DNA from: Rhizobium sp. Q54
Lineage (GTDB): Bacteria > Bacteroidota > Bacteroidia > Flavobacteriales > Flavobacteriaceae
NCBI GenBank assembly: GCA_943328505.2
Contig: CALQAH020000001.1
Span: 161,057-225,056, forward strand
Length of the DNA: 64,000 nt
Direction of reading: 5' to 3'
Each line of letters opens with the position of its first letter. The first letter of the stretch is position 1. Position numbers and translations under genes: made by a program. Under the pieces are notes generated by a model that saw nothing but the letters and a program-made list of their open reading frames with translations, did not search any database and had not been told where the DNA came from. Below, in pieces: positions 1 through 64,000 of this stretch.

Positions 1-161
1 TTTGCTAACCATGATTTTTGAGTTTTGAAACCTTTTACAGAACTAATTTTTAAGGTTACAGAAGTTTGTTTTCGTTTCCAAATAAGCCATACAACTGCCA
101 ATGGTAGTAGTAAAAACAACCACAAAAACTCAGGATTTAAAAATGAGACATCTTTCATCAT
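1..161 (-). CDS. BatA-like VWA-domain protein, N-terminal part only (runs off window start)
   Basis: Reverse strand reads MMKDVSFLNPEFLWLFLLLPLAVVWLIWKRKQTSVTLKISSVKGFKTQKSWLA..., typical BatA N-terminus; start overlaps the stop of the upstream ORF (TAATGATG). Confidence 0.75.
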   Translation of the reverse strand, partial: MMKDVSFLNPEFLWLFLLLPLAVVWLIWKRKQTSVTLKISSVKGFKTQKSWLA

Positions 162-1792
162 TATTGTTGGTCATTTTTAAGTTCAATAGAATTGATAACT
201 CGTTCAGCAATTTGACTGCCAAATTTATCATCTTCTTTATGCATAATAGTAATTTGTTGTAAGCCACCATTCTGTCCAAAAACCAATAATTCATAATACA
301 TTTTGGTAGACTTGCCCCTGATTTTATCTATGACTGTCATTGTTCCATAGGCTTTTTTACCGGAAATACCATTTTGAGTATCGAAATCTTCTGTTTTGAC
401 AATTATGTTTATAGCGCCTTGTTTTTCGAAAAGCTGCAAGGATGTTTCAGCAACTTTATCCAATTCCAATTCGGATTCCTGCTTAAATTTTGTTGTGTTT
501 AAAATAATATAGAAATCATCTAATATGCTTCCATACATAAAGGATTCCATTTCTTTGATTAAAGCTGCGGTTTCTTTAGGCAATGTTTTTGTAACATCAA
601 TTCTTTTCAAAACTTTAGGGGTTTCTATTTTCACCCCAGGATTGCCATATTCACTATAAATCCATTCGCCTTCTACTAGATCTTTTGTCGGATGACCAAT
701 AAAAGTATCCTTTAAATAGTCATATCCTTTAAAGTAAGCGACACCTCCTATAAACAGCATTAACATTCCTAAAATTATTCCAATAGTCGAAATAATTCGA
801 ACCCGTTTTTGTTTTTTTAATTTTCGCAAACGATCTAATTCTTTCTGTTGTTCGTTCCAAATACTCAATTCGTCATTTTCTTCTACAACCGTTGGAATGG
901 ATTTGTGTATGGTAATAATGGAATTGGAAATTCGTTTTTTATCTTCTTCCATTTCAAAATCGAGTGGTTTTATTTTGGCGAATTTCACTAAATCGGCTTG
1001 CATCAATACTTTCTCTAAATTGGAAACCGTTTCATTGGATAGTTTTAATTTTTTATGTTTTGCAGCATTTCTCAATCCGTCAATAAGTTCCGATGTAGTA
1101 CTTTCCATTGCTGGAATATTTATTTCTTCTTCTATATAGTTTCGAGCAATTTCGGTAAGTTCAGAATAATAATTTTTAACTTCTCCTTTTTGCCAAAGTT
1201 CTTTGGTTTCTAGTTGTTGCAATAAACTAGTTGCTTTTTCAATGGGTGATTTGTAAACTACTTCTTCAACTTTTACTCGATTTTGTCTTTTTTTGATAAA
1301 TCGGTAAACGAAAAATCCAATTATGGCAATCGCTAAAAGTAACAATAAATATATCCACCAACTGCCCAAAGGACTATCAACTTGGGCGATGTCTTTGATG
1401 TCGTACATTTTTTGCTTCAATGTGTCAACAACAACTGCACTCACTTCTACCTTAATACTATCTGATAAAATTGGTTTTCCGTTGATAAAAACTTTTAGAC
1501 TTGGAATGGTATATTTCCCTGAATCGAATTGGGTCAATCCATATTTTTTAATCAATTCATATCGATCATTTTTTTTAATCGTATCCATTTTATAGGATTG
1601 AATTACTTCTAAAGCACCAAAATTTTTAGCGTTTGGAAATTTTACTTTAGACAAAGTATCGACTTCTGTTTTTAATGTCAATTGGAATTCGGCGCCAATT
1701 TTATTCTTCGTTTTATCAACTGAAGTCGTAACCTTTTGAGCAAAAACAGAGGTTGATAATAATATAAATAATATGTAAAGTTTATGCTTCAT
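161..1792 (-). CDS. Bat operon membrane protein, BatD/DUF4381-like, signal peptide plus TM helices
   Basis: 543 aa ORF with signal peptide and two TM segments between DUF58 and BatA genes. Confidence 0.6.
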   Translation of the reverse strand: MKHKLYILFILLSTSVFAQKVTTSVDKTKNKIGAEFQLTLKTEVDTLSKVKFPNAKNFGALEVIQSYKMDTIKKNDRYELIKKYGLTQFDSGKYTIPSLKVFINGKPILSDSIKVEVSAVVVDTLKQKMYDIKDIAQVDSPLGSWWIYLLLLLAIAIIGFFVYRFIKKRQNRVKVEEVVYKSPIEKATSLLQQLETKELWQKGEVKNYYSELTEIARNYIEEEINIPAMESTTSELIDGLRNAAKHKKLKLSNETVSNLEKVLMQADLVKFAKIKPLDFEMEEDKKRISNSIITIHKSIPTVVEENDELSIWNEQQKELDRLRKLKKQKRVRIISTIGIILGMLMLFIGGVAYFKGYDYLKDTFIGHPTKDLVEGEWIYSEYGNPGVKIETPKVLKRIDVTKTLPKETAALIKEMESFMYGSILDDFYIILNTTKFKQESELELDKVAETSLQLFEKQGAINIIVKTEDFDTQNGISGKKAYGTMTVIDKIRGKSTKMYYELLVFGQNGGLQQITIMHKEDDKFGSQIAERVINSIELKNDQQ

Positions 1793-1800
1793 TTATTTTT

Positions 1801-2229
1801 GATTGAAGATTAACGATTTTTGATTTCAGAATTTGACTTCGATGTCTTTATGCTAGAAACAAAAATGGATATTAATTCGTTAGCTTCCTTTTTTAATTGT
1901 ATGATTGTTTGAATGTCTTTTGTCAAATTTGCTTTTTCAATTATTTTTAAGCAGTTGAATGTTTCTCTTAACTCTTTCAGGCAAATCCCCATTTTGTGAA
2001 TGAAATCTTTCTGACTCTCTGCGCTTTGTGCTTCTCCATAATTTAAAGCTGGTGAAGAAGATGAACGAATAATTTGAGATGCTAAATGATTTCCTGCATA
2101 TGATTTTTCCATATTATTTGAAAACAATATTGTTTGCGCTGCAAAATCAATTAATCTTTCTTCTAATATTTGTTTATTCATTCCTGTATTTTTATAAAAT
2201 CTGAAATCAAAAATCGTTAATCTACAATC
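1801..2229. repeat. 30-bp inverted repeat (1801-1830 / 2200-2229, 29/30 matches) enclosing the four-helix-bundle ORF
   Basis: gattgaagattaacgatttttgatttcaga versus reverse complement gattgtagattaacgatttttgatttcaga. Confidence 0.9.
1810..2181 (-). CDS. Four helix bundle protein (S23 / 23S rRNA intervening-sequence protein family)
   Basis: 123 aa; pattern ...FAAQTILFSNNMEKSYAGNHLASQIIRSSSSPALNYGEAQSAESQKDFIHKMGICLKELRET... characteristic of the family. Confidence 0.85.
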   Translation of the reverse strand: MNKQILEERLIDFAAQTILFSNNMEKSYAGNHLASQIIRSSSSPALNYGEAQSAESQKDFIHKMGICLKELRETFNCLKIIEKANLTKDIQTIIQLKKEANELISIFVSSIKTSKSNSEIKNR

Positions 2230-2237
2230 CTCAATCT

Positions 2238-3104
2238 TTATCGTGATTTAAAGTAGCTTAATAATTTTGTAACATAACTTTCGTCAACACGCGTGTTCAC
2301 AAAACCTGAACCACATTTTGAAAAAATATCCTTAAAATAATTTACCTTTTCGTGATAGTGTTTCTCATAACTCATTCTCGCTTTTTTAGAACCTGTATTG
2401 ACAACCAATATCTCACCTGTTTCAGCATCTTCCATTTCAACCATTCCAATGTTTGGCATTTTCTCTTCACGAATATCGTACACACGAATTCCGGTTAAGT
2501 CATGTTTTTTAGAAGCAATCTTCAGTGTTTTTTCATAATCATCTTCTACGATAAAATCAGAAATTACAAATACAATTGCTTTCTTTTTTTGGGTTCCCGA
2601 TAAAAACTTCAGGGCTTGCGATAAATCGGACTTGTTACTTTTGGGTTGAAACTCAATCAATTCACGAATGATTCGCAACACATGTGACTTTCCTTTTTTT
2701 GGAGGAATGTACAATTCGATTTGGTCTGAAAATAAAATTAAGCCAATTTTATCATTGTTTTGTGTTGCCGAAAAAGCCATAGTTGCGGCAATTTCAGTAA
2801 CAATTTCACTTTTTAATTGATTTTTTGTGCCAAAACTTTCTGAACCCGATATGTCAACCATTAAAATCATAGTTAATTCACGTTCTTCTTCAAAAACTTT
2901 TACGTGGGCTTCATTGTAGCGTGCGGTTACATTCCAATCGATGGCTCTAATATCGTCACCATATTGGTATTGTCGCACTTCAGAGAAAGTCATTCCACGC
3001 CCTTTAAAGGACGTGTGGTATTCGCCCGAAAAGATATGATCACTCAACCTTCGGGTTTTGATTTCTATTTTACGAACTTTTTTGAGTAGGTCTTTTGTCT
3101 CCAT
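2238..3104 (-). CDS. DUF58 domain-containing protein (Bat operon)
   Basis: 288 aa with the DUF58 signature GRGMTFSEVRQYQYGDDIRAIDWNVTARYNEAHVKVFEEER. Confidence 0.9.
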   Translation of the reverse strand: METKDLLKKVRKIEIKTRRLSDHIFSGEYHTSFKGRGMTFSEVRQYQYGDDIRAIDWNVTARYNEAHVKVFEEERELTMILMVDISGSESFGTKNQLKSEIVTEIAATMAFSATQNNDKIGLILFSDQIELYIPPKKGKSHVLRIIRELIEFQPKSNKSDLSQALKFLSGTQKKKAIVFVISDFIVEDDYEKTLKIASKKHDLTGIRVYDIREEKMPNIGMVEMEDAETGEILVVNTGSKKARMSYEKHYHEKVNYFKDIFSKCGSGFVNTRVDESYVTKLLSYFKSR

Positions 3105-3185
3105 CTTTTTCAGATTGCAGAATGCAGAACGCAGATTTCAGAAGTTTTTGACTGCCTTCTATAATCTGCCTAATGCTATCTGAAA

Positions 3186-4196
3186 TTAAGGTACTTCTAT
3201 CTCGTTTATGATTTTGTTGATAATGTCAACTGAAGTAATGTTTTCTGCTTCGGCTTCATAAGTGATTCCAATTCTGTGACGCAATACATCATGTACCACA
3301 GCACGAACATCTTCAGGAATTACATAACCACGACGTTTGATAAAAGCATAACATTTAGCAGCATTAGCCAAGTTAATACTTCCACGAGGAGAAGCGCCAA
3401 AACTTATCAATGGTTTTAAACTTTCAAGTTTATATTTTTCTGGGAAACGCGTAGCGAAAACAATATCTAAAATATATTTTTCAATTTTTTCGTCCATATA
3501 CACCTCACGAACCGCTTCTTGAGCTCTTAAAATTTGCTCCACAGAAACAACAGGATTTACTTTTTCGTAGGTACCAGATAAGTTTTGACGAATAACCATT
3601 CGTTCTTCGTCCATTTTTGGATAATCGATAACGGTTTTTAGCATAAAACGATCGACTTGAGCTTCCGGTAATGGATACGTTCCTTCTTGCTCGATAGGAT
3701 TTTGAGTGGCTAAAACCAAAAATGGTCGGTCTAATTTAAAAGTAGTATCACCAATAGTAACTTGTTTTTCCTGCATGGCTTCTAATAAAGCGGATTGCAC
3801 TTTAGCGGGTGCTCTGTTAATCTCATCTGCTAATACGAAGTTTGCGAAAATAGGTCCTTTTTTTATAGAGAACTCGTTAGCTTTAATATTGTAAATCATG
3901 GTTCCAACAACGTCGGCTGGTAATAAATCGGGTGTAAATTGGATTCGGCTAAAACTGCCATGAACGGCTTGTGATAGTGTATTGATGGCTAAGGTTTTTG
4001 CCAAACCTGGAACTCCTTCCAAAAGGATATGTCCTTGGCCTAAAAGTCCAATTAATAATCTTTCAATCATGTGCTTTTGACCTACAATGACTTTGTTCAT
4101 CTCCATTGTCAACAAATCAATAAAGGCACTTTCTCTTTCAATTTTTTCATTGATTGCTCTAATGTCTAAAGCGGCAACATTTTCTTCCATTTCCAT
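3186..4196 (-). CDS. MoxR family AAA ATPase
   Basis: Walker A LLEGVPGLAKT and Walker B ADEINRAPAKVQSALLEAMQE motifs. Confidence 0.93.
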   Translation of the reverse strand: MEMEENVAALDIRAINEKIERESAFIDLLTMEMNKVIVGQKHMIERLLIGLLGQGHILLEGVPGLAKTLAINTLSQAVHGSFSRIQFTPDLLPADVVGTMIYNIKANEFSIKKGPIFANFVLADEINRAPAKVQSALLEAMQEKQVTIGDTTFKLDRPFLVLATQNPIEQEGTYPLPEAQVDRFMLKTVIDYPKMDEERMVIRQNLSGTYEKVNPVVSVEQILRAQEAVREVYMDEKIEKYILDIVFATRFPEKYKLESLKPLISFGASPRGSINLANAAKCYAFIKRRGYVIPEDVRAVVHDVLRHRIGITYEAEAENITSVDIINKIINEIEVP

Positions 4197-4451
4197 ATTT
4201 TTATAACTGTAAATTTGGTTTAAAATTTTAACATTTCAAAAGTGAAAATAAAAACAGAAAAGAGATGTTAAGATTCCGTTAAAACTTTTATAAAACCCTT
4301 ATTTTTAAGCATGATTTATGATATTGTTTTGTTATTTTTAAGGTTTGAAATAAATTACTATGAAATCGCCTTAATACAAGTTTACTTGAGCAAGTACCAA
4401 TAAATAAAAAGCGATACCCTATATGACCACTAACAAATAAATTTTACTTAT

Positions 4452-5318
4452 ATGAAAACATCTCTTTCACCTATTGTTGCTGGAACTATGAATTGGGGAG
4501 TATGGGACAAAAAGCTCACCACATCAGAAATGGTGCATTTAATGAATATTTGTATTGAAAACAAAGTCACCACTTTTGATCACGCAGATATTTATGGAGG
4601 TTACACCACTGAAGCGCAGTTTGGAAAAGCATTTGCCGAGAGTAAAATTCCTAGAGAGAAAATACAATTAATTTCAAAATGTGGTATCCAACTTGCTGAA
4701 TCTAGAAACAACACAATCAAACATTATGATTATTCAAAAGAATACATTATTTGGTCTGTTGAAAATTCATTAAAAAATTTACAAGCGGATTATCTGGATG
4801 TATTGCTTTTACACCGTCCAAGTCCATTAATGAAAGCGGATGAAATTGCAGAAGCTGTTGCCAAACTAAAATCAGAAGGGAAAATTATAGACTTTGGTGT
4901 TTCTAATTTTACAGCTTCACAAACGGAACTTATGCAACAAAAAACTGAAATTAATTACAACCAAATACAGTTTTCAGCCACACATCATCAAGCCATGTTG
5001 GATGGGAGTTTGGATTATATGCAGTTGCACAACATTAGGCCTATGTCTTGGAATCCATTGGGAACCGTTTTTAGAGATGATATTGAACAAACAAGAAGGC
5101 TTAAAATTTTATTGGGAAAATTGGTTGAAAAATACCATATGGGTTCGGATACCCTTTTATTAGCTTGGATTTTAAAACATCCGTCTAAAGTAATTCCAGT
5201 TGCAGGAACCGTCAACATTGCTAGGATACAATTGCTTATGAAAGCGACGGAATTGGAATTAGAAATGGAAGATTGGTTTGCTATTTGGACAGAGAGTATG
5301 GGGAATAAAGTACCGTAA
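4452..5318 (+). CDS. Aldo/keto reductase family oxidoreductase
   Basis: DHADIYGGY, HRPSPLM, GVSNF motifs. Confidence 0.9.
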   Translation: MKTSLSPIVAGTMNWGVWDKKLTTSEMVHLMNICIENKVTTFDHADIYGGYTTEAQFGKAFAESKIPREKIQLISKCGIQLAESRNNTIKHYDYSKEYIIWSVENSLKNLQADYLDVLLLHRPSPLMKADEIAEAVAKLKSEGKIIDFGVSNFTASQTELMQQKTEINYNQIQFSATHHQAMLDGSLDYMQLHNIRPMSWNPLGTVFRDDIEQTRRLKILLGKLVEKYHMGSDTLLLAWILKHPSKVIPVAGTVNIARIQLLMKATELELEMEDWFAIWTESMGNKVP

Positions 5319-5401
5319 CGATTGCAGAGTGTTGATTAACAATTGAAGATTTTTGAATCAAATCTGTAATCAAAAATCGTTATTCTTAAATCAAAAATCA
5401 A

Positions 5402-6553
5402 ATGATAAACAAACGTCTTTTAATCAAAAACCTACTTGCTCACAATGATGAGTGTAGTTTTTATGATAAAAAGCGTCAGTTAAATTTGCATACTCGTGAA
5501 GGGAAAGCCAAGTTTTTAAAACATATTTGTGCCTTGTCTAATTCTAATCCTTCTAATAATTCTTTTATTGTTGTAGGTGTAGAAGATCAGGATAATGAGA
5601 TTGTTGGAGATGATTTTTTCGACGATAGTCACATTCAGAATTTGGTGAATGCTTTCTTGGAAAACCCGCCAAAAATACAATATGAGAATGTGCCTTTTCC
5701 TAATCTCCCTAAAGATAGAGTAGTTGGATTGGTAACGATAAAACCCAAATCGAAGACTTCTTTTTTCAAAAAAAACATTCATACTATTTTTGCTAATACT
5801 GTTTTTGTGCGTCGAGGAAGTAATTCTACACCTACCGAGGATAAAATTCCTTATTCAAAACAAAACATTGAAACGGTTATAAGTATTGAAAATAGTTCGA
5901 GAAATAGTATAGCGCACACACTAGATGGCGTAATGGATTTTGTCAATATAAGTCATGGCGATTTGACTTCTCAATACAAAGTTTTTAAAGAACTTTTTGT
6001 GATTTGTTGGGCAGGAATTCCTAAAAAAATTAGAGGAATTAATTACCTTTCCCGTGTTGATATTGAGCTAATCAACGAGCAAGTAAAATTGTTTTATTCT
6101 GCCCAAGATGTGGTAACCATAACCTATGATGAAAATATTTTTATTATTACCGAGTTTGTTTCTCTTGGATTGAATGATAAAACGAGTTATTATCCGTTGG
6201 AGCAACAAAAAATTTCTTTTTTTGACAATGGTTACTATAAAATAGAAAATGAAATGCTCTTTGAACCACCAATTTATAACAAGAAAATGTTGTATCATAT
6301 ATATAATACCAACCTATCATTGATTGATAAACTTCAAAAAGGAGTAACCATTTCGGAACGAGAAATCAAAGATATCGAGAACATTCCTTGTACATTAATG
6401 ATTTGTTTTTTGAATGGTTTTGAAGATGCCAAACAAAAACTTATTGAAGCCAAACCTTTTCTAAAAGCTCAAAAAAACAAGGTTGTTTATATAAATTTTA
6501 AAGAAGTAATGCGGATTTTAAGGAAGATGAAATATGATAAAATCGGAGATTAA
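5402..6553 (+). CDS. AlbA_2 / Schlafen-type putative DNA-binding (ATP-binding) protein
   Basis: N-terminal REGKAKFLKHICALSNSNP..NNSFIVVGVEDQDNEIVGDDFFDDSHIQNLV pattern. Confidence 0.7.
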   Translation: MINKRLLIKNLLAHNDECSFYDKKRQLNLHTREGKAKFLKHICALSNSNPSNNSFIVVGVEDQDNEIVGDDFFDDSHIQNLVNAFLENPPKIQYENVPFPNLPKDRVVGLVTIKPKSKTSFFKKNIHTIFANTVFVRRGSNSTPTEDKIPYSKQNIETVISIENSSRNSIAHTLDGVMDFVNISHGDLTSQYKVFKELFVICWAGIPKKIRGINYLSRVDIELINEQVKLFYSAQDVVTITYDENIFIITEFVSLGLNDKTSYYPLEQQKISFFDNGYYKIENEMLFEPPIYNKKMLYHIYNTNLSLIDKLQKGVTISEREIKDIENIPCTLMICFLNGFEDAKQKLIEAKPFLKAQKNKVVYINFKEVMRILRKMKYDKIGD

Positions 6554-6560
6554 TTTATTG

Positions 6561-7496
6561 CTATATCTCTAAGTAATTTCCAGCGGCTATTCGGGCAATA
6601 ATTAAATCAATATTTTCTTTATAGGATTTTGAAAATGGAAGTTTGGTTGTAGAATTTTTAATATAACAAACTGTATTTCCTGTATGAATTCGGGATACTT
6701 GAGCAATATTAATCATATAGCTATTGTGAATTCTTAAAAAATGAGTAGTTGGCAAAACGGTTTCGAAATGTTTTAATGTTTTGAAAGCGGTAATCATTTC
6801 TCCATTGTTTAAATGAATGTCGGTTGAGTTATTATCGGCTTCAAAATAAAGAATATCGTTGGAATCAATATAACGATAATCGCCATACGATTTAACACAA
6901 ATAATTAAAGTTTGTTCTTTTTCAAATGGAATTAAATCGTCAGATTTATTTTCTTGACGAATAAGTACTGTTTCTTCATCTGCCTTTTTCTCTTCTTCTT
7001 TTATTTCGTCAATTTCATCAATTTCTTCTACTAAATTCAATTCTTCTTCTAGTTCAGTCTCGTCTAAAACTTCAAAAGTTGAAACGGATTCTTTAGAAAT
7101 ATTAGTTGTTGAATTTGTGCTAGTAGCTCGATCTAATTTTAAAATAGCTTTTCTAAAATTATTGATATCTAAAGGTTTTAATAAATAATCAACTACTTCA
7201 TATTGTAAAGCTTCGTAGGAAAGAGTTTTAGTTTTTGCGGTGATTATTATTTTGGGAACAACTTTCAAAAAACGATACAGTTCATTGATTAAACTTAGTG
7301 AAAGAGCGCTCTTTTTGTCGGCGGGATCAATTTCTAAAAAAACCAAAGTGGGTTGATGTTCTAGAATTAGATTAACACCATCATCATAATTATTGGCAGA
7401 AGCAACATAGGTAAGATTGCGAAAACGCCCAGCAATCGTCTGAGTATTCGAAACGCTTTCTAGATCATCATCAATAATAATATATGTTTGCTTCAT
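6561..7496 (-). CDS. LytTR-type response regulator
   Basis: Receiver-like N-terminus (IIDDDLES) and C-terminal LytTR domain (DILYFEADNNSTDIHL...FLRIHNSYMINIAQVSRI). Confidence 0.85.
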   Translation of the reverse strand: MKQTYIIIDDDLESVSNTQTIAGRFRNLTYVASANNYDDGVNLILEHQPTLVFLEIDPADKKSALSLSLINELYRFLKVVPKIIITAKTKTLSYEALQYEVVDYLLKPLDINNFRKAILKLDRATSTNSTTNISKESVSTFEVLDETELEEELNLVEEIDEIDEIKEEEKKADEETVLIRQENKSDDLIPFEKEQTLIICVKSYGDYRYIDSNDILYFEADNNSTDIHLNNGEMITAFKTLKHFETVLPTTHFLRIHNSYMINIAQVSRIHTGNTVCYIKNSTTKLPFSKSYKENIDLIIARIAAGNYLEI

Positions 7497-7763
7497 TAAC
7501 GCTGTCCAATTTAGGGTAGCATTATAAGGTTTGTTTTTTAGGTAGTTTGGGGAAACTATTTTTAACGTGCAATTATATTTCTGTCTATAAAAATGAGTTT
7601 ACTATTTCAATTTTAAAATAACAACGACAACAAACTCAAATTTACAACAAACGAAATTATAATTTTTATTCTCAAAATAACAAGAATGTTAATACAATTC
7701 GGCAGAGTGTTAATATGTTGTCTTTAATCTCAAAAAATCCTTACTTCTATCTGCTATTTAATA

Positions 7764-7797
7764 AAAAAAGCTTCTCAATTTGAGAAGCTTTTTACTA
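7764..7797. terminator. Rho-independent terminator (bidirectional type)
   Basis: aaaaagcttctcaatttgagaagcttttt. Confidence 0.85.
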
Positions 7798-7812
7798 AAA
7801 ATAAATTTATAA

Positions 7813-9354
7813 TTACATTTTCATCAACCAGTTTCTCATGGAAACTTCATCATTGATGATTGTTTTTAAATCTTCAATTTTTACACGGTCTTGTTTCATA
7901 GTGTCTCGGTGACGTATGGTAACCGTTTGATCTTCCAAAGTTTGATGGTCTACAGTTATACAAAATGGTGTTCCTAAGGCATCTTGTCTTCTATAGCGTC
8001 TTCCAACGGCATCTTTTTCATCATAGGAAACATTAAAATCCCATTTTAATTCTTCAATTATAGTTTGTGCTACTTCGGGCAATCCATCTTTTTTAACCAA
8101 TGGTAAAACCGCAGCTTTTGTTGGTGCTAAAACACTTGGCAAACGTAAAACTGTTCTTGTAGAACCATCTTCCAACATTTCTTCACAAAGTGAATTAGAG
8201 AAAACTGCCAAAAACATTCGGTCCAACCCAACAGAGGTTTCTACAACATAAGGAACATAATTCGAGTTAGTTTCAGTATCAAAATATTGTAATTTTTTAC
8301 CTGAAAATTGTTCGTGGGCTTTTAAATCGAAATCGGTTCTCGAGTGAATTCCTTCTAATTCTTTGAATCCAAAAGGGAAATTAAATTCTATATCTGCTGC
8401 AGCGTTCGCATAATGAGCAAGCTTCTCATGATCATGGAAACGATAGTTTGAGGCGCCTAATCCTAATGATAAATGCCAGTTCAAACGAGTGGTTTTCCAG
8501 TATTCGTACCATTTCATTTCTTCGCCTGGTTTTACAAAAAATTGCATTTCCATTTGTTCAAATTCGCGCATACGGAAGATAAATTGTCTTGCAACGATTT
8601 CGTTTCTAAAGGCTTTTCCTGTTTGGGCGATTCCAAAAGGAATTTTCATTCTTCCTGTTTTTTGAACATTTAAGAAATTTACAAAAATTCCTTGAGCCGT
8701 TTCGGGACGCAAGTACAAATCCATAGCAGTATCAGCCGAAGCACCGAGTTTTGTGCCAAACATCAAATTAAATTGACGCACTTCGGTCCAATTTCGCGAA
8801 CCTGTTTCTGGATCCGCAATTTCTAATTCATCAATCAGTGCTTTTACATCTTCTAAATCACCATTTCCCAGAGATTGTCCCATTCTTTCGAGTATTTCTC
8901 TTTCTTTGGCAAGATATTCCATCACACGAGGATTGGTAGTTTTGTATTGTGCTTCGTCAAATGAATCACCAAAACGTTCTCGTGCTTTTTCGATTTCTTT
9001 TTTTGCTTTTAGATTTAATTTTTCGGCATAATCCTCAATTAAAACATCGGCTCTGTATCTTTTTTTGGAATCTTTATTGTCAATCAATGGATCGTTGAAG
9101 GCATCAACGTGACCCGAGGCTTTCCATGTAGTTGGATGCATTAAAATTGCAGCGTCAAGCCCTACAATGTTTTCGTGCATTTGAACCATGGCTTTCCACC
9201 AATATTCTCTTATATTTTTTTTTAATTCCACACCGTTTTGAGCATAATCATACACTGCGCTCAAACCATCGTATATTTCGCTTGACGGAAAAATAAATCC
9301 GTACTCTTTTGCATGCGAAACTACATTCTTAAATAAATCTTCTTGTTTTGCCAT
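7813..9354 (-). CDS. glyS: Glycine--tRNA ligase
   Basis: 513 aa class II aaRS; MAKQEDLFKNVVSHAKEYGFIFPSSEIYDGLSAVYDYAQNGVELKKNIREYWW. Confidence 0.96.
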   Translation of the reverse strand: MAKQEDLFKNVVSHAKEYGFIFPSSEIYDGLSAVYDYAQNGVELKKNIREYWWKAMVQMHENIVGLDAAILMHPTTWKASGHVDAFNDPLIDNKDSKKRYRADVLIEDYAEKLNLKAKKEIEKARERFGDSFDEAQYKTTNPRVMEYLAKEREILERMGQSLGNGDLEDVKALIDELEIADPETGSRNWTEVRQFNLMFGTKLGASADTAMDLYLRPETAQGIFVNFLNVQKTGRMKIPFGIAQTGKAFRNEIVARQFIFRMREFEQMEMQFFVKPGEEMKWYEYWKTTRLNWHLSLGLGASNYRFHDHEKLAHYANAAADIEFNFPFGFKELEGIHSRTDFDLKAHEQFSGKKLQYFDTETNSNYVPYVVETSVGLDRMFLAVFSNSLCEEMLEDGSTRTVLRLPSVLAPTKAAVLPLVKKDGLPEVAQTIIEELKWDFNVSYDEKDAVGRRYRRQDALGTPFCITVDHQTLEDQTVTIRHRDTMKQDRVKIEDLKTIINDEVSMRNWLMKM

Positions 9355-9448
9355 GCTGCAAAAATATAAAAAGGGATTTTAAAAAAGGAATTAAAAATAC
9401 ATTTGTATTCGTATTTTTTATACTTTTATGTAAGAAATAGCTGTTTAT

Positions 9449-10132
9449 ATGTTTAAAAGTCTGCTTAATTTGTTTTTCCCGAAGTCATGTGCTGGTTGTC
9501 ATTCGTTTTTATTAAAAAATGAAATAGTAATTTGCACAACTTGTCGGCATGAAATTCCACAAACCAATCATCATAAAAACAATACTAATGAAACCATGCA
9601 AAAGTTTTACGGTAAGATTCCTCTAGAGTTTGCAGCGTCTCTTTTATATTACCATAAAAAAGGAATAGTTCAGGAAATGATTCATAAATTGAAGTATAAA
9701 GGACATGAAGAAATTGGAGAAACTCTCGGGCATTGGTATTCAGAAGAGCTTAAAAATGTAAGTGAATTTAAAACCATTGATATGATAATTCCTGTTCCAT
9801 TACACCAAAAAAAATTTAAAGAACGCGGATATAATCAAGTGACAATGTTTGGAAAATCATTATCAATCGGGTTACAAATTCCTTTTGTTGACAGTGTTTT
9901 AGTTCGGAATGTATATTCTAAAACACAAACTCGAAAAAACCTCTTAGGAAGAACTGATGTTATTGAAAATATTTTTGATGTAGTCTATTCCGAAATTCAC
10001 CACAACAAACATTTTCTACTCATTGATGATGTGATTACAACGGGTTCAACTTTGGAAGCTTGTAGTCGCGCGTTGTTAAAAATTCCAGGAGCAAAAATCA
10101 GTGTAGTCAGTATGGCAATAACCCATAATTGA
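9449..10132 (+). CDS. ComF family / phosphoribosyltransferase-like protein
   Basis: CxxC zinc-ribbon N-terminus and PRTase motif FLLIDDVITTGSTLEACSRAL. Confidence 0.92.
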   Translation: MFKSLLNLFFPKSCAGCHSFLLKNEIVICTTCRHEIPQTNHHKNNTNETMQKFYGKIPLEFAASLLYYHKKGIVQEMIHKLKYKGHEEIGETLGHWYSEELKNVSEFKTIDMIIPVPLHQKKFKERGYNQVTMFGKSLSIGLQIPFVDSVLVRNVYSKTQTRKNLLGRTDVIENIFDVVYSEIHHNKHFLLIDDVITTGSTLEACSRALLKIPGAKISVVSMAITHN

Positions 10133-10208
10133 TTTTAGTTAATAAACCTTAAAAACATTTCGTTTCCACTAAATATAATTGTTATTTTGTGCTTTGAAAA
10201 ATAGCGAT

Positions 10209-11810
10209 ATGCAAAAGAATTATCTTAAATATTTTTTTATTTTACTGATTACTTTAACGGTTGGTTGTGCTAAACGAGGTACTATAACAGGTGGTGCTAA
10301 AGACACCATAGCACCAGTTTTAACCACTAGTTTTCCGAAAAACAGGACTGTTAATTTTAATGACAAACAATTCAAATTGGTTTTTGATGAATATGTTAAA
10401 GTTAAAAATGCTAATAAACAATTAATAGTTTCCCCGCCATTAAAATACCCGCCAGAAATATTGCCCTATACAGCGAGTAAAACGTTGACTGTAAAACTGA
10501 AAGACACCTTACTTCCGAATACAACTTATAGTTTTAATTTTGGACAAAGTATTGAAGATTATAATGAAAACAATCCTTATTCACAGTTTAAATATGTTTT
10601 TTCTACAGGTGCTTTTATTGACTCATTAAGTTTGAATGTAAAAATTAAAGATGCTATTGAAAAAAAACCAGATGCTTTTGTTTCTGTGATGCTCTACGAA
10701 GTGAATGACACGTTTAACGATTCTACTATTTACAAGGAATTGCCTAGATACATTACTAATACTTTAGACAGTTTAAAATTGGTAAAAATTGAAAACATCA
10801 AAGCTGGGAAGTATCTTTTAATTGCTTTGAAGGACAATGGGAACAATAAATTTAATCCGAAAACCGATAAGATTGGTTTTCAAAAACAATATATAACCAT
10901 TCCTAACGATACTGTTTTTGAAGTAGAATTATTCAAAGAAAAACTGCCTTTTAAAGCAATAAAACCTACTCAAATAGCGGCTAGTAGAATGATAATGGGT
11001 TATGAAGGCAATCCTAAAAATGTAAAAGTTGTTGTTAAAAATGGTGCCGAAATTATTCCTTCTCTTGTAACTCAATTTCCGAAGAAAGATTCGGTTCAAG
11101 TTTGGTTCAAACCTGTAAAAGTAGATTCATTACAAGTTGCAGTTCAGAAAGATACTTTTGTAAAAGACTTTATGGTTGCAATCAAAAAACAAAAAGCGGA
11201 CACTATTGCTTTGAGTTCTAATTATACTGGAAACATTCCGTTGAGAGAGCGTTTTACTTTGAATAGCGGAATTCCTCTTGTGAAATTTGATAAAACTAAA
11301 ATGAGTATTGTCAATAAAGATTCGATTGCAGTTCCATTTGAAACAGAGTATGATGAATTTGAACAAAAATTGATTTTTAATTTCGTAAAAGAACCTCTTG
11401 AAAAATATAAAATTAAACTTTTGCCGAATGCGTTAGTTGACTTTTATGATACACCAAACGATACTTTATCGTATAGAATAACCACTAAAAATACTTCAGA
11501 TTATGGCAATTTGAAAGTGACTTTAGAAAATGTAAAAAGGTTTCCAATTGTAGTGGAATTAACCGATAAAGATGGAAAAGTAAAAGCAACCGCCTATTCA
11601 GATACCAATCCTATTATTGAGTTTTTGGCTTTAGAACCAAATATTTATACGCTAAGAATTATTTACGATGACAATAAAAATAAAGAGTGGGACACTGGAA
11701 GTTATATGGAAAAAAGACAATCGGAAGAAGTGATTTATTTCCCAGAAGAAATTGATGTTCGAGACAATTGGGATGTTATAGAAACATTCAATTTACAGAG
11801 GACAAAGTAA
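10209..11810 (+). CDS. Ig-like (Big_5) domain lipoprotein
   Basis: Lipobox VGCAKRGTITGGAKDTIAPVLTTSFPKNRTVNF; start reassigned to MQKNYLKYFF. Confidence 0.85.
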   Translation: MQKNYLKYFFILLITLTVGCAKRGTITGGAKDTIAPVLTTSFPKNRTVNFNDKQFKLVFDEYVKVKNANKQLIVSPPLKYPPEILPYTASKTLTVKLKDTLLPNTTYSFNFGQSIEDYNENNPYSQFKYVFSTGAFIDSLSLNVKIKDAIEKKPDAFVSVMLYEVNDTFNDSTIYKELPRYITNTLDSLKLVKIENIKAGKYLLIALKDNGNNKFNPKTDKIGFQKQYITIPNDTVFEVELFKEKLPFKAIKPTQIAASRMIMGYEGNPKNVKVVVKNGAEIIPSLVTQFPKKDSVQVWFKPVKVDSLQVAVQKDTFVKDFMVAIKKQKADTIALSSNYTGNIPLRERFTLNSGIPLVKFDKTKMSIVNKDSIAVPFETEYDEFEQKLIFNFVKEPLEKYKIKLLPNALVDFYDTPNDTLSYRITTKNTSDYGNLKVTLENVKRFPIVVELTDKDGKVKATAYSDTNPIIEFLALEPNIYTLRIIYDDNKNKEWDTGSYMEKRQSEEVIYFPEEIDVRDNWDVIETFNLQRTK

Positions 11811-11813
11811 GGT

Positions 11814-12578
11814 TTAAGAAATCGTAAATTTGTCTCTATCAGTAAGAAATGCTAACTTTTTTCTAGTTTCCAATACTTGTTCTTTGTTTAAATGTACTAT
11901 AAATATACCTTCGCTTTGTTGAGGTTCGAGCAGGTAATTTCCAAGAAAATCAACCGCTTGAGAATGTCCAATATAGTCATGTTTATTAGCATCCGTCCCA
12001 ATTCGGTTCACGCCAATGACATAACACATGTTTTCCACAGCACGCGCTTTTAAAAGAATATCCCAAGCGTTTATTCGCGGTTTTGGCCAGTTGGCAACAT
12101 AAAGCAAAACATCATAGTCTTCAACATTTCTAGCAAATACAGGAAAACGTAAATCATAGCAAACGAGTGGGCAAATCTTAAAACCTTTATACTCTACAAT
12201 TAGTTTTTGCGTTCCTGATGTATACACTTTGTCCTCGCCAGCTAGGGTAAATAAATGTCTTTTGTCATAATGTTGGATTTCCCCTGTTGGAAACACAAAA
12301 ACCAACCGGTTGTAATAATTCTCATTTTCGGTAATGACCAAACTTCCTATAATCGCACAGTTTTTAGCTTTCGCCATATGTTGCAGCCACAAAATCGTTT
12401 CGCCTTGCATCGTTTCTGCAACCTTTTGTGGATTCATGGTAAAACCTGAAGAAAACATTTCGGGAAGCACAATTAAATCAACTTCTTCCATAAAGCCTGT
12501 GATTTTTTGTGCTAAATGGCTTCGGTTTTCAATTGGGTTTTCCCAAGTTAGTGACGTTTGTATTAAGGCTATTTTCAT
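11814..12578 (-). CDS. Nitrilase-family amidohydrolase (YafV / omega-amidase-like)
   Basis: IVLPEMFSSGF, ICPLVCYDLRFPVFARN, RAVENMCYVIGVNRIG motifs (E-K-C triad). Confidence 0.88.
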   Translation of the reverse strand: MKIALIQTSLTWENPIENRSHLAQKITGFMEEVDLIVLPEMFSSGFTMNPQKVAETMQGETILWLQHMAKAKNCAIIGSLVITENENYYNRLVFVFPTGEIQHYDKRHLFTLAGEDKVYTSGTQKLIVEYKGFKICPLVCYDLRFPVFARNVEDYDVLLYVANWPKPRINAWDILLKARAVENMCYVIGVNRIGTDANKHDYIGHSQAVDFLGNYLLEPQQSEGIFIVHLNKEQVLETRKKLAFLTDRDKFTIS

Positions 12579-12625
12579 ATTTGTTTCACAGAGATTCTAG
12601 AAGAAATAAGTAGATTCACACAGTT

Positions 12626-15475
12626 TTATTTTACAGTTATTTCATCAACAAAGATAAAAGCATCGCCACCAGCACCTTGGTGCCATTCTGGGAGTTTGCC
12701 AAAATTATGCGCAATCACTTTTACAAATTTTGCGGTAATTGGATTGTCCGGATTAAATGAAAAATCACGAATTTTATTTTCATAATCTTTTGCTTCAACC
12801 GAGTTTTCAATGGTTTTTAGTAAAGTAAAATTGATATTGTCGTTGGAAATGTAATAGTCCACTTGGGTTGGCATTAAAATCCACGAACGCGTGTCTTGTA
12901 AAAAATTAGCATGAAATTCACTTATGGCTTTTTCTTTTTGCAAATCTACTACACATTCAAAATCCTGACTTTGATAACCTTGCCAATCGCCTTTACGCCA
13001 GTTGGTTGTGCCGAATATTCCATCTAACAAACCATCTGGTCCGCCAGCATGATATTGTGGGTTGTAGGTTGATTTGATGTTAATGGTGTAATTGTTGGGT
13101 TTTTTGAAGAAAGTGGCTGAAACAACAGTGCTTTCTTGGTTTTCATTTTTAATTTTAGTCAGAATTTCTGAAGTTATATCTATTGTTATTGGACTTTTAA
13201 ATAAAATCCAGTCTTTATCTTTTCTATCATCAAATTCATTTTTAATCCAATAGTAGATTTTGTCAGTTGGATTTTGAGATACAATTTCAATAGTCATCTT
13301 CTCCATAAACGATTTGCTTTCTGCTTGAATTACCGGAACGGGAATGATTTTTCTCTCTTTTTTATACTCTGAATCTAAAACCATTGTGGAAGGATCTCCG
13401 CTAAAAAACCATAATTCTAGTTTTGATGTTTTTTCTAAAATAGTTCTAAAAGTATTATTTTCAAAATTCACTTTTACTCTTGTAAAATTAGGTTTTGAAT
13501 AGCTCCACCCTTTTTGTCCTGGCGTCACCGCATAAATCCCCATCGAACTCAAAACATACCAAGCACTCATTTGTCCGCAGTCTTCATTACCAATTAATCC
13601 GTCGGGTGTGTTTTTATAAAAGTTATCTAAAATATAATGCACTTTTTCGGTCGTCTTTTCTGGCTTGCCAACATAATTATACAGATAAGCCATGTGATGG
13701 CTTGGTTCGTTTCCATGAGCGTATTGCCCAATTAAACCCGTAACATCAGCTTGTTCACGCCCCGTAGTTTTGCTTTCGGAGTTAAACATTTCGTCGAGTT
13801 TGGCTTCAAATTTTGTATTGCCTCCATACGCATCAATCATTCCTTGAATATCTTGCGGTACAAAAAAGGAGTATTGCCAACTGTTTCCCTCAGTAAAATT
13901 ATTGTTGATTTCTTTGGCATCAAAGGGTTTGTCCCAACCGCCGTTTTTCTTTGGACGCATAAAACCCGTGTTCCAATCAAAAACGTTTCTCCAATTTTCA
14001 GAGCGTTTAATAAAATAATTAAAATCATTTGGTTTTTTTAATAGTTGAGCCATTTGTGCAATACACCAATCATCATAAGCATATTCTAAGGTTTTGGAAA
14101 CGCTTTCGTGTTCGTCATCCATAGAGATAAAACCTTGTCTTTTGTAGGCATCCAATCCTAAATGGTCTAACATTGCACTGTGTTTAGAAGCGATAAAAGC
14201 TTTTTCGTAATCAAACCCTTTGATGCCTTTTGCCATTGCATCAGCCATTACCGAAACCGAATGATAGCCAATCATGCAATCGGTTTCATTGCTCGCCAAT
14301 TCCCAAACGGGTAATCTTCCGCCTTGCTCATATTGCTTGAGAAAAGTGTTAATGAAATCGGCAGTCCGTTTTTTATCAATCAAAGTATAGAGTGGATGTG
14401 CCGCTCTAAATGTATCCCAAAGTGAGAAAACAGTATAATAATCGAAACCTTCTCCTTCATGCACTTTGTTGTCTCTTCCTCGGTATTTGCCGTCAATATC
14501 TTGGGCAATATTGGGTTGCATCATGGTGTGATATAACGCGGTGTAGAATATCGCAAGTTTATCTTTATCAGTTTCTGTAATTTGCTTCGCCTGTTCGCTG
14601 TCGCTCAGGTCAATTTTGGAAAGTTCTTTGTCCCAAAGTTGCTCGGCATTTTGTTGTGTTTTTTTGAAATCCCAATCTTTAATTTCGGACATGTTTAGTT
14701 TTGCACCTTCATAACTTGTTGGCGAAAGAGACACTTTTACCAAAATCTTCTCCCCTTTTTTTACTTGTTTAGAAAAACTCAATGCCAATTGCGATCCAGT
14801 GAAATAAGTGTCGGTGACTTTTGCAGGAGCAAAACCATTATTTCTAACATTTGTTATTTTCATAGGAACATTAAACTCAATTCTTGAATACACATATTGG
14901 TCTTTTGCCCAAGCTTCACTTCTTCTCAATATTTCAATGGTTTTAGCATCGATAATCCGAACATCGCCAGATAATAATAAATCACGATGATTTAAGTCGA
15001 GTACAATATTGGCTTGACCTGCTTTATTGAAAGTATATTCGTGAAAACCAACACGAGTAGAAGCCGTTAAAGCTACATCAATATTGTGTTTGTTTAATTT
15101 TACAGCGTAAAATCCTGCTGTAGATTTTTCTGTAGCATGAGAAAATGAAGAAGCATAATCGGGTGGATTTAAAGTGGGTTCTCCAAGAGTTGGCATCAAC
15201 ATGATATCACCATAATCGGAACAACCTGTTCCATTTAAATGCGTGTGTGAAAAACCATAAATAATTGCATCGTCATAATGATAACCGGAACAGCCATCCC
15301 AACTTCCATCAATTCTTGTATCAGGGGAAAGTTGCACCATTCCAAAAGGAGTCGTTGCGCCAGGAAAAGTATGCCCATGCCCACCAGTTCCAATCATTGG
15401 ATTGACATATTTATGAAAGTTTTGTGACGTTGCTAGTAGAGAAAATAAAAATAAAGATGAAAACAATTTTTTCAT
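12626..15475 (-). CDS. GH92 family alpha-mannosidase
   Basis: YVNPMIGTGGHGHTFPGATTPFGMVQLSPDTR, GNEPSHHMAYLYNYVGKPEKT, GNEDCGQMSAWYVLSSMGIYAVTPG. Confidence 0.95.
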   Translation of the reverse strand: MKKLFSSLFLFSLLATSQNFHKYVNPMIGTGGHGHTFPGATTPFGMVQLSPDTRIDGSWDGCSGYHYDDAIIYGFSHTHLNGTGCSDYGDIMLMPTLGEPTLNPPDYASSFSHATEKSTAGFYAVKLNKHNIDVALTASTRVGFHEYTFNKAGQANIVLDLNHRDLLLSGDVRIIDAKTIEILRRSEAWAKDQYVYSRIEFNVPMKITNVRNNGFAPAKVTDTYFTGSQLALSFSKQVKKGEKILVKVSLSPTSYEGAKLNMSEIKDWDFKKTQQNAEQLWDKELSKIDLSDSEQAKQITETDKDKLAIFYTALYHTMMQPNIAQDIDGKYRGRDNKVHEGEGFDYYTVFSLWDTFRAAHPLYTLIDKKRTADFINTFLKQYEQGGRLPVWELASNETDCMIGYHSVSVMADAMAKGIKGFDYEKAFIASKHSAMLDHLGLDAYKRQGFISMDDEHESVSKTLEYAYDDWCIAQMAQLLKKPNDFNYFIKRSENWRNVFDWNTGFMRPKKNGGWDKPFDAKEINNNFTEGNSWQYSFFVPQDIQGMIDAYGGNTKFEAKLDEMFNSESKTTGREQADVTGLIGQYAHGNEPSHHMAYLYNYVGKPEKTTEKVHYILDNFYKNTPDGLIGNEDCGQMSAWYVLSSMGIYAVTPGQKGWSYSKPNFTRVKVNFENNTFRTILEKTSKLELWFFSGDPSTMVLDSEYKKERKIIPVPVIQAESKSFMEKMTIEIVSQNPTDKIYYWIKNEFDDRKDKDWILFKSPITIDITSEILTKIKNENQESTVVSATFFKKPNNYTINIKSTYNPQYHAGGPDGLLDGIFGTTNWRKGDWQGYQSQDFECVVDLQKEKAISEFHANFLQDTRSWILMPTQVDYYISNDNINFTLLKTIENSVEAKDYENKIRDFSFNPDNPITAKFVKVIAHNFGKLPEWHQGAGGDAFIFVDEITVK

Positions 15476-15595
15476 TAGGATGTTATATTAATGATACTAA
15501 AATGATGCGGTTTAGAAAGTAAAAATAATTAATTAAACACTTATAAACGAGTTATGTTTCCAGTTTTTATTTTGGTTTGATTTTAAACAAAAAAA

Positions 15596-15628
15596 ATCCC
15601 GATTACAATAAATGTGTAATCGGGATAA
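15596..15628. terminator. Rho-independent-type hairpin
   Basis: atcccgattacaataaatgtgtaatcgggat. Confidence 0.75.
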
Positions 15629-15669
15629 AGTAGTGTGGATAATTTTCTTTTTATTAAATAGAAAGAGAA

Positions 15670-16275
15670 TTATTTTTTCTTTTTTGCTCCACCTTTTTCT
15701 GCTTTTGCTGCTTCTTGAGCTGCTTTCATAGCGGCACGAGAAATCTTAACTTGGCAAACAACAGTATTGTCTGGGTGCATTAATTTGAAATTTTTTGTAG
15801 GCAATTTTGTTACATACAATTTATTTCCCATTTGCAATTCAGAGATGTTCGCTTCAACAAAATCAGGTAAGTTTTTTGGTAAAGCTTTAACTTTTAATCT
15901 TCTTTGATTAAGATTTAAAACACCTCCTAATAATACTCCTGGAGATGTTCCAACAATATTTACAGGAACTTCCATAATAATTTCTTTGTCTTCACTTAAT
16001 TGGAAGAAATCAATGTGTAAGATTCCGTCTGAAATTGGGTGAAACTGAATGTCTTGAAGTACTGCATTGTAGCTATCTTTACCTAATTCAATCGCAACAG
16101 TGTGTGCGTTTGGAGTGTAAACCAAGCTTTTGAATGCTTTTTCTTCTGCTGCAAAATGAACTGGTTGATTTCCTCCGTAAATAACGCAAGGAACCATTCC
16201 AGCATTACGTAAGGCTTTAGTCGCAACTTTGCCTACGCTTTCTCTTTGTGATCCTTTAATTGTAATCGATTTCAT
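15670..16275 (-). CDS. rplY: 50S ribosomal protein L25/general stress protein Ctc
   Basis: [35 protein letters not shown]; Ctc-type extension. Confidence 0.95.
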
Positions 16276-16305
16276 TGTAAAAATATATAGTTAATAATTA
16301 AAATT

Positions 16306-17247
16306 CTACATTAAAAATTTTCCACTAATGGAATTGTTGTGTTGCACCATGTGCATAACTTCTGCAAAAAGAGGCGCACAACTCACCACTCTTATTTTGT
16401 TTGATTGTTTCTTCAACGGAATAGAATCGGTTACAATTAATTCCAATAATTTTGAATTTTCAATCTTTTCATAAGCATCACCTGATAAAATCGCGTGCGT
16501 ACAAATTGCTCTAACGCTCAATGCCCCTTTTTCGATCATTAGGTCGGCAGCTTTTGCAAGCGTTCCGCCGGTGTCAATCATATCATCAACAAGAACAACA
16601 TGTCGCCCTTTTACTTCTCCGATTAATTCCATTGTATCAATTACATTGGCAATTTTTCGTTGTTTGTAACAAATTACTACATCCGATTCTAAAAATTTAG
16701 AATACGCATAGGCTCTTTTTGAACCTCCCATATCAGGAGAGGCAATGGTTAGATTTGCTAAATTCAAACTTTTCACATAAGGCAAAAAGATGGTTGAAGC
16801 AAATAAATGGTCCACTGGTTTTTCAAAAAAACCTTGAATTTGATCTGCATGCAAATCCATTGTCATGATTCGAGTAGCTCCGGCTGTTTCCAATAGTTTT
16901 GCAACTAATTTAGCTCCAATCGGTACTCTAGGTTTGTCTTTTCTGTCTTGTCTTGCCCATCCAAAATAAGGGATAACGGCTGTTACGTGACGTGCAGATG
17001 CTCTTTTAGCCGCATCAATCATCAATAACAATTCCATTAAGTTATCGGCACTTGGAAAAGTGGAACAAACAATAAAAACGCGCAATCCTCTAATAGATTC
17101 CTCATAAGAGGGTTGAAACTCACCATCACTATATTTTGAAAACGTAACTTTACCTAGCGGAACACCATAGATTTCGGCCATCTGTTCGGCTAGATATACA
17201 CTTTGGGAACACGCAAATATTTTTGCTTCTGGTTCTTGATGTGACAT
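16306..17247 (-). CDS. prs: Ribose-phosphate pyrophosphokinase
   Basis: VVLVDDMIDTGGTLAKAADLM PRPP-binding motif; YFGWARQDRKDKPR. Confidence 0.96.
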   Translation of the reverse strand: MSHQEPEAKIFACSQSVYLAEQMAEIYGVPLGKVTFSKYSDGEFQPSYEESIRGLRVFIVCSTFPSADNLMELLLMIDAAKRASARHVTAVIPYFGWARQDRKDKPRVPIGAKLVAKLLETAGATRIMTMDLHADQIQGFFEKPVDHLFASTIFLPYVKSLNLANLTIASPDMGGSKRAYAYSKFLESDVVICYKQRKIANVIDTMELIGEVKGRHVVLVDDMIDTGGTLAKAADLMIEKGALSVRAICTHAILSGDAYEKIENSKLLELIVTDSIPLKKQSNKIRVVSCAPLFAEVMHMVQHNNSISGKFLM

Positions 17248-17528
17248 TGTACTGTGTTGTTTTTACGCCGCTCCGCTTGATACAATTTGGCTTTGTCTTT
17301 TGTCTAAGCTTGGTGTATATAAACGCCTCGGGTGTAGTTAGTTAGTTGTGTCTCGTTTTAACGAGGTGCAAATTTAGAAATTTAATCCGACTCTGAAAGG
17401 ATATTTTCAAGTATTTTTTTAGAATATGAATTTTAATTTTTTACATTTGCACCGTGTTCAAAAACAAGCACTATTTTTTATTGCATGTTTAACGCGATAA
17501 ATCAACTGTTGTTGATTTTGTCTGTCAA

Positions 17529-17540
17529 GCCCGAATGGCG
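17529..17540 (+). other. 12-nt duplicate of the tRNA-Leu 5' end (gcccgaatggcg)
   Basis: Identical to 17594-17605, 65 nt upstream. Confidence 0.6.
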
Positions 17541-17593
17541 ATACCTTTAAATAATTTTTTCTAAAAATTAAAAAAAGAAAGTCATTCTTTAAT

Positions 17594-17673
17594 GCCCGAA
17601 TGGCGGAATTGGTAGACGCGCTGGTCTCAAACACCTGTGGGAAACCGTGCCGGTTCGACTCCGGCTTCGGGTA
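17594..17673 (+). tRNA. tRNA-Leu (anticodon CAA)
   Basis: Acceptor GCCCGAA/TTCGGGT, D-arm GCGGAATTGGTAGACGC, anticodon loop CTCAAAC, variable arm, T-arm GCCGGTTCGACTCCGGC. Confidence 0.93.
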
Positions 17674-17677
17674 CATG

Positions 17678-17705
17678 AAACCTCTCAGAAATGAGAGGTT
17701 TTTTT
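17678..17705 (+). terminator. Terminator after tRNA-Leu
   Basis: aacctctcagaaatgagaggtttttttt. Confidence 0.9.
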
Positions 17706-17772
17706 TACGCCCTTAAAGTACTTTAATATATTTTTTATACTTTTGAAGTCTAATTACTTAACATTTAACAAA

Positions 17773-19524
17773 ATGAAAAAAACAATACTCTTTTTGGTGA
17801 TGGCTGTAGCTTTAACCACCCAAACACTTTTTGCTCAAGTGCCATCTTATGTTCCTACTGATGGTCTTGTTGGTTATTGGCCGTTTAATGGCAATGCCAA
17901 TGATGAGAGTGGTAATGGAAACAATGGAGTTGTCAATGGGGCTGCATTAGCCATTGATAGATTTGGCAACATTGATAAATCATACAGTTTTGATGGAATC
18001 TCAAACTATATATCAATTAATAATAGTTCTTCCTTAAACATTATTGGTACACAAATAACCTTATCATTTTGGTTGTACTCAAATAATAATCCAAATGACG
18101 CAAATTATAAAGGCATTTCTAAAGGTGGCTATGACGTTGGTTCAGGGTATGAGTTCATGTATAGAAATTCTTTAAGTGGTGATGATGGCGTAATTTCAAT
18201 TACTGGAGGTACAGGAATACAGGCTTGTGACGTTGGTTATAACATGAATGCAGCTTTTGGGCAATGGATACATTTAGCAGTAACTTTGAATAATGGTGTT
18301 GCGAGCTTTTATGTTAATGGCGTGTATCAAGTAGGCAATAATTTAAATCAAATAAGTCAATTTGTATCTAATAATTCTGAGTTATTGTTTGGAAAAAGAA
18401 ATCCATTAAATAGTAATGCTGGTTTTTTAAACGGTAAACTCGATGATATCGGCATATGGAACCGTGCCCTAACCCAACAAGAAATCACCAATATGTATAA
18501 CGGGGTTAATTATAGCGACACTTGTAATGCAGTCAGTGGTTCTTTAACTCAAGGTCTTATTGGCTATTGGCCATTTTGTGGTAACGCTAATGATGATAGC
18601 GGAAATGGGAACAATGGAACTGTTAATGGGGCTACGTTGACAACGGATAGATTTGGGAATAGTAACAGTGCATATAGTTTTGATGGAAATGATGATGTTG
18701 TTATTCCAAATTCTACTTCTATTGAGACTATTTCAAATAGTTTTAGTATTAGTGTTTGGTCAAAAATTGATTCGTTTAACAATTTTGGATTATTTCCAAT
18801 AATTGATAAAAATAATTTATGCCCTTCATCATCTGGCTCAACTCCACTTTTTGTTAATGGGTCTAATTCAACTAATGGTTATCATTATCAAAGTATTAAT
18901 TGTGGAACACAAAATATGATTGGAATTGAAGGTGAGTCCTCAATTTTAAATCAATGGGTAAATACGGTTGTTTCTTATGATGGGATTTCGTTAAAAATTT
19001 ACAGAAACGGTGTTTTGAAGTCTTCAAATCCTTATAATATTTCAGTAGTTATTAATTCTTCTAATTTAACAATTGGTCATGCACTATTTGGAGTGCCTCA
19101 TTTTGCATATGGATTAATCGACGATATTGGTATTTGGAACCGTGCACTTTCGCAACAAGAAATCACAAACTTATATAACGCCAACCAGTGCATCACCAAC
19201 ATCACCGTTACGGATACGCTCATTATAAACGTGGGGCAACTATCTTACAACAACCCAGCAACGTATGCCAACAACATCACGATGGCTCCCAATCCTGCAA
19301 GCACCCAAATCAACATCAACTTCAACAACATTACCAATTTGAACGGTGGAACATTGAAAATCATTAACTCATTGGGTCAAGAAGTGGCCACAACACCAAT
19401 TACTACTTCTGGAACAAACAGCACTATGCAACTCGAAACGTGGGGCGGAACTGGAATGTACTTTGTTCAAATCATCAACCCACAAGGTCAAATTGTGGAT
19501 ATTAAAAAGATTATATTGCAATAA
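17773..19524 (+). CDS. Secreted protein with two LamG/concanavalin-like repeats and a T9SS C-terminal sorting domain
   Basis: Two GL(V/I)GYWPF.GNAND.SGNGNNG.VNGA repeats; C-terminal MAPNPAST...LKIINSLGQEV...GMYFVQIINPQGQIVDIKKIILQ. Confidence 0.88.
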   Translation: MKKTILFLVMAVALTTQTLFAQVPSYVPTDGLVGYWPFNGNANDESGNGNNGVVNGAALAIDRFGNIDKSYSFDGISNYISINNSSSLNIIGTQITLSFWLYSNNNPNDANYKGISKGGYDVGSGYEFMYRNSLSGDDGVISITGGTGIQACDVGYNMNAAFGQWIHLAVTLNNGVASFYVNGVYQVGNNLNQISQFVSNNSELLFGKRNPLNSNAGFLNGKLDDIGIWNRALTQQEITNMYNGVNYSDTCNAVSGSLTQGLIGYWPFCGNANDDSGNGNNGTVNGATLTTDRFGNSNSAYSFDGNDDVVIPNSTSIETISNSFSISVWSKIDSFNNFGLFPIIDKNNLCPSSSGSTPLFVNGSNSTNGYHYQSINCGTQNMIGIEGESSILNQWVNTVVSYDGISLKIYRNGVLKSSNPYNISVVINSSNLTIGHALFGVPHFAYGLIDDIGIWNRALSQQEITNLYNANQCITNITVTDTLIINVGQLSYNNPATYANNITMAPNPASTQININFNNITNLNGGTLKIINSLGQEVATTPITTSGTNSTMQLETWGGTGMYFVQIINPQGQIVDIKKIILQ

Positions 19525-19540
19525 GTTTAGTTACGTTACA

Positions 19541-19569
19541 AATGAGCCACAGGAAACTGTGGCTTTTTT
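19541..19569 (+). terminator. Rho-independent terminator
   Basis: gagccacaggaaactgtggctttttt. Confidence 0.9.
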
Positions 19570-19579
19570 GTTAGCAGCA

Positions 19580-19680
19580 AGTAGGCGTAGTGCAATCGTT
19601 TTAAATCTACTATAAAATGGTTCGACAACTTAATAGTGAAGGGTACTTTAAGAACCTCCAAGAAATTGGAGGTTTTTTTA
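19580..19680 (+). pseudogene. Degenerate tRNA-Leu 3' portion followed by terminator
   Basis: ggttcgac...gaagggtacttta-gaacctccaagaaattggaggttttttt aligns with the 3' end and terminator of the tRNA-Leu at 17594. Confidence 0.6.
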
Positions 19681-19681
19681 T

Positions 19682-20491
19682 TTAATAAGTAGCTGCTTGT
19701 TTTTGAAGAGTCTTCCATGCTTCTTCAGATATTGTTGCTTTGTTTTTTAGTTTTTTGTCTTTGATGTAATCCAAAATATATTTGGCTCGTTCTTCGGATT
19801 CGGGATGAGAAGAAATCCAATACATGCTTTTGGAGACTTCGCTATCTTGAGCCATTTGGAACATGAAATCGGCCATTGGTTTTGGGTCAATTTGTGCTTT
19901 TATCATATAATCAACACTCGCTAAATCGGCTTCTTTTTCCAAAGTTCTATCATAAGCAGAGGATGAAATAGTTTTGAAAATTTCTTTTAAAATTTGCCCG
20001 CCTTTTCCTCCAGCTGTAGCTGAAAGTAGTACTGAAAACCCAATTTCTTTGGATAATTTTTTCATCACGTGATTGAATTCTATATGAGCAATTTCATGTC
20101 CTAAAACGCCTTGCAATGCTTCTTGTTTTTTGCAATCTACTATCAATCCAGTATACACAACCAAATGATTGTTGGGTAAAGCGAAGGCATTGATTTCGTC
20201 TTTTTTAACAATATGAACTTTTAGAGAATCACGGTCAATGTTGTTTTTATCACAAATTGGTTTTACTAATTTGTCTATTGTTTTAACGATGGAATCATTG
20301 GTTATCACCTCTTCGGTGCGTGCAATTTCATCCCAAATTAAATCGCCTAAAGTGTTTTCCACTTTGGTGGTTCGTTCTTCAATTTTGAAAAACTTCATAT
20401 AGTCCAATTGGGAAGAAGCATACCAAACAATTGCAAAACTTAGTACTATAAAAATGCCTTGGAAAATGATTTTCTTTATCATGGTCTGCAA
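19682..20491 (-). CDS. M48 family metallopeptidase
   Basis: HExxH motif LGHEIAHIEFNHVMKKLS. Confidence 0.92.
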   Translation of the reverse strand: MQTMIKKIIFQGIFIVLSFAIVWYASSQLDYMKFFKIEERTTKVENTLGDLIWDEIARTEEVITNDSIVKTIDKLVKPICDKNNIDRDSLKVHIVKKDEINAFALPNNHLVVYTGLIVDCKKQEALQGVLGHEIAHIEFNHVMKKLSKEIGFSVLLSATAGGKGGQILKEIFKTISSSAYDRTLEKEADLASVDYMIKAQIDPKPMADFMFQMAQDSEVSKSMYWISSHPESEERAKYILDYIKDKKLKNKATISEEAWKTLQKQAATY

Positions 20492-20910
20492 ATTAAATTA
20501 GTAAGGTTGCCAAAAAATAAAAATTCAACGTGTTTTCCTTTTCGAGTTTGTACTGCGCCATAAATGGTAGATATTAATTCTAAAATATTAAAAATAATAA
20601 CCGTAAAAATGTATGCAAAATATTGATTGCTCACTTTTTCATCAGAAAAAATTATAGAGACTGTCCACCAAAAACTAAAGCTGTTAATAGCTAATAATGC
20701 CATTTGTGAAAATAAAGATTGCATGCAATGCCAACGCACAAAATAGGTTGATTTTCTGTTGGCAATAAAGAAAAATAGAGTTGCAAGCAAATTAAGAATA
20801 GGTAATGGTAAACCTGCTATTACAGCTACTAATGACATTAAATAACTGTTGGAAGCTTTTTCGGCTTCGTGTTCGCTGGGTTTGTAAGCAAAAGTTGTTT
20901 CTTGTATCAT
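20479..20910 (-). CDS. DUF4870-like membrane protein
   Basis: Multi-TM 143 aa protein; FVRWHCMQSLFSQ. Confidence 0.6.
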   Translation of the reverse strand: MIQETTFAYKPSEHEAEKASNSYLMSLVAVIAGLPLPILNLLATLFFFIANRKSTYFVRWHCMQSLFSQMALLAINSFSFWWTVSIIFSDEKVSNQYFAYIFTVIIFNILELISTIYGAVQTRKGKHVEFLFFGNLTNLICRP

Positions 20911-21311
20911 ATTTGTTTATAAATATTCCAAATCCAATTAAAAAGCACTAACACTATTAAAATAACAGCAAGCCATTTAATTCTGATAGTTTTTTCAATT
21001 TGAATATACGATTTGTGAAAAGTGTCTTTTTTAAAAATTAAGTCAAAGATTATCCAAAAGGGAACAATTGTCATAATCAATACAACAAGGATTCCGAATG
21101 GATTCATTTGTAACGAGGCTAAAACATTTCCTTGCAAAAGCAATTGAACCGCTCTAGTTGTGCCACAAGAAGGACAAGGAATTCCTGTTACATTCTTAAT
21201 GATACAAACGCCAAAATGAGTGTTTTTGTAATCCTGTAAATGGTATAAAAGATAAATAAAACCTAAAAAACAAGCTATAAGAAATAGCCAATACAACTTG
21301 TTTCTAGTCAT
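20907..21311 (-). CDS. DUF2752 domain membrane protein
   Basis: GIPCPSCGTTRAVQLLLQGN signature. Confidence 0.88.
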   Translation of the reverse strand: MTRNKLYWLFLIACFLGFIYLLYHLQDYKNTHFGVCIIKNVTGIPCPSCGTTRAVQLLLQGNVLASLQMNPFGILVVLIMTIVPFWIIFDLIFKKDTFHKSYIQIEKTIRIKWLAVILIVLVLFNWIWNIYKQI

Positions 21312-21314
21312 TAT

Positions 21315-21656
21315 TTAGTACAAAGCGTTTTGAAACATTTCCATGTTTTTCTCACGAGTAGCGCCCATAATTAAGAACCAGTCGATAATGGTCCAAATTC
21401 CGAGTCCACCACACGTTAAAAGTTTACCAATTCCCATTCCGGTATCACCAATAAAAAAACGGTCAATGCCCAAAGAACCTCCACCAACGATGGATATAAT
21501 TAATGCAGTTGTAGGGTCTTTTAGTTGCAAAGTTTGCACCATTCCCCATTTCGATTCATCAATTGTTAATAGCTTCTCTCTCACGGCGTTCAAATGATAA
21601 CTCTCGAAGAATTTGGCATTCATCATCATGAACATGTCAATTTTTTGTGTTTCCAT
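21315..21656 (-). CDS. TM2 domain-containing protein
   Basis: GGGSLGIDRFFIGDTGMGIGKLLTCGGLGIWTIIDWFLI. Confidence 0.9.
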   Translation of the reverse strand: METQKIDMFMMMNAKFFESYHLNAVREKLLTIDESKWGMVQTLQLKDPTTALIISIVGGGSLGIDRFFIGDTGMGIGKLLTCGGLGIWTIIDWFLIMGATREKNMEMFQNALY

Positions 21657-21706
21657 AAAGGCTTGTTATTTGGGTTTAATTATTTTGCTACTAAAATATA
21701 AAAAAA

Positions 21707-22105
21707 TTACAAGAAAGCACTATCAATAGGTTCCCAAAGTTCAATTTTATTTCCTTCGGGATCCATAATCCAGCCAAATTTTCCATAATCATAGGTTTCC
21801 ATTTCGCCAACGATGGTTACACCTTCTTCTTTCAAAACTTCCAAAAGCGCTTCAAGATTATCTACCCTGTAGTTCATCATGAACGGTTTTTCACTCGGCT
21901 GAAAGTACTTGGTATTGGCGTCAAATGGCGACCATTGTGTTGTGCAATCCTTGCCATCTTTGTCTTTCCAGTTAAAGGACCAGCCATACGAATCTACGGG
22001 TATTCCCAGATGGTTTTTGTACCAATCTTTAATTTGATTTGGATTTTCAGATTTGAAGAAAAAGCCTCCAATTCCTGTTACTCGTTTAATGTCTTTATTA
22101 CTCAT
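21707..22105 (-). CDS. VOC/glyoxalase family protein
   Basis: GGFFFKSENPNQIKDWYKNHLGIPVDSYG...FGWIMDPEGNKIELWEP. Confidence 0.9.
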   Translation of the reverse strand: MSNKDIKRVTGIGGFFFKSENPNQIKDWYKNHLGIPVDSYGWSFNWKDKDGKDCTTQWSPFDANTKYFQPSEKPFMMNYRVDNLEALLEVLKEEGVTIVGEMETYDYGKFGWIMDPEGNKIELWEPIDSAFL

Positions 22106-23054
22106 ATTTTTGGATGATTTTGTCAACAATGACTTGTGCTAATTTTTGGTGACTTTCAAATGTCCACCCTGCAATGTGAGGTGTTAATAGAACTTTATCG
22201 GAAGCTAGTAAATACGAATAAGCATTGGGTTTTTGCTCGTCTAAAAATAGGTTTTCAAAGGACAGTTTTTCATATTCTAAAACATCCAAACCCGCACCTA
22301 AAATTTTACCCGATTCTAAAGCTATAACTAAATCATCCGTAACTACATTTTTCCCGCGTGATGTATTAACAAACCAAAAGGGTTTTGCAAACTGATTGAT
22401 GAAAAGGGTATTTATCATTTTATCCGTTGCTGGAGTCCACGGAATGTGCAAACTCAAAACATCGCTTTGCTCTTGCAATTCTTGTAACGAAACTTGTTTT
22501 GCATTTTCATCACCAATATTTTCTAAAATATCATAAAACAAAACCCGCACGTCAAAACCTTTCAGCTTTTTAGCAAAGGATTTTCCCATATTGCCATACC
22601 CAATTAGTCCTATTGTTTTACCTTCAAGTTCAAAACCACGATTGCCTTCACGAATCCATTTGCCTTCACGCACTAATTTGTCGGCACGGTTGAGCTTATT
22701 CATTAGTGATAGCAACATTCCCAACGTATGTTCGCCAACGGCATTGCTATTGCCTTCGGGTGCGGCAATTAATTGAATTCCTTTTTGAATAGCATACTCA
22801 CAATCGATACTTTCCAAACCAGCGCCAACTCGTGCAATGAATTGTAAATTGGTGGCTTTGTCCAAAAAAGTCTTGTCAATTTTAAAGCGACTTCGGATGA
22901 CGATGCCTTGATATTCTTGAATTTTGGTTTCAATGATTTCCTTAGAGGAACTAAAATCTTGATGGTTTTCAAAACCGGCTTGTTGCAATTGTTCCCAAAG
23001 TAAGGGATGATTGCTGTCAAGATGAAGGATTTTTATTAAAGAATTTGATGACAT
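22098..23054 (-). CDS. D-2-hydroxyacid dehydrogenase (phosphoglycerate dehydrogenase-like)
   Basis: GKTIGLIGYGNMGKSFAKKLKG NAD-binding motif; VLLTPHIAGWT. Confidence 0.92.
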   Translation of the reverse strand: MSSNSLIKILHLDSNHPLLWEQLQQAGFENHQDFSSSKEIIETKIQEYQGIVIRSRFKIDKTFLDKATNLQFIARVGAGLESIDCEYAIQKGIQLIAAPEGNSNAVGEHTLGMLLSLMNKLNRADKLVREGKWIREGNRGFELEGKTIGLIGYGNMGKSFAKKLKGFDVRVLFYDILENIGDENAKQVSLQELQEQSDVLSLHIPWTPATDKMINTLFINQFAKPFWFVNTSRGKNVVTDDLVIALESGKILGAGLDVLEYEKLSFENLFLDEQKPNAYSYLLASDKVLLTPHIAGWTFESHQKLAQVIVDKIIQKYE

Positions 23055-23112
23055 AAAAAATAGAAAGGATAAAAATACTTATTTTTGGAATAGTATCCAT
23101 ATTATTTACCAA

Positions 23113-23826
23113 ATGAAAAAAGTATTTCTGCTGATTAGTTTGTTTGCTTCCTGCCAATTGTTCAGTCAGAGAGAATATAAATTTGATTATGGTTTAACGT
23201 ATAGTTTTAAGATAAAAAACGAAAAAACAGCAACCAATGTCTATTTAGTTAATTCTAAAGAAAACAATTACTATTTATACATTCATGATGGAGATAGTAT
23301 AAATTCAACCTTGCATTTTTATGATTTTAAAGGTCTGATGGTTAATGGAATGATGAAAAATGCTAAAGCTTATCAATCATCTGAATATGTTTCAAATTGT
23401 AATGAAGTTTTACCTTTAAAAAACCCTTATAAATACCAAATAAACAATTATGAATTTGTAAACTTAAAGGATACGGTACTAAACGACACAAGCTATTATC
23501 ATTATAAAATAAGAAGTCTAAAAAGTTTAAAATATCAAAAAAGAAAAAAAATCTTAACTATTCATTATATCGTTGATAAATCTTCCAATAAATTTATTCC
23601 TTTTTTATGGAATCCAACTATTTATGAAGAATGGAAAAACGAAAAAAATATTCCAAATGGATATCCAAAAATAATTTTTAAGGAAAATTTTGAAGGTAAA
23701 ATCACATCCGTTTTTTCACTGGTATCTATAAAGAAAATAGAGCGGAAACTGACTATTCCTGAAGAATGTGATTATACCAAAGCTGGAATAAAATATATTC
23801 CTAAAACAACATTTAATGGCTTTTGA
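23113..23826 (+). CDS. Hypothetical secreted protein
   Basis: 237 aa ORF with signal peptide. Confidence 0.65.
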   Translation: MKKVFLLISLFASCQLFSQREYKFDYGLTYSFKIKNEKTATNVYLVNSKENNYYLYIHDGDSINSTLHFYDFKGLMVNGMMKNAKAYQSSEYVSNCNEVLPLKNPYKYQINNYEFVNLKDTVLNDTSYYHYKIRSLKSLKYQKRKKILTIHYIVDKSSNKFIPFLWNPTIYEEWKNEKNIPNGYPKIIFKENFEGKITSVFSLVSIKKIERKLTIPEECDYTKAGIKYIPKTTFNGF

Positions 23827-25179
23827 TTAAAACCCCAAAATTAATTTAGCAATAGAAAAGTAAATCAGGATTCCACAAATGTCATTACTAGTTGTTATAA
23901 ATGGTCCAGTTGCTAGGGCTGGGTCAATTCCGAATTTATCAAGTAATAATGGAATAAAAGTACCAATAAGAGAAGCAATAATAATCACCGAAATTAACGC
24001 AATGGTTACTATCATACCAATTTTTGGATCCACTCCTAAAAGAAAATGACTGCCGATAAAAAGAATTATCGCCAGGATAGAACCATTTAATAAACTTAAA
24101 GATATTTCTTTTAACAAACGATTAAATATGGAACCACTAATACTATGATTGGCCAAACCTTGAACAATAATTGCCGAAGATTGTACGCCTACGTTTCCGG
24201 CCATAGCAGCAATTAAAGGGGTAAAGAAAAATAATTCTCCATGTTTTAGCATAGCTCCTTCAAATAACCCCAGCATTTTTACACTCACAAATCCGCCTAA
24301 AAGTGCTAAAACCAGCCAAGGCAAACGCGCTTTTGTGAGGTCAAGAATGCTGTCATTCGCTTCAACATCTTGAGAGATACCCGCAGCCAATTGGTAATCT
24401 TTATCGGCTTCATCTTTGATGACGTCAACAATATCATCAATAGTGATACGTCCTACTAATCTTCCCATTTCATCTACAACGGGAATGGCTTCTAAGTCAT
24501 ATTTTTGCATGATTCGAGCCACTTCAACATTGGAAGCACTGACTCTTACAGAATCTACTTTTGGAATGTATATTTCACGAATTGGTGTTTTTGTAGATGT
24601 GGTCAATAAATCTTTTAACGACAATCTTCCTTTTAAACGATTTTCATCATCAACAACGTATATGGAATGCACACGAGTAATATTTTCGGCTTGAATTCGC
24701 ATTTCTTTAACGCAAGTAAGAACAGTCCAGTTTTCGTTTACTTTTACCAATTCTTTTCCCATTAAACCTCCTGCTGAATCTTCGTCATAACGCAACAAAT
24801 CCACAATATCTTTGGCGTGTTCAACGTCTTCAAGTTCGGAGATTACCTCTTCTTTTTTACTTTGCGAAAGTTCGGCAATAATATCGGCAGCATCATCAGT
24901 ATCCAACTCATCAAGCTCTTCCGCAATTTCTTTTGCCGAAAGTCCGTGTAGAATTTTTTCACGAACATCCTCTTCTAATTCAGTTAAAATTTCGGAAGTT
25001 AATTCAACATCTAGAATTTTGAAAATATAAATTGCTTCTTCAATTTCTAGTTCGTCAAAAATTTCAGCAATATCAGCGTGGTGCATATCATTCAACAAAA
25101 CTTCCAGTTCTTGGTCGTTTCTGTTATGAATAAGTTGCTTTATTTGTGTTAATAGTTCTTTGCTGATTTTAAACTGCAT
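23827..25179 (-). CDS. mgtE: Magnesium transporter MgtE
   Basis: MgtE_N repeats, CBS pair, C-terminal TM domain with [16 protein letters not shown]. Confidence 0.95.
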
Positions 25180-25948
25180 TGGCTTCTATTTTTTGAGTGA
25201 GTTCAATGAACTGTGCTACATTGAGTTGTTCCGGACGCAGGTCAAAGATAGTGTCTTCTTTTAAATTATCCGATAATTGAAAAGATTTTAAACTATTTCG
25301 CATTGTTTTTCTGCGTTGTTGAAAGGCAGTTTTAACAACACTGAAGAACAATTTTTCGTTACACGGCAAGGTGTAGTTTTCTTTTCTTCTCAATCTCAAC
25401 ACGCCTGATTTTACTTTTGGTGGCGGATTAAAAACTTCGGGTTCAACGGTGAATAAATATTCGGCATCATAAAAAGCTTGCACTAAAACAGACAAAATAC
25501 CGTAAATTTTTGTTCCTTTTTTTTCACAAATGCGTTCGGCAACTTCTTTTTGAAACATACCTGAAAATTCAGGAACTTGATGCCGTAATTCTAAACAACG
25601 AAATACAATTTGGGTGGAAATATTATAGGGAAAATTACCAATAATAGCAAAAGGTTTATTCTCTAGAACTTCGTTGATATTGAATTTTAAAAAATCTTTA
25701 CAAATTATTTTTCCGTGTAATTTTGGATAATGTTCATTCAAATATTCCACTGAATCGGTGTCAATTTCAATAACATAGGTTGTGGTTGGTTTTTCCAAAA
25801 GGTATTTGGTCAAAACACCCATTCCAGGGCCAATTTCCAAAATAGTATCGTAGCCTTCAAAACACAAGGTGTCTGCAATTGCAGATGCAATACTTTCATC
25901 GGTTAAAAAATGTTGTCCGAGATGTTTTTTAGCTCTTACTTGATTCAT
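25169..25948 (-). CDS. rsmA: 16S rRNA (adenine(1518)-N6/adenine(1519)-N6)-dimethyltransferase
   Basis: [16 protein letters not shown]...[16 protein letters not shown]...[11 protein letters not shown]. Confidence 0.96.
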
Positions 25949-26035
25949 TATAGATTGTTAGATTGTTAGACTTCTTAGATTGTTAGATTTTTAAATGACT
26001 AAGTCAATCTAAAATTTCTAAGGAGTCAAAGTTAG
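25945..26035. repeat. Short degenerate direct repeat tract (agattgttag units)
   Basis: agattgttagattgttagacttcttagattgttagatt in the rsmA/DUF4286 gap. Confidence 0.6.
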
Positions 26036-26041
26036 TTTTTA

Positions 26042-26353
26042 TTAATGTTCAGAGATTACTTCCAATTCCGTTCTAAAAGCTAACATTTTATCGCCAAAAA
26101 GGCGTAATCCTTCTTCGCGAAGTCTTGGTGCATCTTCTTCATAATAACGTTGTAGTGTTGTTTTACTATCGGTGGTATACTGAAGCGAATAGGTTGTGCC
26201 GCCCATTTCTTCTTCAATTAAAACCTTCACCATTCGGGCTGAAGAAAATTTTCCAGTTGCCAAAACATCATTGATGTGTTTTTCTTGCATCCATTGCATC
26301 CATTGATCGTGAACACTTTCGTGAATGTTGATTGTAACGTTATAGAGTATCAT
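26042..26353 (-). CDS. DUF4286 family protein
   Basis: MILYNVTINIHESVHDQWMQWMQEKHINDVLATGKFSSARM. Confidence 0.88.
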   Translation of the reverse strand: MILYNVTINIHESVHDQWMQWMQEKHINDVLATGKFSSARMVKVLIEEEMGGTTYSLQYTTDSKTTLQRYYEEDAPRLREEGLRLFGDKMLAFRTELEVISEH

Positions 26354-26362
26354 TTTGTGTAC

Positions 26363-28141
26363 TTATAAATTAGTATCGCCACGCAACTGTCGGTATTTTT
26401 TTCGTGCTTCGACATAAAAAATACTGTCTTCATGTTTGAAAATTATTTCTTCATAGAGTGGTTTTGCCTTTTCTACATCTTTCAATTGGAAGTTGTAGAT
26501 TTCGGCAGCAAAATAGAGTGCTTCATCAACATAAATACATTCTTTGTGTTTGTCGATTATGATTTTGTATTGCTCTAAAGCGGCATTAAAATCGCCTAAT
26601 TTTTCATAAATGCTTCCAATTCTTAGGAGCGTAACTGCTTCAATTTGTTCGCCTTTATGCTCTTTTAGAATGTTTTGAAATTGAGATAATGCTTCTTGTT
26701 TTTTGTTTTTGTACAATAGAAAATCGGCTAGAGCAAATTTTTTCAAGGCAACTTGCGTCGAATCTTCAACGGTATTGTCACTAATTAATAAAAATAAATC
26801 TAAAGCATCGTTAGCAATTAATTGAGAGGATGCTGTTTTTAATACTTTTAATTGGTGTGAAGCCCAAACGAAATCGGCTTTGAAGTAACTGGTTTTGGCG
26901 GTTTTTAAGTTGGCTTCTTGTCCAATTACATCACCGCTTAAATCAGATTCTATTTGGGAATAATAAATTAATGCTTGGTTAAACTTGTCTTCAGCTAATA
27001 AAATATCGGCGAGTTTCATTTTTAACGCTGCAATTTGATATTTATTGATTGGCATTTCCATGGCACTTTTTAAAATTGTTTTTCCTTTTTCAGGATTGTT
27101 CAATTGAAAAGCTGAGAAACTAGCTTGTATTTTTAACAATTCTAGAGAATAAGGACTCACGCCAAACTCTTTAATCAACAAATCTAACTCATCGTTTATT
27201 GCAGGATAGTCTTTCTCTAAAGCATGGTTAATTTTCATTTCAATCAAATAGCAATGTGACTGAATTAAGACTTCTATATTTTGAGTGTTGTCGAGTACAA
27301 AAGTTAGAATTTCTTTTGCCGCCTCTTGATCATTGTCTTCGATAGCCATCTCTGCCAAATTGACTATGTTGGAAAACGATTCTGGATTGCGTTTGTAGAT
27401 TGCTTTTTGTTGAATAAAAGCTTTGCTATATTCTTTTTGTTGGACATAATACCAACTTAAGTAATCATTCCAAAAAATATCTTGTGTTTTTTGAGCTCTT
27501 ATTAATAGTGCTTTACGCAAGGATTCGTTAAATTTTTCATCAACTTCTTCGGTCATAAAACGAGTGAATTGATTTTGAACCATTGGTAAGTTTTGAGGAT
27601 TGTTATAGGATTCGATTAAGAATTTTTCAATCATCATTTCTGAATTGCCTTGTTGGCCATAAAGCATTGCCATTTGAAAATTAAAATTAAATTTTGGCTC
27701 TTTTTCAGTGGCAATTTGATAGGCTTGTAAAGCATAATCGACTAAGGCTTTTTTCTCAAAAATATAGGCGATTTGATAGACTTCATTGGCATTTTTTTGA
27801 ATTTTTTCTATGGCTTGGTCGTAATATTTTTTGGCTTTAGGTTCATTTTTTTGCAATTGATAATTATAACCTAATTCAACTAACAAACTATTTTGTTTGA
27901 ATTTTTCATATCGTTCTACCAATCCTTTTTCGGCTTTATCAAACTGAAGTAACTGTTGCTGACATTGTATCACACGTTCAAAATAATTGGAGTTACCGAT
28001 ACTGCTTTTGAGTAAATCTTCATAGTTGACAAGGGCTTTTTCAAATTCTCCTCGGTCAAAGTAATTGTTTGCCAATTGTTCATTTTGCGCTTGAACAACA
28101 AGTGTGAATAAGAATAAGGTTATGTAGAGAATTTTTTTCAT
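26363..28141 (-). CDS. Tetratricopeptide repeat protein
   Basis: 592 aa, signal peptide, repeated TPR helices (NYFDRGEFEKALVNYEDLL, KLGDFNAALEQYKIIIDKH). Confidence 0.9.
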   Translation of the reverse strand: MKKILYITLFLFTLVVQAQNEQLANNYFDRGEFEKALVNYEDLLKSSIGNSNYFERVIQCQQQLLQFDKAEKGLVERYEKFKQNSLLVELGYNYQLQKNEPKAKKYYDQAIEKIQKNANEVYQIAYIFEKKALVDYALQAYQIATEKEPKFNFNFQMAMLYGQQGNSEMMIEKFLIESYNNPQNLPMVQNQFTRFMTEEVDEKFNESLRKALLIRAQKTQDIFWNDYLSWYYVQQKEYSKAFIQQKAIYKRNPESFSNIVNLAEMAIEDNDQEAAKEILTFVLDNTQNIEVLIQSHCYLIEMKINHALEKDYPAINDELDLLIKEFGVSPYSLELLKIQASFSAFQLNNPEKGKTILKSAMEMPINKYQIAALKMKLADILLAEDKFNQALIYYSQIESDLSGDVIGQEANLKTAKTSYFKADFVWASHQLKVLKTASSQLIANDALDLFLLISDNTVEDSTQVALKKFALADFLLYKNKKQEALSQFQNILKEHKGEQIEAVTLLRIGSIYEKLGDFNAALEQYKIIIDKHKECIYVDEALYFAAEIYNFQLKDVEKAKPLYEEIIFKHEDSIFYVEARKKYRQLRGDTNL

Positions 28142-28314
28142 ATGTGTAAATTTTATTTTATAGCGGTCACATATGTTATCGCCTTTTTTTCATGGGTGTT
28201 TGTTTCACAAACTTCATTTTAATGGCGATTTCATGTATTCCAATTAAAAAAACAATGTACTAAAGTAACACTTTTTGTGCCAAATTAGTACATCGCTCTA
28301 TAAACATTTAACTT

Positions 28315-29586
28315 TTAGTTAATAAGGTCAAAACCAGTATATGGACGCAATACCTCAGGAATTACAATGCCTTCTGGGGTTTGATAATTCTCTAATATTC
28401 CTGCTAAAACTCTAGGTAATGCTAATGAACTTCCGTTTAAGGTATGTGCCAATTGATTTTTCCCGTCTTTATCTCTAAAACGTAATTTCAAACGATTGGC
28501 TTGAAAGGTTTCGAAATTGGAAACGGAACTAATTTCTAACCAACGATCTTGAGCGGTTGAAAACACTTCAAAATCATAAGTCATAGCCGATGCAAAACCC
28601 ATATCGCCACCACAAAGGCGTAAAATTCGATACGGTAATTTCAATTCTTGAAGAATTTCTTTCACATGTTCTACCATTCCTTCAAGTGCCTCATAGGATT
28701 TATTTGGATGCTCAATACGAACAATTTCTACTTTGTCAAACTGATGCAAACGATTCAATCCACGAACGTGTGCGCCCCAAGAACCTGCTTCACGACGGAA
28801 ACAAGGTGTATAGCCTGTGCATAAAACCGGCAATTCATTTTCGTTAAGGATTACGTCTCTAAAAATATTAGTGACCGGTACTTCTGCAGTTGGAATTAAA
28901 TACAAATCGTCTTTTGCATCGTGATACATTTGACCTTCCTTGTCGGGTAATTGACCCGTTCCATAAGCTGAAGCTTCATTAACCATGTGCGGCACTTGGT
29001 ATTCAAGATAACCGGCAGCTGTATTTTTATCTAAAAAATAAGAAATTAATGCCCGTTGCAATTTTGCGCCTTTACCTTTGTAAACGGGAAATCCAGGAGC
29101 GGTAATTTTTGTGCCTAATTCAAAATCGACGATATCGTATTTTTTTATCAAATCCCAATGCGGTTGAGCACCTTCATGCAAAACAGGAATGTCACCTTCT
29201 TGAAAAATGTTTAGATTTTCCTCGGGTGTTTTTCCTTCAGGAACAAGATCCGCAGGAAGATTGGGTAAAGTGTATAATTTTTGAGTTAAATCATGAGCAA
29301 AAACATCTAGTTTTTCGGAAAGTTCTTTGCTAGCCTCTTTTAAAGAGACTGTTTTCAATTTTAGAATTTCTGCTTTCGATTTTTCGCCACTTTTCATCAA
29401 ATCGCCAATGTCTTTTGAAAGTTTGTTCGATTCAGATAAAATGTTGTCCAACTCTACTTGTGTTGCACGACGTATTTCATCTAATGCAACAACATCTTTA
29501 ACAATGTTTGTGGCATCAATATTTCTTTTAGCTAAAGCTTTAATTACTTTCTCTTGATTTTCTCTAATGAATGCTATTTGTAACAT
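28315..29586 (-). CDS. serS: Serine--tRNA ligase
   Basis: MLQIAFIRENQEKVIKALAKRN; class II motifs CFRREAGSWG. Confidence 0.97.
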   Translation of the reverse strand: MLQIAFIRENQEKVIKALAKRNIDATNIVKDVVALDEIRRATQVELDNILSESNKLSKDIGDLMKSGEKSKAEILKLKTVSLKEASKELSEKLDVFAHDLTQKLYTLPNLPADLVPEGKTPEENLNIFQEGDIPVLHEGAQPHWDLIKKYDIVDFELGTKITAPGFPVYKGKGAKLQRALISYFLDKNTAAGYLEYQVPHMVNEASAYGTGQLPDKEGQMYHDAKDDLYLIPTAEVPVTNIFRDVILNENELPVLCTGYTPCFRREAGSWGAHVRGLNRLHQFDKVEIVRIEHPNKSYEALEGMVEHVKEILQELKLPYRILRLCGGDMGFASAMTYDFEVFSTAQDRWLEISSVSNFETFQANRLKLRFRDKDGKNQLAHTLNGSSLALPRVLAGILENYQTPEGIVIPEVLRPYTGFDLIN

Positions 29587-29762
29587 GATGTGATTTTATA
29601 AGGATGCAAATTTAGTGAAATGTTTGCTAAATTTTTTAACAGATTTAAAAACTTACTTTTTTTAATAAATCAATAACTATCAAGGTTTTGAATTAATTTT
29701 ATCAAAAATTTAATATTTGTTTGATGCTTAATTTATTATATTCGCAAAAAAATCAGCATATT

Positions 29763-31685
29763 ATGAAAAAATCCTACTTAATACTACTATTATTTTCCAT
29801 ATCTTTTGTTTTTGCCCAAAATAACGATAACGAATTTGAAAAAATAGTAGAGGCTGAAATGAAATCGGCTTCCAATTTAATGTCGATTGCGGTTAATCCG
29901 AATACTCAAAATTACAACATTACTTATCATCGCCTTGATCTTACTGTTGACCCAGCAGTATATTTTATAAGTGGTAAAATAACGACTACTTATACGGCAT
30001 TGTCAAATATGACTACGTTAACATTTGATATGGCAAACGAACTAACAGTAAGTTCAGTGAAAAAAAACGGTGTTAATTTAGTTTTTACAGAAAGCGGCAA
30101 TAATGAATTGGTGATTACTTTACCAGCAACACAAACCACTGGCACATCTGCAACAATTGAAGTAAACTATTCTGGAGCACCACCCGTAAATGGATTCGAT
30201 GCTTTTACAACGCAAGTAAGATCAAACGGCAGTAATACTTTATATACTTTATCTGAACCATTTGGCGCAAGAGATTGGTGGCCTTGTAAACAAGATTTAA
30301 ATGATAAAATAAATAGCATTGACGTATACATAACTGCTCCTTCAGAATATGTGGCAGTTTCTAATGGCATTGAACCGGAAGCGCCAGTAGTTGTAGGTAA
30401 TCTTAAAACAACACATTTTCATCATGGATACGCAATTCCTGCTTATTTAATTTGTTTGGCTGTTACAGATTATAGCGTTTACACTCAAACTGCAGGTACA
30501 GCCCCAAATACGTTCCCAATTATAAATTATATCTATCCAGAAAGTTTAGCAAGTGTTCAATCGCAATTAGATCAAACACCATTACTTTTAGAATTGTATA
30601 AAAATTTATTTGAAATTTATCCTTTTCATAATGAAAAATATGGTCATGCTCAATTTGGTTGGGGTGGAGGAATGGAACATACAACAGTTTCATTTATGGT
30701 TGGTTTTTCAAGACAATTAATTGCTCATGAAATGGCACACCAATGGTTTGGCGATAAAGTAACGTGTGGTTCATGGAATGATATTTGGCTTAACGAAGGA
30801 TTTGCTACTTATGTTGCTTCTTTGGTTTATGAAAATTTTGATGGATCAGCTGCTTTTGTAAGCGATAAAACCAACATGATTAACAATATAACCTCAAGTA
30901 CATCAGGGTCTGTTTATTTAACAGATGCTGAGGCATTGAATGTTAATCGTATTTTTAGCAGTCGATTGAGTTATAATAAAGGAGCCATGGTTCTTGAAAT
31001 GCTTCGTTTTAAACTTGGAGACGCCGCTTTTTTTCAAGGATTAAGAAACTATTTAGCGGATACGAATTTAGCCTACGGTTATGCTCAGACTTCCGATTTA
31101 CAAACCCATCTTGAAGCGGTTTATGGAAGTAGTTTAACAGAGTTTTTTAACGATTGGATTTATCGTCAAGGATATCCAACCTATACAATAACTGCCCAAA
31201 ATATTGGTGGAGGTCAAGCTCGATTTGTTGTTAACCAAACACAATCAAATTTAAGTGTAACCTTTTTTGAAATGCCAGTTCCAATTAGAATTTTCGGATC
31301 TGGAGGACAACAACAAGATATCGTATTAAACAACACTACAAATGGTCAAATTTTTATTCAAAATGTTCCTTTTAGCATAACAAGTATTTCTTTTGATCCC
31401 GATAAACATCTTATCTCAAAGAATAATAATGCCACGCTTGACAACAACGTTTTTGAAATAGAATCTGCACTTGAGATTTTCCCTAATCCAACAAGTACTA
31501 TTTTAAACATTAAATTACCAACTATAGTTGCTTTTCAGAAAGTTATTGTCTACAACACTATAGGCCAGAAAGTGTTGGAAAGTAACTCAGCTAATATTGA
31601 TGTTTCTAATTTGTCAGATGGGATTTATCCAATAACTGTAGTAACTTCAGAAGGCACATTTCATAAAAAATTCATAAAAAAATAA
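29763..31685 (+). CDS. M1 family aminopeptidase with T9SS C-terminal sorting domain
   Basis: GGMEHTT, HEMAHQWFGDKVTCGSWNDIWLNEGFATY; C-terminal FPNPTSTILNIKLP...GIYPITVVTSEGTFHKKFIKK. Confidence 0.95.
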   Translation: MKKSYLILLLFSISFVFAQNNDNEFEKIVEAEMKSASNLMSIAVNPNTQNYNITYHRLDLTVDPAVYFISGKITTTYTALSNMTTLTFDMANELTVSSVKKNGVNLVFTESGNNELVITLPATQTTGTSATIEVNYSGAPPVNGFDAFTTQVRSNGSNTLYTLSEPFGARDWWPCKQDLNDKINSIDVYITAPSEYVAVSNGIEPEAPVVVGNLKTTHFHHGYAIPAYLICLAVTDYSVYTQTAGTAPNTFPIINYIYPESLASVQSQLDQTPLLLELYKNLFEIYPFHNEKYGHAQFGWGGGMEHTTVSFMVGFSRQLIAHEMAHQWFGDKVTCGSWNDIWLNEGFATYVASLVYENFDGSAAFVSDKTNMINNITSSTSGSVYLTDAEALNVNRIFSSRLSYNKGAMVLEMLRFKLGDAAFFQGLRNYLADTNLAYGYAQTSDLQTHLEAVYGSSLTEFFNDWIYRQGYPTYTITAQNIGGGQARFVVNQTQSNLSVTFFEMPVPIRIFGSGGQQQDIVLNNTTNGQIFIQNVPFSITSISFDPDKHLISKNNNATLDNNVFEIESALEIFPNPTSTILNIKLPTIVAFQKVIVYNTIGQKVLESNSANIDVSNLSDGIYPITVVTSEGTFHKKFIKK

Positions 31686-31764
31686 GCATTCGCTATTTAT
31701 AATATACAAGAGTAAGGTGAAAACCTTACTTTTGTCCGTTATTAAAAAATCAGAACTATAAAAA

Positions 31765-33111
31765 ATGGAAATTGCAATTAAATTATCTCAATTTTTATTG
31801 AGTTTATCAATACTTATTATTCTTCATGAACTTGGGCATTTTATTCCCGCAAAATTATTCAAAACCCGAGTAGAGAAATTCTATCTTTTCTTTGATATTA
31901 AATATTCCTTATTAAAAAAGAAAATAGGTGAAACCGAATATGGTATAGGTTGGTTGCCACTTGGAGGTTATGTGAAAATTTCAGGAATGATTGATGAAAG
32001 CATGGACAAAGAACAAATGGCTTTGCCGCCTCAACCTTGGGAGTTTCGTTCTAAACCAGCTTGGCAGCGTTTGATAATCATGTTGGGTGGCGTTACAGTT
32101 AATTTTATTTTGGCTTTCATTATTTATATTGGAATGACATTTTTTTACGGAGAACAATATATTGCAAACTCTGAATTGAAAGACGGTATTTGGGTTTCTA
32201 ATCCTGTTGTTGAAAAAGCAGGTTTAAAAACAGGTGACAAAATTGTGGCTATAGATGGTGTAAAGGCGGAACGATTTTATGAGCTCAATGAAAAAATTCT
32301 TATGTCTAAAGAGATTGAAGTTATTCGAGATGGCAATTCTCAAAAAATACATTTCCCAGTAAATTTTATTGACCAATTAATGGAAGGTAAGCGTGCTTCT
32401 TTAATTGAACTTAGAGTTCCATTTGTCGTAGCTGGAGTAGAAGAGAGTTCAAAAAATAAAGACATTGTAAAAGCAAAAGATATTATTACAAGTTTTAATG
32501 GAAAACCTATTACCTATGCGGATCAAGTTTTAGCTGCCGTTGATATGCTGAAAGGCAAAACGGTTGCCGCTATTGTTAAACGGGATGATAAAGAAATTCC
32601 TGTGAACATCAAAGTAAATGACATTGCTAAATTGGGGATTGCTTATGCTGCAAGAATGCCATTGAATAATTTAGAAAAGTTAGGACTATACAAAATTAGT
32701 AAACAAGAATATGGTTTCTTTGAATCTTTCCCAGTTGGAATCAATAGAGGTTTTGAACAATTGGGAAGTTATTGGAAACAATTAAAAGCCATTTTTAACC
32801 CAAGCACTGGAGCCTATAAAGGGGTTGGAGGTTTTGCTGCTATTTTTAATATTTTTCCAAATACTTGGAGTTGGGAAGCTTTTTGGAGTATCACGGCTTT
32901 ATTGTCTATTATGTTGGGAGTAATGAATTTATTGCCAATTCCAGCCTTAGATGGTGGTCATGTGATGTTTTTATTATACGAAATGATATCCGGAAGAAAG
33001 CCAAGTGATAAGTTTTTAGAAAATGCACAAATGGTTGGTTTTGTATTACTTATTGCTTTATTATTGTTTGCAAATGGTAACGATATATATAAAGCAATTG
33101 TTGGGAAATAA
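31765..33111 (+). CDS. rseP: RIP metalloprotease RseP
   Basis: HELGHFIPAKLF, PDZ domains, NLLPIPALDGGHV. Confidence 0.95.
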   Translation: MEIAIKLSQFLLSLSILIILHELGHFIPAKLFKTRVEKFYLFFDIKYSLLKKKIGETEYGIGWLPLGGYVKISGMIDESMDKEQMALPPQPWEFRSKPAWQRLIIMLGGVTVNFILAFIIYIGMTFFYGEQYIANSELKDGIWVSNPVVEKAGLKTGDKIVAIDGVKAERFYELNEKILMSKEIEVIRDGNSQKIHFPVNFIDQLMEGKRASLIELRVPFVVAGVEESSKNKDIVKAKDIITSFNGKPITYADQVLAAVDMLKGKTVAAIVKRDDKEIPVNIKVNDIAKLGIAYAARMPLNNLEKLGLYKISKQEYGFFESFPVGINRGFEQLGSYWKQLKAIFNPSTGAYKGVGGFAAIFNIFPNTWSWEAFWSITALLSIMLGVMNLLPIPALDGGHVMFLLYEMISGRKPSDKFLENAQMVGFVLLIALLLFANGNDIYKAIVGK

Positions 33112-33138
33112 TTTTTTGTAAAAATTTATTTCTTTTTG

Positions 33139-33169
33139 TTTGTAAAAATTAAAAATCGCATTATATTTG
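33139..33169 (+). promoter_or_regulatory. Bacteroidota primary-sigma promoter for tRNA-Asn
   Basis: TTTG (33139-33142) - N19 - TATATTTG (33162-33169). Confidence 0.75.
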
Positions 33170-33194
33170 CAACCGCTTAAAAGATATAACATCT

Positions 33195-33268
33195 TCCTTC
33201 TTAGCTCAGTTGGTTAGAGCATCTGACTGTTAATCAGAGGGTCCTTGGTTCGAGCCCAAGAGGGGGAG
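33195..33268 (+). tRNA. tRNA-Asn (anticodon GTT), copy 1
   Basis: TCCTTCT...CTGTTAA loop...CTTGGTTCGAGCCCAAG AGGGGGA G. Confidence 0.95.
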
Positions 33269-33278
33269 CTACTAAAGA

Positions 33279-33310
33279 AAAGACTTCACAGAAATGTGAG
33301 GTCTTTTTTG
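33279..33310 (+). terminator. Terminator after tRNA-Asn copy 1
   Basis: aaaagacttcacagaaatgtgaggtctttttt. Confidence 0.85.
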
Positions 33311-33318
33311 GGTTAAAA

Positions 33319-33338
33319 GTTTGCACATAGTTTGCACA
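33319..33338 (+). promoter_or_regulatory. Candidate integrase arm-type site (left)
   Basis: gtttgcacatagtttgcaca, tandem TTTGCACA; near-identical copy at 38462-38481. Confidence 0.5.
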
Positions 33339-33370
33339 AAATGACATTCCAAGACCATAAACCAACATTT

Positions 33371-34573
33371 ATGGCAAACATTAAAACGCTCTTAGATCTT
33401 CGTAGAGCAAAATCTGATGGAACATTCAACATCATCTTTAGAATCATTGATTGTAAAAAAGTCTACACCATTAATTCAGGTGTGTCTCTACCAAAAAATT
33501 ATTGGGATGAAAGAAAAGGACAAGTAGGGAAGACACACCCAAATTCCAAGCTTCTTAACATCAAACTCTCTAAGCACTTCTTCAAAATCGAACAAGCTGT
33601 TCTCTCATTAGATGATGAGTTTTCTATTGAACGACTTAAAGCAATACTCTCTGGGACACCATTAGTTGATGCTCCTGAAACATTCCAAGTGTTTGCAGAT
33701 AAGATCATTCAGCAAATGATGGAAGCCAATAGAGTGGGTAACGCAATAGTCTACCAAACAGCAGTTAACAGGCTAATAACTTATTGTGGAAAAGATGTTT
33801 CCTTTATAGAAGTCAATTACAAACTCTTAGACCAGTTTAGTCATCATCTAATCACCTCTGGACTTAAAGTAAACAGCGTGTCAAACTATTTTAGGTCTAT
33901 ACGAGCAATCTACAACAAAGCTATTAAGATGAAGGTGATTGATAGGTCATTATATCCATTCCATGACATCAGTATCAAGAGTGAAAAGACAGCAAAAAGA
34001 GCCATTTCTAAAGACGATATTATCAAGCTGAAGCAATTAAACTTGGCAGCAAATTCTGCAGCAGAAAGGTCATTAAATTACTTCATGTTGAGCTTTTTTT
34101 TGCGTGGAATCTCTTTCACTGACTTGGCCTATTTAAAGCAATCAAACATCATTGATGGAAGGATAGTCTACAGAAGAAGAAAAACACACAAAGACTACAG
34201 TGTAAAGCTGTTTCCTGTAGCAGAAACTATATTAAATCAGATGCGTGTTCCTGGAAGTGATTACTTGCTCCCAATTATACCAAACAATGTTCCTGAAGAT
34301 AGTCTGAGAGCCAAAAGATTAATCCAACAATGGATCAAGACCACTAATAAATATTTGAAGAGGCTTTCAGCTGAATGTGGGTTGTTAAATTCTACACAAA
34401 CCTATTCCTCACGTCATGGATTTGCTACAATTGCTAAACGCATGGGCTATTCAAACGAAATTATCGCAGAATCACTTGGTCATCAATATGGAAACAAGAT
34501 AACTAACATCTACCTCGATTCATTTGAATTGGACATGCTTGATGCAATGCATCAACAAGTGATTAAATTCTAG
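33371..34573 (+). CDS. Tyrosine recombinase/integrase (start may be 33341 or 33332)
   Basis: SAM-like N-domain and catalytic C-domain: SSRHGFATIAKRMGYSNEIIAESLGHQYGNKITNIYLDSF. Confidence 0.95.
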   Translation: MANIKTLLDLRRAKSDGTFNIIFRIIDCKKVYTINSGVSLPKNYWDERKGQVGKTHPNSKLLNIKLSKHFFKIEQAVLSLDDEFSIERLKAILSGTPLVDAPETFQVFADKIIQQMMEANRVGNAIVYQTAVNRLITYCGKDVSFIEVNYKLLDQFSHHLITSGLKVNSVSNYFRSIRAIYNKAIKMKVIDRSLYPFHDISIKSEKTAKRAISKDDIIKLKQLNLAANSAAERSLNYFMLSFFLRGISFTDLAYLKQSNIIDGRIVYRRRKTHKDYSVKLFPVAETILNQMRVPGSDYLLPIIPNNVPEDSLRAKRLIQQWIKTTNKYLKRLSAECGLLNSTQTYSSRHGFATIAKRMGYSNEIIAESLGHQYGNKITNIYLDSFELDMLDAMHQQVIKF

Positions 34574-34652
34574 CTTACTAATACATTTTAATCATCCTAT
34601 TTGCTATGGTTAAAAAAACAACTAAGTTTGTTATAAACTAAATTGTGTCATC

Positions 34653-36026
34653 ATGGATTGTTGGTATTGGAAAATCCCTAGTACAATTGATCTGAATAGC
34701 ATTCTGGCAAAAGATCCTCCTATCTTTAAAAAAGGGTACAAGGTTGACTACTTTTACTATTTTATTGAGCTACTAAGCATTAAGATGGAGTACAATGATT
34801 TAGATGGGAACAAGGGGTTTATCAATCTTAGTGCTAAAATAATGCAAGGAGTAGTTCATAACTACAATGAATACCTGGAATATCTTATTAAACACAGAGT
34901 GATTAGGACAGATAAGAAATACATTGTAGGGCGTAAATCGATGGGATATATTCTTAATGGACTAGACCATGATAGTGAAATCGTTCTTGTAAAAATAAGC
35001 GATTTTATCATACGTAAAAAACGAGCTAAAGAATATACAGCTAATGAACTAGAGAAGAAAAAAGTTAGCTCTAAATACCCCTATTTAACCAAATGGTTCA
35101 ATGACAAGCTTCAGATTGATGCTGAGGGAGCTAAAGCTAAGATAGAAGAGTTGTTTCCCCAACTAAAAGGAGCTATTAGAGGTGTGCGAAAAGGCAAAGC
35201 TAGTAGGATGACCAAAAAATATTGTGCCAAACTTGCTGTTCAAAAACTAGTAAATCAAGACTACTATTATTCAGTAGATGATAATGTAGGGCGATTTCAT
35301 TCTAATCTAACCAATATAAAGAAGGAGCTAAGGCATTACATAACTTATGATGGTGAAACACTAGTAAACGTTGATATTAAGAACTCTCAGCCTCTTTTAA
35401 GTTCAATACTCTTTGATCCATCTTTTTACAGCCAAACCAAACCTCGATACATTAATTTGTATAATATACCATCTTCATTTGAGTATCTAACAAATAATAA
35501 TAAGTATACCTACTCACACACTATCATTATGTTAGTAAAAACTCTGCAAAAGGTTGATAATAAAGAAGTTAAACAATATCTAAGAATGGCTAAGTCAGGA
35601 AATTTCTATAAAGAGTTATCTAAAGCAATGTATCCAAAACTAGCTTTTGATAAGGGTAGAATGAAAGAGCTAACATACAAGGTGTTTTTTTCAAGCAATA
35701 AATCAATCCAAGGGATGAATAACTTATCTAAGAGGCAATTTAGAATGAAATTTAAGAGCATCTATGGGATGTTTGCTGCAATTAAGAGAAAAGACCATAG
35801 GGCATTGTCTCACATACTACAAAGGATTGAAAGCGAAATAATGATTCAGAATGTCTGTAAAAGAATCTCATTAGAACATCCAGCACTTCCAATTTTTACT
35901 ATTCATGATAGTGTACTAACAACAGATGGCAATCAAGAGTATGTTGCTAAGATAATCAAAGAGGAAGCATTTAAGATAACAGGGTTGAAAGTTTCTTTAG
36001 GAATAGAAATACTAAACCAAAAATAA
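34653..36026 (+). CDS. Hypothetical protein with possible family-A-polymerase/single-subunit-RNAP-like palm motifs
   Basis: Motifs VNVDIKNSQPLLSS, RMKELTYKVFFSSN and FTIHDSVLTTDG in the order A-B-C. Confidence 0.5.
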   Translation: MDCWYWKIPSTIDLNSILAKDPPIFKKGYKVDYFYYFIELLSIKMEYNDLDGNKGFINLSAKIMQGVVHNYNEYLEYLIKHRVIRTDKKYIVGRKSMGYILNGLDHDSEIVLVKISDFIIRKKRAKEYTANELEKKKVSSKYPYLTKWFNDKLQIDAEGAKAKIEELFPQLKGAIRGVRKGKASRMTKKYCAKLAVQKLVNQDYYYSVDDNVGRFHSNLTNIKKELRHYITYDGETLVNVDIKNSQPLLSSILFDPSFYSQTKPRYINLYNIPSSFEYLTNNNKYTYSHTIIMLVKTLQKVDNKEVKQYLRMAKSGNFYKELSKAMYPKLAFDKGRMKELTYKVFFSSNKSIQGMNNLSKRQFRMKFKSIYGMFAAIKRKDHRALSHILQRIESEIMIQNVCKRISLEHPALPIFTIHDSVLTTDGNQEYVAKIIKEEAFKITGLKVSLGIEILNQK

Positions 36027-36386
36027 ATTTTGTGTGTTAAGATGAAGCAATGCACTCACAACAAGCCCAAAATAGGTCTTCTAAAGCTAAATCTAATCCC
36101 AGGTTCTATAATACTAAATATAGCATAAAGTTGGGATTTTACAACATATCATTAAAAAAATTATTTTCTAAAATTTCTAACTTGGATAGTTATTTTAGTC
36201 TGTAGGTGAATTTGAAGCCTCCTTCCCCCAAGACCTCCCTTTGATGATTTTCATGTTGGATGCATTCCCCACAAGGAATAATAATAAACGTTTAAGAACA
36301 AAATAGATACGCTAATTGACAGTATTTTTTTCTGACAAATAAGTTTGCTATATTTGAAAAAATTTATAAAACATAAAACTATAATC

Positions 36387-36992
36387 ATGAAAAAAATCAC
36401 TAAAACAATCCTTTTTATTGCAATGATGTTTGTTTATTCTAATCTATCTTATGCACAAGATATGATTACAAAAAAAACAGGTGAAGATATTAGCGCCAAA
36501 GTATTGGAAGTTACATCTTCAGAAGTAAAGTATAAAAAAACAGACAATTTAGAAGGACCAATATTCACCATCTTAAAATCTGAGGTATTAATAATCAGGT
36601 ACAAAAATGGAACCAAAGATGTTTTTAGTAATGCTAAAGATGTAATTAGTCAAACAGTTGTTGCTGAACAAATAAATGAAAATGATATGTTTTCAAAGGG
36701 AAAATCTGATGCAAAAGCTTTTTACAGGGGAAATAATTCAGGAGCTGGATGGACTGCAGCAGCAACAATATTAACTTCCCCACTACTTGGGGTGATCCCA
36801 GCTGCTATATGTACTTCAACTGAACCAAGTGATGCCAATTTAATGTACCCAAATCCTTCTTTGATGAAAAGTCCAGAATATTATAGATCATATTTGAACG
36901 AAGCACATAGAATTAAAAAAAATAAAGTATGGAAAGCATTTGGTATTTCTGCTGGTGTTTGGTTAGGTTTAATTCTAATTTTAAATCAATAA
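36387..36992 (+). CDS. Hypothetical secreted/membrane protein
   Basis: Signal peptide MKKITKTILFIAMMFVYSNLSYAQ and C-terminal TM. Confidence 0.7.
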   Translation: MKKITKTILFIAMMFVYSNLSYAQDMITKKTGEDISAKVLEVTSSEVKYKKTDNLEGPIFTILKSEVLIIRYKNGTKDVFSNAKDVISQTVVAEQINENDMFSKGKSDAKAFYRGNNSGAGWTAAATILTSPLLGVIPAAICTSTEPSDANLMYPNPSLMKSPEYYRSYLNEAHRIKKNKVWKAFGISAGVWLGLILILNQ

Positions 36993-37033
36993 ATTAGTTG
37001 CTTTCCCTTTTTGTACTAACGTTTAAAATCAAT

Positions 37034-37741
37034 ATGAAAAAAATATTCTTATTACTCGGTATCACTTTACTAATGCTTCAATCATGTTCCTCAGGAGATG
37101 GTGATAACAATAATAATAATGCTACCTCAGTAAGTGATGTTGATGGAAATGTTTATCAAACTGTTACAATTTGTAATCAAACTTGGACTAAATCCAATCT
37201 AAATGTATCACGTTATAGAAATGGAGATGAGATACCACAAGTAACTGACCAAACTCAATGGGACAATTTAACTACAGGAGCTTGGTGTTACTATAATAAT
37301 GATCCAGCTAATGGAGCTATTTATGGCAAACTTTATAATTGGTATGCTGTTCACGATTCAAGAGGTTTAGCTCCCCTTGGTTGGCATATTCCAACTGATG
37401 TAGAATGGACGAGTTTAAGCGATTGTTTAGGAGGTGGATCAATTTCTGGAGCTGCAATGAAAGAAACAGGAACCAATCACTGGATAAGCCCAAATTCAGA
37501 TGCCACTAACACTAGTGGTTTTACAGCACTTCCTGGAGGATTTCGTTATGGAATTCCTGGTCAAACAGGAATTAATTTTACATTTGGTAACATTGGTGAG
37601 GTTACTATTTGGTGGAGTTCAACTGATGCTCCTCAATATAATGCTTTAACTGCATGGAGTTTTGGGATTTATGGAGGAACCACTGCTAGAGATCATGATA
37701 CAAAGAAGCTAGGAGTTTCAGTACGTTGTATAAAATATTAA
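37034..37741 (+). CDS. FISUMP (Fibrobacter succinogenes major paralogous domain) lipoprotein
   Basis: DVDGNVYQTVTICNQTWTKSNLNVSRYRNGDEIP...YGKLYNWYAVHDSRGLAPLGWHIPTDVEWTSL; lipobox LQSCSSG. Confidence 0.9.
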   Translation: MKKIFLLLGITLLMLQSCSSGDGDNNNNNATSVSDVDGNVYQTVTICNQTWTKSNLNVSRYRNGDEIPQVTDQTQWDNLTTGAWCYYNNDPANGAIYGKLYNWYAVHDSRGLAPLGWHIPTDVEWTSLSDCLGGGSISGAAMKETGTNHWISPNSDATNTSGFTALPGGFRYGIPGQTGINFTFGNIGEVTIWWSSTDAPQYNALTAWSFGIYGGTTARDHDTKKLGVSVRCIKY

Positions 37742-37855
37742 AATATTTAAACAAAGCAATCAAAATGTCTCACTACAATCGTTTGCTTTGTTACGTTGGG
37801 CTGTTCCAGTCGCTTTGACAAGCTTCCATTCCACAGACCACTTGAAACCAAAAAC

Positions 37856-37893
37856 TAAGAGCAGCTAAGAAAAATAGCAGCTCTTTTTTTGTT
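37856..37893 (+). terminator. Terminator-like hairpin
   Basis: aagagcagctaagaaaaatagcagctcttttttt (one internal mismatch). Confidence 0.6.
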
Positions 37894-38461
37894 TTCTACG
37901 CTCCCAATCTTCACACGCTCACTCATTGCGTTCGTTAGAGCTACTAAATCCAAAATACAGCTTCATTTCGTTGCACTGCATTCCAGCAGTATTGTTGTCT
38001 TTCGCTCTATGTTAATTTGGTGGTTGCTCCTTCAACCAGCAGTTGGGGTTTGCTCACTTCGTTTGCTCCAAATCAAAGAACGCCTGAAGGCTGTGTTTTA
38101 TTATTTCCCCAACGTTTCACGCTCTCAGTATTACATTACACTTCGCAAAAGCTACGTTTCATTCCCATCCTGAGGCTGCTGTTTGATTGCCACAACACCA
38201 ACCATCGCTCCTCGTAAAATTCCATTGCATTACATTTTACTGTGGTGCTTGGGGGTGTTAAGTAGTGCTAAATTAGACCATCTTTCAAAAAAAGGGAAGC
38301 AAAGTTAGAGTTCATTCCTTACTCCAGTCAGTCATGCTTCCTTCCATTCTCGTAAGTCATTACCTCAAGGAGTATTGCTTTCCTTTTTCTCTTTTTTTCT
38401 TTTAGAAAAATATAATACATTTGGTTCAAGTAGAACAAACACATTTTATAACCAGGTTTTG

Positions 38462-38482
38462 GTTTGCACATAGTTTGTACAA
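38462..38482 (+). promoter_or_regulatory. Candidate integrase arm-type site (right)
   Basis: gtttgcacatagtttgtacaa, one mismatch to 33319-33339. Confidence 0.5.
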
Positions 38483-38509
38483 TCGATGAAGAATTTTTAA
38501 AACGTATCT

Positions 38510-38583
38510 TCCTTCTTAGCTCAGTTGGTTAGAGCATCTGACTGTTAATCAGAGGGTCCTTGGTTCGAGCCCAAGAGAGGGAG
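38510..38583 (+). tRNA. tRNA-Asn (anticodon GTT), copy 2
   Basis: Identical to copy 1 except the 3' acceptor strand AGAGGGA instead of AGGGGGA. Confidence 0.93.
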
Positions 38584-38589
38584 CAAATG

Positions 38590-38619
38590 AAAAAGAGGTC
38601 TTAATAGACCTCTTTTTTA
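38590..38619 (+). terminator. Terminator after tRNA-Asn copy 2
   Basis: aaaagaggtcttaatagacctctttttt. Confidence 0.9.
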
Positions 38620-38643
38620 TGGAATAAATCAAAGCTTAATTTA

Positions 38644-39591
38644 TTAAAGTCTTCTAAATCTTTTGAAAAAAGACCAAATTACTTCACAAGCATTCATATC
38701 CTGACTCGTCTTGCCAATAATTAATTCATTTAGATACTGATAACCTTGTGGCCAAGTATGTCCCCCATTTGTTATAACATAACTTACTACCTCGCTTCCG
38801 TTTGTAGAATTTGAATAAACTCTTTGTTTTATTGTTGTGCCATCGTTTGCAATATCAGGTAAATCTGTTATTACAGGAGTGCTGGTACAACCATTAATAG
38901 TTATCCATTTATCAACTGCTTGAAAATGCGATAAAACCGTTCCTCCTGCAGTTCCACCAGCCGTCATTTGTCCGCCTGTAAAAGGAACTAATGGGTCGGT
39001 AGTTCCGTGAATATAAATTGCAGGGACTGGTCTGCCAGGATTACAACTTGAAGCAATTGTTGTAGCTTCTATTGTCGCAGCATCTACAGCAATTGCCGCA
39101 ATTCTATTACTTAATTCACAGCCCAATCGCGAAGACATAAATCCACCATTTGAGATTCCAGTTACATATATTTTTGTACCATCAACAGATAAATTTGCAA
39201 TTGCATAATCACACATTTGATTGAAAAAACTAACATCATTAATTCCTAATTGATTTGGAGTAGTTGGTCGCCCATCATTCCAATTATTCTGTATTCCGGC
39301 AGGATAAATTAACACCACTTTTTCTCTATCTGAAATAGGTTTGAAATTGGCAATGTTAATCATTCCTTCAGGTGTTCCGCTTCCGCCGTGAATTGCGAAA
39401 ATTAAAGGCATTTTTCCTGCGTTGTTGTAACCTGTTGGAAGATATACTATAAAACTTCTTGCATTTCCATCAACTGTCAAATTGATTGTTTTTTGTTCAC
39501 TTGGTTTGTCGGCAGTTGTTGTTGGATTATCATCTTTGTTACAAGACAATAATGTAATAAAAAGAAGAGAAAAAATTAGCTTGATTTTCAT
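38644..39591 (-). CDS. Polyhydroxybutyrate depolymerase/LpqC-like esterase lipoprotein
   Basis: MPLIFAIHGGSGTPEGM, YVTGISNGGFMSSRLGCE, ITNGGHTWPQG; lipobox LLSCNKD. Confidence 0.9.
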   Translation of the reverse strand: MKIKLIFSLLFITLLSCNKDDNPTTTADKPSEQKTINLTVDGNARSFIVYLPTGYNNAGKMPLIFAIHGGSGTPEGMINIANFKPISDREKVVLIYPAGIQNNWNDGRPTTPNQLGINDVSFFNQMCDYAIANLSVDGTKIYVTGISNGGFMSSRLGCELSNRIAAIAVDAATIEATTIASSCNPGRPVPAIYIHGTTDPLVPFTGGQMTAGGTAGGTVLSHFQAVDKWITINGCTSTPVITDLPDIANDGTTIKQRVYSNSTNGSEVVSYVITNGGHTWPQGYQYLNELIIGKTSQDMNACEVIWSFFKRFRRL

Positions 39592-39703
39592 AACTTATCA
39601 TTTAATAAATAAGGCTTTCATTTTTTTGCTAAAATACAAAAATATTTAACATTGGCATTTTCTATGGTTTTAACTCTTTGTTTTTCTGATTATTAAATAA
39701 ATT

Positions 39704-39744
39704 ACCATCGCATCAAAATTGTAACTTTCTCCAATAGGGGGAGC
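39704..39744 (+). repeat. att-like site 1 (tRNA-Asn 3'-end-like) followed by terminator 39752-39781
   Basis: accatcgcatcaaaattgtaactttctccaatagggggagc then acccgatacgaaagtgtcgggtttttt. Confidence 0.7.
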
Positions 39745-39862
39745 AAAAGCAGAACCCGATACGAAAGTGTCGGGTTTTTTTAATTTCAGCCCTGTGTAGA
39801 CTGCCCCAAAAAGTTAAACACTATTTGAAGGTTAATTACAGTTTATGTCGTTTGGTTGGTGT

Positions 39863-40153
39863 TTATAATTCTATTTGAATTTTAACTTTACCTCCTAAAC
39901 CCTTTTCTACAATATCATACAAAGTTTTTAATGTTAGATTACTCCCATTATTTTCTATTCTTGATATGTATTCTCTTTTTTTATCTACAAGTTCCCCAAG
40001 TTCTGTTTGAGTTAGGTGTTTTTCCTCTCTAGCTTTTTTTAGTTGAAGTCCAATTTTAAAACCTTCAAAATCTCTTTCAAGTGCATCTCGTCTATCGGTA
40101 CCTTTAGCACCATAAACATTATCTTTAATATCTTTCCAACTTTTAGTTTCCAT
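39863..40153 (-). CDS. XRE-family antitoxin (HigA-like)
   Basis: HTH: LKKAREEKHLTQTELGELVDKKREYISRIENNGSNLTLKTL. Confidence 0.9.
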   Translation of the reverse strand: METKSWKDIKDNVYGAKGTDRRDALERDFEGFKIGLQLKKAREEKHLTQTELGELVDKKREYISRIENNGSNLTLKTLYDIVEKGLGGKVKIQIEL

Positions 40154-40155
40154 AA

Positions 40156-40497
40156 TTATTTGTTTTTTTCTTGGTAATATTCATTCATTAGTCGTAGTGC
40201 TTTTTCTAATTCATTTTTCGGTGTCTTTTGAGTTTTCTTTTGAAAGCCATTTAACAATATGACTAACCTTCCATTATCAAAAAAACAAAATACTCTCCAA
40301 ATATTAGAGGCAAGTTGTATTCTTGCCTCATACAACCCATTTGTGTTTTCCATCGCTTTCAAATAATTTGACGGAACTCTTTCAAGTGTTTCAATGGCTC
40401 CAATTATTTTAAAGATTTTATCTTGAACCTTTTGGGGTTGTCCAAGTAAAAAATCTTCAAAGTAATTTTTGTATGCTATTACCTCCCTAATTTTCAT
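40156..40497 (-). CDS. RelE/HigB-type toxin (phage-derived Gp49-like)
   Basis: NGLYEARIQLASNIWRVFCFFDNGRLVILLNGFQKKTQKTPKNELEKALRLMNEYYQ. Confidence 0.92.
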   Translation of the reverse strand: MKIREVIAYKNYFEDFLLGQPQKVQDKIFKIIGAIETLERVPSNYLKAMENTNGLYEARIQLASNIWRVFCFFDNGRLVILLNGFQKKTQKTPKNELEKALRLMNEYYQEKNK

Positions 40498-40787
40498 TTC
40501 ACAAAGGTAACTTAAAAGTTACTTAAAAACCAAATTTTTTTTATCAATTACTTTACTTTTTCAAATAATACTATATTTATTATAGTAATAGATAATTGGG
40601 TCTGAAATAATGACCGTCATACCCCATCAGGAAAAGCAATGATATGAAGTGGGGCTACTGGGTCTTCTGTCTATTTTATTTACTTAAACTCTCCTTGAAA
40701 TATCAAAAAATTGACTTGGGGGGCTGGGGGGCAAAACTAAATGTACTTCTTGTTGAATTAAATAATAATACAATTTAAAAATCTATA

Positions 40788-40857
40788 CTCTTGATTTCAA
40801 GAGAATTGAATAAGCAATCATCGCATTAAAATTGTAACTTTCTCCAATAGGGGGAGC
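40788..40857 (+). repeat. att-like site 2, followed by terminator 40865-40896
   Basis: ctcttgatttcaagagaattgaataagcaatcatcgcattaaaattgtaactttctccaatagggggagc; terminator near-identical to that after tRNA-Asn copy 1. Confidence 0.75.
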
Positions 40858-41125
40858 AACAATGAAAAGACTTCACAGAGATGTGAGGTCTTTTTTGTTT
40901 TGCAGGTCATATATTTCTAAAACACTTAAATTTTAGCCAAAATAACAGCATTAACTCTTATTCAGTATATTGATAAATTTATCTTTGATAGACCAATAAA
41001 CAAAAGCAATTTATTTAATTTCAACCAACGGATTAAAAATTAATTATTTTTCGCTTAATTTGCGTTTTTACAAAGTTTAGTAAAAACACATATTCTTTAA
41101 CATATATTTCAATGCTATTTATTTT

Positions 41126-42394
41126 ATGAAATTAATGCCCTTTTTATTTATTTACTTGTGCTTTTTTCTTAACCTCACTCCAGCAAAAGCACAAGCACAG
41201 AGTTTTAATAAATGGTCAATTGAAGCAAATGCTGGATTTGGTAAGCCTATTTCTCCTTTTAGGCCAAATTATTTTTCGTCAAATAAAAACACCTATTTTG
41301 CTTTTAATAAAATCAATCATTTTGATGTAGGTACTCGATACATGTTTTCTGCTTACTTTGGAATTCGCATGGGGTTAACGTATGTTTCTATAACTAATGC
41401 AAGTGGAAGTGGCTCAAAAACTTTTGAAAATGAATTGTATAAAATCGACTTTCAAGGAGTAATTAACATGGGACATATGCTTAACTTTAATGAATTTACT
41501 TCTAGATTGGGTTTACTAGCTCATTTGGGGCCACAAATAAGTAGATTAAAAATTAAAGAAGGTGTTTACGCAGGAAAGATGGATTCAGATGGAGGATTTA
41601 TAATTGGTATTACGCCGCAATTTAAAATCACAAATCGCATAGTCTTAAATGCTGATTTTTCATATACAGGTAATTTTAGACAACATCTAAATTGGGACGG
41701 TTCTGAGGCTGCTGATAATAAAAATTTATTTGGTATCATAAACGATTTGACTCTTGGGTTCACATATTATTTGGGTAAAAATAAGGAACATGCTGATTGG
41801 TCTTGGAATGATTTAGCTGTAATCAAAACACAGAAAATGTTAGATTATGAAACTAAAATACAGGACCTTCAAAAAGACACGGATAAAGATGGGATTCCAG
41901 ATTATTTAGATTTAGAAAAAAATACTTCTGCGGGGTCAATTGTAGATTCAAAAGGAAGAACAGTTGTTGTTGACAAAAACAGTACTAAAAACAATGAAAG
42001 TATTGTTAGTGATACTTCAAATTTAACTCAAAAAGAAAAAGATTTTAGATCTATTTTTGAAAACGAAAATAACGAGTTATTCTTTGATTTCAAACAAGTG
42101 AATCCAAACAAAGAGTCAAAGAAAAAAATAGTCGCAATTATATCTTACATGAAAAAATACCCTGAATCCAATGCTGTTTTACATGGATATACGGATAGTA
42201 GAGGTGGAGAAGAATTTAACAAGCGATTAGGTTTAAGGCGATCAGAAAAAGTTAAGGAAATTATGGTGTTGTATGGCATTGACCCTTCAAGAATTTCTTT
42301 AATTTCAGATGGAATAGATAAATTATTGAGTGAAGACAAAAATGATCTGGAGAGTTTAGTCCTAGCCAGACGCGTTGTGATTGTTTTACAATAA
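41126..42394 (+). CDS. OmpA family outer-membrane protein with thrombospondin type-3-like repeat
   Basis: Beta-barrel-like N-domain, DTDKDGIPDYLD, OmpA-like LHGYTDSRGGEEFNKRLGLRRSEKVKEIM. Confidence 0.9.
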   Translation: MKLMPFLFIYLCFFLNLTPAKAQAQSFNKWSIEANAGFGKPISPFRPNYFSSNKNTYFAFNKINHFDVGTRYMFSAYFGIRMGLTYVSITNASGSGSKTFENELYKIDFQGVINMGHMLNFNEFTSRLGLLAHLGPQISRLKIKEGVYAGKMDSDGGFIIGITPQFKITNRIVLNADFSYTGNFRQHLNWDGSEAADNKNLFGIINDLTLGFTYYLGKNKEHADWSWNDLAVIKTQKMLDYETKIQDLQKDTDKDGIPDYLDLEKNTSAGSIVDSKGRTVVVDKNSTKNNESIVSDTSNLTQKEKDFRSIFENENNELFFDFKQVNPNKESKKKIVAIISYMKKYPESNAVLHGYTDSRGGEEFNKRLGLRRSEKVKEIMVLYGIDPSRISLISDGIDKLLSEDKNDLESLVLARRVVIVLQ

Positions 42395-42549
42395 CAAACC
42401 ATAAAATAAGCACATTTTGTTTTTATTGCCAGCATTAGTGTTAATGGAGCAGGCTCAATTTTCTGAATTAGTAAATTACAACTTAAACTATTTACATTCT
42501 TATTTAGCATAATACTAATGAATAAAGTAATTAAACATTATGAATTTAA

Positions 42550-42605
42550 GAGGATGAATACGCTATCATCGTATCAAATATGCAAGTTTCTCCACGAGAG
42601 TGAGC
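42550..42605 (+). repeat. att-like site 3, followed by hairpin 42608-42638
   Basis: gaggatgaatacgctatcatcgtatcaaatatgcaagtttctccacgagagtgagc. Confidence 0.6.
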
Positions 42606-42656
42606 GTAAAAGCCGACATGAAAAGGGCAGGCTTTTTAGTTAAATACTTGTATAAA

Positions 42657-42720
42657 AAGGTATTCCAAGACACCAAATCAAACTTTATAGTAAACATTAA
42701 AACACTCGACCTCGGTATGG
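42657..42720 (+). pseudogene. Remnant of integrase N-terminal coding region
   Basis: tattccaagacaccaaatcaaactttatagtaaacattaaaacactcgacctcgg aligns to 33343-33400 of the intact integrase (cattccaagaccataaaccaacatttatggcaaacattaaaacgctcttagatctt). Confidence 0.7.
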
Positions 42721-42936
42721 AAAATATGAAGTTAGTGCCAACATTCAATTACATACACGTATTAAAATTTTGAAAGCTAGGAATGTGTCATTACAAGAAT
42801 TTTTCACTGGATATAATGAATAGAAGAAAAACTAAATGATACTATCCTATAAACTTTGGAGGTTTAAAATTAAATTTTAAAAAACATTCCATGTAAGTTG
42901 GCTACATTTGCTAATTATCTTAAAATTTTAATCCAC

Positions 42937-43530
42937 ATGAAAGCAATAATTATTATTATTTCAATTTTAGTAGTAATCACTATAGCGCAAATTTTTATAT
43001 CAAGAAGCACTCTACAAACAGAAGAACACAATTACAAGGTAATTAAGAAGTTTGACAAATTTGAGATAAGAAAATATGACCCCGCTTTGTTTTCGAGTGT
43101 AAAACTCATCAAGAAAGGTTACAAAGAAAGCTCAAGCGAAGGTTTTGGTATATTGGCTGGGTATATATTTGGAGATAATGAAACCAACGAAAAAATCGCC
43201 ATGACTTCACCTGTCGTTATGGAATTAGGAGATACTTCTAAAATGATGTTTATGGTTCCAAAAAATTATACTTTGAAAAATTTACCAAATCCTAAAAATA
43301 GTAAAATAGTTTTTGAAAAACAGGAAGAAAAAATTATTGCCGCCATTCGCTTTGATGGATGGGCAGATGATGAAAAGATTGAAAAATATAAGGCTATTTT
43401 AACAGATGAATTGGTCAAAGAGAAATTAAATTATATCAATAAATTTACTTTTCTAGGGTACAACCCGCCGTATGAAGTTATGAATAGACGTAATGAAGTT
43501 GTAGTTGAGTTAATTAACTATAAATTGTAA
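42937..43530 (+). CDS. SOUL heme-binding family protein
   Basis: YKVIKKFDKFEIRKYDPALFSSV...FGILAGYIFGDNETNEKIAMTSPVVME. Confidence 0.9.
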   Translation: MKAIIIIISILVVITIAQIFISRSTLQTEEHNYKVIKKFDKFEIRKYDPALFSSVKLIKKGYKESSSEGFGILAGYIFGDNETNEKIAMTSPVVMELGDTSKMMFMVPKNYTLKNLPNPKNSKIVFEKQEEKIIAAIRFDGWADDEKIEKYKAILTDELVKEKLNYINKFTFLGYNPPYEVMNRRNEVVVELINYKL

Positions 43531-43582
43531 TTCAACAAAAACCACTTAATTGCACTAAACCTTTAATTATTTGATTTTACGA

Positions 43583-43637
43583 TAATTGAATTCGCTATCA
43601 TCGTGTCAAATTTGCAAGTTTCTCCAATAGAGGAAGC
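43583..43637 (+). repeat. att-like site 4, followed by terminator 43644-43675
   Basis: taattgaattcgctatcatcgtgtcaaatttgcaagtttctccaatagaggaagc. Confidence 0.65.
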
Positions 43638-43783
43638 AAAACAAAACCCGATATGAAAGTATTCGGTTTTTTTGGTTTTACATGTTAAACATTTGTAAAT
43701 AAAAATCCATTTTTTATACAGAACAAAGTTGCTTTGATAAAAAAATCGCGTTTTCTTATCCTATCAAAAAAGTTCTCTTTTGT

Positions 43784-43884
43784 TATACCCTTTGGGGTAT
43801 ATTATCTCTTTATAAAATAAATTTACACCTTAAAGGGTATAAATTAAAAATATATTACTACTTTTATACCCGAAAAGGTGCATA
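43784..43884 (+). promoter_or_regulatory. Three evenly spaced 18-bp palindromic operators upstream of hipB-like gene
   Basis: TATACCCTTTGGGGTATA (43784-43801), TACACCTTAAAGGGTATA (43824-43841), TATACCCGAAAAGGTGCA (43865-43882). Confidence 0.75.
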
Positions 43885-43886
43885 TC

Positions 43887-44102
43887 ATGGAATTAAGTAA
43901 GTTTGTTAAACAAAAAAGAACCTCCGCTAAATTAACTCAACCTGAATTGGCAGAGAAAGCAGGAGTGGGTCTTCGTTTCCTAAGAGAATTGGAACAAGGT
44001 AAAGAATCACTGCGATTAGACAAAGTAAATCAGGTGTTGAAATTATTTGGATATAAGGTAGGAGCAGTTCAACCAATAGTAGAGGAAGATGAGAAAGGCT
44101 GA
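43887..44102 (+). CDS. HipB-like XRE antitoxin/transcriptional regulator
   Basis: MELSKFVKQKRTSAKLTQPELAEKAGVGLRFLRELEQGKESLRLDKVNQVLKLFGYKVG. Confidence 0.9.
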   Translation: MELSKFVKQKRTSAKLTQPELAEKAGVGLRFLRELEQGKESLRLDKVNQVLKLFGYKVGAVQPIVEEDEKG

Positions 44103-44418
44103 AATAAAAATATATGATAAAATTGCGGGTTGGTTGATAGAAGATGAAAACGGATATCATTTTAACTATGATAGTTCTTATTTGAATTCTTCAAATCCTG
44201 ACCCTATTAGTTTAACATTACCGCTAAAAGAACAATCTTATACGAGTAAAATTTTGTTCCCGTTTTTTGATGGTCTTATCCCCGAAGGGTGGCTGTTAGA
44301 TATTGCTCAAAACAATTGGAAACTAAACCCACGAGATAGAATGGGACTTTTGATGGCTTGTTGTAAAGATTGTATAGGAGCCGTTAGTGTTCATCCCATA
44401 AATAACGAAGAACTATGA
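44089..44418 (+). CDS. HipA N-terminal subdomain 1-only protein (HipS-like)
   Basis: Couple_hipA pattern GLIPEGWLLDIAQNNWKLNPRDRMGLLMACCKDCIGAVSVHP; 14-nt overlap with the upstream ORF. Confidence 0.85.
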   Translation: MRKAEIKIYDKIAGWLIEDENGYHFNYDSSYLNSSNPDPISLTLPLKEQSYTSKILFPFFDGLIPEGWLLDIAQNNWKLNPRDRMGLLMACCKDCIGAVSVHPINNEEL

Positions 44419-44558
44419 AATCGCTATTAACAACTAGTTTGCTTAAGCAATTGAAAAATCATCGAACTCCAATTGAAAACAATTTAAATTGTGAGATAAA
44501 CACCTATAAATAAGAGGCGATAGCATATATGACCACTAACAAATAAACTTTTACATAT

Positions 44559-45497
44559 ATGAAAAGATGTCTATATTGTTATGAACCACTATCTGAAAAT
44601 CAAGTAGATTTTCATCCTTCTTGCTGTAAAAAAATATTTGGGCAATCTACTCCTCCGGAATTACCTTATACAGAAAACCAAATGGAAGAATTGGCTTTAC
44701 AGGTAGTGAAAAGTCAAACTACTTTAACGGGGGTTCAAGCTAAATTATCTTTGGAATTAACACCAAGTGAAAAGGGAGAAGCCAAACGATTCACAATTGT
44801 TGGTTTGTGGGGAGATTATATATTAAAACCACCCACTAAAAATTTCAATCAATTACCCGAGGTGGAAGACCTAACAATGCACTTGGGGGCTATAGCCAAA
44901 ATAAAAATGGTGCCCCATAGTTTGATACGATTACAATCAGGTAATCTCGCCTACATAACCAAGAGAATTGACCGCATAAAAAGTCAAAAACTTTTAATGG
45001 AAGATATGTGTCAATTGACAGAAAGGATGACAGAAAATAAGTATCGCGGGTCTTACGAACAGATTGCTAAAGTTCTTTTGAAACATTCGGCTAATCCGGG
45101 CTTGGATTTAGTAAATTTCTTTGAACAAGTGTTGTTTTCATTCTTAACGGGGAATGCTGATATGCACTTAAAAAACTTCTCTATTATCAAAACAAATGAG
45201 CAAGGTTATATTCTATCACCCGCTTATGATATGGTGGCAACGGCAATTGTTAATCCTGTTGATGATGAAGATTTTGCTCTAACTCTCAATGCTAAGAAGA
45301 AAAAAATTAATAGAAAAGATTTCATAACGGTATTCAATTCTTTTAAGTTAGACAACAAACAACAGGAAAACATTTTTAATAAAATGGAGAAGGCTAAAGA
45401 AAAATGGTTTCGTTGTATTGATGATAGTTTTATGAGCAATGAGTTTAAGGTTGCCTATAAAGAATTGCTAAAAAATAGATTTGAAAGGATTGCTTAG
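44559..45497 (+). CDS. HipA/HipT-like serine/threonine kinase toxin with N-terminal zinc-ribbon-like motif
   Basis: TLTGVQAKLSLEL glycine-rich loop, GNADMHLKNFSII and LSPAYDMVAT kinase motifs; CLYCYEPL..FHPSCCKKIFG. Confidence 0.9.
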   Translation: MKRCLYCYEPLSENQVDFHPSCCKKIFGQSTPPELPYTENQMEELALQVVKSQTTLTGVQAKLSLELTPSEKGEAKRFTIVGLWGDYILKPPTKNFNQLPEVEDLTMHLGAIAKIKMVPHSLIRLQSGNLAYITKRIDRIKSQKLLMEDMCQLTERMTENKYRGSYEQIAKVLLKHSANPGLDLVNFFEQVLFSFLTGNADMHLKNFSIIKTNEQGYILSPAYDMVATAIVNPVDDEDFALTLNAKKKKINRKDFITVFNSFKLDNKQQENIFNKMEKAKEKWFRCIDDSFMSNEFKVAYKELLKNRFERIA

Positions 45498-45575
45498 TTA
45501 TTTGGTTTTTTAAAAATTATTTTTTCAAATAAATATCACCGCATTGTAAACTATATTTTTTATAGTAAAATTATC

Positions 45576-45648
45576 CTCTTGATTTTAAGAGAATAGAGTA
45601 AGCAATCATAGCATCAAATTTGTAACCTTCTCTATCTAATAGGGGAGC
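45576..45648 (+). repeat. att-like site 5, followed by terminator-like hairpin 45653-45685
   Basis: ctcttgattttaagagaatagagtaagcaatcatagcatcaaatttgtaaccttctctatctaataggggagc. Confidence 0.65.
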
Positions 45649-45989
45649 AAAACAAAAGCTTTACACGGAAGTATTAGGCTTTTTTAATTGTAGCTGTCAA
45701 GACGAAAGGATTTGCTAAACTCAGTTCGGCCTTCTCCTTCGAGGTAACTTTGTCGAATTTTATTTCGCACCTTAGCGGGCGTTTAAAAAACAATCAGCTT
45801 CTTTTTTATGGATAAACTTCACATTGCTGAAGTTGAACTGATTTGAACTGCAATAAACTAATTCATCTTTAGGATAACTGTTAAAATGTATATATCTTTG
45901 AGATTGTTAGGAATTATAAACGAGGGTTTTGAAATTAAAATAAAACATAATCCGCCTTAAAAAATGTTAAAATTAACTTGAATTAAAAT

Positions 45990-46259
45990 ATGAAAACAAT
46001 TAAACTATTTCTTATCACAGCTATTTTTATTATTACAAATTCTTGTTCGAGTAGTGGTTCAGATTCTGATTGTAATGAAATTGTATGCGGTCATCCTGGA
46101 GGTCCTGACGGGGACGTTTACTATTTATATAGAGGAACTTTGGAACCGGATACTTGTGGTTCAATAATCATTGAAGTTAATCAAACCACCTACGATTATT
46201 ATGAAGCTAAAATGGCGCAAAATCCAGAGGGTTATGCTTGTTGGGAGGGATTAAAATAA
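45990..46259 (+). CDS. Small cysteine-rich lipoprotein, unknown
   Basis: 89 aa with lipobox IITNSCSSS. Confidence 0.6.
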   Translation: MKTIKLFLITAIFIITNSCSSSGSDSDCNEIVCGHPGGPDGDVYYLYRGTLEPDTCGSIIIEVNQTTYDYYEAKMAQNPEGYACWEGLK

Positions 46260-46345
46260 AGTAATAAATAAGTCCAGCAAAAAATTTAAACTAATTAAAT
46301 TCTTATACCATATCACTAATTAATAAAGAAATAAAACATTGTTAT

Positions 46346-46405
46346 TTCAAGAGAATTGAGTAAGCAATCATCGCGTCAAATTTGTAACTTTCTTCAAGGG
46401 AGGAC
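46346..46405 (+). repeat. att-like site 6, followed by terminator-like hairpin 46411-46445
   Basis: ttcaagagaattgagtaagcaatcatcgcgtcaaatttgtaactttcttcaagggaggac. Confidence 0.6.
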
Positions 46406-46504
46406 AATAATGAAATGACTATCGGAAATGACGGTCTTTTTTTTGTTACATGTACTATCTAAAAAGACTTTGTCTACCTAATTAAATTATTATTTTTAGA
46501 GATG

Positions 46505-48985
46505 TTATTTAGGTATAGTAAAGTAGAATGTAGTACCTACATTTAATTTTGAGTCAAACCAAATTTTGCCACCAGCAGCCGCTATTATTTTTTTAACGAT
46601 TGATAATCCAATCCCACTAGAATCTGTTCTATTATTTATTTTTTTAAAGGCTTCAAAAATAAAATCAAAATGTTCTTCAGCGATACCTATACCATTGTCT
46701 TCAATAGAAAATAGTATATATTCATTTTGTTCTTCCCAATTAATGTTAACAAAGCTGTTTTTCTTAATATCTCTATATTTGAAAGTGTTCTCAATTAAAT
46801 TTTGGAAGACCTGTTTGGTTTTGGTATTATTTAATTTAATAACAGGGAGTGGTTTTAGTATATTTATACTAATGCTCTCCAGTTTCTTACTATCTAGATG
46901 CATTATGATATTCTCAACAATGAGATGTGTTTCAGAAGTATTGTTCTCTTTTTCAGAGGATCTAAGTTCGGAAAATTGTAAAGTACTCGAAATTAACTGA
47001 TCCATATCAAGTATAGCATCATTAATCATAGAAATATATTCTAAGCTATCTTCAGTTAATTTGCCCTCATTATCTTCGTTTAGCCAACTAATACAGGACG
47101 CAATACTATGTAAAGGTGTTTTAAGGTCGTGTGATACTATATGGGCGTAATTAGAAAGTTCAATATTACTCTCCCTTAAATCTGAAATTAATTTTTCATT
47201 TTTAATATTTAAAGTTTTTATTTCTGTAATATCCAAATGAATCCCTAACGAGCCAATTACTTCGCCATTAATATTGTAATTAGGAGAACCGCTTACTAAC
47301 CAATACTTCGTTTCTCCATTTTTAGCTAAAATTTCAATTTCAAATACATCAGCGATACCATCTTTTCTAACTCTGATTTTCTTATCTATGATTTCTAGAT
47401 ATTCGTTTGTAATTAATAAATCTTTTGCTCTCTTTCCAATAAGTTCATCTGAAGCAAAACCACTCATCTTGCAAAAAGCGTTATTTAAAGATAAAATGAC
47501 ATCATTATTGTCAACTTCCATTAATCCAAGATTAATATTCTCAATAATGTTTTTGTATTTTTCATTTTGAAACTCTAAACTTTTATCATAATTAATTTGA
47601 AGTGTAACATCTTTATATCTCCATAAATGTCCATCTAATTTGCCTTTTAGGAATATTGGAGCATAACTTCTTGAAACAAATCTACCATCTTTTAATTCAA
47701 GTATTTCATCATTTACCACCACTTGATTTTTAATTATTTCTTCAGCGCTACTAACAAATTCATTTTCATAAAGAAAAAGCTCTTTAGATTTATCTCTTGC
47801 AATTTCAAAAGACAATCCTATTAATTGATCATGTGCCTCTAGAGGGATATTAAAAAGAGTTAAAAAAGCATTGCTAATAAATTCTATACGTCCGTCTATA
47901 GATTCAATAACTTTAGCATCAGAATAACTTTCAAAAATAATTTCTAATCTGTTTTTTGTAGCCTCTAGTTCTTTTTGCTTTAATTCTTTTTCTAATTCTG
48001 AAGTTGTATTTTTTATGTGAAGAGAAATCAAAATTGAAATTTTAGATAAAGCAGCTAATTTATCTTTAGTATAATGATTTTTTTCAGGATGTTCAGAATC
48101 AATAATACCAACGATCTCGCCATTTAATAAAACGGGAACCGTAATTTCGGAAAGCCGAGATCTATCGTCAATGATATAATCTATATCTTTAGTGGTGTCA
48201 TTAATTATTTCGCCTTTTTTAGTTCTTGCTACTCTTCCAACAATACCTTTATCTATGGGTATTGATAATTTATTTTTTATGATGTGATTAGCATCTAATT
48301 TATTACTTGTTGTTGCTAATTGAATTAACTCTCCGTTAATAAAGCCATAAAAAATGCAATCATCGGAATTTAAAAATTCAGCAACATGATTAACCAAGTC
48401 AAAAGCATTAGTAAAAATATCATTACTCGTTAATAAATCTTTTAAAATTTGTGATTCAAATTTTTCAAATTTCTGCTGTTTTTTTACTTTTAATTCAAAT
48501 AAATAATTTTCGGTTACGTCCCTTACAATTGCCTGATAGGCATAGGGTTTTTTTTCAGAATCAACTAAAATTTTTGATTTAATATTAACGTATTTTTTTT
48601 CTTTTTTTGCGTTTACAAATTCATAATAAAAAAGGTCATTTTCAAGATTAAAGTTACTTAATAGTTTGTAGATTTCCTTTTTATTTCTATTTGAAAACTG
48701 TGCGATATTTTCTATTTTAAAATCGTTATTAATGCCAAGAAGGTTGGTTGCTTCTTTATTGATTTTTAAAATTTCACCATTAAAATCTATTACAAATAAT
48801 GGATCCACCAGATTGTCTAAAAGATCGTTCTGAAATTGTTCTTGAGTTAATACTGTATTTGAAAGTTGTATATTATTAAAATAAAGCTCCCTTAAGCGAT
48901 TTTCAACAATGCTTTCAGCTAGTTGTCTTGCTTTACGCTCTCTTTCAAGGGCTTTTTTTAGTATTTCTATATCATTTGTAGGCAA
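46505..48985 (-). CDS. Multi-PAS/GAF hybrid sensor histidine kinase
   Basis: Several PAS segments, GAF (IVGRVARTKKGEIINDTTKD), H-box NYAHIVSHDLKTPLHSIAS, G-box DSSGIGLSIVKKI. Confidence 0.93.
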   Translation of the reverse strand: MPTNDIEILKKALERERKARQLAESIVENRLRELYFNNIQLSNTVLTQEQFQNDLLDNLVDPLFVIDFNGEILKINKEATNLLGINNDFKIENIAQFSNRNKKEIYKLLSNFNLENDLFYYEFVNAKKEKKYVNIKSKILVDSEKKPYAYQAIVRDVTENYLFELKVKKQQKFEKFESQILKDLLTSNDIFTNAFDLVNHVAEFLNSDDCIFYGFINGELIQLATTSNKLDANHIIKNKLSIPIDKGIVGRVARTKKGEIINDTTKDIDYIIDDRSRLSEITVPVLLNGEIVGIIDSEHPEKNHYTKDKLAALSKISILISLHIKNTTSELEKELKQKELEATKNRLEIIFESYSDAKVIESIDGRIEFISNAFLTLFNIPLEAHDQLIGLSFEIARDKSKELFLYENEFVSSAEEIIKNQVVVNDEILELKDGRFVSRSYAPIFLKGKLDGHLWRYKDVTLQINYDKSLEFQNEKYKNIIENINLGLMEVDNNDVILSLNNAFCKMSGFASDELIGKRAKDLLITNEYLEIIDKKIRVRKDGIADVFEIEILAKNGETKYWLVSGSPNYNINGEVIGSLGIHLDITEIKTLNIKNEKLISDLRESNIELSNYAHIVSHDLKTPLHSIASCISWLNEDNEGKLTEDSLEYISMINDAILDMDQLISSTLQFSELRSSEKENNTSETHLIVENIIMHLDSKKLESISINILKPLPVIKLNNTKTKQVFQNLIENTFKYRDIKKNSFVNINWEEQNEYILFSIEDNGIGIAEEHFDFIFEAFKKINNRTDSSGIGLSIVKKIIAAAGGKIWFDSKLNVGTTFYFTIPK

Positions 48986-49070
48986 AATAAATAGGTCTTT
49001 TAGTGATTTAAATATTTAAAAAAAGGAAAAGGATAAGAGTATTTAGTACAGATAAAAGTAGTAAACCTCA

Positions 49071-49610
49071 CTAATTTAGTTCAATGTTAAATTTCACTCC
49101 ATTTTCAGCACCAAAAGACTTGTCAATAGTAACCGTCCCGTTAACTTTAAAATGATTTAAGGTTTCTTTCATTAAACCAATGGCAAAGTATGTTAAGCCT
49201 TTTGAGGAATTATAAATTATCGATAAATTTTTTTCGGTTTTTTCAACAATTCTAAAAGTTGGAAGATCGGCATCATTATAAAGTTTTTTAACTTCAATAT
49301 GAATATGATTTTCAATCCCACCTATTAAATCTAAGGCATTATCATATTGCTCTATGATGTATGAATGTTTGCCAATAAGATATGGAAAAACAAAAATCCC
49401 AAATTTCTCTAATATAATTTCTGGGTTGACAGCTGTTTTTTTAGATACATACGTTAAAAGACTAACTAATTCATCAAAGTCATAGCTATTAAAGGAACTA
49501 TAGATACCTTCAGACGGCAAATCACAATTAGTTATCATTTCATCAACCAATTCTAATCCATGGGATGTTTCAATAAAATCTATAAAATTTGTAAAAATAA
49601 ATCCTTTCAT
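49071..49610 (-). CDS. Heme NO-binding (H-NOX/HNOB) domain protein
   Basis: GGIENHIHIEVKKLYNDADLPTFRI with proximal His; YNSSKGLTYFAIGLM at the YxSxR position. Confidence 0.9.
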   Translation of the reverse strand: MKGFIFTNFIDFIETSHGLELVDEMITNCDLPSEGIYSSFNSYDFDELVSLLTYVSKKTAVNPEIILEKFGIFVFPYLIGKHSYIIEQYDNALDLIGGIENHIHIEVKKLYNDADLPTFRIVEKTEKNLSIIYNSSKGLTYFAIGLMKETLNHFKVNGTVTIDKSFGAENGVKFNIELN

Positions 49611-49630
49611 GATTTTTTTGTTAATTGCGG

Positions 49631-50026
49631 TTATGGTCTCTTAGATTCTATCCAATAATCTGCTATGAGTCTGAGATTAGATTTGTATTTTACAATATCT
49701 AATTCTTTTACAAAATATCCAACAATTCCTAATTCTTCACAAATTTTTATATCTAAAGAGTTGAATGATGTAGTATGCACAATTATAGGAATAGTTTTTA
49801 AACTTTCATTTTTTTTGATTTCTTTTAAAAATTCGATACCATTCATTATTGGCATATTTAAATCTAGTAAAGTGAAATATGGTAATTCAGATGTACTTTC
49901 GTTAAGAAGGTCTAATGCCATTAAACCATTTTCAGCTGCACATATTTCCATATTTGGATATTCAGATAATATTTTTTTTATCCCCATTAAAGCAATTTTA
50001 TTATCTTCAACTATCAATACTTTCAT
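49631..50026 (-). CDS. Response regulator receiver protein
   Basis: LIVEDN, LLDLNMPIMNGIEFL, PIIVHTTS. Confidence 0.92.
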   Translation of the reverse strand: MKVLIVEDNKIALMGIKKILSEYPNMEICAAENGLMALDLLNESTSELPYFTLLDLNMPIMNGIEFLKEIKKNESLKTIPIIVHTTSFNSLDIKICEELGIVGYFVKELDIVKYKSNLRLIADYWIESKRP

Positions 50027-50157
50027 ACTTTATAAATTATTTATTTATAAAAGTATAAAATAAAATAAAGTAAAATATAAATACACAATAAAAGTCATAC
50101 AATTTGGTAAATTATAATATAAATAATTACAATAATCTGAATTTTAGCACAGTCATC

Positions 50158-50185
50158 TCCTTGGTTCGAGCACAAGAGCGGGAGC
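50158..50185 (+). repeat. tRNA-Asn 3'-end remnant (attR-like), followed by terminator 50195-50225
   Basis: tccttggttcgagcacaagagcgggagc, 26/28 identical to the 3' end of tRNA-Asn copy 2; terminator aaagcctttacaagtacgtaaaggcttttt. Confidence 0.85.
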
Positions 50186-50367
50186 AAAAATAAGAAAGCC
50201 TTTACAAGTACGTAAAGGCTTTTTGTTTTCCAATATTTTTTTGTTGAAACTTCAATTAAAATCTTTTCACTTTTAATAAAAATTAAAACCTATAACAAAA
50301 AAAGCTAGAGGTTTTGGTACTTTATAAATTTAAAAGTGATTTTATTTTTTTAATGGAATTCTTTGGA

Positions 50368-52410
50368 TTACCAAATTTTAACACGTTTTTCAGGAGCTAA
50401 GTATAAGGAGTCAGTTGGCTTCACTTTGAAAGCATTGTAAAACTCGGGTACATTTCGAACTACACCATTAATTCTATATTTAGCAGGTGAGTGTGGGTCG
50501 TTTGCAATTTGACTACGAATGGCTTCTTCTCTTGATTTGTCCAACCAAACTTGCGCCCAACCCAATAATACACGTTGTTCACCTGTAAAGCCATCCATTA
50601 CAGGAGCTTCTTTACCTTTAAGACTCAATTTGTAAGCCTTAATTGTGATTGACAATCCTCCTAAATCACCAATATTTTCGCCTAAAGTAAATTCGCCATT
50701 TACATTCAAATCTGGGAAAGCCTTAAACCCACTGTACTGGGCTATTAATGCTCCTGTTTTTTGTTTAAATGCTTCTAAATCTTTTGGCGTCCACCAATTA
50801 CGCATCACACCATCACCATCAAATGTACTTCCTTGATCATCAAAACCATGGCCAATTTCATGACCAATTACGGCGCCAATTCCACCATAGTTTACAGCGT
50901 CTTCTGCTTTCATATTAAAGAAAGGTGGTTGCAAAATAGCTGCAGGAAATACAATTTCGTTTAATGAAGGATTGTAATAGGCATTGACTGTTTGAGGATT
51001 CATTCCCCATTCTGCTCTATCTACAGGTTTTCCTAGTTTGTCTAATTGGCGTTTGTATTCAAAAGCCGTAGCTCTTTGTAAGTTACCGTAATAATCATCT
51101 TTTATAACTTTTAGGGTTGAATAATCTCTCCATGTATCCGGATAACCAATTTTCAACATGAATTTAGATAGTTTGTCTAACGCTTGTTTTTTAGTTTCAG
51201 GCGACATCCAATCCAATTTTTTAATGCTTTCTTCGTAGGCTTTTAATAAGTTTTTAACCAAAACTGTCATGCGTTCTTTAGCTTCTGGAGAAAAATGTTT
51301 TTCAACATATACTTTTCCAATAATTTCTCCAAGATTTGTATTTACTCTATCCACACCTCGTTTCCAAGCATCTTTCTGTTTCTCGGTTCCGCTCAGAACA
51401 GTCCCATAAAACTTAAAATTTTCTTGATCTAAAGCAGTGTTTAAAGCGGTTGCTGAGCCATGAATAACACTCCATTTTAAATAATTCTTCCAAGTTTCCA
51501 AAGGTGTAGCTTTAATAATGTTATTCAAAGCTTTGATGTACTCAACTTGAGTAACATCGATGGTTTTTTCTCCAGCAACTCCGGCACTTGTTAGCATAGC
51601 AGTCCAATCAAAATCGGGCATTAATTGCTTCAAATCTTTAACTTGGTACATATTGTAAAGTTTTGACATGTCTCGAGTCAATTCTTTTTTCATGTGTTTA
51701 GAAGCTAGAGTAGTTTCTAATGTCATGATTTGTGGCGCAAGAACTGATGCATTGGCAACTCCTCCAAGAGTTAGCATCTTTTCAATGTGGTTTACATATT
51801 TTTCACGAATTTCTTTTGATTTTGCATCCTCTAGAAAATAGTATTCTCTATCGGGTAACCCAAGCCCACCTTGCCATGTCAGCAACATATATTTTGTAGG
51901 GTCTTTAAAATCGGTGTAAACACCTAAACTAAATGGACCTTGATTTCCAGCACGGTTGGCTTCCCCAAAATAGCTCGCTAAATCGGAATAATTTGCAAGG
52001 GCTTCAATTTTTTTAAATTCTGGCGCAAGCGGTGTAATTCCTTTTTGATCTCTAAGTTTTTGATTCATATAGGTATTATAAAAGTCACCTATTTTTTGTT
52101 CATCGGAACCGTTTTCAAATTTTCCTTTGGAAGCTGCAGTGATTATTGCTTTTACATCTTCATCTGCTTTGTCGCTGATAACATCCCATGCTCCAAAACT
52201 TGCTTTGTCTGCTGGAATTTTATTCTTCTTAACCCAAGTTCCGTTAACATAAGCATCAAAATTATCACCTGGTTTGACCAAAGTATCCATGTTTTTTATT
52301 TCAATACCCGAAATTAGGGTTTCCTCTTTTTCGGATTTATTACAAGCAGTAAGCAGAAATAATGCTGATAACACAACAGAAGATTTGATTAAAATTGTTT
52401 TGTTTTTCAT
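50368..52410 (-). CDS. M13 family metallopeptidase (neprilysin/PepO-like) lipoprotein
   Basis: VIGHEIGHGFDDQGSTFDGDG; NEIVFPAAILQPPFF. Confidence 0.95.
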   Translation of the reverse strand: MKNKTILIKSSVVLSALFLLTACNKSEKEETLISGIEIKNMDTLVKPGDNFDAYVNGTWVKKNKIPADKASFGAWDVISDKADEDVKAIITAASKGKFENGSDEQKIGDFYNTYMNQKLRDQKGITPLAPEFKKIEALANYSDLASYFGEANRAGNQGPFSLGVYTDFKDPTKYMLLTWQGGLGLPDREYYFLEDAKSKEIREKYVNHIEKMLTLGGVANASVLAPQIMTLETTLASKHMKKELTRDMSKLYNMYQVKDLKQLMPDFDWTAMLTSAGVAGEKTIDVTQVEYIKALNNIIKATPLETWKNYLKWSVIHGSATALNTALDQENFKFYGTVLSGTEKQKDAWKRGVDRVNTNLGEIIGKVYVEKHFSPEAKERMTVLVKNLLKAYEESIKKLDWMSPETKKQALDKLSKFMLKIGYPDTWRDYSTLKVIKDDYYGNLQRATAFEYKRQLDKLGKPVDRAEWGMNPQTVNAYYNPSLNEIVFPAAILQPPFFNMKAEDAVNYGGIGAVIGHEIGHGFDDQGSTFDGDGVMRNWWTPKDLEAFKQKTGALIAQYSGFKAFPDLNVNGEFTLGENIGDLGGLSITIKAYKLSLKGKEAPVMDGFTGEQRVLLGWAQVWLDKSREEAIRSQIANDPHSPAKYRINGVVRNVPEFYNAFKVKPTDSLYLAPEKRVKIW

Positions 52411-52488
52411 TATTTTAATTTTTGATTAGGAGTATAAAAGTACTGTTTTTTTCTTTTTAAAATTATTTAAAAAAGATAAAGAAAAAAA

Positions 52489-53451
52489 TTATTTATTTCT
52501 ATTTAAAATAGGGAGTAATAAAAAAGACAAGCCTCCTAAGAATATCATTAAAACGGTTTGAGAAGTCCATACCAACCATCCGAAAGCCGTTCCAGCTGTG
52601 TCTGGAATACCATAAAGCATAAATATTTCAGCAACAAGAAGTGGATAGGCTCCAAAACCTCCATTTGTAAACCCAATGGCCAAACTGCCAAATACAAAGC
52701 CAATTATTACAGCTCCCATTCCTATATTACTGGTTTCTTTTAATGCAAAAATGGTGACGTAAAACATTAATAAATAAGTAAACCATATAAAAAAAGAATG
52801 AAAAAGAAATGGCCATTTGTTTTTCATTTTTAGGATGCTGGTCATACCTTCAACTAAACCTGAAAATTTATCTTTAAGGGAAAGAACAATTTTCCAATTA
52901 GAATAAAGCCAAACCAAAGTAAAAATTACAAATAAGACAACACCAATTAGGGCAATGAGAATTAATTTTTCGATTGGGATTTTAGCAACAATATAATCTT
53001 TTAAAACATTGAATTGAAGAAAAAATGAAACTACAACAAACAAAAAAAAGATTAATAAATCTACAACTCTTTCTGCAACTATAGTTCCAAATCCTTTATC
53101 AAAAGGGATGTCTTCGTATTTTTTTAAAATAATTGCGCGAGTAACTTCGCCTGATTTTGGAATGGTTAAATTCATAAAATAGGCTACGCAAACCGCCATT
53201 AAATTATTGTGAAATTTAGTTTGATATCCTAAATGTTCTAAAGAAAATTTCCATCGATACGCCCGAGAAAGAAACCCAAATAACGCAATGAATAATGATA
53301 AATAGATATAGAAATAATCGGCGTTTCTAAAATAACCTTTCATTTCTGTAATTTGAGCGGGAGTGAATTCGTTGTATTTGTAGATAATTAAATAAATCCC
53401 CAAAAGTATTGGAAGAAGAATTGATAACCATTTGCTAACGATTTTTTTCAA
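52489..53451 (-). CDS. Lysylphosphatidylglycerol synthase TM-region family (flippase-like) membrane protein
   Basis: AVCVAYFMNLTIPKSGEVTRAIILKKYEDIPFDKGFGTIVAERVVDLL. Confidence 0.88.
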   Translation of the reverse strand: MKKIVSKWLSILLPILLGIYLIIYKYNEFTPAQITEMKGYFRNADYFYIYLSLFIALFGFLSRAYRWKFSLEHLGYQTKFHNNLMAVCVAYFMNLTIPKSGEVTRAIILKKYEDIPFDKGFGTIVAERVVDLLIFFLFVVVSFFLQFNVLKDYIVAKIPIEKLILIALIGVVLFVIFTLVWLYSNWKIVLSLKDKFSGLVEGMTSILKMKNKWPFLFHSFFIWFTYLLMFYVTIFALKETSNIGMGAVIIGFVFGSLAIGFTNGGFGAYPLLVAEIFMLYGIPDTAGTAFGWLVWTSQTVLMIFLGGLSFLLLPILNRNK

Positions 53452-53455
53452 AGGA

Positions 53456-53806
53456 TTAGGTCAAAGAATTATCATTTTCGTTTGGAAATATAATCCATGG
53501 CTTAAAGGCTTTGGCTTCTTCAAAATCTAACAGTGCATAGGAAATAATGATAATAATGTCTCCAGTTTGTACTTTTCGAGCAGCTGGTCCATTTAAAGTA
53601 ATTTCACCATAATTTTTTCTTCCAGGGATAACATAGGTTTCAAATCGTTCGCCATTATTAATGTTCACTATGGCAACTTTTTCACCTTCAATAAGGTTGG
53701 ATGCGTTCATTAAAGCTTCGTCAATAGTAATGCTGCCAATATAATTTAAATCGGCACCCGTTACTTTTACACGGTGAATTTTAGATTTTACAACTTGAAT
53801 TTGCAT
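53456..53806 (-). CDS. panD: Aspartate 1-decarboxylase
   Basis: [30 protein letters not shown]; YAxxx processing context. Confidence 0.95.
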
Positions 53807-53820
53807 GGGGCAAAAGTATA

Positions 53821-54669
53821 TTAATTTAATGAAATGGTATCAATCAATCTAATTTTATTAACAAAAACGGCAATAAAAGCACGGTATTTTTTATTTTTAT
53901 TTTTATGTATACAAGGTAATAATGTTGCTTCATCTGCAATTTGAAAATATTCTAGTTCAAATTGTGGATGCATCTTGAAAGTATTTTTTACCCAATGGGT
54001 TACCTTGTTGGCCGATTGTGTTTTGAAAATGATTTTGGCCTGATTTAAGGTTTCATAAATGATTTTAGCATTTTCTCTTTCTGCGGGAGTTAAACGTTCG
54101 TTTCTTGAACTCATAGCCAAACCATTGGATTCTCTGTATATAGGATAAGCAATAATTTTTACCGACAATTTTAACTTTTCAACTAGTTTTTTTATAATTT
54201 GTAATTGCTGAAAATCTTTTTCTCCGAAATAAGCGTTAGTTGGTTTTACAATTTCAAAAAGCCGTTTTACAATTGTTGCTACTCCATCGAAATGTCCAGC
54301 CCTAAATTTTCCTTCCATTTGATTTTCTAATCCGTCAAAATCAAAATGTTGCGAAATTGGATTCCCTTCATAAATATCATTCACTGTGGGCGCAAAAACA
54401 ATTACCGTGTCAGAAATGGTTTTTATTTTTTCAATATCTGCCTCTAAGGTTCTTGGATATTTTTCTAAATCGGAAGGATTGTTGAATTGCGTTGGGTTCA
54501 CAAAAATACTTATCACCACAATAGAATTATTGTCAAATGCTTCTTGTAACAATGAAAGGTGACCAAAGTGTAATGCACCCATGGTTGGAACAAACCCAAT
54601 TGTGGTTTTAGAATTAGAAGCCAATTTAAGATACGAAACTAGTTCAAGTTGGGTGTTGAAAATGTGCAT
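53821..54669 (-). CDS. panC: Pantoate--beta-alanine ligase
   Basis: [39 protein letters not shown]. Confidence 0.95.
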
Positions 54670-54775
54670 CAAAGAATGATAAATAAGATGCAAACTTACT
54701 GTTTTCATAAATAACTGCATAAATTTTTGTACTTTTGCCTGTTTTTTATTGACAATTTATAAAGTAGCATGACGT

Positions 54776-55582
54776 ATGGAAGATAAGAGAATATTGTATG
54801 TATCATCGGAAGTGGTGCCGTATCTCGCTGAAAATGAGGTTTCTTTAATGTCTTATGATGTTCCTAAAATGGTCAATGATCAAGGAGCACAAATAAGAAT
54901 ATTTATGCCAAGGTATGGCAATATAAATGAAAGAAGACATCAATTACATGAAGTAATAAGATTGTCTGGGATGAATTTGGTTGTTAATGATTTAGACATG
55001 CCTTTAATTATCAAAGTAGCTTCAATTCCAAAAGAACGTATTCAAGTTTATTTTATTGATAACGATGAGTATTTTAAAAGAAAAGCAACATTTAGTGACG
55101 AAGAAGGAGTTTTATATCCTGATAATGATGAAAGAGCTATTTTCTTTGCCAAAGGTGTAGTAGAAACAGTAAAAAAATTGAACTGGGTTCCTGATATAAT
55201 TCATGTTCATGGTTGGATGGCAAGCATGTTACCTATTTATATGAAGCATTTTTATAAAGATGAGGCACTATTTTCTGAAACAAAGATCATAACCTCTGTT
55301 TATGGTCAATCTTTTGAAGGTACACTAGATGCAGAAATGATCAATAAGATAACTTTTGACAACATTCCGAAAGATGCTGTAAATGGTTTGGAAATCCCTA
55401 ATTATGAAAACCTTATGTTGGCATCAATTAATCATTCAGATGGTGTAATTATAGCCTCAGAAAACGTTTCGTCAAGTTTAACAAAATATATAGAATCTTC
55501 AGGAAAACCTTTTTTACCTTTCGCCTCTAAAGATAAATTTGCAGAAGCATATAGTTCTTTTTATAAAAGTATGCTTTCTTAA
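54776..55582 (+). CDS. Glycogen/starch synthase N-terminal (GT5) domain-only protein
   Basis: LYVSSEVVPYLAENEVSLMSYDVPKMVNDQGAQIRIFMPRYGNINERRHQLHEVIRLSG; only 268 aa. Confidence 0.82.
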   Translation: MEDKRILYVSSEVVPYLAENEVSLMSYDVPKMVNDQGAQIRIFMPRYGNINERRHQLHEVIRLSGMNLVVNDLDMPLIIKVASIPKERIQVYFIDNDEYFKRKATFSDEEGVLYPDNDERAIFFAKGVVETVKKLNWVPDIIHVHGWMASMLPIYMKHFYKDEALFSETKIITSVYGQSFEGTLDAEMINKITFDNIPKDAVNGLEIPNYENLMLASINHSDGVIIASENVSSSLTKYIESSGKPFLPFASKDKFAEAYSSFYKSMLS

Positions 55583-55595
55583 TTAATAAAGTTTT

Positions 55596-57314
55596 ATGTA
55601 CAGAAATTTAATTTTAAAATCGTTTTTTTTAGTGTCATGTGTTACATTTTTATGTTCATGTGATAAAGATTTTGATGAAGTTGGAGCCAATATTATTGGT
55701 GATGATCATTTTGGATTTGATAAATATGAAGATGCAAGTATTAAATCCTACAATCAGCCGTTAGGGCCAATTGGTTCCAATAATCAAGAGATTAATCCAC
55801 TTGGAATTTACACAAACCCAGCCTTTGGAACCACAACGGCTAGTTTTGTTACACAATTAGAGATGAGTTCAGTTAATATCAATCCTACTTTTACAACCAT
55901 AAACAATCCTCCAGTAATTGATAGTGTAATTTTATACATCCCTTATTTTAGTCGATTAAAAGACGATACTAACAATATCAATACCTATTCGTTAGATTCT
56001 ATTTTTGGAGTTAAGGAGTCAAAATTTAAATTAAGTATACACGAATCTGGATATTATTTAAGAGATTTAGAACCGAGTACTCAATTTGAAGAACAACAAC
56101 TTTTTTATACAGACAAAAACGCAGAAATAGACAGCTATAAAATTGGTAGTAGATTGAATGATAATGCCAATACTATTGAAAATGATCAATTTTATTTTAG
56201 ACCTGAAGAGATTGTTGAAAAAACATTAGATGAAAATGATGAAGTTGTTAGAACTAAGTTTATACCTGCAATGCGTTTACATTTGAGAAAAGATTTTTTC
56301 ACTTCCAAAATTTTAAATGCACCAAGCGGTCAACTGTATAGCAATAATATTTTCAAAAATTATATGCGGGGACTTTATTTTAAAGTTGAAAATCCTAATA
56401 ATAATCCTGGGAATATGGCGATGATTAACTTCAAAGGTGGAAAAGTTACTGTCTATTACAAACAAGATGTAGAGTTAACTCCCGATAATCCCGACACACC
56501 TGTTAACGAACAAGTAGTGGATAGATTAAAGAAAACATTTGTAATGACTTTAACCGGAAATACGGTAAGCTTATTAGAAAATTCTAATGAAAGCGCTAGT
56601 TATTTAGCTGCTACAAATTCTACTCTTGAAGCTGAAAAGATTTTTTTAAAAGGAGGCCAGGGATCAATGGCAATAATAGATCTTTTTGGGACTACCGATC
56701 TTATAACTTATGATAAAGAAAATGATATTATTATTAATGAACCAAATGGGATTCCTGATGAAATTGATAATATAAAAAAGAATAAATGGTTAATTAATGA
56801 AGCTAATCTGACTTTTTATATTGATCAATCCTCAATGTCAAACCTACAAACATTTGAACCACCGCGTATTTATTTATATGACATTGACACTAAAAACGCA
56901 TTGGCTGATTATTATTTTGATTCTGCTATTAATAGTTCTAATCCTAAATTAAATAAACCTGTTTATGGCGGAATATTATCTAATGAGGATGCTACAGTTG
57001 TCAAGCAAATAAAGAATGATAATGGGGAAATCGCTAATAAAGGTTTTAAATACAAAATCAGAATCACAAACCATCTTCGTAATCTTATCAAAAACGATTC
57101 TACAAATGTTAGATTAGGACTTACAGTAACAGAATCCATTTCGACTATTGGGTTTTCTAAATTAAAAACTCCTAACGTCAATAATGATAGAGTGCCAAGA
57201 ATGTCTGTTATTAGCCCTGTTGGAACTATTTTATATGGAACCAATATTCCAGTAGGTGATCCAAATTATGACAAAAGATTACGATTAGAAATTTATTATA
57301 CAAAACCTGATTAA
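55596..57314 (+). CDS. DUF4270 family lipoprotein
   Basis: Lipobox LCSCDKDFDEVGANIIGDDHFGFD; conserved neighbourhood with glmS. Confidence 0.88.
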   Translation: MYRNLILKSFFLVSCVTFLCSCDKDFDEVGANIIGDDHFGFDKYEDASIKSYNQPLGPIGSNNQEINPLGIYTNPAFGTTTASFVTQLEMSSVNINPTFTTINNPPVIDSVILYIPYFSRLKDDTNNINTYSLDSIFGVKESKFKLSIHESGYYLRDLEPSTQFEEQQLFYTDKNAEIDSYKIGSRLNDNANTIENDQFYFRPEEIVEKTLDENDEVVRTKFIPAMRLHLRKDFFTSKILNAPSGQLYSNNIFKNYMRGLYFKVENPNNNPGNMAMINFKGGKVTVYYKQDVELTPDNPDTPVNEQVVDRLKKTFVMTLTGNTVSLLENSNESASYLAATNSTLEAEKIFLKGGQGSMAIIDLFGTTDLITYDKENDIIINEPNGIPDEIDNIKKNKWLINEANLTFYIDQSSMSNLQTFEPPRIYLYDIDTKNALADYYFDSAINSSNPKLNKPVYGGILSNEDATVVKQIKNDNGEIANKGFKYKIRITNHLRNLIKNDSTNVRLGLTVTESISTIGFSKLKTPNVNNDRVPRMSVISPVGTILYGTNIPVGDPNYDKRLRLEIYYTKPD

Positions 57315-57325
57315 TATATAGAATT

Positions 57326-59170
57326 ATGTGTGGAATTGTTGGATACATAGGTTATCGAGAGGCTTATCCAATTGTTATAAAAGGATTAAAGCGTTTAGAG
57401 TATAGAGGTTATGATAGTGCCGGTATCATGTTATACGATGGCAAAGAATTAAAAATATCTAAAACCAAAGGTAAAGTTTCAGATCTTGAAGAGAAATCCA
57501 AAGAGATAAACACTACGGGTACTATTGGAATGGGACATACACGTTGGGCTACCCATGGTGTACCAAATGATATCAATTCACATCCACATGTATCCAACTC
57601 AGGAAATCTTGCAATTATTCATAATGGAATTATAGAAAACTATGAACCATTAAAAAAAGAATTAATTAATAGAGGGTATGTTTTTAAATCGGATACCGAT
57701 ACTGAAGTATTAATAAATTTAATTGAAGAAGTTCAAAAGAAAGAAAAACTTAAACTTGGGAAAGCCGTTCAAGTTGCCTTAAACCAAGTTGTTGGAGCGT
57801 ATGCAATTTGTGTTTTTGATAAAAATAAACCAGACGAAATTGTTGTGGCTAGACTTGGAAGTCCTTTAGCTATTGGTGTTGGTGAAAACGAGTATTTTAT
57901 TGCGTCAGATGCTTCTCCATTTATAGAATACACATCCAATGCTATATATCTTGAAGATGAAGAAATGGCAATTGTGAGATTGCATAAGCCTTTAAAAATT
58001 AGAAAAATTAAAGATGATTCTTTAGTTAATCCCTGTATTCAAGAGCTTCAAATGAATTTGGAGCAAATTGAAAAAGGAGGTTATGATCATTTTATGCTTA
58101 AAGAAATATATGAACAACCTAATGTTATAAAGGATACTTATAGAGGTAGACTTCATGCTAATTTGGGTTTAATTCAAATGGCAGGTGTTGAAGACAATAT
58201 TGAAAAATTTCTTCATGCCGAAAGAATCATAATTATTGCTTGTGGAACATCTTGGCATGCCGGATTAGTTGCCGAATATGTTATAGAAGAGTTTGCAAGA
58301 ATACCTGTTGAAGTAGAATATGCTTCTGAATTTAGATACAGAAACCCAATTATAAATAAAGGCGATGTTGTAATAGCAATTTCTCAATCAGGGGAAACTG
58401 CCGATACGCTTGCTGCTATAAAATTAGCCAAAGAAAGAGGCGCTTTTGTTTTTGGAGTTTGTAATGTTGTAGGTTCTTCCATTTCAAGAGAAACGAATGC
58501 AGGAGCTTATACCCATGCTGGGCCAGAAATTGGAGTAGCATCTACTAAAGCATTTACTACTCAGATTACGGTTTTAACGATGATTGCTTTACGTTTAGCA
58601 AAAGCTAAAGGAACATTATCCAATTCCGATTTTCATAGATATTTGCAGGAATTGGAAACTATTCCAGATAAAGTTAAAGAAGCGCTAGAAACAAACACGA
58701 AAGCAAAAGAAATTGCAACAACTTTTAAAGACGCACCAAATTGTTTGTATTTAGGAAGAGGTTATAATTTTCCGGTAGCTTTAGAAGGCGCATTAAAGTT
58801 AAAAGAAATATCCTATATTCATGCCGAAGGTTATCCAGCAGCAGAAATGAAACACGGACCCATTGCACTTATTGACGAACAAATGCCAGTAGTCGTGATT
58901 GCTCCCAAACAAGGACATTACGATAAAGTGGTCAGTAATATTCAAGAAATTAAATCTAGAAGTGGAAAAATAATAGCGATTGTAACAAAAGGCGATACTC
59001 AAGTAAAAGATCTTGCCGATCATGTTATTGAAATTCCGGAAACATCAGATGCTTTATCTCCTTTAATTACTACAATACCATTACAATTATTGTCTTATCA
59101 TATCGCAGTAATGAGAGGTTGTAACGTAGATCAACCAAGAAATTTGGCAAAATCAGTAACTGTAGAATAA
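57326..59170 (+). CDS. glmS: Glutamine--fructose-6-phosphate aminotransferase (isomerizing)
   Basis: MCGIVGYIGYREAYPIVIKGLKRLEYRGYDSAGI; C-terminal PRNLAKSVTVE. Confidence 0.97.
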   Translation: MCGIVGYIGYREAYPIVIKGLKRLEYRGYDSAGIMLYDGKELKISKTKGKVSDLEEKSKEINTTGTIGMGHTRWATHGVPNDINSHPHVSNSGNLAIIHNGIIENYEPLKKELINRGYVFKSDTDTEVLINLIEEVQKKEKLKLGKAVQVALNQVVGAYAICVFDKNKPDEIVVARLGSPLAIGVGENEYFIASDASPFIEYTSNAIYLEDEEMAIVRLHKPLKIRKIKDDSLVNPCIQELQMNLEQIEKGGYDHFMLKEIYEQPNVIKDTYRGRLHANLGLIQMAGVEDNIEKFLHAERIIIIACGTSWHAGLVAEYVIEEFARIPVEVEYASEFRYRNPIINKGDVVIAISQSGETADTLAAIKLAKERGAFVFGVCNVVGSSISRETNAGAYTHAGPEIGVASTKAFTTQITVLTMIALRLAKAKGTLSNSDFHRYLQELETIPDKVKEALETNTKAKEIATTFKDAPNCLYLGRGYNFPVALEGALKLKEISYIHAEGYPAAEMKHGPIALIDEQMPVVVIAPKQGHYDKVVSNIQEIKSRSGKIIAIVTKGDTQVKDLADHVIEIPETSDALSPLITTIPLQLLSYHIAVMRGCNVDQPRNLAKSVTVE

Positions 59171-59188
59171 ATGATTTCATTACATCAC

Positions 59189-59222
59189 TAAAAAAAACGA
59201 GATTTATTCTCGTTTTTTTTAT
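59189..59222. terminator. Rho-independent terminator
   Basis: aaaaaacgagatttattctcgtttttttt. Confidence 0.85.
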
Positions 59223-59447
59223 GCAAAAATTTACGATTAATTTAAAAATTAGAACCAAAATACTATGTAAGCATAGTATTTTTTTATGAATTGTATTGAA
59301 ATGTTAAGAAAAACACAAAAAATTTAAAATAGGATATAAAATTAAATGACTTGCTAATTATCAAATGTGAAATTTTTAGCTATTTTTTTTATGAATTTAA
59401 AATAATAATTGTACTTTGGTCACATAAACCAACAAAATTCTAACCAA

Positions 59448-62270
59448 ATGAAGATTTATTTATTTATCGTGTCATTGTTTATTTGTAGCATCACTTTTGC
59501 TCAAACTTCAATCACAGGTTCGGTAAAAGACAGTAAAAACGAACCCATTCCAGGAGCCAATGTCAAAATCGCTGGAGAAACAACAGGAACAGTTACTGAT
59601 AGTGATGGAAAATTCACTTTAAGTACGTCCAAAAAACCACCATTCACAATTGAAGTCACAAGTGTAGAATATGGTTCAAACTCAGTTAAAATAACTGCTG
59701 ATAAACAACAAGTAAACGTTTCGTTAAGTGGTGAAGAGACGCTGCTTAATGAAATTGTAGTTTCAGCTTCAAGAACTCCTGAAAGAATTAGAGAGTCACC
59801 TGTAACGGTAGAACGATTTACTATTAAAGATGTCAAAAAAGCTGCAGCACCATCGTTTTATGATGGGTTAGAAAACTTGAAAGAAGTACAAATGAATACA
59901 AGTAGTTTGTCTTTCAAATCTATTAATACTCGAGGTTTTGCTACTGTTGCCAACACAAGATTCTTGCAATTGGTTGATGGTATGGATAATGCTTCTCCTT
60001 TATTAAATTTTGTATTAGGTAATCTTATAGGGGTTTCAGAAATTGATGTGCAAAGCGTTGAATTATTACCAGGTGCATCTTCTGCTTTGTACGGAGCTAA
60101 TGCATTTAACGGAATATTATTCATGAACAGTCAAGACCCATGGAGTCATCAAGGTATTACTGCTTATGCTAAGTTTGGTCAAACTTCTCAAAATGCTGCA
60201 GGAGTTAATAATTTTTACGACTATGGTGTGAGAGTGGCTCATGTATTTGATAAACATTTTGCTGGGAAAGCCAACTTTACTTTCATGAAAGGAACGGATT
60301 GGTATGCTACTAATGATAACGGTATTGACGCAAAAGGAGATGAAGTTTCAGGAGTAGATAGAAATGACCCAAGCTATAACGGTATAAACATCTACGGAGA
60401 TGAGGTTGCTGTTAATCTTAAAAGTAGAAATGCTTTTGGAACGGGAGCTTATAATCTTTTACCTAACATAGACATTTCCAGAACAGGATATAACGAAACT
60501 GATTTAACAGAAAGTAAGGTTAGAAATGCAAAAATCGATTTCTCTTTACATTTTAAACCTTGGGCAAACGATATCGAAATTATTTGGCAATCTAAATTTG
60601 GTTTTGGAAATTCAGTTTACCAAGGTGCAAGCCGATATAATTTGAATGGGTTCTTTATGCAACAACATAAAATTGAACTTAAAGGGAAGAACTTCTTTCT
60701 GAGAGGATATACCATATCTGAAGATGGCGGGAAATCATATGATATGACTTTTACAGCAATAAATGTCAATAGAGTATGGAAATCAGATTCGCAATGGTTT
60801 GCTGACTATGGAGGAGCATTTGGAGCTGCAACTTTAGGGTTTATTCCCGGCGTAGGAACAACTCCAGCTGAAGCACATGCTTATGCACGAAGCATAGCGG
60901 ATACTGGTAGATTAATTCCTGGTACACAAGCTTTCAAAGACGCTTTCAATCAAGTGATTGCGGATCCAAGTGTTTTAACAGGATCTAAATTAGTTGATAA
61001 TTCTAGAATTTATCATTCAGATGCAAACTATAATTTCAAAGATTTATTCAAACCTGCGGAAATACAAGTTGGAGGTTCCTATAGATTATATGAATTAAAC
61101 TCTTTTGGAAGAATTTATACTGATGCTAACAGTGCTATCAATTATAATGAATATGGAGTTTATACTCAGGTTCAGAAAAAATTAATGGATGATAGATTAA
61201 AGTTAACAGGTTCTATTAGATATGATAAAGCCAAAAATTATGATGGAAATTATTCTCCTAGAGTTTCGTTTGTTTATGCTTTAGATAAAGCAAAAAACCA
61301 TAATTTAAGAGGTTCATTCCAAACTGGTTTCAGAAACCCATCTACTCAAGATCAATACATTGGGTTTAATATTGGAAATAGAGTCTTAATTGGTTCTGCG
61401 CCAGATAATTTAACCCGATTTTCTGAAGATTTACAAATATCTCCAGCTGGAGGCGGAGGTTTTGTAACTTTGAATGGAGAAAATGCATATTATGATTCAT
61501 TCACAAAAGATTCTTTCTTATTATTTGACGCTGCTTACAGATCTGGACCACCTTCTGGTTTAGCAAATGCTGCTGCTTTGCTTGTAAAAGCGGATGTTGA
61601 TATTGTAAAGCCTGAACAAGTTAAAGCATTTGATTTAGGATATAGAGGAAATATAAAAGGTTTTGCATTAGATATTAATGGTTACTATAATATTTATAAT
61701 GATTTTATTGGAAACTTGAACGTTATAACACCTTATTACGGAACAGCTGAAACAAACCCGACAGATTTTTCTTCAACATCTGCAGCTGTATCTTTGGCTA
61801 ATAGAGACTTTAGAGAATATCAACTTTATACCAATACTGATGTAGTAGTAAAATCATATGGATTTGGATTAGGAATTACTAAAAAAATCTACAAAAATTT
61901 TGAATTTAGTGGAAACTATAACTTCTCTGACTTTGAATTTGACAAATCGAAAGACGCTAATTTTGAAGCAAGTTTCAATACTCCTAAACACAGAGTAAAA
62001 GCTACTATAGGTAATGATAAATTATTTGGAAACTTGGGTCTTTCTGTAAGTGGAAGATGGAATTCAGAGTATTTATGGGAATCTTCTTTTGCTGATGGTA
62101 TAATTGAAGAAGCTACGGTTATTGATGTACAAGCTAACTATGCTATAAAGTCATTGAAATCAATTCTTAAAATTGGAGCAACAAATATTGGCGGAAAAGA
62201 ATACGGACAAGTAATAGGAGCAGGACTTATTGGACAACAGTATTTCCTTTCATTAACTATCACGCCTTAA
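59448..62270 (+). CDS. TonB-dependent receptor with carboxypeptidase-regulatory-like N-domain
   Basis: SITGSVKDSKNEPIPGANVKIAGETTGTVTDSDGKFTL; plug domain; C-terminal GQQYFLSLTITP. Confidence 0.93.
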   Translation: MKIYLFIVSLFICSITFAQTSITGSVKDSKNEPIPGANVKIAGETTGTVTDSDGKFTLSTSKKPPFTIEVTSVEYGSNSVKITADKQQVNVSLSGEETLLNEIVVSASRTPERIRESPVTVERFTIKDVKKAAAPSFYDGLENLKEVQMNTSSLSFKSINTRGFATVANTRFLQLVDGMDNASPLLNFVLGNLIGVSEIDVQSVELLPGASSALYGANAFNGILFMNSQDPWSHQGITAYAKFGQTSQNAAGVNNFYDYGVRVAHVFDKHFAGKANFTFMKGTDWYATNDNGIDAKGDEVSGVDRNDPSYNGINIYGDEVAVNLKSRNAFGTGAYNLLPNIDISRTGYNETDLTESKVRNAKIDFSLHFKPWANDIEIIWQSKFGFGNSVYQGASRYNLNGFFMQQHKIELKGKNFFLRGYTISEDGGKSYDMTFTAINVNRVWKSDSQWFADYGGAFGAATLGFIPGVGTTPAEAHAYARSIADTGRLIPGTQAFKDAFNQVIADPSVLTGSKLVDNSRIYHSDANYNFKDLFKPAEIQVGGSYRLYELNSFGRIYTDANSAINYNEYGVYTQVQKKLMDDRLKLTGSIRYDKAKNYDGNYSPRVSFVYALDKAKNHNLRGSFQTGFRNPSTQDQYIGFNIGNRVLIGSAPDNLTRFSEDLQISPAGGGGFVTLNGENAYYDSFTKDSFLLFDAAYRSGPPSGLANAAALLVKADVDIVKPEQVKAFDLGYRGNIKGFALDINGYYNIYNDFIGNLNVITPYYGTAETNPTDFSSTSAAVSLANRDFREYQLYTNTDVVVKSYGFGLGITKKIYKNFEFSGNYNFSDFEFDKSKDANFEASFNTPKHRVKATIGNDKLFGNLGLSVSGRWNSEYLWESSFADGIIEEATVIDVQANYAIKSLKSILKIGATNIGGKEYGQVIGAGLIGQQYFLSLTITP

Positions 62271-62301
62271 TAAACTCAATACTAAATAAATTTAAAATAT
62301 C

Positions 62302-63753
62302 ATGATAAAAAATTTCAAATGGCTATTGTTGGTTTCGCTAACCTTTATAGCATGTACTAATGATGATGAAACAGTTGTCGAAACTAATTCATCCGATGGA
62401 TTACCTTTAACAGCTGGTTCAGCAGATTTCTTTAAATATGTTGCGCTTGGAGATTCTTTTGCAGCTGGATTTAGTGATAATGCATTATTTATTGAAGGAC
62501 AAAAAGGAGCCTATCCAAACATTTTAGCGCAACAGTTTGCTCTAGTTGGTGGTGGTGCTTTTACAACGCCTTTAATGGCAGATAACGTTGGTGGTTTTTT
62601 TGGAAGCGCTATTTATACTCCTAGATTGTATTTAGCTCCGCCAGCAGGACCAGGACTAAGTCCTTCTCCGTCTTCTGTTGCTTTACCACCATATAGTCAA
62701 ATGGCTTCTACAACTTTTGCTTCTTTGGGTAGTTCTTTTAATAATATGGGAATTCCAGGAGCAAAAAGTTTTCATTTAACTTTTGCAGGTTATGGAAGTC
62801 CGGCAGGAAATCCTTATTTTGCCAGATTTGCTTCTACACCTACTGCAACAGTTGTTGAAGATGCAGTAGCGCAAAATCCAACTTTCTTTTCACTTTGGAT
62901 AGGAGGAAATGATGTATTAGGATACGCTACTTCAGGTGGATTAAATCCTTCAGATATTACTGATCCAACAATATTTAATGCGGTTTATAATTCAATTGTA
63001 TCTCAGATGACAGCAGGGGGAATTGAAGGAGTTGTAGCCAACTTGCCTTATGTAAGTACATTGCCTTATTTTACAACAGTTCCTTATAACCCTGTTCCTT
63101 TAGATGCAACAACCGCAGGGCAATTAAATGCAGGCTTTACAGCATATAACAACGGATTGCTTTTTGCTCAGGCTAACTTACTATTAACAGCAGATGAAGT
63201 GGCTAGAAGAACAATATCATTTTCTGCTTCAGCAACCAATAGAGTAGTAATAGTAGACTCTTATTTAACTAACCTTTCAGGTTTTGGGATACCTTCCTAT
63301 AGACAGGCTACCGCTGAAGATTTAATTGTGCTTCCTGCTAGAAGTTTTATTGGAACAACTGTAGGAGGTAATCCACTTCAAGTTAATGGAGTTTCAGTTC
63401 CTTTATCAGATCAATGGGTTTTGTCTAAAGATGAAATTGCAGAAGTAAAAACAGCTACCGATTCTTATAATGTTACTATAGAATCTGTTGCTACTGCAAA
63501 TAATTTAGCTTTTGTTGATGCTAAATTAATTATGGAAACATTAAGCACCACGGGTATTACCGATAGTGGTTACACTTTAAATTCAACTTATGTGACAGGC
63601 GGTGGATTCTCTTTAGATGGTGTTCATCCCTCACCAAGAGGTTATGCTTTAATTGCAAATGAGTTCCTAAAAGCTATTAATTTAAAATACGGGTCTAATT
63701 TAAAGGGAGTAAAATTCTCGGATTATAGAATTATGTTCCCTCCAGTTTTATAA
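62302..63753 (+). CDS. SGNH/GDSL-hydrolase-like lipoprotein
   Basis: YVALGDSFAAGFSDN (GDS block), WIGGNDVLGY, DGVHPSPRGYALIANEF. Confidence 0.9.
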   Translation: MIKNFKWLLLVSLTFIACTNDDETVVETNSSDGLPLTAGSADFFKYVALGDSFAAGFSDNALFIEGQKGAYPNILAQQFALVGGGAFTTPLMADNVGGFFGSAIYTPRLYLAPPAGPGLSPSPSSVALPPYSQMASTTFASLGSSFNNMGIPGAKSFHLTFAGYGSPAGNPYFARFASTPTATVVEDAVAQNPTFFSLWIGGNDVLGYATSGGLNPSDITDPTIFNAVYNSIVSQMTAGGIEGVVANLPYVSTLPYFTTVPYNPVPLDATTAGQLNAGFTAYNNGLLFAQANLLLTADEVARRTISFSASATNRVVIVDSYLTNLSGFGIPSYRQATAEDLIVLPARSFIGTTVGGNPLQVNGVSVPLSDQWVLSKDEIAEVKTATDSYNVTIESVATANNLAFVDAKLIMETLSTTGITDSGYTLNSTYVTGGGFSLDGVHPSPRGYALIANEFLKAINLKYGSNLKGVKFSDYRIMFPPVL

Positions 63754-63778
63754 AAATTAAATTAGTTAATTTAATAAA

Positions 63779-63812
63779 AGCCATCCAATTTATGGGTGGC
63801 TTTTGTTTTTAT
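63779..63812 (+). terminator. Rho-independent-type hairpin
   Basis: aaagccatccaatttatgggtggctttt. Confidence 0.75.
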
Positions 63813-63966
63813 CCTTCAGAAATTGTGTTCGTTTTTAAAACTATTAAAATTTTACAAATTTTGTAAAATATTTATTTGATTCTTATATTTTTAAAATTAT
63901 CTTTGCGCTTTGAAAAAAGAACATTTTTTCATAAACCTAAATAGCTATTAAATAAATACATAAGCA

Positions 63967-64000
63967 ATGTCAAAAGTAATAGGAAAAGTTTCCCAAATCA
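63967..64000 (+). CDS. atpD: F0F1 ATP synthase subunit beta, N-terminal fragment (runs off window)
   Basis: ATGTCAAAAGTAATAGGAAAAGTTTCCCAAATC = MSKVIGKVSQI. Confidence 0.8.
   Translation, partial: MSKVIGKVSQI

Follow-up and report, generated by a model that had tools for sequence, protein, structure and literature searches.

A putative TV-Pol-type family-A DNA polymerase encoded beside the integrase of a 5.3-kb tRNA-Asn element

What kind of enzyme is the 457-residue protein encoded directly downstream of an integrase gene at this locus, and what could it do for the element that carries it? In the window, the 64,000-nucleotide stretch of DNA analysed here, the gene is an intact, ATG-started ORF that contains, in N- to C-terminal order, VNVDIKNSQPLLSS, RMKELTYKVFFSSN, and FTIHDSVLTTDG (Table 1). 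A first-pass annotation had tentatively read these strings as palm motifs A, B, and C of a family-A or T7-RNA-polymerase-like enzyme of no clear family. The ORF was recovered at exactly the annotated position with its three strings in order, and its linkage to an integrase was also confirmed: the integrase gene, itself preceded by a tRNA-Asn gene, ends 80 bp upstream.

Table 1. Features of the tRNA-Asn element in the window (positions counted from the first nucleotide of the window).
Feature	Coordinates	Strand	Basis
tRNA-Asn copy 1, left end (attL side), directly after rseP	33191..33269	+	ARAGORN
Direct repeat GTTTGCACATAGTTTGCACAA, 21 nt, candidate integrase arm site by left end	33319..33339	+	95% identical second copy
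Tyrosine recombinase (integrase), ~410 aa	33332..34573	+	Pfam and PHROG matches
Candidate Bacteroidota promoter: TTTG (34600-34603), 19-bp spacer, TAAGTTTG (34623-34630)	34600..34630	+	sequence read
Predicted TV-Pol-type family-A polymerase, 457 aa (P0001)	34653..36026	+	structure, homologue conservation, context
Predicted N-terminal winged-helix-like domain, residues 31-101, H1-S1-H2-H3-S2-wing-S3	34743..34955	+	model of residues 1-118
Motif A, putative catalytic aspartate D241 (VDIKNSQP)	35373..35375	+	D in 99/99 covered rows
Motif B, K334-xxx-K338-xxx-Y342-xxx-F346, fingers	35652..35690	+	K338 in 96/98 covered rows
Motif C, H418-D419	35904..35909	+	D419 in 97/97 covered rows
Cargo: 215-aa protein, unassigned family, signal-like N-terminus	36345..36992	+	ORF; no Pfam match above cut-off
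Cargo: Fib_succ_major-domain lipoprotein	36998..37741	+	PF09603 5e-43
~660-nt non-coding region near right end, dispersed repeat in genus	37755..38414	.	sequence comparison
Second copy of candidate arm-site repeat	38462..38482	+	direct-repeat comparison
tRNA-Asn copy 2, right end (attR side)	38506..38584	+	ARAGORN; repeat

Predicted fold and conserved residues

Single-sequence searches with the Pfam, NCBIfam, and PHROG models and against PDB sequences did not yield a match to the window polymerase, and none of the three model libraries recognised a nuclease domain in it. Profiles of 11 and of 64 homologues likewise retrieved no related PDB sequences, and the family-A polymerase model PF00476 matched neither the window protein (E ≤ 1) nor the 11 or 64 homologues (E ≤ 0.1 and 0.01). 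Alignment of the family profile with the PolA of the host by hhalign gave an E-value of 0.01, with motifs B and C in register and motif A outside the aligned region, a match that is only suggestive. MAP_030 of Microcystis phage LMM01, which is probably a TV-Pol, did not match significantly in the same kind of comparison, and RseP, included as a control, was negative. As these profile comparisons were weak or negative, family placement was based on the fold and on individual residues.

An AlphaFold2 model of the 457-aa protein, built with a 64-sequence alignment (pLDDT 85.6, pTM 0.84), showed a palm fold with thumb and fingers, so that the whole chain could be divided into a winged-helix-like domain, thumb, palm, and fingers. 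Long, confidently modelled helices (residues 118-141 and 182-200) preceded the palm, and R214 was located in a predicted hairpin between strands 206-208 and 215-217, ahead of motif A. Comparison of the model with the PDB by Foldseek returned 100 matches at E ≤ 1e-3. Each of the best 50 of these 100 was a family-A DNA polymerase (E between 2e-5 and 2e-4, probability 1.00), among them Taq, Klenow/Bst, Pol theta, and apicoplast and phage Pol I; their low global TM-scores (0.23-0.40) indicated that the match was confined to a polymerase core with shifted domains. Among viral models (BFVD), the best match had an E-value of 1e-22 (TM 0.69/0.76) and the second, at 1e-18, was a 'Putative DNA polymerase I'. 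The replication protein of the Zamilon virophage, a relative of Sputnik, and a protein of Rheinheimera phage Barba31A were also matched by fold (E 2.3e-4 and 1.8e-6, respectively). The palm fold, which the first-pass annotation had proposed to look for in a predicted structure, was thus present.

When residues 1-118 were modelled alone, a winged-helix topology was obtained (pLDDT 85.5). Most top PDB matches of this model were winged-helix proteins, among them ORC2, DnaD, and MarR/ArsR repressors, none of them significant (best E 0.21). Residues 31-101 are predicted to form a winged-helix-like DNA-binding domain.

In searches of genomes and contigs, the nearest homologue was a congener's protein with 69% identity, and proteins with 33-35% identity were found in Winogradskyella, Maribacter, Algibacter, and Lutibacter. 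Among sampled genomes, 24 of 298 from the order and 15 of 297 from the phylum encoded a homologue, as did 111 viral contigs, 80 of which were kept. Huge phages of 595-735 kb also encode relatives; the corresponding records (LR756501-LR756504, LR756511, LR745206) are unannotated. In two viral contigs (L015:7977-10426 and L016:7986-10456), the gene of a TV-Pol relative runs into the beginning of another gene. In L015, the product of this other gene matched PF00476 (DNA_pol_A, E 2.8e-18), so that two different family-A polymerases would be encoded in what is apparently one transcription unit. In a phylogenetic tree, the window protein grouped with the copy from genome G010 within a mixed chromosomal and viral clade, in a topology with weak deep branches and long-branch warnings.

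The alignment yielded the family pattern GR-H-[ST]N-(8 residues)-R ... [IV]DIxNSQP ... RxxxKxxx[YF]xxxFG ... LQxxES ... T[IV]HDS. Columns D241, S245, Q246, P247, K338, E393, H418, and D419 were invariant in the 64 aligned homologues, a conservation which argues that the motif matches are not due to chance. Residue counts were made on 100 distinct homologue rows, scored only where a position was covered. R214 was present in 100/100 and E393 in 97/97 rows, the aspartates of motifs A and C, whose conservation had been proposed as a second check, occurred in every covered row (Table 1), and column 305, a candidate acidic fingers residue, was acidic in 93/98 (73 E, 20 D). Motif B was present and conserved, but the register in which it had been read was shifted: R336 is not the motif-B Arg, and the invariant Lys of the consensus corresponds to K338. 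The Arg position (R in 63 and K in 30 of 98 covered rows) is occupied by K334 in the window protein, resulting in KxxxK.

The element and its relatives

The element, which lies between two tRNA-Asn copies, comprises about 5.3 kb and encodes the integrase, the polymerase, the 215-aa protein, and the Fib_succ_major lipoprotein; its right end is non-coding. Pfam matches of the integrase were to Phage_int_SAM_5 (1.7e-19), Arm-DNA-bind_5 (8.5e-10), and Phage_integrase (8.8e-06). One GTTTGCACATAGTTTGCACAA repeat lies inward of the left tRNA at a distance of 50 bp and the other just ahead of the right tRNA, the usual position of integrase arm sites, which they probably represent. The tRNA copies share 68 identical nt and differ in the 3' acceptor strand (AGGGGGA versus AGAGGGA). 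The best pairing partner of TCCTTCT is AGAGGGA, which suggests that copy 1 combines a 5' part from the host with an incoming 3' part. Together, the absence of a nuclease match and the integrase and tRNA-Asn ends were in line with the earlier description of a minimal, exonuclease-free polymerase on a tRNA-integrating element.

In nearly all relatives examined, the rseP-tRNA-Asn junction was present; a single tRNA-Asn or a closely spaced tandem pair followed rseP, with other sequence beyond. Two tandem tRNA-Asn genes after rseP were seen in many congeners (L133, L134, L137, L138, L140-L143, L145, L148, and L150), so the pair in the window may in part be an ancestral feature and not a product of integration. 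No helicase or SSB gene was recognisable by Pfam among the ORFs of the element, the 80-bp gap between integrase and polymerase contained no ORF of at least 60 aa that could encode an SSB-like partner, and a search of the element for an excisionase-like HTH_17 gene was negative.

The 660-nt stretch near the right end was 77% identical to that in the element of the closest relative (L152) and thereby more conserved than the polymerase gene (72%) in this pair. It was found in 73 of 390 genomes of the genus, often in several copies. Besides the window copy, copies were located at L152:15212-15875, L237:130-796, and L245-L263, and several of them end about 70 bp before a tRNA gene, after small lipoprotein-like genes. 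Folding was moderately better than that of shuffled sequences (z -2.6 on the plus and -1.7 on the minus strand) and no Rfam match was obtained. A role as element origin or structured RNA was rejected for this dispersed genus repeat, which is untied to the polymerase.

In 22 of the 24 chromosomal loci with a homologue, a tyrosine recombinase was encoded within about 5.2 kb of the polymerase gene (in L152 as detected by Pfam), and many loci were located beside a tRNA gene (Asn, His, Ser, Met, Val, or Glu). Elements in G010, G131, and G228 were bounded by direct repeats of tRNA ends, comprising 43 nt of tRNA-His (9 kb apart), 26 nt of tRNA-Arg, and 17 nt of tRNA-Val, respectively. Two architectures recurred: a recombinase followed by an HTH_17 protein, the polymerase, and cargo, and a recombinase that faces a polymerase gene in reverse orientation, with genes for an AAA_24 ATPase and a DUF3871 protein after it. 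Of the five loci of the latter type (L159, L163, L164, L170, L171), four were at tRNA-Met or tRNA-Val. In L009-L012, from Winogradskyella, Maribacter, Algibacter, and Lutibacter, the recombinase/HTH_17/polymerase core was closely related and the cargo differed; three of these four loci were at tRNA-Ser, and L009, L010, and L012 carried type III restriction-modification cargo. An HTH_17-like gene overlapped the polymerase gene or was at most 18 bp from it in ten loci. Its product is probably excisionase-like, and such tight coupling would tie excision to DNA synthesis.

A Hymenobacter plasmid also encodes a homologue. The idea that the homologue is the sole replicator of this plasmid was dropped, as an ordinary replication initiator is annotated on it, and the polymerase need thus not be the main replicator.

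Proposed role in the element

In the reading favoured here, to which we assign a probability of roughly 0.7, the protein is a TV-Pol-type DNA polymerase that belongs to the core of the 5.3-kb element and probably synthesises DNA on the excised circle. The adjacent tyrosine recombinase would insert the element at tRNA-Asn. Once the element is excised, the enzyme would synthesise DNA on the circle, whether as the maker of primers, as the polymerase, or in both roles, which would allow the element to be copied and then re-inserted or transferred. The winged-helix domain may recruit the polymerase to a site on the element, and catalysis would involve the template-binding hairpin Arg, the motif A Asp, (R/K)xxxK of motif B, and HD of motif C. 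The predicted fold, the conserved catalytic residues, purifying selection, and the linkage to an integrase and tRNA ends underlie this reading, which predicts polymerase activity, priming, and a place in the life cycle of the element. Counting against it are the low global TM-scores, the weak or negative comparisons with PolA and MAP_030, the failure to recognise in the window element the helicase, SSB, or HTH_17 genes that CCPol-type or related elements encode, and the separate initiator of the Hymenobacter plasmid.

The polymerase could instead be cargo, as a passenger anti-phage or repair enzyme comparable to the restriction systems of related islands. Polymerases of other folds occur in defence systems, and related islands encode restriction-modification systems of types I and III, as well as a Mads-like protein, next to the polymerase. 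However, the recombinase/polymerase pair was constant while cargo varied among islands, the same polymerase being kept in relatives with different integrases, tRNAs, and cargo. The overlapping or abutting excisionase-like HTH_17 gene and the occurrence of relatives in large phages also argue against a passenger, which we consider unlikely.

In another alternative, the protein would be a single-subunit RNA polymerase of the T7/mitochondrial type, which would serve transcription of the element and use its winged helix as promoter reader. Superfamily A includes T7-like RNA polymerases, the protein has its own predicted DNA-binding-like N-terminal domain, and the possibility of an RNA polymerase function has been raised for divPolA2 (PMC11348598), which the Barba31A fold match probably represents (judged by the name of the phage). 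However, the best 50 of the 100 PDB fold matches were without exception DNA polymerases, and hhalign gave no match to the T7/SP6 RNA polymerases, represented by an alignment of two sequences only. The residue five positions after the motif-A Asp is Gly in T7 RNA polymerase and Glu in DNA polymerases. In the family it was Gln in 92/99 covered rows, which, bulky like Glu and unlike Gly, would favour dNTPs. In addition, judged against the Bacteroidota promoter consensus, the polymerase gene itself is probably driven by an ordinary promoter of this kind, which ends 22 bp upstream of the ATG and whose TAnnTTTG is likewise found in L152. The T7-like and transcriptional option of the first-pass annotation is thereby disfavoured, and we regard it as very improbable.

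That the window copy is a relic, decaying in a fixed element, is highly doubtful: although the element contains no recognisable excisionase or helicase gene, the motif-B Arg is replaced by Lys, and a search of the source genome found no second copy of the gene, the ORF is intact with a complete catalytic set, the end repeats are well preserved, the same Lys occurs in 30 of 100 distinct homologues, and dN of 0.21 and dS of 1.76 relative to the 69% identical homologue (dN/dS ~0.12) point to purifying selection.

Comparison with known polymerases of mobile elements

Rather than lacking a clear family, as first annotated, the protein has features that fit the TV-Pol ("transposon/virus polymerase") family, predicted in 2008 to consist of primase-polymerases (Iyer, Abhiman, Aravind 2008; PMC2579912). 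With Sputnik V13 as a founding member, this family is defined by a thumb of two helices that form an antiparallel coiled coil ahead of the palm, an invariant Arg in a beta-hairpin that precedes motif A, two palm Asp, fingers that contain an Asp and RxxxK, and the absence of a nuclease (PMC2579912). Its members are standalone or have extra N-terminal or helicase modules, a D5-like helicase being fused or adjacent in some, and their genes adjoin those of integrases, resolvases, or transposases, in islands where restriction-modification genes are found as well; TV-Pols with integrases in mobile elements, including those of Bacteroidetes, were already known at that time (PMC2579912). Consistent with this family, which comprises globular mobile-element proteins of 400-600 aa with lambda-type integrase neighbours, the window protein has 457 aa and lies beside an integrase, with a predicted two-helix thumb, an invariant hairpin Arg, two palm Asp, (R/K)xxxK fingers, and no nuclease; restriction-modification islands and Bacteroidetes hosts are further likenesses. 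Based on fold, residues, and context, we assign it to the TV-Pol type. It differs in that its element has no D5-like helicase, an absence that the published architectures allow, in that its N-terminal domain is predicted to be a mixed alpha/beta winged helix and the published extra domain all-helical, and in that the candidate acidic fingers residue is mostly Glu in its family and Asp in the definition.

As of 2020, staphylococcal CCPol was the only biochemically characterised TV-Pol (PMC7581432). The CCPol-MP or PolA-SSB primases of SCC elements share with the window protein a superfamily-A core with catalytic Asp, an integrative element, and a nearby site-specific recombinase (PMC7581432, PMC10061031). 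This recombinase is a large serine recombinase in SCC and a tyrosine recombinase in the window element, which encodes neither an SSB-like partner nor a helicase; CCPol has been described as near housekeeping Pol I, whereas PF00476 missed the window family. By itself, CCPol is active as a DNA polymerase and can extend primers, but it needs its partner MP for priming (PMC7581432). Because the window element has no such partner, priming by its polymerase is a prediction; either the winged-helix domain substitutes for MP or the enzyme extends host-made primers. It is rather unlikely that one polypeptide, a winged helix joined to a minimal family-A polymerase, recognises element DNA and primes de novo without helicase or SSB. 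If it did, this integrase-plus-polymerase element of 5.3 kb would be among the smallest self-replicating integrative elements. The branch, which in the window occurs with neither of these partners, is thus a compact system in which to ask whether a family-A polymerase can prime DNA on its own.

divPolA2 of barbaviruses and related phages resembles the window protein in its size (~430 aa), its family-A palm without exonuclease, and its separate N-terminal globular domain (PMC11348598). It differs in motif C (VFDE instead of IHDS in the example read) and as a phage gene with variable neighbourhoods and no integrase linkage; no sequence-level match to the window family and no relatives in the viral contigs were found. 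Bacterial DNA polymerase I (Klenow/Taq) shares the palm/fingers fold and motifs A, B, and C, but the window protein is half its size, without 5'-3' or 3'-5' exonuclease domains and without a PF00476 match.

The kind of enzyme was thus already known. The present analysis adds a detailed Flavobacteriales branch with a predicted N-terminal winged-helix-like domain, defined tRNA ends, and, in many islands, an overlapping HTH_17 partner gene. The branch occurs widely among islands of Flavobacteriales and in large phages, and current profile libraries, namely Pfam, NCBIfam and, largely, PHROGs, miss it. A profile built from these sequences would reveal tRNA-targeted islands that are now annotated as "integrase plus hypothetical protein".
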